A stretch of 52,496 nucleotides of DNA from Deltaproteobacteria bacterium. Lineage in GTDB: Bacteria; Desulfobacterota; Binatia; UBA12015. The position numbers and the translations under genes are program-made. Under the pieces are notes generated by a model that ran no database searches, was not told the DNA's origin, and saw nothing but the letters and a program-made list of their open reading frames with translations. This document shows, piece by piece, positions 1 through 52,496 of this stretch (positions are counted from its first letter, which is position 1; every line of letters starts with the position of its first letter). The stretch covers positions 1 to 52,496 of the forward strand of contig VGTG01000017.1 in assembly GCA_016874795.1 (NCBI GenBank), given 5' to 3'.

Positions 1-93
1 CGGGTCCGCGTCGGCGACGGACGCAGCGAGTCCGAGGGCAGCGACGGCCAAGACGGCGGAAGGGACGAGGATGCGGCGTGATCGGATTCCCAT
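1..93 (-). CDS. Exported protein, N-terminus only (runs off left edge)
   Basis: Only the first 31 codons are inside the window. An ATG at 93 (minus strand) is preceded by a good Shine-Dalgarno, GGGAGG, about 7 bases upstream. The visible peptide starts MGIRSRRILVPSAV and has the charged start, hydrophobic core and AxA-like region (ASVADAD) of a Sec signal peptide. The mature protein is outside the window, so nothing can be said about function. It lies downstream of, and on the same strand as, the cysteine-rich secreted protein gene at 190-693, with a hairpin between the two. Confidence 0.6.
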   Translation of the reverse strand, partial: MGIRSRRILVPSAVLAVAALGLAASVADADP

Positions 94-122
94 CACCCAC
101 TCCCTCCCGAGTGCAGGATCGA

Positions 123-159
123 GGCGAGGGCCGCCGCGCTCGGGTGACCGGCCCTCGCC
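123..159. terminator. Terminator-like hairpin
   Basis: A perfect 10-bp inverted repeat, GGCGAGGGCC (123-132) and GGCCCTCGCC (150-159), flanks a 17-nt loop. It sits 30 bp past the stop of the 190-693 minus-strand gene. On the plus strand it is followed by TTT. On the minus strand there is no T-run after it, so termination in the needed direction is inferred from the stem strength and position only. Confidence 0.45.
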
Positions 160-189
160 TTTGCGCCACGGCTGCGTGGCGCGGGTGTT

Positions 190-693
190 CTAGTCGCAGC
201 AGCTTCCGGTGCCGGCGATGCCGCCGCGCTCCTCGCACTTCTCGACGGAGGCCTTGGTCGAGCAACGAAGGACCGGGCAGTCGGCGGCGGTATCGCACGC
301 GACTTCCGGATCGTCCGCGCATGTGCCCTCGGCGACCCCGTCCGCGACGAGATCGGAGCACTCGTCCGGGATGCGGCACGTCACGAAGCCCGGCTTGCCG
401 CAGCTCGAGCGGGCGCCGCAGCTCGCGACGCGACGGAGACACGGCTTCGGAAGCTCGAGATCCTTCGCGACCTGGTTCCTCTCGCGGACGACGCACGAGA
501 CGTACTGACCGTGGTTATTCCAGGGCGTCACTGCACCGCTCGGAGAGACCCGACCGTCGCACGGGCAGGCTTCCGCGATCGCCGCCGCCGCGGCTTCGAT
601 GTCGGCGGGATCGCACGCGGGCGCGGCAAAGGCTGGCACCGCGAGAGCGAGCACGAGGCCCGCCGTGGCGAGACCGATACGCGAGAACTGCAT
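190..693 (-). CDS. Secreted cysteine-rich protein, 167 aa, function unknown
   Basis: A clear Sec signal peptide (MQFSRIGLATAGLVLALAVP, cleavage near AFA-APA) is followed by a small cysteine-rich domain with about 16 cysteines, including CPCDG near residue 43 and CCD at the very C-terminus. So many cysteines in an exported protein suggest disulfide bonding in the periplasm or outside the cell. A WNNHGQYVSC segment sits near residue 58. I do not recognise a characterised family; I recall similar short secreted proteins in Binatia-like genomes but cannot check. The ATG at 693 is preceded by GAAAGGAAAC, a reasonable ribosome site. The gene ends with TAG, which shows that amber is an ordinary stop here and matters for reading the broken lnt gene nearby. 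Confidence 0.7.
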   Translation of the reverse strand: MQFSRIGLATAGLVLALAVPAFAAPACDPADIEAAAAAIAEACPCDGRVSPSGAVTPWNNHGQYVSCVVRERNQVAKDLELPKPCLRRVASCGARSSCGKPGFVTCRIPDECSDLVADGVAEGTCADDPEVACDTAADCPVLRCSTKASVEKCEERGGIAGTGSCCD

Positions 694-906
694 GGTTCGT
701 TTCCTTTCTCCTTGGGAATCGGCGCTGCTCGAGGTCGCGCCCCGGCAGGCGGATCTTGTGCACGCTGCGCCCGCCGCCGCGCCTCCCCTGACCTGGGGGG
801 AACCCCGAGAAGAGCCGCGCCTGTCCCTGAGGTCTGATCCTCCTTGCGCGGGTACTTACGGAGGACGCCCGCGCTGGCCGTGCGGCGTAGTAGTGTCTTC
901 ACCGCA

Positions 907-1602
907 ATGGCCTCCTTTCGAGTCGTCCTCATCGACGATCACAATCTGGTGCGCGCGGGAATGCGCGCGCTCGTCGAGAAGCTGTCCGGCATCGAGGTCG
1001 TGGGCGAAGCGGGTGACGGGCGCGAAGCGCTGGCGATCGTCGAGACGAGCAAACCCGATCTCGTGCTGATGGATCTCTCGATGCCGGGGTTCAATGGAGT
1101 CGAGGCGACCGCAAGGATCGGCAAGGCTTCACCGGGAACGCGCGTGATCATCGTCTCCGTGCACGGCGATCCTCAGTCCGTTCTCGCCGCGATCGACGCG
1201 GGTGCGAAGGGCTACATGTCGAAGGACGCGAGCGTCGCCGAGCTCGACCTCGCGGTGAAGGCGGTGATGCGCGGCGGGACGTACCTCTCTCCGAGCATCT
1301 CGCAGCACGTCGTCGACGACTACCGGCGTCGCACCGTCGACGGCGTCACCGCTCCGGGAACGCCCTCGTTCGGCTCGGCCGATCGCGCGCGGCTTGCGCG
1401 CTTGACGCCACGCCAGCGGGAGGTCCTCCAGCTCCTGGCGGAGGGCGCCTCGTCTCGAAAGATGGCGCGGGTGCTGAAGCTCAGCGTCAAGACGATCGAG
1501 ACCCACCGCGCACTGCTGATGGAGCGTCTCGACATCCACGACGTCGCGGGGCTCGTCCGGTTCGCGATCCGGGCGGGCGTCGTGCGCTCGGACGACGCAT
1601 GA
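907..1602 (+). CDS. NarL/FixJ-family response regulator, 231 aa
   Basis: Two-domain response regulator. The receiver domain (about 4-120) has the acidic pair D10/D11, phospho-acceptor D56 in LVLMDLSMPG, and the conserved Lys K106 in KGYMSKD. A LuxR-type helix-turn-helix follows (about 165-225) with LTPRQREVLQLLAEGASSRK and SVKTIETHRALLMERL. I chose the ATG at 907 because MASFRVVLIDDH is the normal receiver start; an in-frame extension to 844 adds 21 residues without homology. The stop overlaps the next start (ATGA at 1599-1602), so the downstream exported protein is translationally coupled. The HisKA_3 kinase at 4228-6495 is of the class that pairs with NarL-type regulators, so it is the likely partner although two genes intervene. 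Confidence 0.93.
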   Translation: MASFRVVLIDDHNLVRAGMRALVEKLSGIEVVGEAGDGREALAIVETSKPDLVLMDLSMPGFNGVEATARIGKASPGTRVIIVSVHGDPQSVLAAIDAGAKGYMSKDASVAELDLAVKAVMRGGTYLSPSISQHVVDDYRRRTVDGVTAPGTPSFGSADRARLARLTPRQREVLQLLAEGASSRKMARVLKLSVKTIETHRALLMERLDIHDVAGLVRFAIRAGVVRSDDA

Positions 1603-2687
1603 GGACGGCCGAATCGGTACTCGCCTGGAGGGCTCCGGAGGGGTGCGCTCGGGGCGTGCTCCTCCGACTCCTCCGCACCTCGTTCCTCGTCACCTCGATG
1701 GTCCTGCCGATCGCGGGCGCCGCGCACGCGGCGAAGTGGAAAGCGTGCCCCTCGGGGCCGCTCCCCGTGTACCGATCGGCCCTGGGCGCGACCGCGGCGC
1801 CGTTCATCCATCCGTCGCACGAGCTCCGGATCCTCCTGAACTCCGCGCAGGTCGCTTCGGGTGGCGGCTTCAGCGTCGAGCCGAAGGGCAACCTCGTCGA
1901 GATCACGTTTGCGTCGCTCTTCGGCGAGCCGATCTCGCTCGCGTCGCGTCGCGTCGCCGCGGCGAGCCCGGGGACGTTGACGTTTCCCTTCCCCGACACG
2001 ACGGCGGAGGTCGGCCGCCCGCTCGCCGGTCCCGTCGAGATCCGTGTCACGAAGGGAGAGAAGGTCGTCGCCCGGATCGATCCGCAGGATCTCGTGGCGC
2101 TGCCGCCGGCGATCGACGTGACCTCGATGCTGCTCGGGGAGACGCCGCGTCAAGTCGTCTACGGCGCATTGTCCGCCGACGGCGATCTCTGGGTGCCCGC
2201 GCTCTTCAACGGTGACCCGATGCCGATGCCCGGCTGTCCCGGCGACTTCATGATGCCGATGCCGATCGAAATCGGTGCGGCGACGATTCCCGGCCTCGTG
2301 GTCCAGGGCGCGGAGCCTCTCGCGCGGATCCGGCGCATGAGCCTCTATCTCGGCGACATGGACATCGGCGGGACGAGCTTCTACGGGATGCTCTTCTCGA
2401 ACCGCATCTCGCTCGTGCACGCGGGCGGGACGCGCGGCGTCACGCTCTGCCAGATGAACGATTCGATCGATCTGGTGCTGCGCGTGAAGGGCAGTCGCGC
2501 GTGGTCGCGCTCCAAGCGGTCGCCGATGCGCGAGGTCGTCCTCGATGCGGCCCCGATCCCGCTCCTCTTGAAGGGCGCGAAGTCGATGCCAGAAACGGCG
2601 AAGGCCCTCTGGATCGGCGAGGACAGCTTCGGCAATAGCTGCGAGCCGACGCCGCCGACCCTCGACGTCACTCCCGGGAAGCCCTGA
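1599..2687 (+). CDS. Exported protein, 362 aa, function unknown
   Basis: The start ATG overlaps the stop of the response regulator (ATGA). After a charged N-terminal stretch, a hydrophobic segment (about 25-42, FLVTSMVLPIAGAAHA) ends in an AHA-A type signal peptidase site. The mature part is about 320 aa with a beta-rich look and a few cysteines (C50, a CPGD near 212, CQM near 288, a C near the end). A methionine/proline patch, GDPMPMPGCPGDFMMPMP, lies near residue 210; a metal-binding role is possible but is speculation. I do not recognise a family. Coupling to the regulator suggests an accessory or output role in that signalling system. The 3' end overlaps the convergent lnt gene by 20 bp. 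Confidence 0.7.
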   Translation: MRTAESVLAWRAPEGCARGVLLRLLRTSFLVTSMVLPIAGAAHAAKWKACPSGPLPVYRSALGATAAPFIHPSHELRILLNSAQVASGGGFSVEPKGNLVEITFASLFGEPISLASRRVAAASPGTLTFPFPDTTAEVGRPLAGPVEIRVTKGEKVVARIDPQDLVALPPAIDVTSMLLGETPRQVVYGALSADGDLWVPALFNGDPMPMPGCPGDFMMPMPIEIGAATIPGLVVQGAEPLARIRRMSLYLGDMDIGGTSFYGMLFSNRISLVHAGGTRGVTLCQMNDSIDLVLRVKGSRAWSRSKRSPMREVVLDAAPIPLLLKGAKSMPETAKALWIGEDSFGNSCEPTPPTLDVTPGKP

Positions 2688-4209
2688 CCGGAGCTTCTTG
2701 CCTCCAGGCAAGCACGCCGCGCGCCGTCGCCAGGACCGCGACGACCCAGCACAGCGCGAGAAGCGGCGAAGCCCAGCGTACGGCGGGAGCCGGCTCGGGC
2801 GGTCCGACCTCGAGCTGGGTGACGCCGTCCTTCGGGCGCGCGACGTCGCGTCCGTAGCGATCGATCGCGAGGCTCTCGCCGCGGTTCGCCGCGCGGAGCA
2901 CCGGCAGCCCGGTCTCGACCGCGCGAAGTCGCGCCTCGGCGACTTCGATGTCGATGGCGCTCGAAGGAAGCTCCGCGTCGTTCGTCTGGATCAGGATCGC
3001 ATCCGCGCCGCCGGCGGCGAGCTCGCGTGCGAGCTCGGGGCGGTCGGCCTCGAAGCAGATCAGGATCCCGATCCGACATCCGCCGGCGCGCATCCACGCG
3101 GGCTCGCTCCCCGCGACGACGTCCTCGGCCGCGAGCCAACCCGGGCGCGAGACGAGCGACGTCGGCCACGACTCCGCGAACGGTACGAGGGCCCGCTTGT
3201 CGTACGCGACGACGGCTTCCGCTTCGTCGCCGGCGATGCGAAAGACCGAGTTCCGCTCGCGCGGCTCCCAGTCCGCATCGAACTCGAAGCGCGGGCCTCC
3301 CGCGAGGAGGACCGCGCCGGACTCGTTCGAGAGCGCTCGCAGAGCACGCAGGAGCTCCGGATCCTGCAGCGGATCGCGCGGCAACGCCGACTCCGGCTAG
3401 ACGATCGCGTCGGGGCTCGAAGAAGCCGCTCGCCGGCTCGCCTCGACGTAGCGCGCGAGCACCTCGCCCTCTGGAACCTCGGGGCTCGGGATCGACGCGT
3501 CGACGGCGGCGATCGAGCACGATGGATCGTGGGCGGGCTCGCTCGAGCGGAGTCGGATCGCACCGTAGAGCAGCGTCGCGAGCGCGACGACGAGAGCGAA
3601 GGCGGAGGCGAGGGGGAGCGCGAGCGCCGAGCGCGGCGTTCTTTCCCCGCTCTCCGATCGGAGGCGGTGAACCCAAGCGTGTCCGAGCGCGCTCCCGAAG
3701 AGAGCGAGCACGAGCGAGACGCCCGGCGCTCCGCCGAGGCTCGCCGCCTGCAGGACGATCGGGACGTCCGCCTGCGTGGCCGCGAGTCCGATCCAGGGAT
3801 AGAAGGGAAACGAGATGCGCGTGAGACTCTCCCAGGCCACCCAGGCGGCCGCGCTCGCCGCAATCGACCCTGCGCCCGGAGGTCGCGTCGCGGCGCGCAG
3901 CGCGAGCCCGAGGAGCGCTCCCATGGGCAGAGCGGTCGCGCCGCAGAGGACCAGCGCGGCCGGCCACGCGGCGGCCGGCGAAAGCGAAAAGTATCCTGCC
4001 GCGACCTCTGCGAGCCAGGCGGCGTGCACGAGCAGCGCGAGCTCGAGCGCGAACGCCGCACCGAGCACGGCGGCCTCTGTCCACGAGCGTGTCCGACTCG
4101 CGGTGGCAACGAGCGGTGCGCAGACGAGCCACGCGAGCGGCGCTTCGAGGCGGTGCGCCGCGAGAAGCAGCAGTGCGGAAGCGGCCGCGGCCGCGAGCGC
4201 TCGCTTCAA
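2668..4209 (-). pseudogene. lnt: Apolipoprotein N-acyltransferase, interrupted by an amber codon at 271
   Basis: Read through the stop, this is a complete 513-residue Lnt, the inner-membrane enzyme that adds the third acyl chain to lipoproteins. The N-terminal part (codons 1-270) holds the usual bundle of membrane helices; the C-terminal part is the nitrilase-fold periplasmic domain plus a last membrane helix near 480-500. All three catalytic residues are present: Glu at codon 273 (PESALP), Lys at 338 (YDKRALVPFAE), Cys at 385 (ILICFEADRPE), close to E. coli E267/K335/C387. The single defect is TAG at 3397-3399, codon 271, where the family reads WPE(S/T)A. One base change from TGG explains it. 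Without readthrough the first fragment has no catalytic domain, and a restart at TTG 3384 loses the Glu. The start is a TTG at 4209, 18 bp from the divergent kinase start. Confidence 0.88.
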
Positions 4210-4227
4210 CGCCTCGCCCGAGCCCCG

Positions 4228-6495
4228 GTGAGCACGCGTCGCTCCTCGACGCCGGCGCTGCTCGTCACGGCGGCGGTGGTTCTCGCGACCGCGGTCTGCC
4301 TCGTCAACGGAGCGCGACGCATCGGCGAGCCGTTCCCGGGGTTCCTCGTCGCGGAGAACCGGACCGTCTTCTCGATCGGACGAGCGGGCTGGTCCATCGA
4401 GCGCGTCCCGCGCGCGTTCTTCTCGCAGGTCATCGCCGTCGAGCGGCGTCCAATCACGCGTGCGGAGGAAATCCAAGCGGCGATCGCCGACCTGCCCGAG
4501 GGAGCCGAGGTGAATTACCGCTTCCGCATGGGGCCTGACATCTTCGCCGCTCCGGTCACCGTGCAACGCTTCGGCGTCGGCGACTTCTTCGCGGTCTACG
4601 GCACCTACGCCGCCGTCGGTCTCGTCTTCGCGCTGGCCGGCCTGTGGGCCTGGCTGCGCCTGGCCGGAGCGGCGCGCGCTTCGATCCTTCCCTTCTTCGT
4701 CCTCTGCCAGGCGGTCGGGTTCGCTCTCGGCACGGCGGGCGACGTCTACGGGCCGTACTGGCTCGTGCCGCTCTACTTCGCGGCGCAATGCGTGACGTTC
4801 GCGAGCCTCGTGCACCTGGCGGTGAGCTACCCGCAGCCGCTCGGCGTCGGCTCGCGCTGGCGTCCCGTCGGCCTCGGGCTCCTGTACGCTGCGGCGCTCG
4901 CGCTCGCCGTGGGACTCGTGGCGACGGGCGAGGACGTCTTCCTCTACGTGCCGCTGCTCTACGTCATGTATCTTTTGCTTGCCAACGCGATCTTCCTCTA
5001 CCTCGGCGCGCTCGCGATGGGGTTCCCGGCGGCCGAGAGCGAGGCACGTGGGGGCCTGCGCTGGGCGCTCGCCGGAGCGCTCGCGGTCGTCGTCCTCCCG
5101 GCGATGATCTTCCTCGTCTATCCGATCCTGCGGCAGAGCATCTCGCCCACCGTGCTCGTCGGCCCGCTGGCCCTCTTTCCGCTGCTGACGGCTTCGGCGC
5201 TCGCGCGAGACGCTCCGGAGAAGCCGCAGCCGCGGACCTCGGTTCGTCTTCGCCTGGCGATCCTCTTCCTCGGAGCGGTGGAGACTTCGTTCCTGATCGC
5301 GGTCGCGGTGTTCTGGCAGAACAACAGCTGGGCGCAGCTCCTCGACGACTTGACGCTGAACCAGCGTCAGCAGGCGACCGTGGAGCAGGTGCTCGCGGAG
5401 GGGGCCTCGGCCGCGAACGGCGCGGGACTCGCGCGTCTCGCGGGGCTCGTCCAGACCGAGCCCGAGAGCCGCCTCGCGTCCGCGGCGGGCGAGGCGCTCC
5501 GCAGCGGCGACAGGGACGCGGCGCAGCGGGAGCTCGCGGCCCTGGGCCGGATCTACGACGAGCACGCGCTCCGGCTCGAAGCGCGCAGGCGCTGGATCGG
5601 CGGGCTCGGCGTTCCGGTCCTCGCCGGACTTCTGCTCATCGCGGTGCTGCAAGCCGTCGCGTTCATGCTCGCGATTCGACGCTGGCTGATCGGCCCGCTC
5701 GACCGCGTCGCTGCTGCGACGAGCGTGATCGCGACGGGCGACCTCGCACACCGCCTCGAGCCGGAGCGCAGCGAGGAGTTCTCGCGGCTCGGCGGTGCGG
5801 TGAACGCGATGGCCGCTTCGCTGCAGGCGATCCAGCGTCGCGTCGAGCTCGCACGAGCCGCGCGCCAGCGTGCCGCCGGCGCGGCGCGCGACGCCGAGCG
5901 ACGTCGCCTCGCGCGCGAGCTGCACGACGGGATTCTGCAGGACCTGAGCGCCGTGCGGCTCGGTCTCGAGAGCCGCGAGCCCATCGCGGGCGAAAGCAGC
6001 GCGGCCGGCGTGGTTGGCGCAATCTCCGGCGTGATCGCGGCGATCCGCGCCGTCGTCGACGACCTTCGCCCACCGGCGCTCCGCGGGGGCTCGCTCGAGG
6101 AAGCGATCGCAGGACACGCACGCGTCCTCGCCTGGGCACAGGGGATCGAGCTGTCGCTCGACCTCCCTGGAGCGGAGACCGTGCCGGAGTGGGCGGCGCG
6201 CGACCTCTACCGGATCGCGCAGGAAGCGACGGCGAACGCGCTCCGCCACGCGAGCGCGAAACGGATCTGGATCCGCCTCGTCCGCGAGGGAGGGGACACG
6301 ATCCTCGAGGTCGAGGACGACGGCGTCGGCTTCGACGTCGAGACGAGCTCGCTCGGAAGCGGTGTCCAGGGGATGCGCGAGCGCGCCGCGATCCTCGGCG
6401 CGGAGCTCGACCTTGGCCGCCGTGAGAAGGGCGGCACGCGTGTCCGTCTCATCCTGCGCTTGCAGACGCCACCGCCCGCGACGGATCCGGCGTGA
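4228..6495 (+). CDS. Membrane sensor histidine kinase, HisKA_3 type, 755 aa
   Basis: Starts at GTG 4228. One N-terminal membrane helix (about 12-30) is followed by a roughly 95-residue extracytoplasmic domain with a PDZ-like look (SQVIAVERRPITRAEEIQAA), then a block of about seven membrane helices (130-335), another helix (about 340-360), a short periplasmic helical segment, a final helix and HAMP (about 455-540). The dimerisation motif RRRLARELHDGILQDLSA carries H566. The HATPase part shows an N-box (YRIAQEATANALRHA), a G1 box (VEDDGVGFD) and GSGVQGMRERAAIL. This matches NarX/DesK-class kinases that phosphorylate NarL-type regulators; the regulator at 907-1602 is the obvious candidate. It diverges from lnt with only 18 bp between starts, so each promoter must lie inside the other gene. 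Confidence 0.85.
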   Translation: MSTRRSSTPALLVTAAVVLATAVCLVNGARRIGEPFPGFLVAENRTVFSIGRAGWSIERVPRAFFSQVIAVERRPITRAEEIQAAIADLPEGAEVNYRFRMGPDIFAAPVTVQRFGVGDFFAVYGTYAAVGLVFALAGLWAWLRLAGAARASILPFFVLCQAVGFALGTAGDVYGPYWLVPLYFAAQCVTFASLVHLAVSYPQPLGVGSRWRPVGLGLLYAAALALAVGLVATGEDVFLYVPLLYVMYLLLANAIFLYLGALAMGFPAAESEARGGLRWALAGALAVVVLPAMIFLVYPILRQSISPTVLVGPLALFPLLTASALARDAPEKPQPRTSVRLRLAILFLGAVETSFLIAVAVFWQNNSWAQLLDDLTLNQRQQATVEQVLAEGASAANGAGLARLAGLVQTEPESRLASAAGEALRSGDRDAAQRELAALGRIYDEHALRLEARRRWIGGLGVPVLAGLLLIAVLQAVAFMLAIRRWLIGPLDRVAAATSVIATGDLAHRLEPERSEEFSRLGGAVNAMAASLQAIQRRVELARAARQRAAGAARDAERRRLARELHDGILQDLSAVRLGLESREPIAGESSAAGVVGAISGVIAAIRAVVDDLRPPALRGGSLEEAIAGHARVLAWAQGIELSLDLPGAETVPEWAARDLYRIAQEATANALRHASAKRIWIRLVREGGDTILEVEDDGVGFDVETSSLGSGVQGMRERAAILGAELDLGRREKGGTRVRLILRLQTPPPATDPA

Positions 6496-7288
6496 GCGCT
6501 TCGCGCGCAGGCGTTCGGTCGAAGCGGAGCCGCAGGAGATCGAGGAGCGAGGCGCTGCGCGCCGGATCGACGTCGTCGAGACCGTAGACGACGCCGTACG
6601 CCTCGTCGGTCCGCCGGAACGTGCCGAACGCACGATCGAACACGGAGAAGAGGTTCCCGTAGTTCGAGTCGGTCTGCGGGAGCGCTCGCGAGTGGTGGAC
6701 CTTGTGCATGTTCGGCGTCACCCAGAGGAGCGAGATCGGCTCGAGGGGGCGCCACAGGCGGACGTTCGCGTGCTCGAGGATCGCCTGGAGGGCCGAGGCG
6801 AGCCGGTACGCGAGGACGCCCAGCGCGGGCAGGCCGAGCGCCCACACGGGCACGACGACCCAGACGAAGCGCCAGAGCGTCTCCAGCGGATGCTGACGGA
6901 AGGTCGTCGTCACGTCGAGGAACGCGTCCGCATGATGCACGCGATGGACGCGCCAGAGCGACGGCAGCGCGTGCATCGAGCGGTGCGCGAGATACGTCGC
7001 GAGGTCGAGCGTCGGAATCGTGATCGCGACGAGGAGGGCCAGCGGCAGCTTCAGGGAGCCGAGGAGCCCGCCCCCCTCGATCGAGAGCGAGAGCGCGAGG
7101 ACGGCCGCGAAGCTCGCGAGCCCCCAATTGGAGAGGAGCGTGATCGCCGTCAAGCCGAGATTGGCGCGGAGACGCCTCGGCTCCGTCCGATCGCGTCCCA
7201 AGAGCGGCACGGCGAGCTCGACGAGCGCGAGCACGCCCATCGCGAAGACGAGCGCCAGGGCGCTCGTGAAGAATTCTCTCTGGGTCAC
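6449..7288 (-). CDS. Sterol desaturase / fatty acid hydroxylase superfamily protein, 279 aa
   Basis: Integral-membrane di-iron enzyme family (PF04116). The histidine clusters are HRSMH, HRVHHAD and HKVHHS, the expected HxxxH and HxxHH pattern, plus downstream histidines. Hydrophobic stretches near 8-30, 45-70, 80-100 and 150-180 would be the membrane part. GTG at 7288 is chosen because a strong AAGGAGG lies 8 bases upstream; the reading frame stays open another 49 codons without family resemblance. It begins 46 bp after the ECF41-like sigma factor on the same strand, so the two probably form an operon. The substrate (sterol, hopanoid, fatty acid or other lipid) cannot be told. The 3' end overlaps the kinase gene by 47 bp. 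Confidence 0.87.
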   Translation of the reverse strand: MTQREFFTSALALVFAMGVLALVELAVPLLGRDRTEPRRLRANLGLTAITLLSNWGLASFAAVLALSLSIEGGGLLGSLKLPLALLVAITIPTLDLATYLAHRSMHALPSLWRVHRVHHADAFLDVTTTFRQHPLETLWRFVWVVVPVWALGLPALGVLAYRLASALQAILEHANVRLWRPLEPISLLWVTPNMHKVHHSRALPQTDSNYGNLFSVFDRAFGTFRRTDEAYGVVYGLDDVDPARSASLLDLLRLRFDRTPAREALTPDPSRAVASASAG

Positions 7289-7334
7289 GGGTTCGTCCTC
7301 CTTGCAAGGGCGAACGCCGTGGCCGGGCGATTCG

Positions 7335-8321
7335 TTACGCGTCGGAAGAAGAGCCCGCGAACCGCACGGCGCCGAGCTTCTCCGGGGCGAGGACCGAGTG
7401 GAGCTCGCGGATCCTCCCGTTTGGGTCGATCTCACAGCGGAGCACCGTGCGTGGCGCCTGCCGTCGCTGCGGACGAGCGAGCTCGATCACCGCCGCGGGC
7501 AGCCCGTTCACCACGCGCACCTCGATGCGCGGCTCGGCGACCTGCCGCAGGAGCGCGGCTCGGAGGTAGAAGACCGACACGCGATCGCGACCCGCGAGCG
7601 GCTCACGGAGCGCCGTGTACGCGCCTCCGGCGTCGGTCACCGTCCGCACCGAATCGGCGAGGAGAGCTTCCAGGCCGCGCGCATCCTGCTGCGCGAGACA
7701 CCGCAGGAACTCCTCGAGTGCGATCCGCGTCCGCTCGCGGTGCGCTTCGGTCGGGATCGTGCGCTCGGCGTCGTAGCTCGCGAGAGCGAGGCGCGCGCGA
7801 TGATGCAGGATCCGCACGTTCGCCTCGGTCGTTCCGACCACGTCCGCGGTCTCGCGCGCCGAGTAGTCGAGGACGTCGCGCAGCACGAGAACCGCGCGCT
7901 GCCGCGGCCCGAGCGCCTCGAGCGCCAGCAGGAACGCGAACGAGGCGCTCTCGAGGACGCCGTACCGCGCCTCGGGCGAGCTCGAAGCGGCGGAGGCGAG
8001 CTCGCTTTCGGACGGATCGCCTTCGATCGGCGACGGCAGCCACGGGCCGTCGTAACCGCGCCGCTTTCGCCGGCGGAGAGCGTCGAGGGCGAGGTTCGTC
8101 GCCACGCGCACGAGCCACGGGCGAAGGCCCTCGTCCTCGGGCGCGGGTCCCCGCTCGAGGGCCCGGACGAACGCTTCCTGTACGATGTCCTCCGCGTCGG
8201 CGGCGCTCCCCGTCAGGCGGTAGGCGAGGCCCCAGAGTCCCCGCTGCTCCCGCTCGAAGAGCGCAGCGAGAGCCGCGGGCGCGGGTTCCGTCTCCGATCG
8301 AGGCTTCGTCCGGCCTCCCAT
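7335..8321 (-). CDS. ECF sigma factor, SigJ/ECF41-like with C-terminal SnoaL-like domain, 328 aa
   Basis: Sigma region 2 (about 17-85) includes YRLTGSAADAEDIVQEAFVRA; region 4 (about 125-185) includes LGPRQRAVLVLRDVLDYSARETA. The linker carries WLPSP at residues 94-98, matching the WLPEP hallmark of ECF41, and the C-terminal 130 residues look like a SnoaL-like domain with DAGG and DPNGR motifs corresponding to the family's DGGG and NPDGK signatures. In ECF41 factors this extension regulates activity in place of a separate anti-sigma factor. The start ATG at 8321 has GGAAGGAAG just upstream. The usual ECF41 neighbours are carboxymuconolactone decarboxylase, oxidoreductase or epimerase genes; here the neighbour is a sterol-desaturase-like enzyme. 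Confidence 0.88.
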   Translation of the reverse strand: MGGRTKPRSETEPAPAALAALFEREQRGLWGLAYRLTGSAADAEDIVQEAFVRALERGPAPEDEGLRPWLVRVATNLALDALRRRKRRGYDGPWLPSPIEGDPSESELASAASSSPEARYGVLESASFAFLLALEALGPRQRAVLVLRDVLDYSARETADVVGTTEANVRILHHRARLALASYDAERTIPTEAHRERTRIALEEFLRCLAQQDARGLEALLADSVRTVTDAGGAYTALREPLAGRDRVSVFYLRAALLRQVAEPRIEVRVVNGLPAAVIELARPQRRQAPRTVLRCEIDPNGRIRELHSVLAPEKLGAVRFAGSSSDA

Positions 8322-8489
8322 CTTCCTTCCAACGTCCGGGACCCGGCCGGCGTTACGGGATCCGACCGGGATCTCGCCCCGGCGTACGGCGGGCATTTCG
8401 CTTCCGTCAGGGCGGTGGCCTCGCTTCAATGGGAGGCTCGCCGCCGCGGGCTCGTCGGGCAGGGGGGCGGATATGGGGAGGCCGGGGCC

Positions 8490-9251
8490 ATGACGAACAT
8501 CGACGCGTTCCTTTCGCTGCCGCTGTGGGTGATCACGATCGTCGTGTTCCTCGGCTGGGGCGCGGTCGCGGTCGTGACCCATCGCGTGCTGGTCCCCTGG
8601 ATCGCGGGACGGGAAGGCTCGAAGCTCGGCGGCTTCGAGGCCGAGGTCGTCGCGTTGATGGGGCTGACGTTCGGTCTCCTGATCTCGTTCAATGCCGTCA
8701 CGGTCTGGCAGACGGTCGACATGGCGCGCGACGCGGTGATCCGCGAGGTCGCCGCACTCGAGGAAGCCGGCTACGAGATCGACGCGCTCGCGGACGCCGA
8801 CCGGGAGCGCGCGAAGGAGACGCTGCGGAAGTACGTCGACTACGTCCTCGATACCGAGTGGCCGCTCCTCGCCTACGGCGAGGCGCAGACCGAGCGTCCG
8901 CAGCCGCTCCTCGATCTGATCGCGATCGGGCGGGAGGTCGGCCACGATCACCTCTACGACGCGCTCGACACCGCGGTCGACGCGCGGATGGAGCGCATCC
9001 GTCTCAGCCTCTATCGGATGAGCCGCGCTCGCTGGTCGGTCGTCATCTGGCTCGCTGCGCTGCTGACGATCTCGATGGGTCTCCTGCACGCGGAGCATCC
9101 GCGCGGACGGGCCGTGGCGCTCACCTTCGTCGCAATCGCGATCGGCGTCTGCTTCATCATCCTCTTCGCGCACGGTCGCCCGTTCGTCGGCGAGAACGCG
9201 CTGCAGCCGACGGACCTGCGAACGCTCGCGGACCGTCTCGCGCAATCCTGA
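8490..9251 (+). CDS. DUF4239-family membrane protein, 253 aa
   Basis: Four predicted membrane helices arranged 2+2: about 8-30 (LPLWVITIVVFLGWGAVAV), 48-68 (VVALMGLTFGLLISFNAV), then a long soluble helical section, then 180-200 (WSVVIWLAALLTISMGLL) and 208-228 (VALTFVAIAIGVCFIILFA). Length, layout and the FGLLISFNAV segment match the bestrophin-like DUF4239 family, whose function is not established. ATG 8490 has GGGGAGG about 8 bases upstream. It is divergent from the ECF41-like sigma gene with 168 bp between them; I saw no reliable promoter in that gap. Confidence 0.75.
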   Translation: MTNIDAFLSLPLWVITIVVFLGWGAVAVVTHRVLVPWIAGREGSKLGGFEAEVVALMGLTFGLLISFNAVTVWQTVDMARDAVIREVAALEEAGYEIDALADADRERAKETLRKYVDYVLDTEWPLLAYGEAQTERPQPLLDLIAIGREVGHDHLYDALDTAVDARMERIRLSLYRMSRARWSVVIWLAALLTISMGLLHAEHPRGRAVALTFVAIAIGVCFIILFAHGRPFVGENALQPTDLRTLADRLAQS

Positions 9252-9326
9252 AGAAGCGGACCGGGTCCACGGACGGCGAATCGGGGCGCTTGGCGCACGC
9301 CGCCTCGTGGGGCTAGCTTGCGCGCC

Positions 9327-11120
<1,794 letters not shown>

Positions 11121-11156
11121 AGCCGACCTGAGGGTGACCCCCGCCGACCTGAGACG

Positions 11157-11356
11157 GTGTTCGTCGATCTGATCGCGGGAGACGAGCTGAGCCTCGTCGG
11201 CCCGACGTTCAAGCTCGTGACCGCGGGCACCTACATCGTCGGCGACGTCATCGTGCAGGCTTCGGCGGGCGACTCGCTCGAGCTCTTCGTCGACGGGCTC
11301 GCGCTGACACTCGTCCCCGGAGACTCCGCCTCGATCACGATCCAGCGTTTGAGCCG
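11157..11356 (+). pseudogene. Degraded reading frame downstream of the esterase
   Basis: From GTG 11157 about 65 codons show strong third-position G/C and a beta-type composition (LIAGDELSLVGPTFKLV, SLELFVDGLALTLVPGD), after which the same frame turns into arginine-rich non-coding sequence and stays open to 12149. It has the look of the remains of an exported or surface protein whose 3' end was lost. There is no good ribosome site. Just upstream an 11-bp direct repeat (GCCGACCTGAG) occurs at 11122-11132 and 11143-11153. It could also be a chance open frame. Together with the palindromes after it, this accounts for the 408-bp gap between the esterase and EF-hand genes. Confidence 0.3.
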
Positions 11357-11428
11357 AGACCGTGAGCTCTCGCGCGCCACGGCCGGGCGCGCCGAGCGCG
11401 GGAGGAGGGGGCGGCGACGTAGTCGAAC

Positions 11429-11518
11429 GAGGGGCACGCGCCCCTCACCCCATGCGGCAGAGCCGCCTGGGGCCCCACTCCCGCGCTCGCTTCGCTCGGC
11501 CGCGCGCCATGCGCGCGG
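11429..11518. repeat. Cluster of three palindromes in the gap before the EF-hand gene
   Basis: Three hairpins sit within 90 bp. The first is 11429-11446, GAGGGGC/GCCCCTC with a 4-nt loop. The second is 11448-11472, an 11-position stem (CCCCA, one mismatch, GCGGC) around AGA. The third is 11500-11518, CCGCGCGC/GCGCGCGG around CAT. They lie just past the stop of the EF-hand gene (its TAG is at 11529-11531), so they could be a terminator for it and, on the other strand, for the esterase transcript. The compact tandem layout also resembles REP-type intergenic palindromes. Which of these is true cannot be decided from one copy. Confidence 0.5.
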
Positions 11519-11528
11519 AGGCACGCGA

Positions 11529-12044
11529 CTAGAACTTCTCGTTGATGATGTTCGGGACGACCGGCTCGGTCGCGTCCTCGCTGTAGTAGCTGTTCGTCAC
11601 CTGGTTCATCATCTCGCCGCGGTCGACCATCCCGTCCTTGTTCTCGTCCGCGTTCGTGAAGACTCCCTCGAGCTTCTCGCCGAGCGTCGCCGCCTCGTCC
11701 TTGTCGACGACGCCGTCTTTGTTCTTGTCGGCCTTCTCGTGCGTGGACATCGAGTCGGAGGCGCTCTGCGCGACCGCCTTCCCGAGCTCGAAGAGGGTCA
11801 CCTGACCGTCGGCGTCGCCGTCGGCGGACTTGAAGTCCGCGGCGGAGGAGGAGAAGAAGCCGGCTTTCTTCGCTTCGTCCGGGCTGAGCTTCCCGTCGCC
11901 GTTCTCATCCGCCTTCTGGAACGCCTTCTGGAAGGCGGGAGTCGGCGAGGGATCCGGCGCGGCGAGAGCCGCCGGCGCGAGAGCGAGCGAGAGGGTGAGC
12001 GAGAAGGCGAGTGCGAACGTGCCGCGTGCGAGCGTTGGCTTCAT
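11529..12044 (-). CDS. Exported EF-hand calcium-binding protein, 171 aa
   Basis: A Sec signal peptide (MKPTLARGTFALAFSLTLSL, cleavage near ALAA-PDP) is followed by four EF-hand loops: DENGDGKLSPDE, DGDADGQVTLFE, DKNKDGVVDKDE and DENKDGMVDRGE. Each has the D-x-D/N-x-D-G spacing and terminal Glu, so calcium binding in the periplasm or outside is well supported; the biological role is not known. I take the ATG at 12044. The alternative ATG at 12065 lies inside the palindromic element that occupies 12054-12241 and would put an unusual MQASLGR ahead of the signal peptide. Because that element ends only 9 bp from the chosen start, the gene has no recognisable ribosome site of its own. It ends in TAG. 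Confidence 0.85.
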   Translation of the reverse strand: MKPTLARGTFALAFSLTLSLALAPAALAAPDPSPTPAFQKAFQKADENGDGKLSPDEAKKAGFFSSSAADFKSADGDADGQVTLFELGKAVAQSASDSMSTHEKADKNKDGVVDKDEAATLGEKLEGVFTNADENKDGMVDRGEMMNQVTNSYYSEDATEPVVPNIINEKF

Positions 12045-12053
12045 GCGGCCGAG

Positions 12054-12241
12054 GCTAGCCTGCATTTCTCACCAGATCACGTCGCGAGGCGGTCGAGAGT
12101 GCCGAAGATTCGCGAGCCTCGGACCGGAGGGCGACGCAGGCGTACTTGAACAGTACGTCGAGGAGCCCGGAGGGAGAAGCTCGCGAAGATTCGGTGCTAT
12201 CGGCCGCCGCAGTAGGGATCTGGTGAGAAATGCAGGCTAGC
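12054..12241. repeat. 188-bp palindromic element with perfect 25-bp terminal inverted repeats (MITE-like)
   Basis: The arms at 12054-12078 and 12217-12241 are perfect reverse complements over 25 bp, each carrying CTAG near the outer end. A second nested palindrome, CGTACT-TGAAC-AGTACG (12141-12157), lies almost exactly at the centre, and GAAGATTCG occurs in both halves, so the whole element could fold into one long cruciform or hairpin. There is no coding capacity. The plan (CTAG-containing ends, central GTAC-rich stem, about 190 bp) resembles a family of intergenic palindromic elements I recall from deltaproteobacterial genomes; this is memory, not a search. It sits between two minus-strand genes and abuts the EF-hand start codon. 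Confidence 0.8.
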
Positions 12242-12286
12242 AGGTCGGCCGCGCTCCCTCATGCGGCGCGAGGCACTTTTCGTCGC

Positions 12287-13096
12287 TCAGCCGGCGGTCG
12301 CGCCGTCCGACGCCCCGCGGCGGAGGCGCGAGGAGAGGGCCGAGAAGGCCGCCATGTGATCGTCCGTCAGCTCGAACGACGTCGTACCGGCCTCGAAGTG
12401 CGCGGCGTTCGCGCGCATCAGGCGGAGCACGGCGTCGCGCGGCACGACGAACGTCACCTGCTCGTCGCGCAGCTCGGAGCGCGGGCCGCGGCCCTGGCGG
12501 CGCGGCTTCTTCGCGTCGTACTGCACCACGGGGAGCTCGACGATCGTGCCGTCGATCCGGAGCTGTCCCGTCTTCGTCCCGGCGAGGCTGCCGCGCGCGC
12601 TCCGGCGATCGAGGGTCATCCACACGATCGCGGTGCCCGGCTCCGGCGGCCGGATCGCGCGGAAGTGGATCCACTCGCGCATCGGGAGAGGACCCTCGTC
12701 GATCGTGCGGTAGCTCGGCGTCGAGTAGCTCGTCGCTCCCGAGCTCGGGTCGCGATTCACCTGCAGCGAGACACGCCGCATCGGGACGTGCTCCGCCTGG
12801 ATCTCGACTTCCTCCTGCGCGGTTCCGTCCGGACCGGGTGGGTGCGCGATCACGCGGCCCGTCGCCGGCGCGGCGGGCGTCACGCCGGCGGGCGCCGCCT
12901 GCGGATTTCCCTGCTGCTGGCGGAGGCGCTCGACCTCCTCACGGAGCCGCGCGTTCTCGTCGCGGAGCTCCTGCACCTCGTCGGTCGCGTGCGCCGCCTC
13001 GGGCGCACCGAGGCCCGCCCCGAGGAGGAGAGCAGAAGCGAGCACGAGTCGCGCCCGGCGCGCGCGCTTGCAGGCCCAATTCGTCGTCCTTCGCAC
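12287..13096 (-). CDS. Exported coiled-coil protein, 269 aa, function unknown
   Basis: The GTG start at 13096 is preceded by GGAGGGAAGAC. The N-terminus has a basic stretch and a hydrophobic core ending EAAHA-TDE, a likely signal peptide cleaved near residue 38. A short coiled coil follows (about 39-62, VQELRDENARLREEVERLRQ), then a proline/alanine linker and a C-terminal domain of about 170 aa rich in beta strands. The coiled coil after a signal peptide suggests oligomerisation in the periplasm. The C-terminal region does not match any family I recognise. The palindromic element lies 45 bp downstream, before the EF-hand gene. Confidence 0.7.
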   Translation of the reverse strand: MRRTTNWACKRARRARLVLASALLLGAGLGAPEAAHATDEVQELRDENARLREEVERLRQQQGNPQAAPAGVTPAAPATGRVIAHPPGPDGTAQEEVEIQAEHVPMRRVSLQVNRDPSSGATSYSTPSYRTIDEGPLPMREWIHFRAIRPPEPGTAIVWMTLDRRSARGSLAGTKTGQLRIDGTIVELPVVQYDAKKPRRQGRGPRSELRDEQVTFVVPRDAVLRLMRANAAHFEAGTTSFELTDDHMAAFSALSSRLRRGASDGATAG

Positions 13097-13163
13097 GTCT
13101 TCCCTCCGTCCTCGTCTGACCGCCTCCGGCCTACCACCCGCCGCGACGCGGAGAAAGGCGGCG

Positions 13164-13835
13164 TTACGAGCGCTCGATGTGCTCGTGCAGGAGACGGCCG
13201 AACCAGCGCCGGAAGCGGAGATCGGCGGAGCGGCGCTCCGCTCCGGTCGCGCCGAAGGCCTCCGTCGAGAGCGCGTCGCCGAGCGTCGCCGCGGTCGCGA
13301 GCCGGACGATGAACCACGAATCTTCGCGCGGCGGCGGACGAAGCCTTTGCTCTTTCGCGTGCGCGACGCGGCGCTCGTGCAGGATTCCTGCGATCCCGTC
13401 GAGGATCTCGCGCGTCTCGGCTCCGCCGTCGGCGGATTCGAAGGAGAGCTCGCGCCAGGCGAGAAGGCGCGCCGTCCCCGTGTCGCGCAGCGTCGAGAAG
13501 ACGTGCTCGATCATCTCGACGGCGCTCGCCTCGGTCGCCGGGCTGCGCGCGATCGCCTCGAGGATTTCCTCGCCGAGCTTGCGCCCGATCCGCTTCGCGA
13601 GCTCGCGCGTCAGCCCGTCGCGGCTCTCGAAGTGGTGCAGGATCGTCGGGTGCGAGATGCCCGCGTCGGCTGCGATCTCCTGCAGACGGATCGCCTCCGG
13701 ACCGCCGCGTCGGAGGCGCGCCTCGGCGGCGTCGAGGATGCGCTCGCGTGCTTCCTCGGCGGTGCGGCGGACGCGCATGCGGAGGGGATGGGGTTTGGCA
13801 GGCTTCTTCGAAGCCGAGGAGCGCTTTCCGGGCAC
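13164..13835 (-). CDS. TetR-family transcriptional regulator, 223 aa
   Basis: The N-terminal helix-turn-helix reads RILDAAEARLRRGGPEAIRL, then QEIAADAGISHPTILHHFES, the canonical TetR DNA-binding domain; the rest is a helical ligand-binding/dimer domain. GTG 13835 is preferred because AGGA lies 9 bases upstream; an ATG at 13778 with no ribosome site would give a 204-aa protein that still has the full DNA-binding domain. The gene diverges from coq4 with 57 bp between starts, and a pair of inverted operator-like sites fills that gap (13836-13880). It most likely represses both itself and coq4 and is released by an unknown ligand, perhaps a lipid or quinone-like compound. Confidence 0.88.
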   Translation of the reverse strand: MPGKRSSASKKPAKPHPLRMRVRRTAEEARERILDAAEARLRRGGPEAIRLQEIAADAGISHPTILHHFESRDGLTRELAKRIGRKLGEEILEAIARSPATEASAVEMIEHVFSTLRDTGTARLLAWRELSFESADGGAETREILDGIAGILHERRVAHAKEQRLRPPPREDSWFIVRLATAATLGDALSTEAFGATGAERRSADLRFRRWFGRLLHEHIERS

Positions 13836-13880
13836 TATTGACAATCCTGTCGATGTGGTCCATTTACAGTATTGTCGGTA
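13836..13880. promoter_or_regulatory. Paired inverted operator-like sites between tetR and coq4
   Basis: Site A at 13836-13855 contains GACAATCCTGTC; site B at 13861-13880, read on the other strand, contains GACAATACTGTA. The two 20-mers agree at 15 of 20 positions and their centres are 25 bp apart, so they form one large inverted arrangement across the intergenic gap. Each site is itself roughly palindromic (ACA...TGT). A TTGACA (13838-13843), a perfect -35 match, lies inside site A with a 17-bp gap to a weak CATTTA, so a repressor on site A would cover the -35 of a coq4 promoter. Site B ends where the coq4 Shine-Dalgarno AGGAGGTGG begins. Confidence 0.6.
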
Positions 13881-13892
13881 GGAGGTGGAACC

Positions 13893-14612
13893 ATGGCGAG
13901 CTCGACCGCTCGAAAGAAGATCCGTCCTCTCGTTGCGCTGCGCGCCATTCGCGCACTCATCCAGGATCCCGACGACACCCGCAAGGTCTTCGAGGTGATC
14001 GACGCGCTCTCGGGGAGCGCACTCGAGCGGGCGTTCCGGCGCTTTCGCGGCACCGAGACGGGACGTCGCCTCCTCGAAGAGCGTCCCGATCTGCTCGCCG
14101 TCCTGAGCGACCGCGAGCGTCTTCTCGCGATGCGGGTCGGTACGCTCGGCCGCGCGTACGGTGAGTTCGTCCACCGCGAGCAGCTCTCCGCCGACGGGCT
14201 CGTCGAGGCGAGCATGACCGCCGAGGAGCTCGATCCGACGATCCCGGAGGAGCGCTTCTGGTTCGGCGAGCGCCTGCGCGACATGCACGATCTCTGGCAC
14301 GTCGTCACCGGCTACAACCGCGACCTGATCGGCGAAGCGGCGCTCCTCTCGTTCACCTATGCGCAGGTGCGAAACCGCGGCGTCGGGCTGATCGTCCTCG
14401 CGGCGTACCTGCAGGCGAACGGCGAGATCCGCTGGGCGCGGAAGGTGATGCGCGACGCGTACCGCCGTGGAAATCGCGCCGCGTGGTTCGCCGGACAGGA
14501 CTGGGAAGCGCTCCTCGAGCGCCCGCTCGCCGAGGTGCGCCGCGATCTCGGCGTCGAGGCGCTGCCGGTCTACCAGGAGATCCGTTCCGAGGGCGCTCCC
14601 TCGCTCGCCTGA
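13893..14612 (+). CDS. Coq4-family protein, 239 aa
   Basis: Coq4 proteins act in ubiquinone biosynthesis in eukaryotes, as an organiser of the Coq complex and recently linked to oxidative decarboxylation of the ring; bacterial homologues are less well studied. The signature metal-binding segment is present: MHDLWHVVTGYNRDLIGEAA (about residues 130-149), which fits HDxxH-x11-E. The whole protein is helical and of typical length. ATG 13893 has an excellent AGGAGGTGG 5-6 bases upstream. No other quinone gene is nearby, and tight divergent control by a TetR regulator suggests an inducible lipid- or quinone-related role rather than housekeeping synthesis. Confidence 0.85.
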   Translation: MASSTARKKIRPLVALRAIRALIQDPDDTRKVFEVIDALSGSALERAFRRFRGTETGRRLLEERPDLLAVLSDRERLLAMRVGTLGRAYGEFVHREQLSADGLVEASMTAEELDPTIPEERFWFGERLRDMHDLWHVVTGYNRDLIGEAALLSFTYAQVRNRGVGLIVLAAYLQANGEIRWARKVMRDAYRRGNRAAWFAGQDWEALLERPLAEVRRDLGVEALPVYQEIRSEGAPSLA

Positions 14613-14744
14613 GCGACTGGATCGGTCGGATGGATCCATCGCGCCGTCCTCGCCTTTCGAGATCGACGCCTGGACCGAGTCCTCTCCACGAGCGCGCAAT
14701 CGAAGCGCTTGATCTCGATCGGTCGAGCGAAATAAGGGCGGGAG

Positions 14745-15791
14745 ATGCGCCCCCCCTCCGGCACCGCCGCGCTCCTCGCGGCCGTCGCAGTGGGCTTCGT
14801 CGCCTGCTCCTCCGAGGCTCCGGAGGAGATCGGGGCCACGGCCAAGGTCGAGCGTTCCCGCATCGAGCGCCGGATCGTCGCGACCGGCACGATCGAGCCG
14901 GAAAAGGAAGTCGAGGTCCGGCCGCGGATCTCCGGCATCGTCGAGGCCGTGCACGTCGAAGCGGGCGACCGCGTCGCCGCGGGCGAGCCTCTGATCGAGG
15001 TCGAGCGCGAGCTGACGCAGTACCGTCTGCGCGAGGCTCAGGCGCAGCTCGACGAAGCGCGTGCCGAGCTCCGCTTCGCCGGGGCGGCGCGGCAGCGTGC
15101 GGACAAGCTCCATCGCGGCGGGACGATGGACGAGCAGGCGTACGACGAGGTCGCGGCGCGATTCGAGCGCGCTCAGGCCGCTGCGGCGCGAGCCGAGGCG
15201 AGCGAGCGTCTTCTCCAGGTCGAGCTGCGGTACGCGACCGTCGAGGCGCCGATCGACGGGAAGATCCTCGACGTCGACGTCGAGGAGGGTTCGGCGGTCG
15301 CCTCGGTGGCTTCGGTGACGGGCGGGACGCCGCTTCTCTCGATCGCCGCGGACGAGGTCCTCCACCTCGAGGGCCTGGTCGACGAGAACGAGATCGCCCG
15401 CGTCGCGATCGGGCAGGAAGCGCGTCTCCGCACGGAGGCGTTCGGCGATCGCGTGTTCCGCGGGCGCGTCCGTGACGTCGCGCCGATCGGTGAGCGCCAA
15501 CAGAGCGTCACCTACTTCGAGGTCGAGGTCGCGATCGAGGACGAGGACGCGAAGCTCCTCCGGCCGCGGATGTCGGGAGACGCGGACATCATTGCCGAGG
15601 TGGTCGAGGACGCTCTCGTCATCCCCGAGACTGCGCTCGTCTACGACGGCGAGGACGTGTTCGTCGAGCACGTGGTGTCGCGCGATCCGCCCGAGACCGA
15701 GCGCGTCCCGATCGAGATCGGTATCGTCGACGACGATCGCGTCGAGGTGAAGAAGGGCCTCGAGGAGGGCTGGGAGGTCGAGCTTCGATGA
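14745..15791 (+). CDS. MacA/HlyD-like periplasmic adaptor lipoprotein, 348 aa
   Basis: First gene of a four-gene export operon. The N-terminus LLAAVAVGFVACSS is a lipoprotein signal (Cys 21). The order is typical of membrane fusion proteins: a first half lipoyl/biotinyl-like strand set (VEVRPRISGIVEAVHVEAGD), an alpha-helical hairpin (about 90-150), the second lipoyl half (ATVEAPIDGKILDVDVEEGS), then beta-barrel and membrane-proximal domains (GLVDENEIARVAIGQEARLR; RPRMSGDADI). It would link the inner-membrane transporter made from the next genes to an outer-membrane exit duct, which is not encoded here. ATG 14745 has GGGCGGGAG directly upstream. Its stop overlaps the ATPase start (ATGA, 15788-15791). 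Confidence 0.88.
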   Translation: MRPPSGTAALLAAVAVGFVACSSEAPEEIGATAKVERSRIERRIVATGTIEPEKEVEVRPRISGIVEAVHVEAGDRVAAGEPLIEVERELTQYRLREAQAQLDEARAELRFAGAARQRADKLHRGGTMDEQAYDEVAARFERAQAAAARAEASERLLQVELRYATVEAPIDGKILDVDVEEGSAVASVASVTGGTPLLSIAADEVLHLEGLVDENEIARVAIGQEARLRTEAFGDRVFRGRVRDVAPIGERQQSVTYFEVEVAIEDEDAKLLRPRMSGDADIIAEVVEDALVIPETALVYDGEDVFVEHVVSRDPPETERVPIEIGIVDDDRVEVKKGLEEGWEVELR

Positions 15792-16516
15792 GGGACGAGG
15801 CGACGCGGGCGGAAGCGTCGACGCCCGTCGTCTCGTTGCGAGGGATCTCGAAGACCTACGCGAGCGGGCGCGTGCACGTGGAGGCGCTGTCCGGCGTCGA
15901 CCTCCGGATCGACCGTGCGGAGCTTCTCGCGATCATGGGCCCCTCGGGCTCCGGGAAGACGACCTTGATGGAGATCCTCGGCTGCCTGCTGCAGCCGACC
16001 TCCGGCGAATACCGCTTCCGCGGAACGCCGATCCAGTCGATCAAGCCCGACGGGCTCGCGAGGCTCCGCGGCGAGGAGATCGGCTTCGTGTTCCAGAGCT
16101 TCAACCTCTTGCCGCGCCTGACCGCGGTCGAGAACGTCGAGCTGCCGCTCTCGTACCGCCGGATCGGACGGAAGGAGCGGCGCAGCCGGGCTCTCGCGAG
16201 CCTCGAGCGCGTCGGGCTCGCGGAGCGGACGCGTCACCTCCCGTCGGAGATGTCCGGCGGCGAGCGCCAGCGCGTCGCGATCGCGCGTGCTCTCGTGAAT
16301 GCACCGAGCTTCATCCTCGCGGACGAGCCGACGGGAAACCTCGACACGAGGACGGGCGCCGACATCATGGCTCTCCTGCACCGCTTGAACGACGACGGCA
16401 CGACGGTCGTCCTCGTCACGCACGATCTCGCGGTCGGCGACTCGGCGAAGCGCCGCCTCTACATCCGCGACGGCCGCGTGCAGGAGCACGCTCCCGAGGA
16501 GTGGGGGCCGCGGTGA
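15788..16516 (+). CDS. ABC transporter ATPase, MacB/LolD type, 242 aa
   Basis: Nucleotide-binding subunit of a type VII (MacB-like) ABC exporter. Walker A GPSGSGKT is at 51-58, the Q-loop is FVFQSFNLLPRLTAVENV, the signature MSGGERQRVAIARAL, Walker B FILADEPTGNLD, and the switch histidine is in VLVTHD. The phrase NLLPRLTAVENVELPL is typical of the LolD/MacB/FtsE group. It is coupled to the adaptor gene upstream (ATGA) and to the first permease downstream (GTGA overlap at 16513-16516), so the subunits are made together. Confidence 0.93.
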   Translation: MRDEATRAEASTPVVSLRGISKTYASGRVHVEALSGVDLRIDRAELLAIMGPSGSGKTTLMEILGCLLQPTSGEYRFRGTPIQSIKPDGLARLRGEEIGFVFQSFNLLPRLTAVENVELPLSYRRIGRKERRSRALASLERVGLAERTRHLPSEMSGGERQRVAIARALVNAPSFILADEPTGNLDTRTGADIMALLHRLNDDGTTVVLVTHDLAVGDSAKRRLYIRDGRVQEHAPEEWGPR

Positions 16517-17754
16517 ACTTTGCGCAGATCGTGCGAAGCGCGCTCCTGACGCTCCAGACGCAGAAGCTCCGCACGGCGCTGACGCTCTTCGGGATGATCT
16601 GGGGCACGGCTTCCGTCGTGTTCCTCCTCGCCTGGGGCCTCGGGCTCGAGCGGATGCTCGAGAGCGGCTTCACGAGGCTCGGGAAGAACGTCGTGCACGC
16701 CTGGCCGGGCAAGATCGGCGAGGACTTCACGCCCGCCGCGGACCGGCGCGAGCTCTGGTTCACGCCCGCGGAGGTCGAGGCCGTCGAGAAGGGCGTGCGG
16801 AACGCCGATCTCGTCCTCGGCGAGTCGCGCGGCTGGTACCCGGTCACGTACGGAAGCACGCTTCTGACGCGCGACGTGCGCGGCGTCGAGCCGCGCCACA
16901 TGCACGTGCGCGGGACGAGGATCGCGGCGGGACGTGCGATCACGCGCGCGGACGTCGGGAGCCGTCACCGCGTCGCGGTTCTCGGCGACACCGCGCGGCA
17001 GAAGATCCTCGGCCCGGAGGGCCGCCTCGGCGCGACGATCCGCATCCTTGGCACGCCGTTCGAGGTGATCGGCTTCTTCGAGCGCGTCGGGACGCAGCTC
17101 ACGCGAGACGCGGACGAGATCGACGAGCAGGTCTGGATCCCGATCACCGCGCTGCACGGAATCCGCCCGGGACGCGGCGCCGATCGCGAGGTGATCGACA
17201 TCGTCGTGCTCCGGGCCCGGAGCCGCGAGACCTACGACGACCTGAAGACCGAGGTGCGCTCCATTCTCGCGCGCCAGCTCGGCGTCTCCCCGGACGACGA
17301 GGAAGCCGTCATCGTCATGAGCCCGATCGAGAATCTGAAGGCGATGCCGATCGACCAGATGCGCGGCATGCTCTTCGTGCTCGCGGTGACGACGCTCGGC
17401 ATCGGCGGGATCGGCATCCTCAACATGATGCTCGACTCCGTGCAGGAGCGCCGCCAGGAGATCGGCGTCCGCCTCGCGGTCGGTGCACGCCGCCGCGACG
17501 TCGTCGGACAGTTCTTCCTCGAGACGCTCGTCGTGACGGGGGTCGGCGGGCTCGTCGGCCTCGGGCTCGGCGTCGGGCTGTGCGCGTTGCTCGGCAGCTT
17601 GCACGCCCCCGACGTGATTCCGCTCCCGATCCTGCGCGCCTGGATCGTATGGACGGCGCTCGGTGTGATGACGCTCGTCGGCGTGCTCTCGGGCCTGATC
17701 CCGGCGTGGCGCGCTGCGGGCGTCGATCCGTCCGTCACGCTGCGCGCGGAGTGA
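16513..17754 (+). CDS. MacB/FtsX-type ABC permease, first of two, 413 aa
   Basis: Four-helix layout of the MacB permease family: one N-terminal helix (about 20-40, LRTALTLFGMIWGTASVVFL), a large periplasmic MacB-PCD domain (about 45-275), then three C-terminal helices with the family motif IGGIGILNMMLDSVQERRQE-IGVR near 293-315 and a closing helix that ends GLIPAWRAAGVDPSVTLRAE. GTG at 16513 overlaps the ATPase stop (GTGA); an in-frame GTG at 16501 is less likely. Substrates of such systems include antibiotics, peptides, lipoproteins and toxins; none can be assigned here. Confidence 0.9.
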   Translation: MNFAQIVRSALLTLQTQKLRTALTLFGMIWGTASVVFLLAWGLGLERMLESGFTRLGKNVVHAWPGKIGEDFTPAADRRELWFTPAEVEAVEKGVRNADLVLGESRGWYPVTYGSTLLTRDVRGVEPRHMHVRGTRIAAGRAITRADVGSRHRVAVLGDTARQKILGPEGRLGATIRILGTPFEVIGFFERVGTQLTRDADEIDEQVWIPITALHGIRPGRGADREVIDIVVLRARSRETYDDLKTEVRSILARQLGVSPDDEEAVIVMSPIENLKAMPIDQMRGMLFVLAVTTLGIGGIGILNMMLDSVQERRQEIGVRLAVGARRRDVVGQFFLETLVVTGVGGLVGLGLGVGLCALLGSLHAPDVIPLPILRAWIVWTALGVMTLVGVLSGLIPAWRAAGVDPSVTLRAE

Positions 17755-17757
17755 GCC

Positions 17758-18993
17758 GTGGGCGATCTCTGGCGCGAAACCCTGCGGAGCCTGGCGGCGC
17801 ACAAGCTCCGCTTCGCTCTCACCGCGAGCGGAATCGTCTGGGGCATCTGGATGCTGACGTTCCTCTCCGCGTACATGCACGGGAGCGACGTCCACTTCGC
17901 GAAGCAGATGACGAAGATCGGGCAGAAGGTCGTTTTCCTGTTCCCCGGCTCGGTGCGGCGGCCGGGCGTCGGCGAGCGCGCTTCGCGTCCGGTCGAGCTC
18001 GAGCTCGACGACGTCGCACGGATCCAGGCGCTCGAGTCCGTCGACGCGGCTGGGACGAACCTCTTCCTCCAGAACCTCGTCGTGCGGGCGAACGGACGCA
18101 CGCGCCTCGTCTGGGCGTACGGCGCGACGGAGCACACCGCTTCGATCCGGAACTTCGACCTCGGCGCGGGACGCTTCCCGTCGCGGCGGGACGTCGACGA
18201 GGCGGCGCGCGTCGTCTTCCTCGGCGCCGGCATCGCGAAGCGGCTCTTCGGGAACCGCCCGGCGGTGGGCGAGCGGGTCCTCATCGAGTCGATCCCGTTT
18301 CGCGTGATCGGCGTCTCCGCGGAGAAGGGGAAGCAGCTCATCTTCAGCGGGCCGCCGGACGACCTGGCGGCGCTCGTGCCGATCACGACCGCGCGGCGCT
18401 GGTTCTCGAAGAACGACAACGTCGGGCAGATCCTCTTCGCGCCGACGACGCGCGAGGCCGGCTGGGAGGCGATCCCGTCCGTGCGCGGTCTCCTCGGCGT
18501 CCATCACGACTTCCGCTCGGGTGACGACAGCGCGCTCGGATCGTTCTACATCATGGAGGCGGTGCAGATCATCGAGCTCTTGCTCCTCGGGATGCGGATC
18601 TTCCTGACCTTCGCGGTCTTCGTGACGCTCCTCGTCGGCGCGGCGGGCGTGATGAACGTGATGTTCGTCATCGTGACGGAGCGCACGCGCGAGATCGGTC
18701 TGCGGAAGGCGATCGGTGCTTCCAACGGTGCGATCTTCGCGCAGTTCGTCGCCGAGTCGGTCGCGATCACGTTCGTGTCGGGCCTCGTCGGCGCGCTGCT
18801 CGGCGTCGCGACCGTGCTCGCGGCGCAAGCGGCGCTGGGGCAGGGGACGGAGCTCGCTTCGACCCCGCAGCTCGACCCCGGCTCGTTCGCGACGATCGTC
18901 GCGACGATGATGGTCGTCGGCGTCGGGGCGGGCGTCCTCCCGGCGATTCGCGCCGCGCGCATCGATCCGGCGGTCTCGCTGCGCGCCACCTGA
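17758..18993 (+). CDS. MacB/FtsX-type ABC permease, second of two, 411 aa
   Basis: Same family and layout as the gene before it: N-terminal helix (LRFALTASGIVWGIWMLTFL), periplasmic domain (about 45-265), three C-terminal helices with GAAGVMNVMFVIVTERTREI, and the closing LPAIRAARIDPAVSLRAT. It starts at GTG 17758, three bases after the first permease stop. Two different permeases behind one ATPase and one adaptor suggest a heterodimeric transporter rather than the MacB homodimer. The two permeases are clearly paralogous but not recent duplicates: their periplasmic domains differ strongly. Confidence 0.9.
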   Translation: MGDLWRETLRSLAAHKLRFALTASGIVWGIWMLTFLSAYMHGSDVHFAKQMTKIGQKVVFLFPGSVRRPGVGERASRPVELELDDVARIQALESVDAAGTNLFLQNLVVRANGRTRLVWAYGATEHTASIRNFDLGAGRFPSRRDVDEAARVVFLGAGIAKRLFGNRPAVGERVLIESIPFRVIGVSAEKGKQLIFSGPPDDLAALVPITTARRWFSKNDNVGQILFAPTTREAGWEAIPSVRGLLGVHHDFRSGDDSALGSFYIMEAVQIIELLLLGMRIFLTFAVFVTLLVGAAGVMNVMFVIVTERTREIGLRKAIGASNGAIFAQFVAESVAITFVSGLVGALLGVATVLAAQAALGQGTELASTPQLDPGSFATIVATMMVVGVGAGVLPAIRAARIDPAVSLRAT

Positions 18994-19022
18994 GCATGCG
19001 AATCGGCGGAGGCGGTCGATGA

Positions 19023-19181
19023 GGACGCCGGAGGGACGGCGTCCTGACGGCGATCGTCGCGGTGTCCGCGCTCGGGAGCGACCTCGCGCCCGTCGTCCGG
19101 CTCTTCGTCATGGCACCGCTGGCTCTCGCCGTGGCGCTCGGGGCGGTCTTCTGGCTTCAGCCGCTGCCGAGCGCGACCTGA
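19023..19181 (+). other. Short open frame resembling the C-terminal helix of a membrane protein
   Basis: Between the permease operon and the convergent ABC-F gene a plus-strand frame ends at TGA 19179-19181. Its last 40-45 codons are hydrophobic (APVVRLFVMAPLALAVALGA), like one membrane helix, with a possible GTG start at 19062 and no Shine-Dalgarno. It overlaps the ABC-F stop by 25 bp. This may be the tail of a deleted permease-like gene or a chance frame. I see nothing else between 18994 and 19156. Confidence 0.2.
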
Positions 19182-20860
19182 CCGGGCTTGCGGCGGCCGT
19201 CGCCTCCGCGCGAGCGTTTCGCCTCGCGGCGGCCCTCCTTCGCGCGTGCGACGATCGCCTCGACGTCGAGGTGGTCGTCGCCGCAGTGCGCGAGGTACTC
19301 CGCGTAGGAGCCCGCGAAGTCGACGATGCCGTCGCGGCGCACCTCGAGGATCCGCGTCGCGAGCCGGTTCACGAGCCAGCGGTCGTGCGAGACGAAGAGG
19401 AGGGTTCCCTCGTAGGCGAGGAGCGACGCGGCGAGCGCCTCGATGCCTTCGAGGTCGAGGTGGTTCGTCGGCTCGTCGAGGACGAGCACGTTCGGCTCCT
19501 CGACGCCGAGCCGTGCGAACACGAGGCGCGCGCCCTCGCCGCCGGAGAGGTGCTCGACGCGCTTCTCGGCTTCTTCTTTTTTGAAGAGGACGCGCGCGAG
19601 CCGCGCGCGCACATAGCCGATCGACTCGGTCGGGCAGCGATCCCAGAGCCAGCTCTGGATCGTCTCGCGCTCCTGCTCGAGGAGCTCGCGGTGATCCTGG
19701 GCGAAGTAGCCGGGGTGCGTCTCGTAGCCCCACGCGACGGCGCCCGCGTCGGCCTCGAGACGTCCCATCACGATCTTGAGGAGCGTCGACTTCCCGATGC
19801 CGTTCGGTCCGATCACGGCGACGCGCTCGCCGCGCGCGATACGGAGTGTCACGTCCGTGAGGACCGTCTTCTCGCCGAAGGCCTTCGAGACGCCGTCGAT
19901 CTCGAGCACGGTCCGGCCCGAAGCCCGCTTGCACGGGAACTCGAACGCAGGATAGCGGCGCGACGACTGGGGTAGCTCCTCGATTTCGATCTTGTCGATC
20001 TGCTTCGCGCGGCTCTTCGCCTGGCGGGCTTTCGTCGGCTTCGCGCGGAAGCGCTCGACGAAGCGCTTGTGGTCCTCGATCTCGCGTTCGCGCTTCGCGA
20101 TCTCGGCTTCCTTTCGCTCGCGCTCCTCGACTTTCGCGACGGAGAAGGCGTCGTAGTTCCCGCGGTAGAGGGTCGCCAGCTCGTAGTCGACGTCGACCAC
20201 GTGCGTGCAGACGTTGTTCAGGAAGCGATGATCGTGCGAGACGATCAGTACGAGCCCCTTGAAGTCCGTCAGGAAGCGCTCGAGCCAGCGGATCGACAGG
20301 ATGTCGAGGTGGTTCGTGGGCTCGTCGAGGAGAAGGACATCGGGCTCGCCGGCGAGAAGCTTCCCGAGGAGCGCGCGGAGCTTGTAGCCGCCCGAGAGGA
20401 CCGAGAGCGGCTGCGCGTGGAGTGCGGTGTCGATGCCGAGTCCCGCGAGGATCTCCGCGGCGCGCGCCTCGAGCACGTAGCCGCCGTTCTCCTGGATGAA
20501 GGACTCGAGCTCGCCGAAGCGGTCGACGTCGAAGTCGGCTTCGCCGCGCTCGAGGAGGCGGCGCTTCTCCTCCATCGCGCCCCAGAGCTCCTCGTGGCCC
20601 ATCATGGCGACGTCGAGGATCGGCACGTCGTCGTACTGGAAGTGGTCCTGCTCGAGCACGCCGAGGCGCGCGCGCCGGACGAGCGTGCAGGAGCCCGCGC
20701 TCGGCTCCTCGTCGCCCGCGACGATGCGGAGGAGCGTCGACTTCCCGGAGCCGTTCGCGCCGACGATGCCGACGCGCTGGCCCGCGTGGAAGTTGATCGA
20801 AACGTCGCGGAAGAGAGTGCGCGCGCCGTACTGCTTGGCGAGGTTCTGGAGCGAGAGCAT
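19157..20860 (-). CDS. ABC-F family ATPase (EttA/YbiT-like), 567 aa
   Basis: Soluble protein with two ABC ATPase domains in tandem and no membrane segment, the mark of ABC-F translation factors that act on the ribosome. Domain 1 has GANGSGKST, LSGGYKLRALLGKLL and VLLLDEPTNHLD; domain 2 has GPNGIGKST, LSGGEGARLVFARL and VLVLDEPTNHLD. The linker between them (about 235-315) is rich in Lys, Arg and Glu (KREREIEDHKRFVERFRA) as expected for the P-site tRNA interaction motif. A short basic tail, KEGRREAKRSRGGDGRRK, ends the protein. ATG 20860 gives the standard MLSLQNLAKQYG start; the ribosome site is weak. Whether it gives antibiotic resistance or general translation support cannot be told. Confidence 0.92.
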   Translation of the reverse strand: MLSLQNLAKQYGARTLFRDVSINFHAGQRVGIVGANGSGKSTLLRIVAGDEEPSAGSCTLVRRARLGVLEQDHFQYDDVPILDVAMMGHEELWGAMEEKRRLLERGEADFDVDRFGELESFIQENGGYVLEARAAEILAGLGIDTALHAQPLSVLSGGYKLRALLGKLLAGEPDVLLLDEPTNHLDILSIRWLERFLTDFKGLVLIVSHDHRFLNNVCTHVVDVDYELATLYRGNYDAFSVAKVEERERKEAEIAKREREIEDHKRFVERFRAKPTKARQAKSRAKQIDKIEIEELPQSSRRYPAFEFPCKRASGRTVLEIDGVSKAFGEKTVLTDVTLRIARGERVAVIGPNGIGKSTLLKIVMGRLEADAGAVAWGYETHPGYFAQDHRELLEQERETIQSWLWDRCPTESIGYVRARLARVLFKKEEAEKRVEHLSGGEGARLVFARLGVEEPNVLVLDEPTNHLDLEGIEALAASLLAYEGTLLFVSHDRWLVNRLATRILEVRRDGIVDFAGSYAEYLAHCGDDHLDVEAIVARAKEGRREAKRSRGGDGRRKPGQVALGSG

Positions 20861-20933
20861 GTCTCTCGTCGGTAGCAGAGGGGATCGATGGGTGCTTACC
20901 TTTCGCATCCCGGATTCCACGAGGAGGACATCC

Positions 20934-22106
20934 ATGAAGAACCCCGTGATCGTCACCGCCGTCCGCACGCCGATCGCCCGCGCGCGCAAGGGCTCGCTGG
21001 TGGGCAAGGATGCGTTTCAGCTCGCCGAGGCGGCGGTGCGAGGCGTCCTCGAGCGCTCGAAGATCGATCCGAAGGAGATCGACGACGTGATCATCGCCGA
21101 GAGCCTGCAGGGCGGCGGGGTGATCGCGCGCCACACGACCGTCGTGCTCGGTCTCCAGAGCGTTCCGGGGCTCGCGACGAACCGGCACTGCGCCGCCGGG
21201 CTCGGCGCGATCTCGATCGGCGCCGGATCGATCGCGGCCGGCATGGATCGCGTCGTCCTCGCGGGCGGGACCGAGAGCATGAGCACGATGCCGATGGCGA
21301 CGAAGCGGCTCGCCCCCGGCGCGGAAGCGCAGATGTGGATGTCGCCCTCGCATCCGGAGACGCCGGACGCTCCCGCCTTCGACATGTCGATCACCGTCGG
21401 CCACAACGCCGCCGTCGAGGCGGGGCTGTCGCGCGCGGACGTGGATCAGTGGGCGGTCTACAGCCACGGGCGCGCGCTCGAGAGCATCGACTCGGGCGCC
21501 TTCAAGGGGCAGATCGTGCCCGTCGAGGTGCAGGGCTCGGATGGCAAGGTCCGCGTGTTCGACACCGACGAGCATCCGCGGCGTGGCTTGACGCTCGAGG
21601 GCATGGCCGAGCTGAAGGTGCTCCATCCCGAGATTCCGGGCTTCACCGTGACCGCGGGCAACGCCGCCGGGCTCAACGACGCGGCCGCCGCGGTGCTGCT
21701 CATGGACGCCGACTATGCGAACTCGAACGGCTTCGAGCCGCTGGCGGCGATCCGCTCGTGGGCTTCGGTGGGTGTCGCGCCGGGGCGCACCGGGATGGCG
21801 CCGATCGACGCGATTCCGAAGGCTCTCTCGCGTGCGAAGGTCGAGAAGAAGGACGTCGATCTCTTCGAGATCAACGAGGCCTTCTGCTCGGTCCCCGTCG
21901 CGGCGACGCGCGCGCTTGGCATCGACCAGGAGATCTGCAACGTCAACGGTAGCGGCTGCAGCCTGGGACACCCGATCGCCGCCACGGGCGCCCGCATGGT
22001 CGTGACGATGATCCACGAGCTCCGGCGCCGCGGAGCGCGGCTCGGGTGCGTCTCGATGTGCGCGGGCGGCGGCATGGGCATGGCGATGGTGCTCGAGGCG
22101 ACGTGA
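20934..22106 (+). CDS. Thiolase (acetyl-CoA C-acyltransferase), 390 aa
   Basis: Full-length thiolase. The acyl-carrying cysteine is C86 in NRHCAAGL; the catalytic His is in GHPIAATGARM near 346 and the second Cys in SMCAGGGMGMAMV near 376; NEAF (about 313) is also present. These residues support carbon-carbon cleavage or condensation of acyl-CoA, as in the last step of beta-oxidation. ATG 20934 has GAGGAGGACATCC just upstream. The gene diverges from the ABC-F gene with 73 bp between starts. The window also holds two crotonases and several SDRs, in keeping with acyl-CoA catabolism, but they are not in one operon with this gene. Confidence 0.93.
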   Translation: MKNPVIVTAVRTPIARARKGSLVGKDAFQLAEAAVRGVLERSKIDPKEIDDVIIAESLQGGGVIARHTTVVLGLQSVPGLATNRHCAAGLGAISIGAGSIAAGMDRVVLAGGTESMSTMPMATKRLAPGAEAQMWMSPSHPETPDAPAFDMSITVGHNAAVEAGLSRADVDQWAVYSHGRALESIDSGAFKGQIVPVEVQGSDGKVRVFDTDEHPRRGLTLEGMAELKVLHPEIPGFTVTAGNAAGLNDAAAAVLLMDADYANSNGFEPLAAIRSWASVGVAPGRTGMAPIDAIPKALSRAKVEKKDVDLFEINEAFCSVPVAATRALGIDQEICNVNGSGCSLGHPIAATGARMVVTMIHELRRRGARLGCVSMCAGGGMGMAMVLEAT

Positions 22107-22143
22107 GGAAGCGCGCCCCTCTCTCCATCGCGACACGCGGCCG

Positions 22144-25100
22144 TCACGGCCCGACGACGTCCACCAGCACGGGCGCGCCGAAGGTCCTGTCGGGCTTCTT
22201 CTCGCCGCAGCCCTTGTCGAGCAGGGGCTTCGCCGGGTAGGGATCGACTTCGCCTGGCGGCGTCACCGTCCGCGGGCAAACGTCGTCCGCGGGGTGGGCG
22301 TCGGACCCGCCGAGCGGAGTGTGGTCGACACGTGCCGAGACCGAGAAGTCCGTGTGCCCGGTGCCCTTCGCCGGATCGTTGGCGCAGTCGAAGGTCACGT
22401 CGAACAGGAGCTTCCGCTTCTTGCCCGGTTTCAACGTGATCGGCTTGGGCTTCTTCGGCACCCGGAAGGTCGCGCTCGCGTCCGCGCACGCGCCGCTGGA
22501 ATCGACGGTGACGTCGACCAGCGCGGCGAGCGTCGCGACGTCGGGAATGGTTTCGACGAGGCGGCTGCGGTTCTGGATCTCGACCGCGACGGTGACCGTC
22601 TTGGCGGGCTGCGTCGTCGTCAGCTTGACGGTCTTCGGAGCCTTCAGCTTGACGGTCTTCGGAGCCTTCAGCTTGGTGATCGCGAGATCGTTCTCGGTGC
22701 CGCAGACCGTGAGCGCGCGCGCGACGTCGGCGGTGACGGGCACCGCCTCGGTGTTGTCCACGACGTCGCGAGCGACGCTGTAGAAGGCGTAGCCGTTGCC
22801 GCTCGTTCCCTCGTAGACGGCGGAGGTCGCGGTCGTGTTCTCCTGCCAGCGCGTGAAGGACCCGCCGTTCACCGACACGAAGACGGAGTAGTCGGTGATG
22901 ATCGACCCCTCGTCGGTGCCCGACCAGTTGACGGTGATGCTCGTGTCGCAGGCGTCGTCGACGTCGGCGGACGTGACCGCGCTCACCGGCGGGGTTTTGT
23001 CGATCGTGTTCGACACCTCCGGCGTCTCGATCGGCGCGTTCACGTCGAACACGATCGACGCCTTGTTCTTGATCACCGTGCCGGTCGCGACCGTCGACTT
23101 CGCCGCGACCGTGAAGAACACGCGGCCTTCGCCGTCGGGCGGATTCGTGTTCGGCGGCAGGAAGCCGGCAGCGGCATCGTCGGTCAGCTGCATGGTTTCG
23201 GGATCGAGGGACGTGAACGTTCAGGTCACCACGCCGGTCTGCGCATCGAGGTGCGCGTCGACCAGCACGATGAGGTCGTTCCCGGGACGGAGGTCGGCAC
23301 CACCGTGGAACTCCGCCAGGCCCTGCGGCGGGACGGTCGTGATGTTTGCACCGACCGAGATCGGGCCGAAGCTGAACGTCGAGAGATCGAGCGAGGCGGT
23401 GTCGAGCTGATCGATGATCTGCACGACCTGCGCGGCGCCGGTCGCCTCGGGCTTGTTCTCGAAGGCGATGGCGTACTTCAACGGCTCGTCGCCGGTGACG
23501 ACGTGCTCCGGACCGGAGCCGGCCGAGGGTGTCTTGTCGTTCGGGTCGACCGAATTAAGGATCGGAATGGGACGGCAGTCGGGGTCGCTGTAGAAGGGAT
23601 TCGGGATGATGGGGCAGCCGTTGCTCGGGTGCGGGACGCATTGCGTGCCGTCGTCGGACAGACGGTGCCTGCCCATTTCGCGGCACTCGGCGGGCGTGAT
23701 GCCGGGTTTCGGCGGGTTCGGCGGCCCCGGGGGCGGTTTCGGTTCGCAATTGTCACACCTGCATCCGCCTTCGGGGAGGGGACCGTCGGCGCACGTGCAG
23801 GCAGCGCACACCGCGGCGTGCGCCGTGTCGACGACGGGCGCGAGGAAGGCGAAGAAGCGGTCGAGCGGCGCACCCCAGCGTGAGCGAGCCGTCGTCTGGT
23901 CGGCCATGAAGGCCGCGAGATCGATGGTGATGTGCCCGACGCTGTAGAGCGAGCGGACATCCCCCCGCAGCGCCACCAGCTCGGCGCGTCCGCCGGCAGC
24001 GATGGCTTCGAGCTGCATGCGCGCGTACGTGACCGCCGCCGCGTCGACGCTTCCCGGCACCGGCGTCCCGAACGAGCGCTCGGCGTACGCGCGCGCGCCG
24101 CGCACGAGCTCGGCGACCGTGGCATCGCGCCTCGCCTCGTCACCGAGCATCGGCTCGGTCGCCATCTTCACGGCCACGAGGAACTGCTCACCGTGCGGGA
24201 CGCCCACGGGCAGCGTGAGGAGATAGTCGATGGTGCCGGTGAACCCGGCGGGCACGACGGGCAGAAGCAGGGGGATGCTGAGGAGGTCGCTCGCCGTGTC
24301 GACGGCGGCGGCGATCGGCACGGTGCGGAAGTCGTTGAACGACTGAGAAGGTGACTCGGGCGGTGCAGCAATCGCGAAGAGCGGGTCGAAGAGAAAGTCC
24401 TTCGGCAGTACGAGGGTCAGCGGCACGTCGGCCGCATCGACGTTGCCGCGGTTGCCATAGATGATCGTGAAGCGCACCGGCGGACCGGCGCGAATCGCGC
24501 TCCGGCTGATGATGTCAGACCAGAGCTGCGGCTCGCGCGTGGCCTCGACCGTGAACGCCGCTGGCAGGGTCACGGGCGCACCGCCGCCGGGGTTCGTGAC
24601 CGTCACGTCCCAGGCGCCGAGCGCACGGCCGGCGAGGTCGAAGCTCGTCGCGAGCGACGCACCGGCGGACTCGACGTTCACGGGCGTGCCGGCGACGTCG
24701 GCCTCGCCGCTCCGGCTGAGCGTCACCGTCGCCCCTTTCTCGAAGCCGCTACCGCTGAGGATGACGGCGAGAGGGCCGGCATTGCCGGCGCGCGCCGGCG
24801 CGATCTTCGTCACGGCGAGCGACCCGCCGCGCTCGAACGCGCCGATGTCGCACCGCGCTCCGATCGGCCGCAGGACGGCGCGCTGATCGATCGCGGGGCA
24901 CGCGAGCCCGCCGCTCGCCGGATCCGCGGGGTTGGCGGCGTCGATGGCCGGGCTCGCGGGAGCGGCGCCGCTCGCGCCGAGCGGGGCGTGCGTCCGCGTC
25001 GGTCCGCCGTTGTCGGCGAGCTCGCCGAGGCGGGCCGAGACGTTGAGGACATTGCCGGTCGTGTCCCCGCTGAGCGGACAGGAACTGTTGAAGACGCCGA

Positions 25101-26232
25101 TCAGGTTGTAGCCCTGCGACGTGAACGGACCGCCGCAGTCCGGAATGGACCCGTTCGTCGACGTGTTTCCGGCGACGATCGTGTTCCGCATGGTCACGCC
25201 ATGGTTGCCGTTGAAATAGAAGCCGCCGGGCCCATTGTTTCCGTGGTTCCTGGTGATCGTGCTGCTCTCCAGGTGCGTCGAGGCGCCGCCGTGACCGATG
25301 CCGCCGCCGTAGCCGGTATTCCCGCTGATGGTGGAGTTCCGCACCGTCAGGACGCCGCCGAAATCCTGGTAGATGCCGCCGCCGAGGTTCGCGGTGTTGC
25401 CGTCGATGGTGCTGTTGATCACGGCGGTGACCCAGGTGTTGGCGATCCCACCCCCGTTCTGGGCGCCGTTGGTGTTGATCGTGCTGTCGATCACCGTCAG
25501 CGTGATGGACGGCACCGTGAAGCCGCCCGGGCAACAGGTGTTGCTGATGCCGCCGCCGGAGCCGGTGTTGGTCGAGTTCCCGGTGATCGTGCTGCGGAGC
25601 ACCGTCAACGTACCGATGTTGTGCAAGCCTCCGCCGCTGCCATGCACCAGCTGGTTGTTCGTCACCAGGCTGTCGGAGAGGGTGAGCGTGCCGTGGTTGT
25701 TGATCCCCGCGCCGCCGCCGATCTGGAACCCGAAGCCGCCGCGGCCGCCGCTCAACGTGACTTCGCTGATGTTCACCGTCTTCGCTTTGCTGACCGCGAA
25801 GATGCGATCGGTGCCGTTGCTCTGGATGAACGTCGCGTTCCGGCCGGCGCCGACGATGTCGAGGTCGCTGTTCAAGCAGATGGCGGTGACCGACTGGCCG
25901 CCGACGCTGTCTCCGACCGCCGCGGCGAAGAAGCACGGGCTCGCGACGCTCAGCGTGTACGTGCCGGCGGGAACGACGATGGTGTCGTGCGCGGCAGTGC
26001 CGTTGGCCTTCGAGACCGCGCCGCGCAAGCTGCAATCGTCCGCTACGGCGTCGTCGCAGGCCGACTTGGCGACGGCGTCGACCGTCGTGTCGACGTTCAA
26101 CGTCGCGGCACCCGTGGGGCTCGCCGGGAGTGCTACCGCCAACAGGGCGGTGAGCGTCACGGCGAGGCGGATGAGGCGATCGACCGAGGAAGCGGTCCGA
26201 AGGGAGACGGGGAACGGCGGAGTGGCGAGCAC
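22144..26232 (-). pseudogene. Giant exported beta-helix surface protein, interrupted by TGA at codon 1004
   Basis: Read through the TGA it is 1362 residues. GTG 26232 has AAAAGGAG 7-8 bases upstream and begins a signal peptide (LTALLAVALPASPTGA). Domains in order: CSLREA-like start (DDCSLRGAVSKANG), right-handed parallel beta-helix with many Asn/Gly turns (about 70-420), IPT/TIG-like Ig domain (470-545), a DUF11-like beta domain (550-680), a Cys/Pro-rich segment (CAACTCADG; PPPGPPNPPKP, about 825-870), another beta domain, a fibronectin-like domain (about 1070-1150), and a C-terminal Cys-containing domain with CANDPAKGTGHTDF and HPADDVCPR. TGA 23221-23223 falls between GVVT and TFTSLDP, where relatives have VTWTF. 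The frame is otherwise open, so only one base (TGG to TGA) separates it from an intact gene. Confidence 0.82.
22621..22668. repeat. 24-bp tandem duplication inside the surface-protein gene
   Basis: Two identical 24-bp units (starting CAGCTTGACGG) stand head to tail at 22621-22644 and 22645-22668, with a partial third copy (CAGCTTG) following. On the coding strand this repeats eight residues, KLKAPKTV, in frame. It is a typical slippage or unequal-recombination product and keeps the frame, suggesting the downstream part of the gene was still under selection, or was duplicated recently. Confidence 0.85.
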
Positions 26233-26272
26233 GGCAGAGCTCCTTTTCCGAATCCGAGGTCTGGGCGCCTGG

Positions 26273-26362
26273 CTAGCTGAGGGTGATCGAGCCGAGGCCG
26301 AGGTGAATGAGCTTGATCCCCTTGGTGCCACATTGCTGCGTGATCGAACCGAAAGTCTTCAT
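26273..26362 (-). CDS. 29-residue peptide coupled to an upstream small ORF
   Basis: ATG 26362 to TAG 26273 encodes a 29-aa peptide that begins MKTFGSITQQCGTKG and ends GLGSITLS, with one Cys. AAAGGAACGTGAG lies directly upstream, a good ribosome site for its length. The ATG overlaps the stop of an 80-codon frame (ATGA at 26359-26362). Forty bases after its own stop comes the GTG of the giant surface protein, all on one strand. It is not a signal peptide or a Trp/His-type attenuator. It may be a leader ORF, a microprotein, or a secreted or modified peptide; there is no homologue I recognise. Confidence 0.5.
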   Translation of the reverse strand: MKTFGSITQQCGTKGIKLIHLGLGSITLS

Positions 26363-26601
26363 CTCACGTTCCTTTCACGGGTGTGGCATGCGCGCCGCGA
26401 GGCGCCCGCAATGGACGTTCTCGATCGAAACGGGGTGAGAACCCGGCACATCGTGCCAAGCGCGGACCGGACCGATCCCAGGTCGGGCAGGAGCGGCTCG
26501 ACGAGCTCGCCCGATGCCGCGTCGATCACCGACCGCATCGCCTCCTCGGCGGAGAAGCTCTGCGCGCGGCCGCCGGCGGGGCTTCTCGGGCCTGGGATCA
26601 T
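26359..26601 (-). CDS. Possible small protein, 80 aa, coupled to the 29-aa peptide
   Basis: From ATG 26601 (or from GTG 26679 in the same frame) the first 45-50 codons have strong third-position G/C, as real genes here do, and encode a helical stretch containing SFSAEEAMRSVIDAASGELV. The last 25 codons are Arg/Thr-rich and less gene-like. The stop overlaps the start of the 29-aa peptide (ATGA). No Shine-Dalgarno is visible before 26601. I do not recognise a family. If real, it is the first gene of a minus-strand unit leading to the surface protein. The rest of this gap (26602-26795) shows nothing I can name. Confidence 0.35.
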   Translation of the reverse strand: MIPGPRSPAGGRAQSFSAEEAMRSVIDAASGELVEPLLPDLGSVRSALGTMCRVLTPFRSRTSIAGASRRACHTRERNVR

Positions 26602-26795
26602 GCGCGCATCTGACGGGATCGACGCCCCCCGCGCATCGGGGCGTACCCTACTTATTGGCCGTGCACCGGATCGGCTCACGAGCCGCGCGTCGTGGCGACG
26701 TCACGGACCACTCGATCCCGCTGGCGTACCCGGGTTTCGAACGTCGTCCCGCGAGGATTGGAACCCGGAGCGCCCGTCCGGCACAATCGGCGCCG

Positions 26796-28511
26796 ATGTC
26801 TTGCCGGACCCACGCGCTCGTCCTCGTGACGCTCGCGCTCGCCCCGGTGATCACGGGTGGCGTACGTCGCGCCGACGCCAGCGAGATCGTCGTCATGATG
26901 CGGGATCGCGTCGGGCGGGACTCGGACCTCGATGCGAAGCCGCTCACGCCCGAAGAGCTCGCGCGGCTGCAGCAATCCGCGGGAGTCACCCTTCGCCCGG
27001 TTCGGCTCGCCGACGACGGAGCGCAGGTGCTGGCGCTTCCGGCCGCGCTCGACCAAGGCGCCGCGCGCGACATCCTCGCCGATCTCCGCGGGCTGCACGA
27101 GGTCGTCTACGCCGATGACGATCTCGTGACGCCGCTCGCCTCCGACATCCCCGCGGGAATGGTCGATCGCATCGTCATCCGGCTGGACGACCGGGGCTCG
27201 CGTGATGCCTCCGATGCGGGGATCGCGATGCCGCAGGAGACCGTTCGCGCGCTCTCCGCCGTCGCCGGCGTGCCTCTCTTCTACGAGCGGCCCGTCTCGG
27301 GCGGCGCGTACGCGCTCCGTCTCTTCCAGCGGCTCGCCGGAGCCGAGGTCGCGCGCATCGCGAAGCGTCTCGCCGCCGACTCGCGCGTCGCGTACGCGGA
27401 GCCGGCAGCGCGAGGTCGCTTCCAGGCGATCCCCGACGACCCGCTCTTCGCGAAGCAATGGGACCTCCTCGCGACGCCGGCGGGAATCAACGCGCCCGCG
27501 GCGTGGGAGAGGACCGCCGGCAACCCCGACGTCGTCGTCGCGGTGCTCGACTCGGGGATCGTTCGCGATCATCCCGATCTTCGCGGGCGCACGCTCCAGG
27601 GCTGGGACTTCGTCTCCGACGTCCGTCGCTCGAGCGACTGGAATGGCCGCGATCCCGATCCCGGAGATCCGGGCGACGCGACCGCCGCCTCCGAGTGCGC
27701 CGCCGGCGACCCTTCCTCCGAGTCGACGTGGCACGGGACGCACGTCGCGGGAATGATCGGCGCGCGCGCGAACGACGGCGTCGGGATCGCGGGAGTCGCT
27801 TCGGGTGCGCGCCTTCTTCCCGTGCGCGTCGGCGCGAAGTGCGGCATCGATCCGATCGACCTCGCGGACGCGGTCCGCTGGGCCTCGGGCGCGGTCGTTC
27901 CCGGAGCACACCTCGCGGACGTGCCGGTCGCGAACCCGCAGCCGGCGCGCGTCCTCAACCTGAGCATGGAGTTCCCCGGTCCGTGTCCGCGCTTCCTGCA
28001 AGATGCGATCACCGCCGCGACGAAGGCCGGTGCGCTCGTCGTCGCCGCGGCGGGAAACGCCGCGAGCCCGGCCGAGCGCTACTATCCGGCGAACTGCGCG
28101 GGCGTGCTCGCGGTCGGCGCGACCGATCGGAGCGGCGGGCGCACGCCGTACTCGAACTACGGTCGCGTGCACGTCTCCGCGCCGGGCGGCTCGCTCGCCG
28201 CCTCGCCGGAGGAGGGCGTGCTCTCGACCTGGAACACGGGCAAGCGCGCGCCGGCCGCGCACTCCTTTGGCTTCAAGGAAGGGACGAGCATGTCCGCTCC
28301 GCTCGTCGCCGGCGTCGCGGCGCTCGTGCTCTCCCTCGATCCGTCGCTCGATCCCGGCGCCGTGCACAACCTCGTAGCGGACACCGCGCGCCCGTTCCCC
28401 GTCGGGACGGCCGCGGACTGCGTCTCGGACGGACCCCGCTCGTGCGGCGCGGGCATCCTCGACGCGGCGGCGGCGGTCGCCGCGACCCCGACACGGCAAG
28501 GAGAAGGATGA
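26796..28511 (+). CDS. Exported subtilisin-like serine protease (S8 family), 571 aa
   Basis: Secreted protease. A signal peptide (HALVLVTLALAPVITGG, cleavage near ADA-SEI) is followed by a long propeptide-like region (30-220) with two related halves (residues around APL-type LARLQQSAGVTLRPV and ALSAVAGVPLFYERPV). The catalytic domain (about 225-570) has the full triad: Asp in VVAVLDSGIVRDHPDL, His in WHGTHVAGMIGARAN, Ser in GTSMSAPLVAGVAAL, plus the oxyanion Asn in VVAAAGNAASP. Six or so cysteines in the catalytic part suggest disulfides. ATG 26796 lacks a clear Shine-Dalgarno. Its stop overlaps the crotonase start (ATGA at 28508-28511). Confidence 0.93.
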   Translation: MSCRTHALVLVTLALAPVITGGVRRADASEIVVMMRDRVGRDSDLDAKPLTPEELARLQQSAGVTLRPVRLADDGAQVLALPAALDQGAARDILADLRGLHEVVYADDDLVTPLASDIPAGMVDRIVIRLDDRGSRDASDAGIAMPQETVRALSAVAGVPLFYERPVSGGAYALRLFQRLAGAEVARIAKRLAADSRVAYAEPAARGRFQAIPDDPLFAKQWDLLATPAGINAPAAWERTAGNPDVVVAVLDSGIVRDHPDLRGRTLQGWDFVSDVRRSSDWNGRDPDPGDPGDATAASECAAGDPSSESTWHGTHVAGMIGARANDGVGIAGVASGARLLPVRVGAKCGIDPIDLADAVRWASGAVVPGAHLADVPVANPQPARVLNLSMEFPGPCPRFLQDAITAATKAGALVVAAAGNAASPAERYYPANCAGVLAVGATDRSGGRTPYSNYGRVHVSAPGGSLAASPEEGVLSTWNTGKRAPAAHSFGFKEGTSMSAPLVAGVAALVLSLDPSLDPGAVHNLVADTARPFPVGTAADCVSDGPRSCGAGILDAAAAVAATPTRQGEG

Positions 28512-29293
28512 TGGCGCAGCTCGGAACCTTCGGCGACGTCGCGGTCGATCTCGACCCTGCCGACCACGTCGCGACCGCGGAGATCCGCCGCGCGCCGAAC
28601 AACTTCTTCGACAAGACGCTGATCGCCTCGCTCGCGGACGCCTTCGAGGCGCTCGACGCGAACCCGGACTGCCGCGCGATCGTCCTCTGCTCGGAGGGAA
28701 AGCACTTCTGCGCCGGCGCGAACTTCGGCGGCGGCGATCCGGGGATCGGCGGACCGGGGCGCCACCTCTACGACGAAGCCGTGCGCCTCTTCTCGACGAA
28801 GACACCCGTCGTCGCGGCGGTGCAGGGCGCCGCGATCGGCGGCGGTCTCGGGTTGGCGCTGATGCCGGACTTCCGCGTCGCCTCGCCCGAGGCGCGCTTC
28901 AGCGCGAACTTCGCGCGACTCGGCTTTCATCACGGCTTTGGCTTGACGGTGACGCTGCCGCGCGTCGTCGGGCCGCAGAAGGCTCTCGAGCTGCTCTACC
29001 TCGGCGCGCGCCTCAGCGGCGAGGAAGCGCTCGCGATCGGGCTCTGCGACCGGCTCGCGGCACCGGATCGCGTACGCGAGGAAGCGCACGCGCTCGCGGC
29101 GGAGATCGCCGTCTCGGGCCCGCTCGCGATCGCCTCGATCCGCGAGACGATGCGCGCCGGGCTCGCGGACCAGATCCGCATCGCGACCGACCGCGAGAAG
29201 GCCGAGCAGGACCGGCTCGAGAAGACCGAGGACTTTCGCGAAGGCATCGCCGCGATGGCGGAGCGGCGGACGCCGCGATTCCGCGGGCGCTGA
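28508..29293 (+). CDS. Enoyl-CoA hydratase/isomerase family protein lacking the usual glutamates, 261 aa
   Basis: Crotonase fold: oxyanion segment HFCAGANFGG, the second loop AAIGGGLGLALMPDFRVASP, and NFARLGFHHGFGLTVTLPR. In hydratases a Glu stands in GGGxEL and another in F-x-x-PE; here those positions read GGGLGL and FSANFARLG, so neither glutamate is present. The enzyme is therefore unlikely to be a standard 2-enoyl-CoA hydratase; it may be an isomerase, hydrolase or other crotonase variant. ATG 28508 overlaps the protease stop and has AAGGAGAAGG directly before it, so the two genes are co-transcribed despite unrelated roles. Confidence 0.82.
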   Translation: MMAQLGTFGDVAVDLDPADHVATAEIRRAPNNFFDKTLIASLADAFEALDANPDCRAIVLCSEGKHFCAGANFGGGDPGIGGPGRHLYDEAVRLFSTKTPVVAAVQGAAIGGGLGLALMPDFRVASPEARFSANFARLGFHHGFGLTVTLPRVVGPQKALELLYLGARLSGEEALAIGLCDRLAAPDRVREEAHALAAEIAVSGPLAIASIRETMRAGLADQIRIATDREKAEQDRLEKTEDFREGIAAMAERRTPRFRGR

Positions 29294-29322
29294 GATCCGC
29301 TCGCGCGGAGGAGGAGTGGGCC

Positions 29323-29451
29323 GTGAGGAAGAGGGGGGAATCGGACGTCGACGCGTCGCTCCGTTACTGGGCCGAGATGTTCCGCTACGAGCTCTGTCGG
29401 AACCGCCGCGGCCAGGGCTGCGTGCCCCCGGACGCGGGGAAGACCTTCTGA
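29323..29451 (+). CDS. Small protein, 42 aa
   Basis: GTG 29323 follows a strong GGAGGAGGAG ribosome site. The 42-residue product contains SLRYWAEMFRYELCRNRRG and ends PPDAGKTF, with two cysteines and an aromatic/basic middle. Codons have high third-position G/C. The stop lies 7 bp before the ATG of the acyltransferase, which points to co-transcription with it and with the pagL-like gene. There is no signal peptide or membrane helix. I recognise no family. Confidence 0.55.
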   Translation: MRKRGESDVDASLRYWAEMFRYELCRNRRGQGCVPPDAGKTF

Positions 29452-29458
29452 ACGTCGA

Positions 29459-30085
29459 ATGGATCCATCCTCGAATCCCGCACCGAAGCCGGCCGAGATC
29501 GAGCCCGCCGAGAGGCGCGCCAACCCGGCGGCGATCCTGCGCAACTTCCTGAGGGAGCACTCCTTCGGGGAGATCGCCTCGCTCGTCACCGAGCACTACC
29601 TCGGCGCGCTCGTGCGCGGCTTCCCCGGGATGACGGGGGTCGGCCTCCGCTGGCTCCTCTACAAGATGCTCTTCAAGCGGCTCGACGGCTTCGCGTTCAT
29701 CTACGCCGGAGCGCGCCTCGATCACGTCCGCGGCATCGAGGCGGGTGCTTCCTGCTCGGTCAACGCGGGCGCGTTCGTCAGCGGCCGGGGCGGCTTGACG
29801 CTCGGGAGCGGGGTCCTGATCGGACCGAACGCGGTGATCGTGTCGACGGACCACGTCTTCGACGGCGCTCGCCCGATCGCGGAGCAGGGACAGCTCCTGC
29901 GCCCGACGACGATCGGCGACGACGTGTGGATCGGCGCGAACGCGGTGATCCTCGCCGGCGTCAAGATCGCGACCGGAACGGTCGTCGCGGCCGGCGCTGT
30001 GGTGGGCAAGGACACGGAGCCGTATACGATCGTCGGCGGCGTGCCGGCGCGCGAGATCGGCCGTCGGAAGAACGCACCCGTCTAG
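29459..30085 (+). CDS. Left-handed beta-helix acyltransferase (hexapeptide family), 208 aa
   Basis: The C-terminal half has hexapeptide repeats ([LIV]-G-x4) typical of trimeric acetyl/acyltransferases: GIEAGASCSVNAGAFVSG, LTLGSGVLIGPNAVI, TIGDDVWIGANAVILAGVKI, ATGTVVAAGAVVGKD. STDHVF (about 123-128) has the histidine usually acting as general base in the maltose-O-acetyltransferase/NodL group. The N-terminal 90 residues are helical. Its place between a small ORF and a lipid A deacylase suggests a role in modifying envelope polysaccharide or lipid A; that is inference from position. It ends in TAG. Confidence 0.87.
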   Translation: MDPSSNPAPKPAEIEPAERRANPAAILRNFLREHSFGEIASLVTEHYLGALVRGFPGMTGVGLRWLLYKMLFKRLDGFAFIYAGARLDHVRGIEAGASCSVNAGAFVSGRGGLTLGSGVLIGPNAVIVSTDHVFDGARPIAEQGQLLRPTTIGDDVWIGANAVILAGVKIATGTVVAAGAVVGKDTEPYTIVGGVPAREIGRRKNAPV

Positions 30086-30116
30086 CCGAAGACGAGCACG
30101 ACACGCCCACTTCCCC

Positions 30117-30752
30117 ATGCAGGCCCGCCACCGTCGCATCCGCGCCGCGCTCTTCGCCTGCGTCGTCCTTGCCGCCTTGGTCGCACCGCCCGAGCGGGCT
30201 CGCGCGGTCGACCCGAATCCGGCCGTGTTCGACCTCGGACGGATGTCGCTCGGCTTCTTCTCGGGCGCGGGCTTCGGCTTCGCGCGGCCCGGCTACGCCG
30301 GGGGCGAGACGGACGAGGTGCTCCTCGTGCCGTTCTACCCGCAGCTCGGGATCGGCATCTCCGGCCCGCTCGGCGGAGAGGCCTGGTACGCCGGCGCCTT
30401 CGAGATGATGCTCGAAGGGACTTTCCTCGTGAACACGAGCCCGCGCAGCGGCTTCGCGGGCGGCGGCGGTGTCCTCTTCCGCTACGACTTCCTCTCCGTC
30501 CCGCACGTCGTTCCCTACGCCGAGCTCGGCGGCGGAATGCTCGACCTCGAGTTCGACCTGAACGACCAGCGCGACGGCTTCAACTTCAGCCTCGACGGCG
30601 GCCTCGGCATCCGCTGGTTCATCGACGCGAACACGGTGCTGTCGCTCGCCTATCGCTGGCAGCACCTCTCGAACGCCGGAACGGCCCTGCCGAACGACGG
30701 CATCGACACGCACCAGCCGCTCCTCGGGATCTCCTACTACTTCGACAGCTGA
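30117..30752 (+). CDS. PagL-like outer-membrane lipid A 3-O-deacylase / acyloxyacyl hydrolase, 211 aa
   Basis: PagL is an eight-stranded outer-membrane barrel that removes an ester-linked acyl chain from lipid A. Here a signal peptide (RAALFACVVLAALVAPP, cleavage near ARA-VDP) is followed by alternating beta strands and the active-site signature YRWQHLSNAG with H183 and S185, then NDGIDTHQPLLGISYYF, whose terminal aromatic residue is the usual outer-membrane assembly signal. Length fits the family. The gene follows the hexapeptide acyltransferase by 31 bp and overlaps the convergent WYL regulator by 16 bp. There is no clear ribosome site before ATG 30117. Confidence 0.82.
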   Translation: MQARHRRIRAALFACVVLAALVAPPERARAVDPNPAVFDLGRMSLGFFSGAGFGFARPGYAGGETDEVLLVPFYPQLGIGISGPLGGEAWYAGAFEMMLEGTFLVNTSPRSGFAGGGGVLFRYDFLSVPHVVPYAELGGGMLDLEFDLNDQRDGFNFSLDGGLGIRWFIDANTVLSLAYRWQHLSNAGTALPNDGIDTHQPLLGISYYFDS

Positions 30753-31831
30753 CGGCTCGCGGCCTGCGCTCTCGCGCGCGCCGGCGTACGGGCGCCGTGG
30801 AGCGCTGCCGCCTCCGCGAGCCTCGTCGCGATCTCCTCGCGAAGCGAAGCCGGCTCGAGGACCTCGACCCACGGGCTCGTCGCCATGATCCAGTTCGAGA
30901 GCTCGGTCGTGCCGCGCACCTTCATCTCGAGGTGCGTCCGCCCGTCCGGTCCTGCGAAGAAACACTGCGTCGGATGGATCTGCCGCGCGCGGAGGTACGC
31001 CTCCGTCTCGCGCGTCTGCAGCGCGAGCACGACGCGCGTCGTCTCGCCGTCGACGATGCCGAACATCCCGTTCGTGTAGCGCGCGGGATCGAACCCTTTC
31101 GGATACGGGAAGTGGATCTTCTCGCCGCTCTCGTCGAGCTTGACGGACACGGAGCGGATGCGGTCGACCGCGAGCCAGACGGCCTTCCGGTAGAGGTGGC
31201 TGTGGCCGAGGAGGTAGAGCCCGCCGCGGTGCTCGACGAGGCTCAGCGGGTCGAACTCGTGCTCGCGGCCCTCGCCGACGAGACCCGCGTAGTGGATCAC
31301 GAGCCGATATTGCTCGATCAGCGCGCGCAAGAGGCGATCGATCTCGTCCTCCATGCCGGCGTAGCTCTTCGGCATGTAGGGCAGGGCGTAGAACTTCCGG
31401 TCCGCGTTCTCGAGGCGCCGTCGCGCGCCGGACGGAACCGTCTCGCGGAGCCGCTCCCACACGTCCTGGTTGAACGAGTCGAGGATCGTGCCCGAGAGGA
31501 CGCGCGCGAGGCGGAGCGCGAAGAAGAGGAAGAGCACCTCCCACTCCGTCGTCGCGGGAGCGGAGCGATGGTCGGCGAAGCGCAGCACGCGGCGATCGCC
31601 TTGACGCACGACCTCGAGCAGCGGGCGTCCGCGCGCGTCGACGAGCTCACGGCGGCAGACCTCGAGGTAGCGCGCGAGCGTGCGCTCGGTGATGCGGAGC
31701 TCGTCGCGGATCGCCTCGAGGCTCCAGCCGTTCGGGCGGTCGCGGAGCTCGTGGACGAGCCGCGCGAGCCGCGTCGCCGCTCCATAGGTCGGCCGGCGGG
31801 CTTCCACCGGCTTCTTCTTCGCTCGGGCCAT
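30737..31831 (-). CDS. WYL-domain transcriptional regulator, 364 aa
   Basis: An N-terminal winged helix-turn-helix (about 20-75, SLEAIRDELRITERTLARYL) precedes a WYL domain (about 155-225) and a C-terminal WCX-type extension (about 260-345). WYL proteins bind nucleic acids or small ligands and control stress, DNA repair and defence genes. ATG 31831 has GGAGGACCTCCCG just upstream. A perfect 7-bp palindrome (31846-31864) lies 15 bp upstream of the start and is a plausible autoregulatory operator shared with the divergent gene at 31887. No defence genes are next to it. Confidence 0.87.
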   Translation of the reverse strand: MARAKKKPVEARRPTYGAATRLARLVHELRDRPNGWSLEAIRDELRITERTLARYLEVCRRELVDARGRPLLEVVRQGDRRVLRFADHRSAPATTEWEVLFLFFALRLARVLSGTILDSFNQDVWERLRETVPSGARRRLENADRKFYALPYMPKSYAGMEDEIDRLLRALIEQYRLVIHYAGLVGEGREHEFDPLSLVEHRGGLYLLGHSHLYRKAVWLAVDRIRSVSVKLDESGEKIHFPYPKGFDPARYTNGMFGIVDGETTRVVLALQTRETEAYLRARQIHPTQCFFAGPDGRTHLEMKVRGTTELSNWIMATSPWVEVLEPASLREEIATRLAEAAALHGARTPARARAQAASRQLSK

Positions 31832-31845
31832 CGGGAGGTCCTCCG

Positions 31846-31864
31846 CCCGACAGCCGTTGTCGGG
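31846..31864. promoter_or_regulatory. Operator-like palindrome between WYL regulator and divergent small secreted protein
   Basis: CCCGACA-GCCGT-TGTCGGG is a perfect 7-bp inverted repeat around 5 bases, with arms that contain the GACA/TGTC element common in regulator sites. It lies between two divergent starts (31831 minus and 31887 plus). A TATACG at 31874-31879 could be a -10 box for the plus-strand gene but has no convincing -35. Assignment to the WYL protein is inference. Confidence 0.4.
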
Positions 31865-31886
31865 GCATGGGACTATACGTCGTTCC

Positions 31887-32432
31887 ATGCAGAACGCGAA
31901 CAGACGGCGAAGAAGAATTCTGGGTTGGCGGTTCCGGCCGGCGAGATCCCTCGATCCGGCGTGGCGCCGGCAGGGGCCGAGCCGGCTTTCCCCGACGAGC
32001 CCGACGTGGCTCGTCCTCGGCATCTGCCTGTCGATCGGGATCGCCTGGGGAGGGGCGGTCGGGGCCGGTGCCGAGGAGGGTGGAAGCGCCGCCGCCCGGA
32101 GCGAAGCCGCGATGCGCGACGCCTTCTGCGCGCTCGCCGAGGCCTCGGAGTCGGCGGCGGACACGTGCCTTCGTTGCCTCGCGCATGCGCCCGCCTGCGA
32201 GGAGCTGCCGTCGCGCCTTCGGGCGATCGATGCGCGGATCGCGCTCGTCGAGCGCGTCTCGGCGGAGCACGCGGTGACGATCGATGCTGCGGAACCGATC
32301 GACCCCATCGACGCGGGAACGTGCGGCGATCGCTGGTTCGACGCGGAGCAGCGGCTCGGCGAATGCATGCTCGTCGCCCTGATCGTCCCGCCCGACGCGG
32401 CGGAGCCCGACGCGGCGGCGCTCAGGCCATGA
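31887..32432 (+). CDS. Small cysteine-containing membrane-anchored or exported protein, 181 aa
   Basis: After a very basic N-terminus (NRRRRRILGWRFRPARS) a hydrophobic helix at about 50-68 (TWLVLGICLSIGIAWGGAVG) could be an uncleaved anchor or a signal peptide ending near GAG-AEE. The following 110 residues contain about seven cysteines (FCALAEAS, CLRCLAHAPACEEL, CGDRW, GECM), which suggests an oxidised extracytoplasmic domain. ATG 31887 is used; TTG 31857 in the same frame gives ten more residues. The 3' end overlaps the DUF1501 gene by 11 bp. I recognise no family. Confidence 0.55.
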   Translation: MQNANRRRRRILGWRFRPARSLDPAWRRQGPSRLSPTSPTWLVLGICLSIGIAWGGAVGAGAEEGGSAAARSEAAMRDAFCALAEASESAADTCLRCLAHAPACEELPSRLRAIDARIALVERVSAEHAVTIDAAEPIDPIDAGTCGDRWFDAEQRLGECMLVALIVPPDAAEPDAAALRP

Positions 32433-33849
32433 TGTCTCGAACGACCTTGCCGTGTACGTCGGTCAGGCGGAAGTCACGCCCCTGGTGGCGATAGACGAGC
32501 TTCTCGTGGTCGATGCCGAGGAGCGCCAGGACCGTCGCGTTCAGGTCGTGCACGTGCACGGGATTCTCGACGGCGGTGTGACCGAGCTCGTCGGTGCGTC
32601 CGTGGACGTGACCCGCCTTGACGCCTCCGCCGGCGAGCCAGATCGTGAAGGCGTCGCGCTGATGGTCTCGCCCGGCGGCGGCGCCCGCGCCCGACTGGTC
32701 CTTCGACTGCGCCATCGGCGTGCGCCCGAACTCGGAGGCCCAGATCACGAGCGTGTCCTCGAGGAGCCCCCTCTGCGCGAGGTCGCGCACGAGCGCCGCG
32801 GCGGGCCGGTCGATCCGATTGCACTTCCCGGGGAGAACCGCGCGCAGGGCCGTGTGGTGATCCCAGCCGTTGTCGAAGATCTGGACGAATCGGACGCCGC
32901 GCTCGATCAGGCGCCGCGCGAGGAGGCACTGATTCGCGAATGCATTCCGACCGAGCGACGTGCCGTACATCTCCTGGATCGCCGCGGGCTCCCGTGAGAT
33001 GTCGGTCGCCTCCGGGACGGACATCTGCATCCGGAAGGCGAGCTCGTACTGCGCGATCCGCTCCTCGATCTCGGGCGAGTGCCACCGCTTGGCCGCCGCA
33101 CCGTCGATCTTCGCCAGGGCGGCGACCGCTTCGCGTTGATCCTCGCGCGTGACGCCCGGCGGATCGGCGAGAAAGTGGACGGGGGAGCCCTGATCGCGGA
33201 GCTCCACTCCCTGGTAGCGGGTCGGCAGGAAGCCGCTGCCCCAGCTCGCGCGGCCGCTCGCGGGCTGCGTCGGCGTCGAGACGAGCGAGACGAACGCAGG
33301 CAGGTCCTCGTTCTCGCTGCCGAGGCCGTACGCGACCCAGGAGCCGATGCTCGGCCGGCCGAAGCGGCCGATCCCCGTGAGGAGCTCGAGCTCCGCCGGA
33401 GTGTGGTTGAACTCGTCCGTCTGCATCGAGTGGATCACGGTGACGTCGTCGACGATGTCGCGGAAGTGCGGCAGGAGCTCGGACACGCCGACGCCGGCGC
33501 GCCCGACGCGCTCGAACCGGTACGGAGAGCCGAACAGCACCGGGCTCTGGCGCAGGAACGCGAACCGCTTCCCGACGAAGAGCTCGTCCGGGCAGGCGTC
33601 GCCGTCGTGCCGGAGGAGAGTCGGCTTCGGATCGAGCAGGTCGAGCTGCGACGTCCCGCCGACCATCGTCAAGTAGATCACGCGCTTCGCCTTCGGTGCG
33701 AAGTGCGGCGGAGCCGAGAAGCCGCCGGCGAGCGCGGCGCGCGCTTCGCGTGCGAGCCATCCGCCGGCCGCGACCGACACGAGGCTCGTTCCGAGGTGGC
33801 CGAGGAAGCGTCGCCGCGTCACGCGCGGCTCTCGTTCTCGTTCGATCAC
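32422..33849 (-). CDS. DUF1501 protein with Tat signal, 475 aa
   Basis: DUF1501 proteins belong to the alkaline-phosphatase-like/sulfatase superfamily and in Planctomycetes and Verrucomicrobia nearly always sit beside PSD1 (DUF1549/DUF1553) genes, as here; their function is unproven. A twin-arginine signal, VTRRRFLGHLGTSLVSVAAG, opens the protein, so it should be exported folded. Family features seen: VIYLTMVGGTSQLDLLDPKP, FNHTPAELELLTG, DNGWDHHTAL and ASEFGRTPMAQ. GTG 33849 with AGGAG 5-6 bases upstream is the start. It begins 8 bp after the PSD1 stop, so the pair is an operon. Confidence 0.9.
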   Translation of the reverse strand: MIEREREPRVTRRRFLGHLGTSLVSVAAGGWLAREARAALAGGFSAPPHFAPKAKRVIYLTMVGGTSQLDLLDPKPTLLRHDGDACPDELFVGKRFAFLRQSPVLFGSPYRFERVGRAGVGVSELLPHFRDIVDDVTVIHSMQTDEFNHTPAELELLTGIGRFGRPSIGSWVAYGLGSENEDLPAFVSLVSTPTQPASGRASWGSGFLPTRYQGVELRDQGSPVHFLADPPGVTREDQREAVAALAKIDGAAAKRWHSPEIEERIAQYELAFRMQMSVPEATDISREPAAIQEMYGTSLGRNAFANQCLLARRLIERGVRFVQIFDNGWDHHTALRAVLPGKCNRIDRPAAALVRDLAQRGLLEDTLVIWASEFGRTPMAQSKDQSGAGAAAGRDHQRDAFTIWLAGGGVKAGHVHGRTDELGHTAVENPVHVHDLNATVLALLGIDHEKLVYRHQGRDFRLTDVHGKVVRDIMA

Positions 33850-33857
33850 GGCTGCTC

Positions 33858-36800
33858 CTATCCTCGCGTGATCGTCTCTTCGAGGTTCAGGATCACTCGC
33901 GTCGCATGGAACCAGCGGGCGAGCTCGTCCGGATCGACGCCCGGGCTCGGTGCGAAGCCCGCGGCGCTCGCGGCGAGTGCGGCGAGTGGAGAGGGGCGCT
34001 CCGCGGAAGGCGCGTCCGCGCCTGGCCGCTCGAGGAGCTCGCGAACGACCGAGGTCTCGAGGGAGGTCGGTGGGCGCGCGAGCGCGAGGCGGAACGCCCA
34101 GTCGATCCGCTCGTCCGTGGAGCCGGAAGGACGGCTCCGCAGGACGCGATCGGCGAGGGAAAGCGCTGCCTCGACGTAGACCTCGTCGTTCAGGAGCGTC
34201 AGGGCCTGCAGCGGCGTGTTCGAGCGGAAGCGAGAGGCCACGCACGAGGTCCGGTCTCCCGCGTCGAAGGCGACGAAGCTCGGATAGGGCGAGGTCCGCC
34301 GCCACACCGTGTACACCCCGCGCCGGTAGCGGCCCTCGCCCCGGTCCGGCTCGTACTTGACCGCGAAGAGCCCGTTCGGGCGCCACACGCCCGGGGGCTG
34401 CGGCGGATGGGCGGGTGGCCCGCGCCTCTTGGGCGAGAGCAGCCCCGCGATCTGCAGGGCGTTGTCGCGGATCGTCTCCGCCGGAAGGCGAAGGCGCGGG
34501 CTCCGCGCGAGGAGGCGGTTGTCGGGGTCCTTCTCGAGCGTCCCCGGGTCCGCCGGGAGAGCCGACTGCCGATACGTCGCGGAGCGCACGATCTCGCGAA
34601 TCATGTGCTTGCGGCTCCAGCCGGACCCGGCGAGCTCCGTCGCGAGCCAGTCGAGGAGACCCGGGTGCGTCGGCGGCTCGCCGCGCGTCCCGAAGTCCTC
34701 CGGGGTCGCGACGAGGCCGCGACCGAAGAGCTCTCCCCACCACTGGTTCACGGCGACGCGCGCGAAGAGCGGGTTCGCCGGCGAAGCGACCCAGCGCGCG
34801 AGGCCGAGGCGATTGCGCGGCTCGGATCCCATCGGCGGGAGCGAGGCCGGCGTGCCCGGCGTCACGACGTCACCGGGCGACTGCGGATCGCCGCGCTCGA
34901 ACACGCGCGTCGTGCGCGGCTCGGCGAGCTCCTCGACCACGTGGGCCCGCGGAGGCGGCGGGACCTCTTCGATCTCGCGCGCGGCGCGGTGGAACGCGGG
35001 CGTGAGCTCCGGAAGCCGGCCCGCGCGAGCCATCGTGCGGACGAGCGTCTGATCCGCCGGCGAGAGCTCCTCGGGGGTCTGATCGCGCAGCCGGGAGAGG
35101 AGCGGGCCGCGCAAGGTCACGATCGACGGATCCGCGGACGTGGTCTGGATCCGGAGGCGGCCGATCGTCTTTCCCGAGGGCGTCGCCTGACGGATCGTGA
35201 TGCGAAACGACGTGCGGCCGTCGCCGGCAGCCGCGACCGGCCGGAGTGGCGCGACGACGATCCATTGATCTCCGCCCAAAGCGCCCGCCGACCAGCCCGT
35301 CGCCGGATCTCCGTCGATCGCCGACGCGGCCGTTTGCGGCGCGCTGCTCGCGTTCGTCCAGGCGAGCTCGAGCGGAGTCTCCTTCTCGCCGTCGACGAGA
35401 GCGATCTCGATCGCGTTCAGCGTGAACTCCCGCAGGACGGGATCGCCTCGCCCGGGACCGCCGCCGGGCAGCGCCGGATCCGCGAGGCCCTCGATGCGAA
35501 AGCCGGTGACGAGCGACGAAGGTGTCTCCACCTCTACGACGTACGTCGAGGCTTCGGGCACGTCGCTCTCGACGAGGATCGAGCCGTCGTCGAGCACGCG
35601 ATGCGTTTCGCCGGCGCTGCCGGAGAACGAACCCACCGGCTGCACGGCCCAGCGGGGCGCGCCTTCGCGGATCTTCGCGCCGATCTCGCCCGCCCAGGGC
35701 TTCCACCAGTCCGCGCCGAACGCGCTCTCGAGCCGCGACTGGACGAGCGCCGCCGTCTTCGGCCGGATGCCGTCGAAGCGCCCTGCCGCCGCTTGCTCGA
35801 GCACGTGCGCCCGCTCCTCCGGCGTGATCGGCGGCGCCTCGGGCAGCGTCTCGTGCAGGATCGCGTCGACCTCGTCGAGGAGCCGCCGCGCGACGTCGCG
35901 CCCTCGCGCGACGTCCTCCGGCAGAGGAGGAAGCTCGAGCGTCGGTGCTTCCGGGCGCAGTGCCGCTGCGCCGTCGCGATCGAAGACCGCCGTCTCCTTC
36001 GTCGTGCCGTCGAAGAACGCGAGCAGGCGGTAGTAGTCGCGCTGCGTGAAGGGATCGTACTTGTGGTCGTGACATTGCGCGCACTCGATCGTCGTTCCGA
36101 GCATCGCCGAGCCGAGCGTGTTCACGCGATCGAAGACTTGCGCGATCCGCGCGTCCTCCTCGTGGACGCCGGCCTCGAGATTGAGCGGGGCGGCGCGCAG
36201 GAAGCCGGTCGCGATCTTCTGGTTCGCCGTCGCGTCCGGAAGGAGGTCTCCCGCGAGCTGCTCGATTGCGAACTGGTCGAACGGCATGTCGTCGTTGATC
36301 GCGTCGATCACCCAGTCGCGATACGGCCAGTTCGAGAGCATGACCTCCGACATGAATCCGGTCGAGTCGGCGTAGCGGGCGAGATCGAGCCACGAGCTCG
36401 CCCACCGCTCGCCGAAGCCGGGCGAGGCGAGGAGGCGATCGACCATCGCGTCCCAGCGCTCGGGCGACGGATCGGCGACGAAGGCTTCGACGTCCTCCGG
36501 CGGCGGGGGCAGTCCGACGAGGTCGAGCCAGAGCCGTCGCACGAGCGTCGACGGGTCCGCCTCGGGCGCCGGAGCGATCCCCTCGCGCTCGAGGCTCGCG
36601 AGGACGAAGCGGTCGATCGAGCTCCGCGGCCACGCCCCGTCCTTCACCTCGGGAAGCGGCGGGCGAGGCGGCGCGTGATACGCCCAGTGCGCCGGCGCCT
36701 CGTCCGGCCACTCCGCACCTTCGTCGATCCAGCGTGCGAGGAGCACGATCTCCTCCGGCGCGAGCGGATCGTGATCCTTCGGCATCCGCTCCTCGGGGTC

Positions 36801-38177
36801 GGAAGAGGAGACGAGCTCGTAGAGCGGGCTCAGGTCCGCGGCGCCCGGAACGATCACCGGGATCCCCGATTCGGACGGGGTGAGTGCGTCCTTGCGGTTC
36901 GTGAGGCGGAGGTCGCCCTTGCGCTCGGTCGAGCCGTGACACTCGTAGCAACGGCTTCGCAGGATGGGCTCCACCTGCGAGCGGAAGTCGACGGCGACGA
37001 CGGGAGAGGACGGCGTCCACGCGCGCAGCGCGAACGCCGGGCGGGGCGCAGCGGCGTCCGCGAGGATCGCGGCGAGGAGAGCGCCGACGAGCGCGAGCTC
37101 GACGAAGCGTGCGCGCCGCGGCGTCGAGGCGCGCACGAGCGCGTCGAGAAACACGCCGGCGAGGAGACAGAACGGTGCCTCCATCGGCATCGCCGAGCGC
37201 GCGTGGATGAACCACGTGCCGGCGAACGGCACCATCGTCGCGAGGAGCCATCCGCCGAGCACGAGCGAGAGCGAAGCGAGCCGCCCGAGCTCCCCTCGCG
37301 CGGCCGCGACCGCGGAGCCGAGAGCGACGAGCGCGAGCACGAACCACGTCGCGGCGGGCGTCGCCTGGAGGAGGAGGACGAAGAAGCCGCCGACGTTGCT
37401 CAGCACGTGCCAGCCGAGGTGCGGCAGGTAGTAGCCGCCCGGCATCGGCAGGCGCGACGGGCCGATCAGGAGATAGCGAAACGGCACGTACGCGAGGAGC
37501 AGCAGCAGATGCGGCAGGCTCGCCCGGAGAGCCGTCCGCACGCGGGCGCCGAAGGTGCCCTCGGCGACGTGAAAGCCGAGCAGCAGGAGCGGCCCCGGTA
37601 GCGTCATCCCGAGCTCGTTCGAGAGGAGCGTCGCCACGAAGGCGGCGACGGACGCCGCCTGGAAGCGCCGGTCGTTCCGGAGGCGATACTCGAGGAACAG
37701 CGCGACGCAGAGGACGTAGAAGAAGCAGCCGGCGACCGTCTGGAATCCGGAGGCCCAGAAGAGGCTTCCCTCGAGCGACGGGTACAGCGCGACGCTCGCC
37801 GCGCCGACGAACATCGCGACGCGCGGATCGAAGTCGAGCCGTCGCGCGATCCGCCACACGACGGCTCCCGAAGCGAAGTGGAGGACGAGGCTCGCCAGCA
37901 AGTACGGAAACGGGTCGAGACCGGCAAGCGCAAAGAGCGCCGAGAAGTAGACCTCGATCGTCAGCGGGCGGTAGCTCCACCAGCCTCTCTCGCCGAGCGG
38001 CAGGAACGTGTGCCACCAGTCGCGACCGGTCTGCGCGCCGCGCAGGAAGTAGAAGTCGTCGCCGTAGAACCACTCGCGGCTCGCGAGGATCACGCAGGCG
38101 GCGGCGAGCGCGAGCACGACGACCAGCGTCGCCGCGACGTAGGCTCGCGAAGGACGAGGGACATCGGCGACTCTCAT
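33858..38177 (-). CDS. Fusion: GT-C-like membrane domain plus planctomycete-type cytochrome c/DUF1549/DUF1553 (PSD1), 1439 aa
   Basis: Residues 1-385 are a polytopic membrane domain of about ten helices with GT-C marks: FYGDDFYFLRG after the first helix, and YRPLTIEVYFSALFALAGLD, like the YRPL loop of TMTC/PMT-type glycosyltransferases. Then comes a standard PSD1 protein: cytochrome c-like domain with CYECHG (C410, C413, H414), DUF1549 (about 470-700, including CAQCHDHKYDPFTQRDYY), a discoidin-like beta domain (about 870-1020), and DUF1553 (about 1120-1400, RVAVNQWWGELFGRGLV). PSD1 proteins normally start with a plain signal peptide; here the last membrane helix (ALVGALLAAILADAAAP) takes that place. 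The frame is open throughout and ATG 38177 is the best start. The PSD1/DUF1501 pair is usual in Planctomycetes and may have been acquired. Confidence 0.85.
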   Translation of the reverse strand: MRVADVPRPSRAYVAATLVVVLALAAACVILASREWFYGDDFYFLRGAQTGRDWWHTFLPLGERGWWSYRPLTIEVYFSALFALAGLDPFPYLLASLVLHFASGAVVWRIARRLDFDPRVAMFVGAASVALYPSLEGSLFWASGFQTVAGCFFYVLCVALFLEYRLRNDRRFQAASVAAFVATLLSNELGMTLPGPLLLLGFHVAEGTFGARVRTALRASLPHLLLLLAYVPFRYLLIGPSRLPMPGGYYLPHLGWHVLSNVGGFFVLLLQATPAATWFVLALVALGSAVAAARGELGRLASLSLVLGGWLLATMVPFAGTWFIHARSAMPMEAPFCLLAGVFLDALVRASTPRRARFVELALVGALLAAILADAAAPRPAFALRAWTPSSPVVAVDFRSQVEPILRSRCYECHGSTERKGDLRLTNRKDALTPSESGIPVIVPGAADLSPLYELVSSSDPEERMPKDHDPLAPEEIVLLARWIDEGAEWPDEAPAHWAYHAPPRPPLPEVKDGAWPRSSIDRFVLASLEREGIAPAPEADPSTLVRRLWLDLVGLPPPPEDVEAFVADPSPERWDAMVDRLLASPGFGERWASSWLDLARYADSTGFMSEVMLSNWPYRDWVIDAINDDMPFDQFAIEQLAGDLLPDATANQKIATGFLRAAPLNLEAGVHEEDARIAQVFDRVNTLGSAMLGTTIECAQCHDHKYDPFTQRDYYRLLAFFDGTTKETAVFDRDGAAALRPEAPTLELPPLPEDVARGRDVARRLLDEVDAILHETLPEAPPITPEERAHVLEQAAAGRFDGIRPKTAALVQSRLESAFGADWWKPWAGEIGAKIREGAPRWAVQPVGSFSGSAGETHRVLDDGSILVESDVPEASTYVVEVETPSSLVTGFRIEGLADPALPGGGPGRGDPVLREFTLNAIEIALVDGEKETPLELAWTNASSAPQTAASAIDGDPATGWSAGALGGDQWIVVAPLRPVAAAGDGRTSFRITIRQATPSGKTIGRLRIQTTSADPSIVTLRGPLLSRLRDQTPEELSPADQTLVRTMARAGRLPELTPAFHRAAREIEEVPPPPRAHVVEELAEPRTTRVFERGDPQSPGDVVTPGTPASLPPMGSEPRNRLGLARWVASPANPLFARVAVNQWWGELFGRGLVATPEDFGTRGEPPTHPGLLDWLATELAGSGWSRKHMIREIVRSATYRQSALPADPGTLEKDPDNRLLARSPRLRLPAETIRDNALQIAGLLSPKRRGPPAHPPQPPGVWRPNGLFAVKYEPDRGEGRYRRGVYTVWRRTSPYPSFVAFDAGDRTSCVASRFRSNTPLQALTLLNDEVYVEAALSLADRVLRSRPSGSTDERIDWAFRLALARPPTSLETSVVRELLERPGADAPSAERPSPLAALAASAAGFAPSPGVDPDELARWFHATRVILNLEETITRG

Positions 38178-38301
38178 CTTCGACGACCGAGTGGCTGCCG
38201 CGACGGTACCACGCCCCTCTCGAGCCGGGCAACGCGACCGCTTGCGGAGGCCGCGTTCGACTGCTTGTCGCTCTTGCGATTCGATCGGGAGCGGAGGACG
38301 C

Positions 38302-39069
38302 ATGGACATCCAAGGAGCCGGAGCGATCGTCGTCGGTGGAGCGTCGGGAATGGCGCGGGCGACGGCCCGCGATCTCGCCCAGCACGGCGCCAAGGTCGTG
38401 ATCTTCGACCTGCCGAAGTCGAAGGGCGCCGAGGTCGCGGAGGAGATCGGCGGCGGGACGCAGTTCTTCCCGCTCGACATCATGGACGAGGCCGCGGTCG
38501 AGAGCACGATCGAGAAGGCGGTGCAGGCGCTCGGTGGACTGCACATCGGCGTGAACGTCGCCGGCTGGGGCTGGGCGCAGCGCACGATCACGCGCGACGG
38601 ACCGCATCCGCTCGATCCGTTCCGCAAGGTGATGGAGATCAACGTCGTCGCGACGTTCAACCTGATCCGGTTGCAGGCGCATCACATGAGCAAGAACACG
38701 CCGAACGCCGACGGCGAGCGCGGCGTCATCCTTTGTACGTCCTCGATCGCCGCGTACGAAGGGCAGATCGGACAGGCCGCCTACAGCGCTTCGAAGGCGG
38801 CCGTCGCCGGGATGATGCTGCCGATCGCGCGCGACCTCGGGAGCCTCGGCATCCGCTGCAATGCGATCGCACCGAGCCTCTTCGACACCGGACTGATCGC
38901 TCCGCTGCCGGATCAGATGAAGAGCGCGCTGATCGAGGACGCCGCCTTCCCGCGCCGCATGGGCAAGCCCGAGGAGTACGCGCGTCTCGCGCGCGCGATC
39001 ATCGAGAACCCGATGCTCAACGGAGGGACGATCCGTCTCGACGCGGGGCAGCGCTTCCGTCCGAAGTAG
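38302..39069 (+). CDS. Short-chain dehydrogenase, type-2 3-hydroxyacyl-CoA dehydrogenase-like, 255 aa
   Basis: Classical SDR. The nucleotide motif is GGASGMARATARDLA (TGxxxGxG-like), followed by NVAGWG, the catalytic Ser in LCTSSIAAYEGQIG, and Y-x3-K in AAYSASKAAVAG. The IAPSLFDTGLI and FPRRMGKPEEYARLARAIIE segments fit the HSD17B10-like 3-hydroxyacyl-CoA dehydrogenases of beta-oxidation. ATG 38302 is preceded by GGAGGACGC. It overlaps the convergent LytS-type kinase by 53 bp and ends in TAG. Confidence 0.88.
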   Translation: MDIQGAGAIVVGGASGMARATARDLAQHGAKVVIFDLPKSKGAEVAEEIGGGTQFFPLDIMDEAAVESTIEKAVQALGGLHIGVNVAGWGWAQRTITRDGPHPLDPFRKVMEINVVATFNLIRLQAHHMSKNTPNADGERGVILCTSSIAAYEGQIGQAAYSASKAAVAGMMLPIARDLGSLGIRCNAIAPSLFDTGLIAPLPDQMKSALIEDAAFPRRMGKPEEYARLARAIIENPMLNGGTIRLDAGQRFRPK

Positions 39070-40144
39070 ACTCGCGCGGCACGCGGAGCGTGATCCGCGT
39101 CCCCTGGTTCGGCGCGGTGTCGACCTTCGGCGCGTACGCGCGCCCGTACAGGTGGACGAGCCGGTCGCTCACGTTCCGGAGCCCGACGCCATTCGACGAC
39201 GCCGCGCGCGGACCGTCCGTCATGCCGACGCCGGTGTCGTGGACGCCGACGACGAGCTCTCCGCCGCTGACGCGCGCCTGCACCGACACGGTGCCGCCGC
39301 CGACCTTCTTCGAGATGCCGTGGCGCACGGCGTTCTCGACGAGCGGCTGCAGGATCAGCGTCGGGACGATCCAGCTCCTTGCGCGGTCCTCGACGTCGAA
39401 CTGCACGCGGAGCTGCTCGCCGAAGCGGGCGCGCTCGATGTCGAGATAGCCGTCCGCGATCTCGAGCTCGTCCGCGAGCGTGACGAAGGCGCGGTCCTTC
39501 GACGACAGGAGATAGCGGAAGATCTCGGCGAGCCGCTCGACGCAGGCTTCCGCGCGCTCCGGATCGGTCGAGATGAGGTGCGCGATCGAGTTCAGGCTGT
39601 TGAACAAGAAGTGCGGATCGATCTGCGCGCGCAGTGCCTCGAGCTGCGCGGAGGCAGCGAGCTCGTCCGCGCGCCGAGCGCGGTTCTCGAGGCGGAGCAT
39701 CGGCGCCCAGCTCTGGTTGAACTGGAGCACGCACATCGCCGCGACCGGCAGGATCGGCAGGAGGAAGTACGTGATCGCCCGCTCCGCGATGAGGCCGCCC
39801 TGGCCGTCGCGTGTGAACATCCAGACCCGGTACTCGGCGATCAGGACCGCGTTCACGACGAGGAACGACGTCGCGGTCATCGCGAGAACGGCGATCACGG
39901 CCTGCAGCGCGATCCGTCCGAGCCAGGACTCCGTCTCGATCCGGGGAAACGTCCGCGAGCAGATGAAGAAGTAGGTCGCGCCGAAGGCGAGCGCACCGAG
40001 AGGATAGGTGACGAGCGGCTCCAGGCTCTCGGCCGCGATCGCGCCGAAGAGCCCGAGGAGGAGCCCGGTGACGAGCGCACCGGAGGCGACATGCCGGCCC
40101 TGGCTGCGCAGGAGGGTCGGTGAGAAGGGGCTGGAGTAGGCCAT
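39017..40144 (-). CDS. LytS/YehU-type sensor histidine kinase, 375 aa
   Basis: An N-terminal membrane part of four to five helices (about 25-170) is followed by the His_kinase domain (PF06580) with LRAQIDPHFLFNSLNSIAHL, where H in DPHFLFN is the phosphorylated residue, and a HATPase with LILQPLVENAVRHGI (N-box), VHDTGVGM and GVGLRNVSDRL. These kinases normally work with LytTR response regulators; none is present in the window, so its partner must lie elsewhere. ATG 40144 has AGGATCC immediately upstream. The 5' side faces the truncated molybdoenzyme stub, with 92 bp between the two starts. Confidence 0.9.
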   Translation of the reverse strand: MAYSSPFSPTLLRSQGRHVASGALVTGLLLGLFGAIAAESLEPLVTYPLGALAFGATYFFICSRTFPRIETESWLGRIALQAVIAVLAMTATSFLVVNAVLIAEYRVWMFTRDGQGGLIAERAITYFLLPILPVAAMCVLQFNQSWAPMLRLENRARRADELAASAQLEALRAQIDPHFLFNSLNSIAHLISTDPERAEACVERLAEIFRYLLSSKDRAFVTLADELEIADGYLDIERARFGEQLRVQFDVEDRARSWIVPTLILQPLVENAVRHGISKKVGGGTVSVQARVSGGELVVGVHDTGVGMTDGPRAASSNGVGLRNVSDRLVHLYGRAYAPKVDTAPNQGTRITLRVPRESTSDGSAAPRRDGSSLR

Positions 40145-40236
40145 GGATCCTGCCCGCGAGGCTACCACCCGGGCACGCGCGCTTCGATCGCCGAATCCGC
40201 TTTGATAGGGCTCTCGGTAGCGCTGCGAAAACGACG

Positions 40237-40503
40237 ATGGTGCGCACCCATCGGAGCTTCTGTCGGTTCTGTCACGCCATCTGCGGCATCGAGGTGGACG
40301 TGGAGGGGAATCGCGCGGTCGCCGTTCGCGGGGATCCGGCGCATCCGATCTCGAAGGGCTACCTCTGCGTCAAGGGCCGCGCGCCGGTCTCGGGAATCCC
40401 CCGGCAGAGCGCGATCCCGGTCCGCGTCCGCGCGCTGACGCCGGCGGAGCTCGCGGCGATCGCCGGCGAGGACGGGCTCAGCGCGACTCGCGCGCCGCGC
40501 TGA
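40237..40503 (+). pseudogene. N-terminal stub of a molybdopterin oxidoreductase
   Basis: The 88 codons from ATG 40237 encode the Fe4S4 entry domain of a DMSO-reductase-superfamily enzyme: CRFCHAICGIEVDVEGNRA followed by GDPAHPISKGYLCVKGRA, the C-x2-C-x3-C...C pattern. Real members run on for 600-900 residues with a Mo-bisMGD domain. Here homology ends about residue 55; the rest (ALTPAELAAIAGEDGLS) is unlike the family, and the frame stops at 40501-40503, overlapping the convergent flippase-like gene by 26 bp. This is best read as the remains of a gene that lost its body by deletion. A free-standing small Fe-S protein is possible but unlikely. Confidence 0.7.
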
Positions 40504-41464
40504 CGCTCGCGCGGAGACGTCCGAGGTCGCGCAGGTAGAGCAGCGACAGCGGGACCCGCATCACGACGAACACGATCGGCAAGACGAAGCCGAAAGCGAG
40601 GAGGGCCGCCTCGGACGCGTACGGGCGATAGAAGTACACCACGGCGGCTTGCTGCGTCCCGAGCCCCGCCGGCGTGATCGGCAGCGTTCCCATCAAGAGG
40701 ATCACGGGCACCGTCGCGGCGAGCTCCGCGAGGGGGACGTGGGCTCCGAAGGCCGGCAGCGCCACCCAGAAGAAGGCGATGAACCCCGCGAAGTAGACCG
40801 ACCGGTATCCGACGACGACCAGCGCGTCGCGCAGACGCGCCTCCGTGTGCGTGCGGAAGATCGGCAGCGTCGTGATCCGCCGCATCCATCCCCACGACGG
40901 CTTCCAGGGGGACGGGAAGAAAGCGAGCGCACCCGCGAGCACCGCGACGAGGACCAGCGCGCCGTTCCGCACGTTCTCGAGGCCGAGCTCGCCGGGCATC
41001 GACGAGACGCCGACGAGCGCGACGGCCGACAGGATCAGCCCGTCGATCAGGTTGTAGAAGAGCATCGTGCTCGCCGCCTCCGCCAGGGGCACGTCCTTCA
41101 CATGGGAGAGATGGAGAACGATCCCGCCGGACCCCAGGTTCCAGTTGACGACCGCGAGGAGATAGGTGAGCGCGCGGATCGAGCACGCCTCGCTCAGCGA
41201 GAACGGGGCGTGGAAGCGCGTGAAGAGATAGGAGAGGACCGCCGCGTCGAGCCAGAACCAGATCAGGACGCAGGCAAGTGCGGCGGGAACGAGCAGGCCG
41301 AGCTGGGCGCCCCGCAGGGCGGCGAGCGTCTCGCGGGTCGAGACCTGACGCAGCAGGATCCACACGAGGACGCCGGCGAACGCCCACGGGAGGACCCTGC
41401 GAGCGCCCGCGAGGAGCTGCTCGCGGAAGCGGGCGCCGTCGGGCGCCGTCTCGTCGACGGGCAT
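40478..41464 (-). CDS. UPF0104/LPG-synthase-like flippase domain membrane protein, 328 aa
   Basis: Multi-pass membrane protein (about seven or eight helices) of the lysylphosphatidylglycerol synthase transmembrane-region family (PF03706). Helices are clear at 20-40, 55-75, 110-130, 140-165, 175-190, 225-250, 260-300. The LPITPAGLGTQQAAVVYFY segment near 265-285 is the family's conserved loop. Members move or modify lipids; the soluble aminoacyl-transferase domain of MprF is absent. ATG 41464 (GGCGGA upstream) is chosen over 41524, which has no ribosome site. Confidence 0.8.
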   Translation of the reverse strand: MPVDETAPDGARFREQLLAGARRVLPWAFAGVLVWILLRQVSTRETLAALRGAQLGLLVPAALACVLIWFWLDAAVLSYLFTRFHAPFSLSEACSIRALTYLLAVVNWNLGSGGIVLHLSHVKDVPLAEAASTMLFYNLIDGLILSAVALVGVSSMPGELGLENVRNGALVLVAVLAGALAFFPSPWKPSWGWMRRITTLPIFRTHTEARLRDALVVVGYRSVYFAGFIAFFWVALPAFGAHVPLAELAATVPVILLMGTLPITPAGLGTQQAAVVYFYRPYASEAALLAFGFVLPIVFVVMRVPLSLLYLRDLGRLRASVSAARESR

Positions 41465-41710
41465 TCCGCCAGTGTGCCGAGCGCGTGCGAGATGACGCAA
41501 GACCGTATGAACTTCCCGTTTCATCTATGGAGTCCCGCGGGCGGAAGCCTCGGCGAGCCAGAAAGTCGATTGCGACGAGCGACCAGCGTGCTAGGACGGA
41601 GCCCTGACGACGCACCGTCCATCCCCGCGCTCGCGCGGGCGCGGCCTGATGCGCGAACCCGCCGGCCCACCCGGGGCCGCGAGAGTACCGATTCGGAGGA
41701 GAGGAGTGCG

Positions 41711-42850
41711 ATGAAGCGGATCAACTGGATCACGGCGATCTTCCTTATCGCGACGCCGATCGGCGCCCTGCTCTGGGGAGCGCTGCACGTCCGCTCCGAA
41801 GGGCTCGACCCGCGCGCCTTGGCGTTCTTCGCGGTCTACTTCGTCGCGACCAGCATGAGCATCACGGCGGGCTACCACCGCCTCTTCGCGCATCGCGCCT
41901 ACGAGGCGCGCCCGCTCGTCCGCGCCGTGTACCTCCTGCTCGGCGCCGCGACCTTCCAGCACTCGGCGCTCTCGTGGTCGTCGGACCATCGCCTGCACCA
42001 CCGGAACATCGATCGCGACGGCGATCCGTACAACGTGCGCAAGGGCTTCTGGTGGGCCCACATGGGCTGGCTCCTCTTCACGGACCACAAGAAGTCGCGC
42101 TTCGAGAACGTCCCCGACCTGCAGTCCGACTGGATGGTCGTCGCGCAGGATCGCTTCTACCTCCCGATCGCGATCGCGATGGGCTTCGGCCTGCCGCTCG
42201 CCATTGGCGCGGCGCTCGGGAATCCGTGGGGCTTCCTCCTCTGGGGAGGGCTGATCCGCGTCGTCCTCGGACACCACACGACGTTCCTCGTGAACTCCCT
42301 CGCGCACACGCTCGGGCGCCGTCCGTACGAGCCGGCGTTCTCCGCGCGCGACAGCTTCGTCACGGCGGTCCTCACGTTCGGCGAGGGGTACCACAACTTC
42401 CATCACCGGTTCGCGAGCGACTACCGGAACGGCGTGCGCCGCTTCCACTGGGACCCGACGAAGTGGCTCATCCGTGGCCTCGAGGGCATCGGGCTCGCCT
42501 CGAACCTCCGGCGCGTGCCGCGCGAGCGCATCATGGCGGCGCGGCTCCGCTCGGATCGAGCGCGTGTTCTCGCGCGCGTGCAGGAGAGCTCGCACGACGC
42601 GGTCGCCGCGGTGCAGCGTCAGGCGGCGGAGGTCTCGGCGATGGTCGAGCGCGCCGTGGCGCGGCTCGGCGAGCTCGAGCGCGAGCTGCTGCGCCTTCGC
42701 TCGCTGCGCGGGACGACCGAGCACCGTCGCGCCGTGAGGGTCGATCTGAAGGTCGCGCGGCGCGAGTTCCGCGACGCGTGGCGCCGCTGGAAGGAAGAGC
42801 TCGCGCGGTTCGTCGAAGCCCGGGACGGCGCGGGTACCGCGACGGCCTGA
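41711..42850 (+). CDS. Acyl-CoA/acyl-lipid desaturase with coiled-coil tail, 379 aa
   Basis: Stearoyl-CoA desaturase-type di-iron membrane enzyme. All three histidine boxes are present: HRLFAH (about 57-62), HRLHHRNID (about 94-102) and HNFHHRF (about 226-232), along with four membrane helices in the standard 2+2 order and NSLAH. It would put a cis double bond (probably Delta9) in fatty acyl chains and so control membrane fluidity. After residue 270 a charged helical tail of about 105 residues (SSHDAVAAVQRQAAEVSAMV; LGELERELLRLRSLRG) is predicted to form a coiled coil; the core family lacks it. ATG 41711 has GGAGGAGAGGAG upstream. Confidence 0.92.
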   Translation: MKRINWITAIFLIATPIGALLWGALHVRSEGLDPRALAFFAVYFVATSMSITAGYHRLFAHRAYEARPLVRAVYLLLGAATFQHSALSWSSDHRLHHRNIDRDGDPYNVRKGFWWAHMGWLLFTDHKKSRFENVPDLQSDWMVVAQDRFYLPIAIAMGFGLPLAIGAALGNPWGFLLWGGLIRVVLGHHTTFLVNSLAHTLGRRPYEPAFSARDSFVTAVLTFGEGYHNFHHRFASDYRNGVRRFHWDPTKWLIRGLEGIGLASNLRRVPRERIMAARLRSDRARVLARVQESSHDAVAAVQRQAAEVSAMVERAVARLGELERELLRLRSLRGTTEHRRAVRVDLKVARREFRDAWRRWKEELARFVEARDGAGTATA

Positions 42851-42869
42851 GCGAACGCGGGCGGGCGGC

Positions 42870-43733
42870 TCAGCGTCCCGGGCGCACAAGCTGGCTCGCG
42901 AGGACCGTGTCGAACGCGCGGTCCGGCAGCCAGCGCCGCGTCGCCATCAGCATGCGCGCGGCGAGCGTCACGGGGTAGCGCGAGCGCGGCCGGCGCGCCG
43001 TGACCGCCTTCTCGATCGCCTTCGCGACGTCCTCCGGCGTTCCGGCGAGGGCGCCCATCGGTCCATCGTAGGCGTCGCGGATCGACTGCTTCAGCCCCTC
43101 GCGGAACGGCCCGTATGGCGAATCGGCGCCCGCGCTCGCACCGAGCGAGTCGATCTTCGCGATCGCGGTGTTCGCGAACTCTGTCCGGATCGGCCCCGGC
43201 TCGACGACGACCACGTCGATCCCGAAGCCGCTCGTCTCGAAGCGAAGCGCGTCGCTCAGCGCCTCCACGGCGTACTTCGTCGCGTGGTAGAACGCGCCGC
43301 CCGGGAGCGTCAGACGGCCGCCCATCGAGCTGAGATTGACGATCCGGCCGAAGCGCTGGCGTCGCATCCCCGGGAGGCAGAGCTGCGTCAGGCGCACGAG
43401 GCCGAAGACGTTCGTCTCGAACTGCCGGCGGATCTCCTCCATCGGCACTTCCTCGAACGGGCCCTCGGAGCCGTAGCCGGCGTTGTTGATCAGGACGCCG
43501 ACGGCACCTTCGGCCGCCTCGATCGTGCGCACCGCCTCGCGCATCGAGGTCTCGTCGCAGACGTCGAGCGGGATCGTCTTGCAGCCCTGGCCCGCGAGGT
43601 CGGCGATCGACTCGGCGCGGCGGGCGCTCGCGTAGACGGGCAGGCCCGCGGCAGCGAGCCGGACCGCCGTCGAGCGGCCGATCCCCGTCGAGCATCCGGT
43701 GATCAGCGTCGCTTTCGAGATGGAGTTGCTCAT
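42870..43733 (-). CDS. Short-chain dehydrogenase/oxidoreductase, 287 aa
   Basis: Classical SDR of the group containing 17-beta-hydroxysteroid and retinol dehydrogenase-like enzymes. TGCSTGIGRSTAVRLAA is the NADP(H)-type Rossmann motif, NNAGYG follows, the catalytic Ser is in VNLSSMGGRLTLPGG and Y-x3-K is YHATKYAVEALSD; VEPGPIRTEF closes the cofactor loop. The extended C-terminus (RRPRSRYPVTLAARMLMATR) is common in this group. ATG 43733 has CAGGAGGGAGCG upstream. The substrate is unknown; a ketone, sterol or acyl intermediate is typical. Confidence 0.88.
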   Translation of the reverse strand: MSNSISKATLITGCSTGIGRSTAVRLAAAGLPVYASARRAESIADLAGQGCKTIPLDVCDETSMREAVRTIEAAEGAVGVLINNAGYGSEGPFEEVPMEEIRRQFETNVFGLVRLTQLCLPGMRRQRFGRIVNLSSMGGRLTLPGGAFYHATKYAVEALSDALRFETSGFGIDVVVVEPGPIRTEFANTAIAKIDSLGASAGADSPYGPFREGLKQSIRDAYDGPMGALAGTPEDVAKAIEKAVTARRPRSRYPVTLAARMLMATRRWLPDRAFDTVLASQLVRPGR

Positions 43734-43888
43734 CGCTCCCTCCTGTCAGAAAAGCTCCGGCAAGGCCATGGACGTCGGTCGTCACCCGATCCCGGCCGCG
43801 GCGGCGTACACCGCTTCGAGGCTCGCCCGTCTCTCGCCCGAGGCGTGAGCTCGCCGAGTACTTCGCGGGCGAGCGCGGCTACTTCTCC

Positions 43889-44317
43889 GTGCCGGTCGAT
43901 CTCTCGTCGATGCGCTCGTTCCAGCGGAGTGTTCTCGAGACGGCTTGCCGGATCCCGCTCGGCGAGGTGCGCTCGTACGGCTGGGTCGCCGCGGGTGCCG
44001 GGCATCCGGGCGCGGTGCGCGCGGTCGGAACGGCTCTCGGGACGAATCCCGTGCCGCTGATCGTTCCGTGTCACCGCGTGATCCGCTCGGACGGGAGCAT
44101 CGGCGGCTACGGCGGCGGTCTGCCGCTGAAGCGACGTCTCCTCCGGCTCGAGAGCGAGATTCCGGCGCTGATCGGCATCGTCTCGACGAAGACGGTGTGC
44201 CGCGCGGGCTGTGCGAGCTTGCGCGGGAGGAGCGAGGCCGAGCGCGTCACGTTCTCCTCCGTCGAGGAGGCGCGCGTTGCCGGCTATCGTCGCTGCGCGA
44301 CGTGTCGACCGGATTGA
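43889..44317 (+). CDS. O6-methylguanine-DNA methyltransferase with C-terminal Ada-type zinc domain; probable frameshift at 5' end
   Basis: From GTG 43889 the protein has the complete MGMT DNA-binding/transfer domain (SFQRSVLETACRIPLGEVRS; VPLIVPCHRVI with acceptor C61; RRLLRLES). It is followed by about 43 residues like the Ada metal-binding domain: CRAGC, then SVEEARVAGYRRCATCRPD, i.e. C-x3-C and C-x2-C. In Ada the zinc domain is N-terminal; here it is C-terminal. Upstream of 43889 the same frame continues homology (RRELAEYFAGERGYF) to about 43841 but has no start codon; a different frame from ATG 43768 runs 26 codons and stops at 43846-43848 exactly where the homologous frame takes over, so one base is probably missing or extra near 43840. 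It ends with TGA. Confidence 0.75.
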   Translation: MPVDLSSMRSFQRSVLETACRIPLGEVRSYGWVAAGAGHPGAVRAVGTALGTNPVPLIVPCHRVIRSDGSIGGYGGGLPLKRRLLRLESEIPALIGIVSTKTVCRAGCASLRGRSEAERVTFSSVEEARVAGYRRCATCRPD

Positions 44318-44408
44318 AACCCTTTGCGACTCGGAACGAGCTGGGATATGGCGGCCGCGGAGCAAAGGAAACGGTCCCGAGCGGGACGTACGGGGAGGAG
44401 GTCGCGTG

Positions 44409-44855
44409 ATGCGTCGTTGGATGGTGGCTGTGCTCGCGGTCGCGAGCGTCTGCTTGGCGGTCGGTGGAGTCGGCGCTGCGGAAGGCGACAGCGAGAAGCC
44501 CGTCGGAAAGATCAAGCTCACCGCGGAGTCCGTCGCGGTCGGCGTCGGCTACTCCTGGGGAAGCGGCGTCCTCACCTTCGGGGGCAAGGAGTACAAGTTC
44601 AAGGTGACCGGCCTCTCCGCCGGTGCGACCGTGGGCGCGTCGCGCATGGAGGCGGTCGGCGACGTGTACTACTTGAAGAAGCTCTCCGACTTCAATGGCA
44701 ACTACACGTCGTTCTCCGCGGGCGCGACCATCGGTGGCGGCGGCGGCATCATCAAGATGCGCAACCAGAACGGCGTGCACCTGAGCCTGCAGGGAACGAC
44801 GCAGGGCTTGAAGCTGACGGTCGCGGCCGACGGTCTGAAGATCCAGATCGAGTAG
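44409..44855 (+). CDS. Exported beta-rich protein, 148 aa, function unknown
   Basis: A signal peptide (RRWMVAVLAVASVCLAVGGV, cleavage near GAA-EGD) is followed by a compact glycine-rich beta domain: GVGYSWGSGVLTFGG, EYKFKVTGLSAGATVG, FSAGATIGGGGGIIKM and a closing KLTVAADGLKIQIE. The strand pattern suggests a small beta barrel or lipocalin-like fold; I remember unnamed bacterial proteins with a near-identical plan but no function. ATG 44409 follows GGAGGAGGTCGCGTG, a strong ribosome site. It is convergent with the acid phosphatase gene and ends in TAG. Confidence 0.72.
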   Translation: MRRWMVAVLAVASVCLAVGGVGAAEGDSEKPVGKIKLTAESVAVGVGYSWGSGVLTFGGKEYKFKVTGLSAGATVGASRMEAVGDVYYLKKLSDFNGNYTSFSAGATIGGGGGIIKMRNQNGVHLSLQGTTQGLKLTVAADGLKIQIE

Positions 44856-44877
44856 GACGCAGCAGCGGCGACGCTTC

Positions 44878-45666
44878 CTACGGGATGTAGTACATCGGGT
44901 TCGGCAGCTTGAAGGTGGCCTCCGAGAGGCCACCTTCGAGATCGCTCCACTGGTCTCCGACGTTGACCACGATGCGATAGCCGCGCTTTTCGATCTCGCG
45001 GCGCGCGGCCGACTTGTAGGGCACGACCGAGGGCTTCGCGTAGCCGTTCGGCTTCAGGACGAGCCCGCGCCACTGGTCGTAGCCCGCCGAGCGGAGCTGG
45101 CGCTCGGTCGCGTCGCGAAGCCGCTCGCGCCGGCCCGTGACGAAGAAGACCGCGACGCCGCGCTCGACGGCGTGCCGATAGAGGGCGAGCACCCCGACGT
45201 TGGGCGGCGCGATCGCCTCGCGCACCCACTGGTCCCAGTACTCCGGAACGAATCCGAACTCCTGCTGGAGCTGGATCGCGAACGTCGAGAGGGCCGTGTC
45301 GTCGATGTCGAGAACGAGCGCGGGACCGCCCTTCGTCGGCGAGATCGGCTCCGGCACGGCCGTGTCCAGCGCCTTCTGCGCACGCTTCGACACCTGGTCG
45401 AGCTGCTTCTTCCAGAGCCCGCTCTCGTTGTACTGGACGATCCGTTGCTTGACGACGGCGAGGTTCGGGAGCTCCTTGCCGTCCTTCAGGACGACGCCGG
45501 AGCTCTGGAGGCCGGGGCTGCCGGCGGCGGAGGCGACCTGCGTCGGCTGCTCCGAGCCGAGCGGCGCGTGCACCGGAGTGCAGGCGGCAAGCGCGAGGCA
45601 GGCGAGGAGCAGCGCCGCCAAGGTGCTGTTCCATCGACGCGCGTTCTGGCGAGCGCTCATCGACAT
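44878..45666 (-). CDS. HAD-family acid phosphatase lipoprotein (subclass IIIB), 262 aa
   Basis: The N-terminus has a lipobox (LLACLALAAC), so it is a lipoprotein. HAD motifs: I LVLDIDDTALS with the nucleophile first Asp, II FFVTGRRERLR, III/IV Lys in VPYKSAARREIE and VNVGDQWSDLEGG. These match class B/C acid phosphatases such as e(P4), which dephosphorylate nucleotides and other small phosphate esters in the periplasm. ATG 45666 is chosen, with AAGGCGAG upstream; ATG 45660 is nearly equivalent. An 11-bp perfect hairpin (44911-44937) lies inside the last 20 codons and could act in 3'-end formation. Confidence 0.87.
   Translation of the reverse strand: MSMSARQNARRWNSTLAALLLACLALAACTPVHAPLGSEQPTQVASAAGSPGLQSSGVVLKDGKELPNLAVVKQRIVQYNESGLWKKQLDQVSKRAQKALDTAVPEPISPTKGGPALVLDIDDTALSTFAIQLQQEFGFVPEYWDQWVREAIAPPNVGVLALYRHAVERGVAVFFVTGRRERLRDATERQLRSAGYDQWRGLVLKPNGYAKPSVVPYKSAARREIEKRGYRIVVNVGDQWSDLEGGLSEATFKLPNPMYYIP
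44911..44937. repeat. Perfect 11-bp inverted repeat inside the 3' end of the acid phosphatase gene
   Basis: GAAGGTGGCCT (44911-44921) and AGGCCACCTTC (44927-44937) are exact reverse complements around a 5-nt loop. The hairpin is within the coding region, 33 bp before the minus-strand stop, and encodes part of the conserved DLEGGLSEATF segment. No T-run follows on either strand. It may slow or protect the transcript's 3' end, or be fortuitous. Confidence 0.5.
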
Positions 45667-45749
45667 GAGATCGTCTCGCCTTTTTCAGCATGCGCGCGGG
45701 TGTCACAGCAAGTAAACGCGAGGTCCCGGCTTTCAGTGCTCCGTCCCCT

Positions 45750-45771
45750 CCTTCCGGCGCGGGCCGGAAGG
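45750..45771. terminator. Terminator-like hairpin after the single-domain response regulator
   Basis: CCTTCCGGC (45750-45758) and GCCGGAAGG (45763-45771) form a perfect 9-bp stem with a 4-nt loop, two bases past the minus-strand stop at 45774. No T-tract follows, so this is a stem-only terminator candidate or an mRNA-stabilising structure. Confidence 0.5.
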
Positions 45772-45773
45772 CT

Positions 45774-46148
45774 CTACGCCGGGCCGACGGCGCGGGTGAC
45801 GCTGTCGAGGAGCTGCTTCGCCGTGAACGGCTTCGGGATCGTGTGCGCCGCGCCGAAGCTCCGCGCGGTGCGAAGGAGATCCGACTTGTCGAGCGCGGCG
45901 CTTCCCCCCGAGACGGCGATGATCTGCAGACCGGGCCATCCCCTTCGCAGCTCGAGGATCGTCTCGAACCCCTCCTTCTCGGGCATGATGAGATCGGTGA
46001 TCACGAGATCGCAGTTCGAAGCACGATGCATCTCGAGGCCGAGCTTGCCGTTCGGCGCCTGGACCACTTCGTGGCCGGCGCGCTCGAGGACCATGCGCAC
46101 CATCTCGCGGACGGTGCGGGAGTCGTCGATGACGAGGATGCGAGCCAC
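45774..46148 (-). CDS. Single-domain response regulator (CheY-like), 124 aa
   Basis: A stand-alone receiver domain. The acidic pair is in LVIDDSRTVREMV, the phospho-acceptor Asp in LVITDLIMPEKEGFE (about residue 52), Ser in IIAVSGGS, and the Lys in HTIPKPFTAKQL. There is no output domain, so it would signal through protein contacts, for example in a phosphorelay or with flagellar or diguanylate cyclase proteins. GTG 46148 is the start; the nearest AGGAG is 12-13 bases upstream, a loose fit. No kinase is adjacent. Confidence 0.88.
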   Translation of the reverse strand: MARILVIDDSRTVREMVRMVLERAGHEVVQAPNGKLGLEMHRASNCDLVITDLIMPEKEGFETILELRRGWPGLQIIAVSGGSAALDKSDLLRTARSFGAAHTIPKPFTAKQLLDSVTRAVGPA

Positions 46149-46310
46149 GCGTTCGGGAGTCTCCTGGCGGTCCCATCGGCGTTCCCGGAGCGGATCTGGA
46201 GTCCGAAGAGGCGCGCTTCCGAGCGTCCGCCCGATCGGATGAGATGCCTTCTGCGGCCCGTTTGACCGGATACGCCCGCGTTTCGTAAGCGAACCGGCAG
46301 GAGGACGACG

Positions 46311-46613
46311 ATGCTGATCGTGGCTGGCACCATCACTTTCGACCCTACGAAGAGCGCCGAGCTTCAGGCGGCGTTCGACACGATGCGCGTGGCGACGCTC
46401 GAGGAGCCCGGCTGCCTCGCCTACCAGGCCTGGGCGGACCGGAAGGACCCCGGAACGGTCTTTCTCTTCGAGAAGTGGAAGAGCCAGGAAGCGCTCACGA
46501 CGCACTTCCAGACGCCGCACATGGCGGCGTTCGGCGCGGCTCTCGGGTCGTGCGGGATCACCGGGATGGACGTGAAGAAGTACGAGATCTCGGCCGAAGG
46601 CTCGGTTCCCTGA
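46311..46613 (+). CDS. ABM-domain (antibiotic biosynthesis monooxygenase) family protein, 100 aa
   Basis: A small ferredoxin-like fold protein (PF03992). Typical features are VAGTITFDP at the start, MRVATLEEPGCLAYQAW, TVFLFEKWKSQEALTTHFQT and PHMAAF. Members include quinone-forming monooxygenases and heme-degrading enzymes, but many have no known activity. ATG 46311 has CAGGAGGACGACG directly upstream. The LLM oxidoreductase gene follows 29 bp later on the same strand, so the two are probably co-transcribed and may act on related substrates. Confidence 0.85.
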   Translation: MLIVAGTITFDPTKSAELQAAFDTMRVATLEEPGCLAYQAWADRKDPGTVFLFEKWKSQEALTTHFQTPHMAAFGAALGSCGITGMDVKKYEISAEGSVP

Positions 46614-46642
46614 GGCGGCGGGAAGCGAACGAAGGGAACGAC

Positions 46643-47518
46643 ATGAAGCTCGGTCGGATCGGCATCTGGGCCTTTCTCGACATGCTCCCGGCCGCGGAAG
46701 CGCAGGCGGCGGCACGCGAGGTCGAGGACCTGGGGTTCGAGGCGCTGTGGATTCCCGAGGCGATCGGTCGCGAGATCTTCACGAGCTCGGCGATCCTCCT
46801 CGCGGGAACGAAGAAGCTCGCGATCGCGACCGGCATCGCGAACGTGTGGGCGCGCGATGCGATGGCGATGGCGAACGCGCAGCGGACGCTCTGCGAAGCG
46901 TATCCCGAGCGCTTTCTCCTCGGGATCGGCGTCAGCCACGCGCCGCTGATCGACGCCGTGCGCGGGCATCACTATGCGAAGCCGCTCACGTACATGCGGA
47001 AGTACCTCGACGCGATGGATCAGGCGCCGTTCGCCGGCGCACCGCCGCCGAGCCCGCCGCGGCGCGTGATCGCAGCGCTCCATCCGAAGATGCTCGAGCT
47101 CGCGCGCGAGAAGAGCTGGGGCTCGCATCCGTACTTCGTTCCGCCCGAGCACACGGCGCGCGCGCGGAAGGCGCTCGGAGCAGACCGGCTTCTCGCGCCG
47201 GAGCAGGCGGTCGTCCTCGAGACGGACCCGGCGAAGGCGCGCGCGATCGCGCGCCAGCACATGGCGATCTACCTCGGTCTCCCGAACTACTGCCGGAACC
47301 TCTTGACGCTGGGCTTCACGCAAGAGGACCTCGCGAGCGGCGGGAGCGATCGCCTCGTCGACGCGATCGTCGCCTGGGGCGACGTAGAGACCGTGCGCGC
47401 GAGGGTGAAGGCGCACCACGACGCCGGCGCCGACCACGTCTGCCTGCAGGCCCTCGAGGCGAACATGGCCGAGCTCCCGCGCGGCCAATGGCGCCAGCTC
47501 GCGAAGGCGCTCCTCTAA
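46643..47518 (+). CDS. LLM-class (F420-dependent-type) oxidoreductase, 291 aa
   Basis: Luciferase-like monooxygenase fold, TIM barrel, of the type called TIGR03620-like F420-dependent enzymes. Family features are GRIGIWAFLD at the start, EVEDLGFEALWIPEA, LAIATGIANVWARDAMAMAN, YPERFLLGIGVSH and WGSHPYFVPPEH. Members use reduced F420 or FMN to hydrogenate or oxidise varied substrates; the cofactor cannot be proven from sequence. No F420 synthesis gene is in the window. ATG 46643 has GAAGGGAACG before it. It lies downstream of the ABM gene in a probable two-gene operon. Confidence 0.87.
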   Translation: MKLGRIGIWAFLDMLPAAEAQAAAREVEDLGFEALWIPEAIGREIFTSSAILLAGTKKLAIATGIANVWARDAMAMANAQRTLCEAYPERFLLGIGVSHAPLIDAVRGHHYAKPLTYMRKYLDAMDQAPFAGAPPPSPPRRVIAALHPKMLELAREKSWGSHPYFVPPEHTARARKALGADRLLAPEQAVVLETDPAKARAIARQHMAIYLGLPNYCRNLLTLGFTQEDLASGGSDRLVDAIVAWGDVETVRARVKAHHDAGADHVCLQALEANMAELPRGQWRQLAKALL

Positions 47519-47557
47519 GCTCGGCTGAGCTCGGGCTCCGGAAACCTCTGGCCGCTC

Positions 47558-48397
47558 CTACAGCGGCTTCGCGACCGGGAGCAGGGAGTCGAACTTCGGC
47601 TCGCGCTTCTCGGCCTTCGCCTGGAACGACTCCATCATGTCGGCGGGCTGGAACATGCCCGTCTGCCACGTCGCGATGTAGTTGAGCGAATCCGCGACGC
47701 TGTGGTCGCGGGCGTAGTTGACCATCTCCTTCGTACCCCAGATCGCGAGCGGCGAGCGCGAGGCGATCTCGCGCGCGACCTGCATCACGCCGTCGAGCAG
47801 GGCTGCATGGTCGTCGAAGACCTCGTTGACGAGCCCGACCTCGCGAGCCCGCGCGGCGGGCATCCGGCGGCCCGTGTACGCGAGCTCGCGGACGATTCCC
47901 TCCGGCACGATCTTCGGGAGGCGCTGCAGCGTGCCCACGTCGGCCGTCATGCCGATGTTGATCTCCTGGATGCAGAAGAACGCGTCGCGCGTCGCGTAGC
48001 GCATGTCGCAGGCGGAGATCATGTCGACCGCACCGCCGATGCAGCCGCCGTGGACCGCCGCGATCACCGGCATGCGCGCCTTCTCCAAGGCCGTGAAGCT
48101 CTCCTGCAGCTCGAGCACGTTCAGGCGCATGTTCGCGCGCATGCGGCCCATCTCGCCCTTCGCCTGCGCTCCGGCGCCGCCGGAGGTGAACACCGCGAGG
48201 TCCATGCCGGCGCAGAAATGCTTGCCCGTCGAGGAGATCACCAGCACACGGGCTTCGCCGCCGCGATCGATCTCTCGCACGATCGACGGGAGCTCGGACC
48301 AGAACGCCGGGATCATCGTGTTGAGGCTCTCGGGGCGACAGAGGCGCAGATGCGCGATGCCGTCCTCCACCTCGACTTCGAAGCACTGGTGACTCAT
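47558..48397 (-). CDS. Delta3,5-Delta2,4-dienoyl-CoA isomerase-like crotonase (ECH1 type), 279 aa
   Basis: Crotonase-fold enzyme very close in its active-site region to mammalian ECH1, which moves double bonds during oxidation of unsaturated fatty acids: HFCAGMDLAVF for the oxyanion loop, then GGCIGGAVDMISACDMRYAT and AFFCIQEINIGMTADVGTLQ, giving the catalytic Asp/Glu/Asp set in their usual spacing. The C-terminal helix ADMMESFQAKAEKREPKF is also typical. ATG 48397 (GGAGGATTCC upstream) gives the normal start; the frame is open 25 codons further. Unlike the crotonase at 28508, all catalytic acids are present. Confidence 0.9.
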   Translation of the reverse strand: MSHQCFEVEVEDGIAHLRLCRPESLNTMIPAFWSELPSIVREIDRGGEARVLVISSTGKHFCAGMDLAVFTSGGAGAQAKGEMGRMRANMRLNVLELQESFTALEKARMPVIAAVHGGCIGGAVDMISACDMRYATRDAFFCIQEINIGMTADVGTLQRLPKIVPEGIVRELAYTGRRMPAARAREVGLVNEVFDDHAALLDGVMQVAREIASRSPLAIWGTKEMVNYARDHSVADSLNYIATWQTGMFQPADMMESFQAKAEKREPKFDSLLPVAKPL

Positions 48398-48497
48398 GGA
48401 ATCCTCCGCGCGAGCGAGAAGGGTGCGAAGCTCACGTGCTCCGCTTGAACCTCCGCCGGCCGACGTTGGCAAGTCCGCCTGCTACGCTCCACGCGCG

Positions 48498-49697
48498 ATG
48501 CCGGGGAACGACCGCCGCGCGCTCTGGCTCCTCTCGCTCTGCCTCGTCTGCACGGGGATCGGACAGGCGGTTCTGTTCGCGATCCTGCCGCCCGCGGCGC
48601 GCGAGATCGGGCTCTCGCCGCTGCAGGTCTCGACGATCTTCGTCACGTCCGCTTGCCTCTGGGTCTTCGTCAGCCCGATGTGGGGCCGGCGGAGCGACGT
48701 CGTCGGACGCCGTCCGGTGATCCTGATCGGGCTGCTCGGCTTCGCTCTCTCGATGTTCCTTCTCGCGGGCACGATCGGCGCGAGCCTCGCCGGCTGGCTC
48801 GCGCCCGCGCTCGCGTGGCCGCTGATGATCGCGTCGCGCTCCGTCTTCGCTCTGCTCGGCTCGGGAACCGCGCCCGCCTCGCAAGCGTACGTCGCGGATC
48901 GAACCTCGCGCGAGGACCGGACCGCGGGCGTCGCCCTGATCAACGCGGCGTTCGGCATCGGGCAGATCGCCGGGCCTGCGGTCGGCGGGCTCGCGATCCT
49001 CGGTCTCCTGACGCCGCTCTACTTCGCGGCGGCGCTGTCCGTCGCGAGCGCGATCGCCATCTGGCTCTTTCTCCCCGAAGCGGGACCGGTGCACGCGACG
49101 GAGAGGGGAGCGCCCGCGCGCGTCGCGTTCACCGACTCGCGCATCCTTCCCTTCGTGGCGATCGGCATCGCGCAGCAGGCCGTGGGCGCGACGACGGCGA
49201 TCACGCTCGCGTTCTTCCTGCAGGGCATGCTCGGTCTCACGCCCGATCAGACGGGGCAGCGCGCCGCGATGGGCTTCGCGGTGCTCGCGATCGCAGGGCT
49301 CGCGGGACAGCTCCTCGTCGTGCAGCGGCTGAAGCCTCTGCCGTCGACGCTGATGCATGGCGGGCTCGCCGCCTCTCTCGTCGCGTTCGTCCTGTTCAAC
49401 ATGACGGGAGGCTTCGGGCTGTACGTGACGGCACTCGCGTTCCTCGGGCTCGGTCTCGGGCTGCTCCGGCCCGGCAACGCAGCCGGCGCCTCGCTCTCGG
49501 TCGAGCCGGAGGAGCAGGGCGCCGTCGCCGGGATCACCGGTGCGATCAGCGTCCTCGGGAACGTCTTCGGGCCGCTCCTCGGCACGGCGCTCTACGAGCT
49601 CTCGCCACGCGGGCCGTATCTCCTGAACGGGATCCTGATGGCGCTCGGGCTCGCGTACAGCTTCGCGCATCCGCGGCTTCGCAGCGTGCGGCCGTAG
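48498..49697 (+). CDS. MFS transporter, 399 aa
   Basis: Twelve-helix major facilitator of the drug:H+ antiporter-1 type. The loop 2-3 motif A is visible as SPMWGRRSDVVGRRPVILIG, and the second half repeats the fold. The helix content, lack of large loops and length fit small-molecule efflux, as in the TetA/Bcr group, but the substrate cannot be predicted. ATG 48498 has no strong Shine-Dalgarno. The DNA polymerase gene begins 16 bp after its stop (TAG), so the two may share a transcript even though their functions differ. Confidence 0.88.
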   Translation: MPGNDRRALWLLSLCLVCTGIGQAVLFAILPPAAREIGLSPLQVSTIFVTSACLWVFVSPMWGRRSDVVGRRPVILIGLLGFALSMFLLAGTIGASLAGWLAPALAWPLMIASRSVFALLGSGTAPASQAYVADRTSREDRTAGVALINAAFGIGQIAGPAVGGLAILGLLTPLYFAAALSVASAIAIWLFLPEAGPVHATERGAPARVAFTDSRILPFVAIGIAQQAVGATTAITLAFFLQGMLGLTPDQTGQRAAMGFAVLAIAGLAGQLLVVQRLKPLPSTLMHGGLAASLVAFVLFNMTGGFGLYVTALAFLGLGLGLLRPGNAAGASLSVEPEEQGAVAGITGAISVLGNVFGPLLGTALYELSPRGPYLLNGILMALGLAYSFAHPRLRSVRP

Positions 49698-49713
49698 AGG
49701 CGCCTGGAGCACG

Positions 49714-52026
49714 ATGCGCGGGCTCATCCTCCAGCCGACGTATCGCCTCCGGCAAGGCCGGCCGGTCGTGCAGCTCCACGGCCGTCTCGAGGGCGGCCCC
49801 GGCTTCCTCGTCGAGGACGATCGTCTGCGGCCCTACTTCTTCGTACGGCAACGCGACGTCGCGCATCTCGGCGGCGCCAAGGTCGAGATCGAGGAGACCG
49901 ACCTCGTCGATCTCGACGGCGAGCGAGTCGCGCGCGTCGGCGTCGACGCTCCAGGCGACGTGCCGCCGCTCCGCGAGAAGCTGAAGCGGGCGGGAGCGGT
50001 CGCGCTCGAGGCGGACCTGCGCTTCGCGTACCGCTACCTCGTCGATCACGGAGTCCGCGCGGGCGTCGAGATCGACGGCGAGAGCGAGGCGGGACCGAAC
50101 GGCGTCCTCGTCTTCCGCAATCCGCGGCTCACGCCCGCGGAGGTCCGTCCGGAGCTTCGCGTCCTCTCCCTCGACCTCGAGACGACGCCGGACGCGAGTC
50201 GCATCTTCGCGGCGGCGCTCGCCGGCTGCGGCGTCGAGGAGGTCCACCTGGTCTTCGGCGAGTCCGTCGCCGGTACGGTGATCCATGCGGACGAGCGCGA
50301 TCTCCTCGTCGCTCTCCTGCAGCGCGTGCGCGAGCTCGATCCGGACGTGATCGTCGGCTGGAACGTCGTCGATTTCGACCTGCGCGTCCTCGCGCGCCGC
50401 TGCGCCGCACGGCGGCTGGGTTGCGCGCTCGGCCGCGTGCCGGGCGACATCCGCTTCGCGACCGATCAGACCTTCACGCGGCAGGGCCGGGCGGAGATCC
50501 CCGGCCGCGCGGTGCTCGACGGCGGCTCGCTCGTGCGCGACGCGATCCGCCTGCCGGACTACCGGCTCGAGACGGTCGCGCGCGCGGTCCTCGGCCGCGG
50601 CAAGCTCATCGACTCGGAGGCCCCGGACGCCGCGCAGGAGATCTCGCGCCTCTACCGCGAGGACCCGAAGGCGCTCGTCGCCTACAACCTGGAGGATGCA
50701 CGGCTCGTCCGCGACATCCTCGACCACGAGGGGCTCCTCGACTTGACGCTCGAGCGAAGCCTGCTCTCGGGCATGCCGTTCGATCGCGTCGGCGCGAGCA
50801 TCGCTTCGTTCGACCGCCTCTACCTGCCGGAGCTTCGCCGTCGCGGCGTCGTCGCATGGTGCGTGGGCGACGTCGAGAGCAGCGCCGGCGTCGCCGGGGG
50901 CGCGGTCCTCGACTCGGTGCCCGGGCTCTTCTGCAACGTCGCGGTCTTCGACTTCAAGAGCCTGTACCCGAGCCTGATCCGCACGTTCCAGCTCGATCCG
51001 TATGCGCACGCCCGCGCCGCCGCGGGAGCGAGTGCGAGCGCGGACCCGATCGTCGCGCCGAACGGGGCGCGCTTCGCGCGCGAGGGCGCGATCCTGCCGA
51101 GCCTTCTCGATCATCTCATGGAGAGCCGCGAGGCGGCGCGCCGCCGCGGCGACCGCCACGCGGACCAGGCGATCAAGATCATGATGAACGCCTGCTTCGG
51201 CGTCCTCGCCTCGCCGGGCTGCCGCTTCTTCGAGCCGGCGGTCGCGAACGCGATCACGGGCTTCGGGCAGCAGATCCTCGGCTGGACGCGGGCGGCGTTC
51301 GAGGAAGCGGGCGTGCGCGTCCTCTACGGCGACACGGACTCGGTCTTCGTCGCGCTTCGCGAGGAGGACGACCTCGAGAAGGCCCGCTCCGAAGCGGAAG
51401 AGCTCCGCGCGCGCGTCGAGTCGGTGATCGCGGAGCGCGTGCGACGCCAGTACCGCGTCGAGCCGCGCCTCGTCCTCGAGCTCGAGTACGTGCTCGAGCG
51501 CTTTCTCCTGCCTCGGGTGCGCGGCGGCCGCGGCGGCAGCAAGAAGCGCTACGCCGGCTGGCGCGACGGGCGGCTCCTCGTCGTCGGGCTCGAGTCCGTG
51601 CGGCGCGACTGGCCCGCGGTGGCGCGGCGCCTGCAGGAGGGCATGCTGGAGCGCGTCTTCACCGACCGCGATCCCGCGCCGTTCGTCCGCGAGGTCGTCG
51701 GCGCGGTCGGGTCGGGCGAGCTCGACGAGGAGCTCGTCTACGTGAAGCGGATCCGCAAGGGCGATCTCGCGCGCTACACGCACGCGACGCCACCGCACGT
51801 GCGCGCGGCGCGAAAGCTCGACCAGCCGATCGGCAGCGTGATCCGCTACGTCGTCACGACGGACGGTCCCGAGCCGGTCGTGCCGGGCCGACAGCTCCCC
51901 CCGCGGATCGATCGCGGGCACGCGGTGGACCACATCCTCGAGCCGATCGCGGAGGCGATCCTCTGCGAGATCGGCTCGAGCTTCGACGAGGTGATCGGGC
52001 GGCCGCGGCAGCTCGTGCTGTTCTGA
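49714..52026 (+). CDS. polB: DNA polymerase II (family B), 770 aa
   Basis: Family B polymerase with proofreading exonuclease. The exonuclease shows Exo I LSLDLETTP, Exo II VGWNVVDFDLRVL and Exo III AYNLEDARLVRD. The polymerase shows motif A VFDFKSLYPSLI, motif B IKIMMNACFGVLASPG and motif C YGDTDSVFV, and the KKRYAGW and GLESVRRDWP segments. Size and layout match E. coli Pol II (783 aa), which acts in SOS repair and restart of stalled forks. The protein ends in QLVLF, corresponding to the clamp-binding C-terminus of Pol II (QLGLF). ATG 49714 lacks a strong ribosome site. No LexA box was seen in the 16-bp gap before it. Confidence 0.93.
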   Translation: MRGLILQPTYRLRQGRPVVQLHGRLEGGPGFLVEDDRLRPYFFVRQRDVAHLGGAKVEIEETDLVDLDGERVARVGVDAPGDVPPLREKLKRAGAVALEADLRFAYRYLVDHGVRAGVEIDGESEAGPNGVLVFRNPRLTPAEVRPELRVLSLDLETTPDASRIFAAALAGCGVEEVHLVFGESVAGTVIHADERDLLVALLQRVRELDPDVIVGWNVVDFDLRVLARRCAARRLGCALGRVPGDIRFATDQTFTRQGRAEIPGRAVLDGGSLVRDAIRLPDYRLETVARAVLGRGKLIDSEAPDAAQEISRLYREDPKALVAYNLEDARLVRDILDHEGLLDLTLERSLLSGMPFDRVGASIASFDRLYLPELRRRGVVAWCVGDVESSAGVAGGAVLDSVPGLFCNVAVFDFKSLYPSLIRTFQLDPYAHARAAAGASASADPIVAPNGARFAREGAILPSLLDHLMESREAARRRGDRHADQAIKIMMNACFGVLASPGCRFFEPAVANAITGFGQQILGWTRAAFEEAGVRVLYGDTDSVFVALREEDDLEKARSEAEELRARVESVIAERVRRQYRVEPRLVLELEYVLERFLLPRVRGGRGGSKKRYAGWRDGRLLVVGLESVRRDWPAVARRLQEGMLERVFTDRDPAPFVREVVGAVGSGELDEELVYVKRIRKGDLARYTHATPPHVRAARKLDQPIGSVIRYVVTTDGPEPVVPGRQLPPRIDRGHAVDHILEPIAEAILCEIGSSFDEVIGRPRQLVLF

Positions 52027-52053
52027 GCGTCGCCCTTCGAGAGGGAACTCGAA

Positions 52054-52326
52054 ATGGATTGGAAGCTCTTCGCATCGACGTTCGTCGCGATCTTCGTCGC
52101 CGAGGTCGGCGACAAGACGCAGCTCGCCACGCTCTCGCTCGCAGCCGGAGGGTCGTCGCGCTGGGTCGTCTTCGCCGGCTCCGCGCTGGCCCTCGTCGCG
52201 ACCTCCGCGATCGCCGTCCTGCTCGGCGAGGCCGTGAGCCAGGTGATCTCGCCGCTCTGGCTCCGGCGCGGCGCAGGCGTCGTCTTCCTCGTGCTCGGTG
52301 TGATTTTCCTTCTGGGCCGCGGCTGA
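52054..52326 (+). CDS. UPF0016/GDT1-family membrane protein, single-repeat form, 90 aa
   Basis: Three hydrophobic helices with the family motif AEVGDKTQLATLSLAAG (E-x-G-D-K-[TS]) in the first. UPF0016 proteins export Mn2+ or move Ca2+; the usual form carries two such repeats in about 190-210 residues. This one has only a single repeat, so it must dimerise or pair with another half-protein; none is next to it. ATG 52054 has GAGAGGGAAC upstream. It follows polB by 27 bp. Confidence 0.87.
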   Translation: MDWKLFASTFVAIFVAEVGDKTQLATLSLAAGGSSRWVVFAGSALALVATSAIAVLLGEAVSQVISPLWLRRGAGVVFLVLGVIFLLGRG

Positions 52327-52340
52327 AGCGCGGCGCGCGG

Positions 52341-52496
52341 TCAAAACGGAAGCTCGCCCTGCACGGGCGTCCGGCGCGGAGCCGGCTCGGGAGGAGGAGC
52401 GGCGGCAGGAGGCGGCGGCGCCTTCGCCGCATCGGGTGCGAGCGCGTCGGCGAGCCCCGAGCTCCGCGGCAGTCGCCGCGCGACGCCTTCCGCGAA
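52341..52496 (-). CDS. C-terminal end of a gene entering from the right edge
   Basis: A minus-strand frame open to the window edge ends at TGA 52341-52343. The 51 visible residues consist of an Arg/Leu stretch, a long Pro/Ala linker (AKAPPPPAAAPPPEPAPRR) and the terminus TPVQGELPF. A flexible Pro-rich linker ending in an acidic-hydrophobic tip is how SSB tails (DDIPF) and some clamp-binding peptides look, so a DNA-metabolism protein is possible, in keeping with polB nearby. The main domain is not visible. Confidence 0.5.
   Translation of the reverse strand, partial: FAEGVARRLPRSSGLADALAPDAAKAPPPPAAAPPPEPAPRRTPVQGELPF

Follow-up and report, generated by a model that had tools for sequence, protein, structure and literature searches.

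An amber codon at a conserved tryptophan in one of five Lnt-like genes of a Deltaproteobacteria (Binatia) genome

Background

Lnt proteins (TIGR00546) are single uninterrupted polypeptides with an LNT_N domain followed by a CN_hydrolase domain, and carry Glu, Lys and Cys at family positions. For the E. coli enzyme, PMC5500890 gives the triad as E267-K335-C387 and reports E267A to be inactive. Two described situations are close to a gene of this type with an in-frame stop. Ordinary nonsense-interrupted genes combine a one-base stop with intact relatives and other paralogues in the genome, whereas in stop-codon recoding, such as pyrrolysine at TAG and selenocysteine at TGA, the in-frame stop has conserved coding sequence on both sides. 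The window analysed here is a stretch of 52,496 nucleotides from a metagenome assembly and contains an lnt-like frame that shares features with both. A literature search returned no publication on this locus, from which absence from print is not claimed.

Results

The lnt-like frame and its internal stop

The minus-strand frame from 4209 to 2668 was lnt-like and contained one internal stop, a TAG at codon 271 (3399-3397; CTA on the plus strand), before ending in TGA at codon 514. Its features are as follows.

2668-4209, minus strand: lnt-like frame of 514 codons, both stop codons counted, with a membrane domain and a nitrilase-type domain
3397-3399, minus strand: TAG, codon 271, aligned with Trp (TGG) in the other homologues
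3391-3393, minus strand: Glu, codon 273, as translated, downstream of the stop, at the position that catalytic Glu267 has in the E. coli enzyme
3382-3384, minus strand: TTG, codon 276, the earliest restart codon after the stop, already beyond Glu273

Re-reading bore out the sequence-only reading, which had described this frame with the TAG as its lone break. The frame starts at TTG 4209, homologue L122 having Met one residue further in, and only 8 of 2000 base shuffles of it (<1%) had one internal stop or none. The part before the stop matched LNT_N (PF20154; 59.5 bits versus a cut-off of 27.1) and the part behind it CN_hydrolase (PF00795; 47.6 bits versus a cut-off of 23.2), while in NCBIfam the two covered complementary portions of the lnt model TIGR00546, positions 7-200 for the first and 221-394 for the second, neither of them reaching the model's 132.9-bit cut-off by itself. 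The window frame thus has the domain layout of Lnt, with Glu273 (from the translation), Lys338 and Cys385 at the family positions and, as had been claimed, near the E. coli numbering (E267, K335, C387; PMC5500890). It differs from Lnt in that the TAG, two codons before Glu273, breaks the single polypeptide.

Translation would end after 270 residues, ahead of the catalytic Glu. The truncated product would keep the membrane domain and lose the entire catalytic nitrilase part, and the window copy, judged by its predicted product, would be null for N-acylation. An open frame of 238 aa does run from TTG 3384, and a split enzyme might be imagined in which a C-terminal part restarted there cooperates with the 270-aa membrane part. 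However, this codon lies past Glu273, so the general base would be in neither piece; E267A of E. coli Lnt is reported to be inactive (PMC5500890), and none of the homologues read is split, all of which makes such cooperation extremely unlikely.

Conservation of the tryptophan at the stop site

The residue aligned with codon 271 was Trp, encoded by TGG, at 33 of 33 homologue loci from the window genome and related genomes, and also in three further homologues read separately (L122, L123 and L136), giving 36/36 for a set made up of the stronger matches in a longer list, the weaker ones being left out. All 36 were uninterrupted and in none was an unrelated split seen at this site, in agreement with the earlier claim that the family has Trp at this codon, one base away from TAG. 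Other stops were flagged in the match list, those in G000:C59 and G045:C160 being at the protein end; G005:C13 carries a flagged TGA. By alignment, Trp-Pro-Glu occupies the site in the solved Lnt structures 5n6m and 5vrg, which we take to be the Pseudomonas aeruginosa and E. coli enzymes, respectively.

Stop-codon recoding

Like recoded genes, the window gene keeps conserved coding sequence to either side of its in-frame stop, and the conserved frame downstream of the stop would fit readthrough (by a suppressor tRNA, pyrrolysine or leaky termination) to a full-length Lnt. The genome also has one recoding system, a tRNA-Sec gene (L139, 1501-1597; G000:C75:2721-2813) that reads TGA, not TAG, on the basis of which it probably makes selenoproteins.

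The genome nevertheless differs from known TAG-recoding systems. The anticodon CUA was found in 0 of 44 genome tRNAs (RF00005 search, all 44 typed by ARAGORN), a count to be read with the facts that RF00005 missed tRNA-Sec, later found with RF01852, so that a very odd tRNA might likewise escape, that the 44 anticodons do not include Ile GAT, a sign that either the assembly or the search lacks some tRNAs, and that the assembly, in 360 contigs, is 96.72% complete. The top match to PylS in the genome reached 26.5 bits versus a cut-off of 178.15. TAG accounted for 72 of the 261 gene-end-like stops in an 852-kb sample and is an ordinary terminator. Control domains gave no hint of in-frame TAG in many genes, all 112 AMP-binding and ABC matches being free of stops, and the relatives have Trp at the site. 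Pyrrolysine or a CUA suppressor is rejected on the results for tRNAs, PylS and TAG usage, and the amber suppression proposed earlier found no support. Since other interrupted genes in the genome have TGA, at Trp and at Cys, one recoding rule cannot fit them all, and readthrough in general appears very improbable.

Other isolated stops in the genome

Stops at conserved residues were also sought elsewhere. The lnt site escaped an initial codon-score scan covering 852,496 bases, and the thresholds were loosened once the scores at that site had been seen. The loosened scan gave 73 sites, 52 of them with at least 5 codons to the next possible start, and a further filter kept 24 including the lnt site; judged by eye, these were gene junctions except for four, namely lnt, window 23223, C19 26515 and C11 28888. 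Pfam homology was applied to the last three, the 20 other kept sites and the 49 dropped sites lying outside it. Being tuned on the lnt site, the survey provides a lower bound, not a rate.

At window 23221-23223 (minus strand, frame 26358-22146), TGA replaces Trp in a DUF7619 protein, whose Pfam domain covers the site in two stretches. TGG was present in all six other aligning copies (seen as 12 rows), and four more loci were unaligned across the site. At G000:C19:26513-26515 (minus strand; L116 and L117), a cytochrome-like protein carries TGA at the second Cys position of its CxxCH haem motif, where all 29 relatives read have Cys; the fragment matched no Pfam family. Selenocysteine as a conserved feature of this TGA was rejected because of the Cys in all 29 relatives and the absence of an unusually stable fold at the site: the 45 bases from the TGA folded no better than elsewhere, 72% of stretches from the same gene being as stable. 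For the window genome alone, selenocysteine there is not strictly excluded.

At C11 28888 (L103, G000:C11:28888, plus strand), a TAG lies between a long glycosidase-like frame and 124 codons resembling its C-terminal domain. No Pfam domain spans this site, and the TAG could mark a fourth interrupted gene or the place where a gene ends.

The lnt, DUF7619 and cytochrome-like sites, three stops with two codons at two residues, indicate a scattered background and not one recoding rule. With two further conserved residues replaced by TGA in 852 kb, isolated stops are background in this genome.

Other Lnt copies and the divergent group

The genome has five LNT_N matches. The four besides the window copy were without internal stop, uninterrupted through the catalytic region and equipped with the Glu-Lys-Cys positions; the one on C46 has Asp two residues after the Cys, where the others have Glu. 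Similarly, the window's was the only one of nine CN_hydrolase matches to hold an internal stop. Another Lnt elsewhere in the genome, suggested by the sequence-only reading, is therefore present four times over, and its expectation that loss of this lnt would matter greatly is not supported, the window copy being one of five. At least one of the remaining Lnt-like proteins would take over housekeeping acylation.

Of the 147 other genomes in the class, 5 had an orthologue of the window Lnt (E <= 1e-40), and the three same-genus genomes gave no match at this threshold. This patchy distribution, with absence from the same genus, indicates that the window copy is dispensable in the clade. Public contigs yielded three loci with a window-type Lnt, labelled as Candidatus Binatia or Deltaproteobacteria assemblies; these add no new genomes, as they correspond to G006, G108 and G103, the last recognised by its identical sequence. 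By sequence comparison, the window copy is a member of a small divergent Lnt group.

NDA(E/Q)LP stands in the window copy and in the orthologues closest to it, those of G006, G112 and G108, in place of the NDAWF of other Lnts. This motif, in the group formed by window 2668-4209 (minus strand) with L007, L122 and L123, hints at a changed active-site rim.

A conserved neighbourhood

Three genes flank the lnt-like frame.

844-1602, plus strand: LuxR-type response regulator, at the same place in G006 with 70% identity
1599-2687, plus strand: 362-aa protein (p362), with a signal-peptide-like N-terminus by eye, convergent with lnt
4228-6495, plus strand: sensor histidine kinase (HAMP, HisKA_3, HATPase_c), with a GTG start by eye, divergent from lnt

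The 362-aa protein had no Pfam match up to E 5 and no NCBIfam match up to E 0.1. Counting the window's own genome, 7 of the 148 genomes in the class had this protein (relatives L133-L138), and Lnt was convergent to it in 7/7. On the far side of Lnt, a relative of the histidine kinase was present in all five other genomes with sufficient contig (G112, G108, G045, G103 and G005), while the G006 contig begins inside the Lnt gene, putting the kinase side out of reach. The kinase match was in two frames in G045, G103 and G005, in which it may be two genes. The response regulator was kept in place in G006 only, G112 and G108 having a weaker match on the other strand. The association of Lnt with a kinase and with an exported protein that belongs to no known family suggests that this Lnt-like enzyme has a specialised partner. 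It might be supposed that low, perhaps regulated, TAG readthrough gives a paralogue dedicated to the kinase and exported protein both a short membrane form and rare full-length enzyme; this we consider even less probable than readthrough as such.

Age and origin of the TAG

No decay was seen behind the stop. Over 251 ungapped C-terminal columns, the window copy was the odd one out at 4 sites, versus 13 for G006, 12 for G112 and 21 for G108, and relative-rate tests on the post-stop part showed no significant difference (chi2 2.28 and 1.48). The lnt-like frame has no second internal stop and the fewest odd-one-out sites of the four copies. This is not the pattern of a gene that died long ago, and the TAG is either a very recent change, one that is still segregating, or an error in the consensus. 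With ordinary nonsense-interrupted genes the window copy shares the one-base stop, intact relatives (TGG in 36/36) and other paralogues in the genome; it differs from them in lacking any other lesion, and is accordingly either very young or an artefact. The collections searched yielded no second genome of this species.

Discussion

The reading that we favour, at a probability of roughly 0.55, is a recent nonsense change in an accessory Lnt, this copy being null for N-acylation and others covering the housekeeping role. On this reading the TAG would be genuine, would have arisen very recently by a one-base change, and would be either fixed in the population sampled or still segregating there. 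In its favour are the Trp (TGG) in 36/36 homologues, the four other intact copies, the patchy orthologues, the other isolated stops in the genome and the lack of decay behind the stop. Against it, the absence of further lesions fits a consensus error equally well, and the keeping of the lnt module in seven genomes speaks for this copy being normally useful.

A consensus or base-call error in the metagenome assembly, living cells having the Trp codon and an intact protein, is a serious alternative to which we give somewhat less than even odds. Of the possibilities offered by the sequence-only reading, it is the one that stays in play beside the other Lnt copies, amber suppression having dropped out. 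The genome is in 360 contigs, both flanks of the stop are conserved as in a working gene, and the 852-kb sample contained two other one-base stops at conserved residues, one on this very contig. On the other hand, the control domains were clean, with no stop in any of 47 AMP-binding or 65 ABC_tran matches (0/112), and the sequence is thus not generally poor. On account of these control domains, a real change is weakly preferred and put slightly ahead of an assembly error. We infer that the TAG is present in the cells, that the shortened protein would be inactive and that another copy would do the essential work.

Taken together, the findings on the interrupted lnt appear to reflect an unremarkable recent gene loss or an error in the sequence, and not a new reading of the genetic code. 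In a metagenome assembly, a lone stop where relatives have a conserved residue does not count as evidence for recoding, particularly in a genome that has others. More interesting than the stop itself is a by-product of the analysis, the conserved module around lnt.
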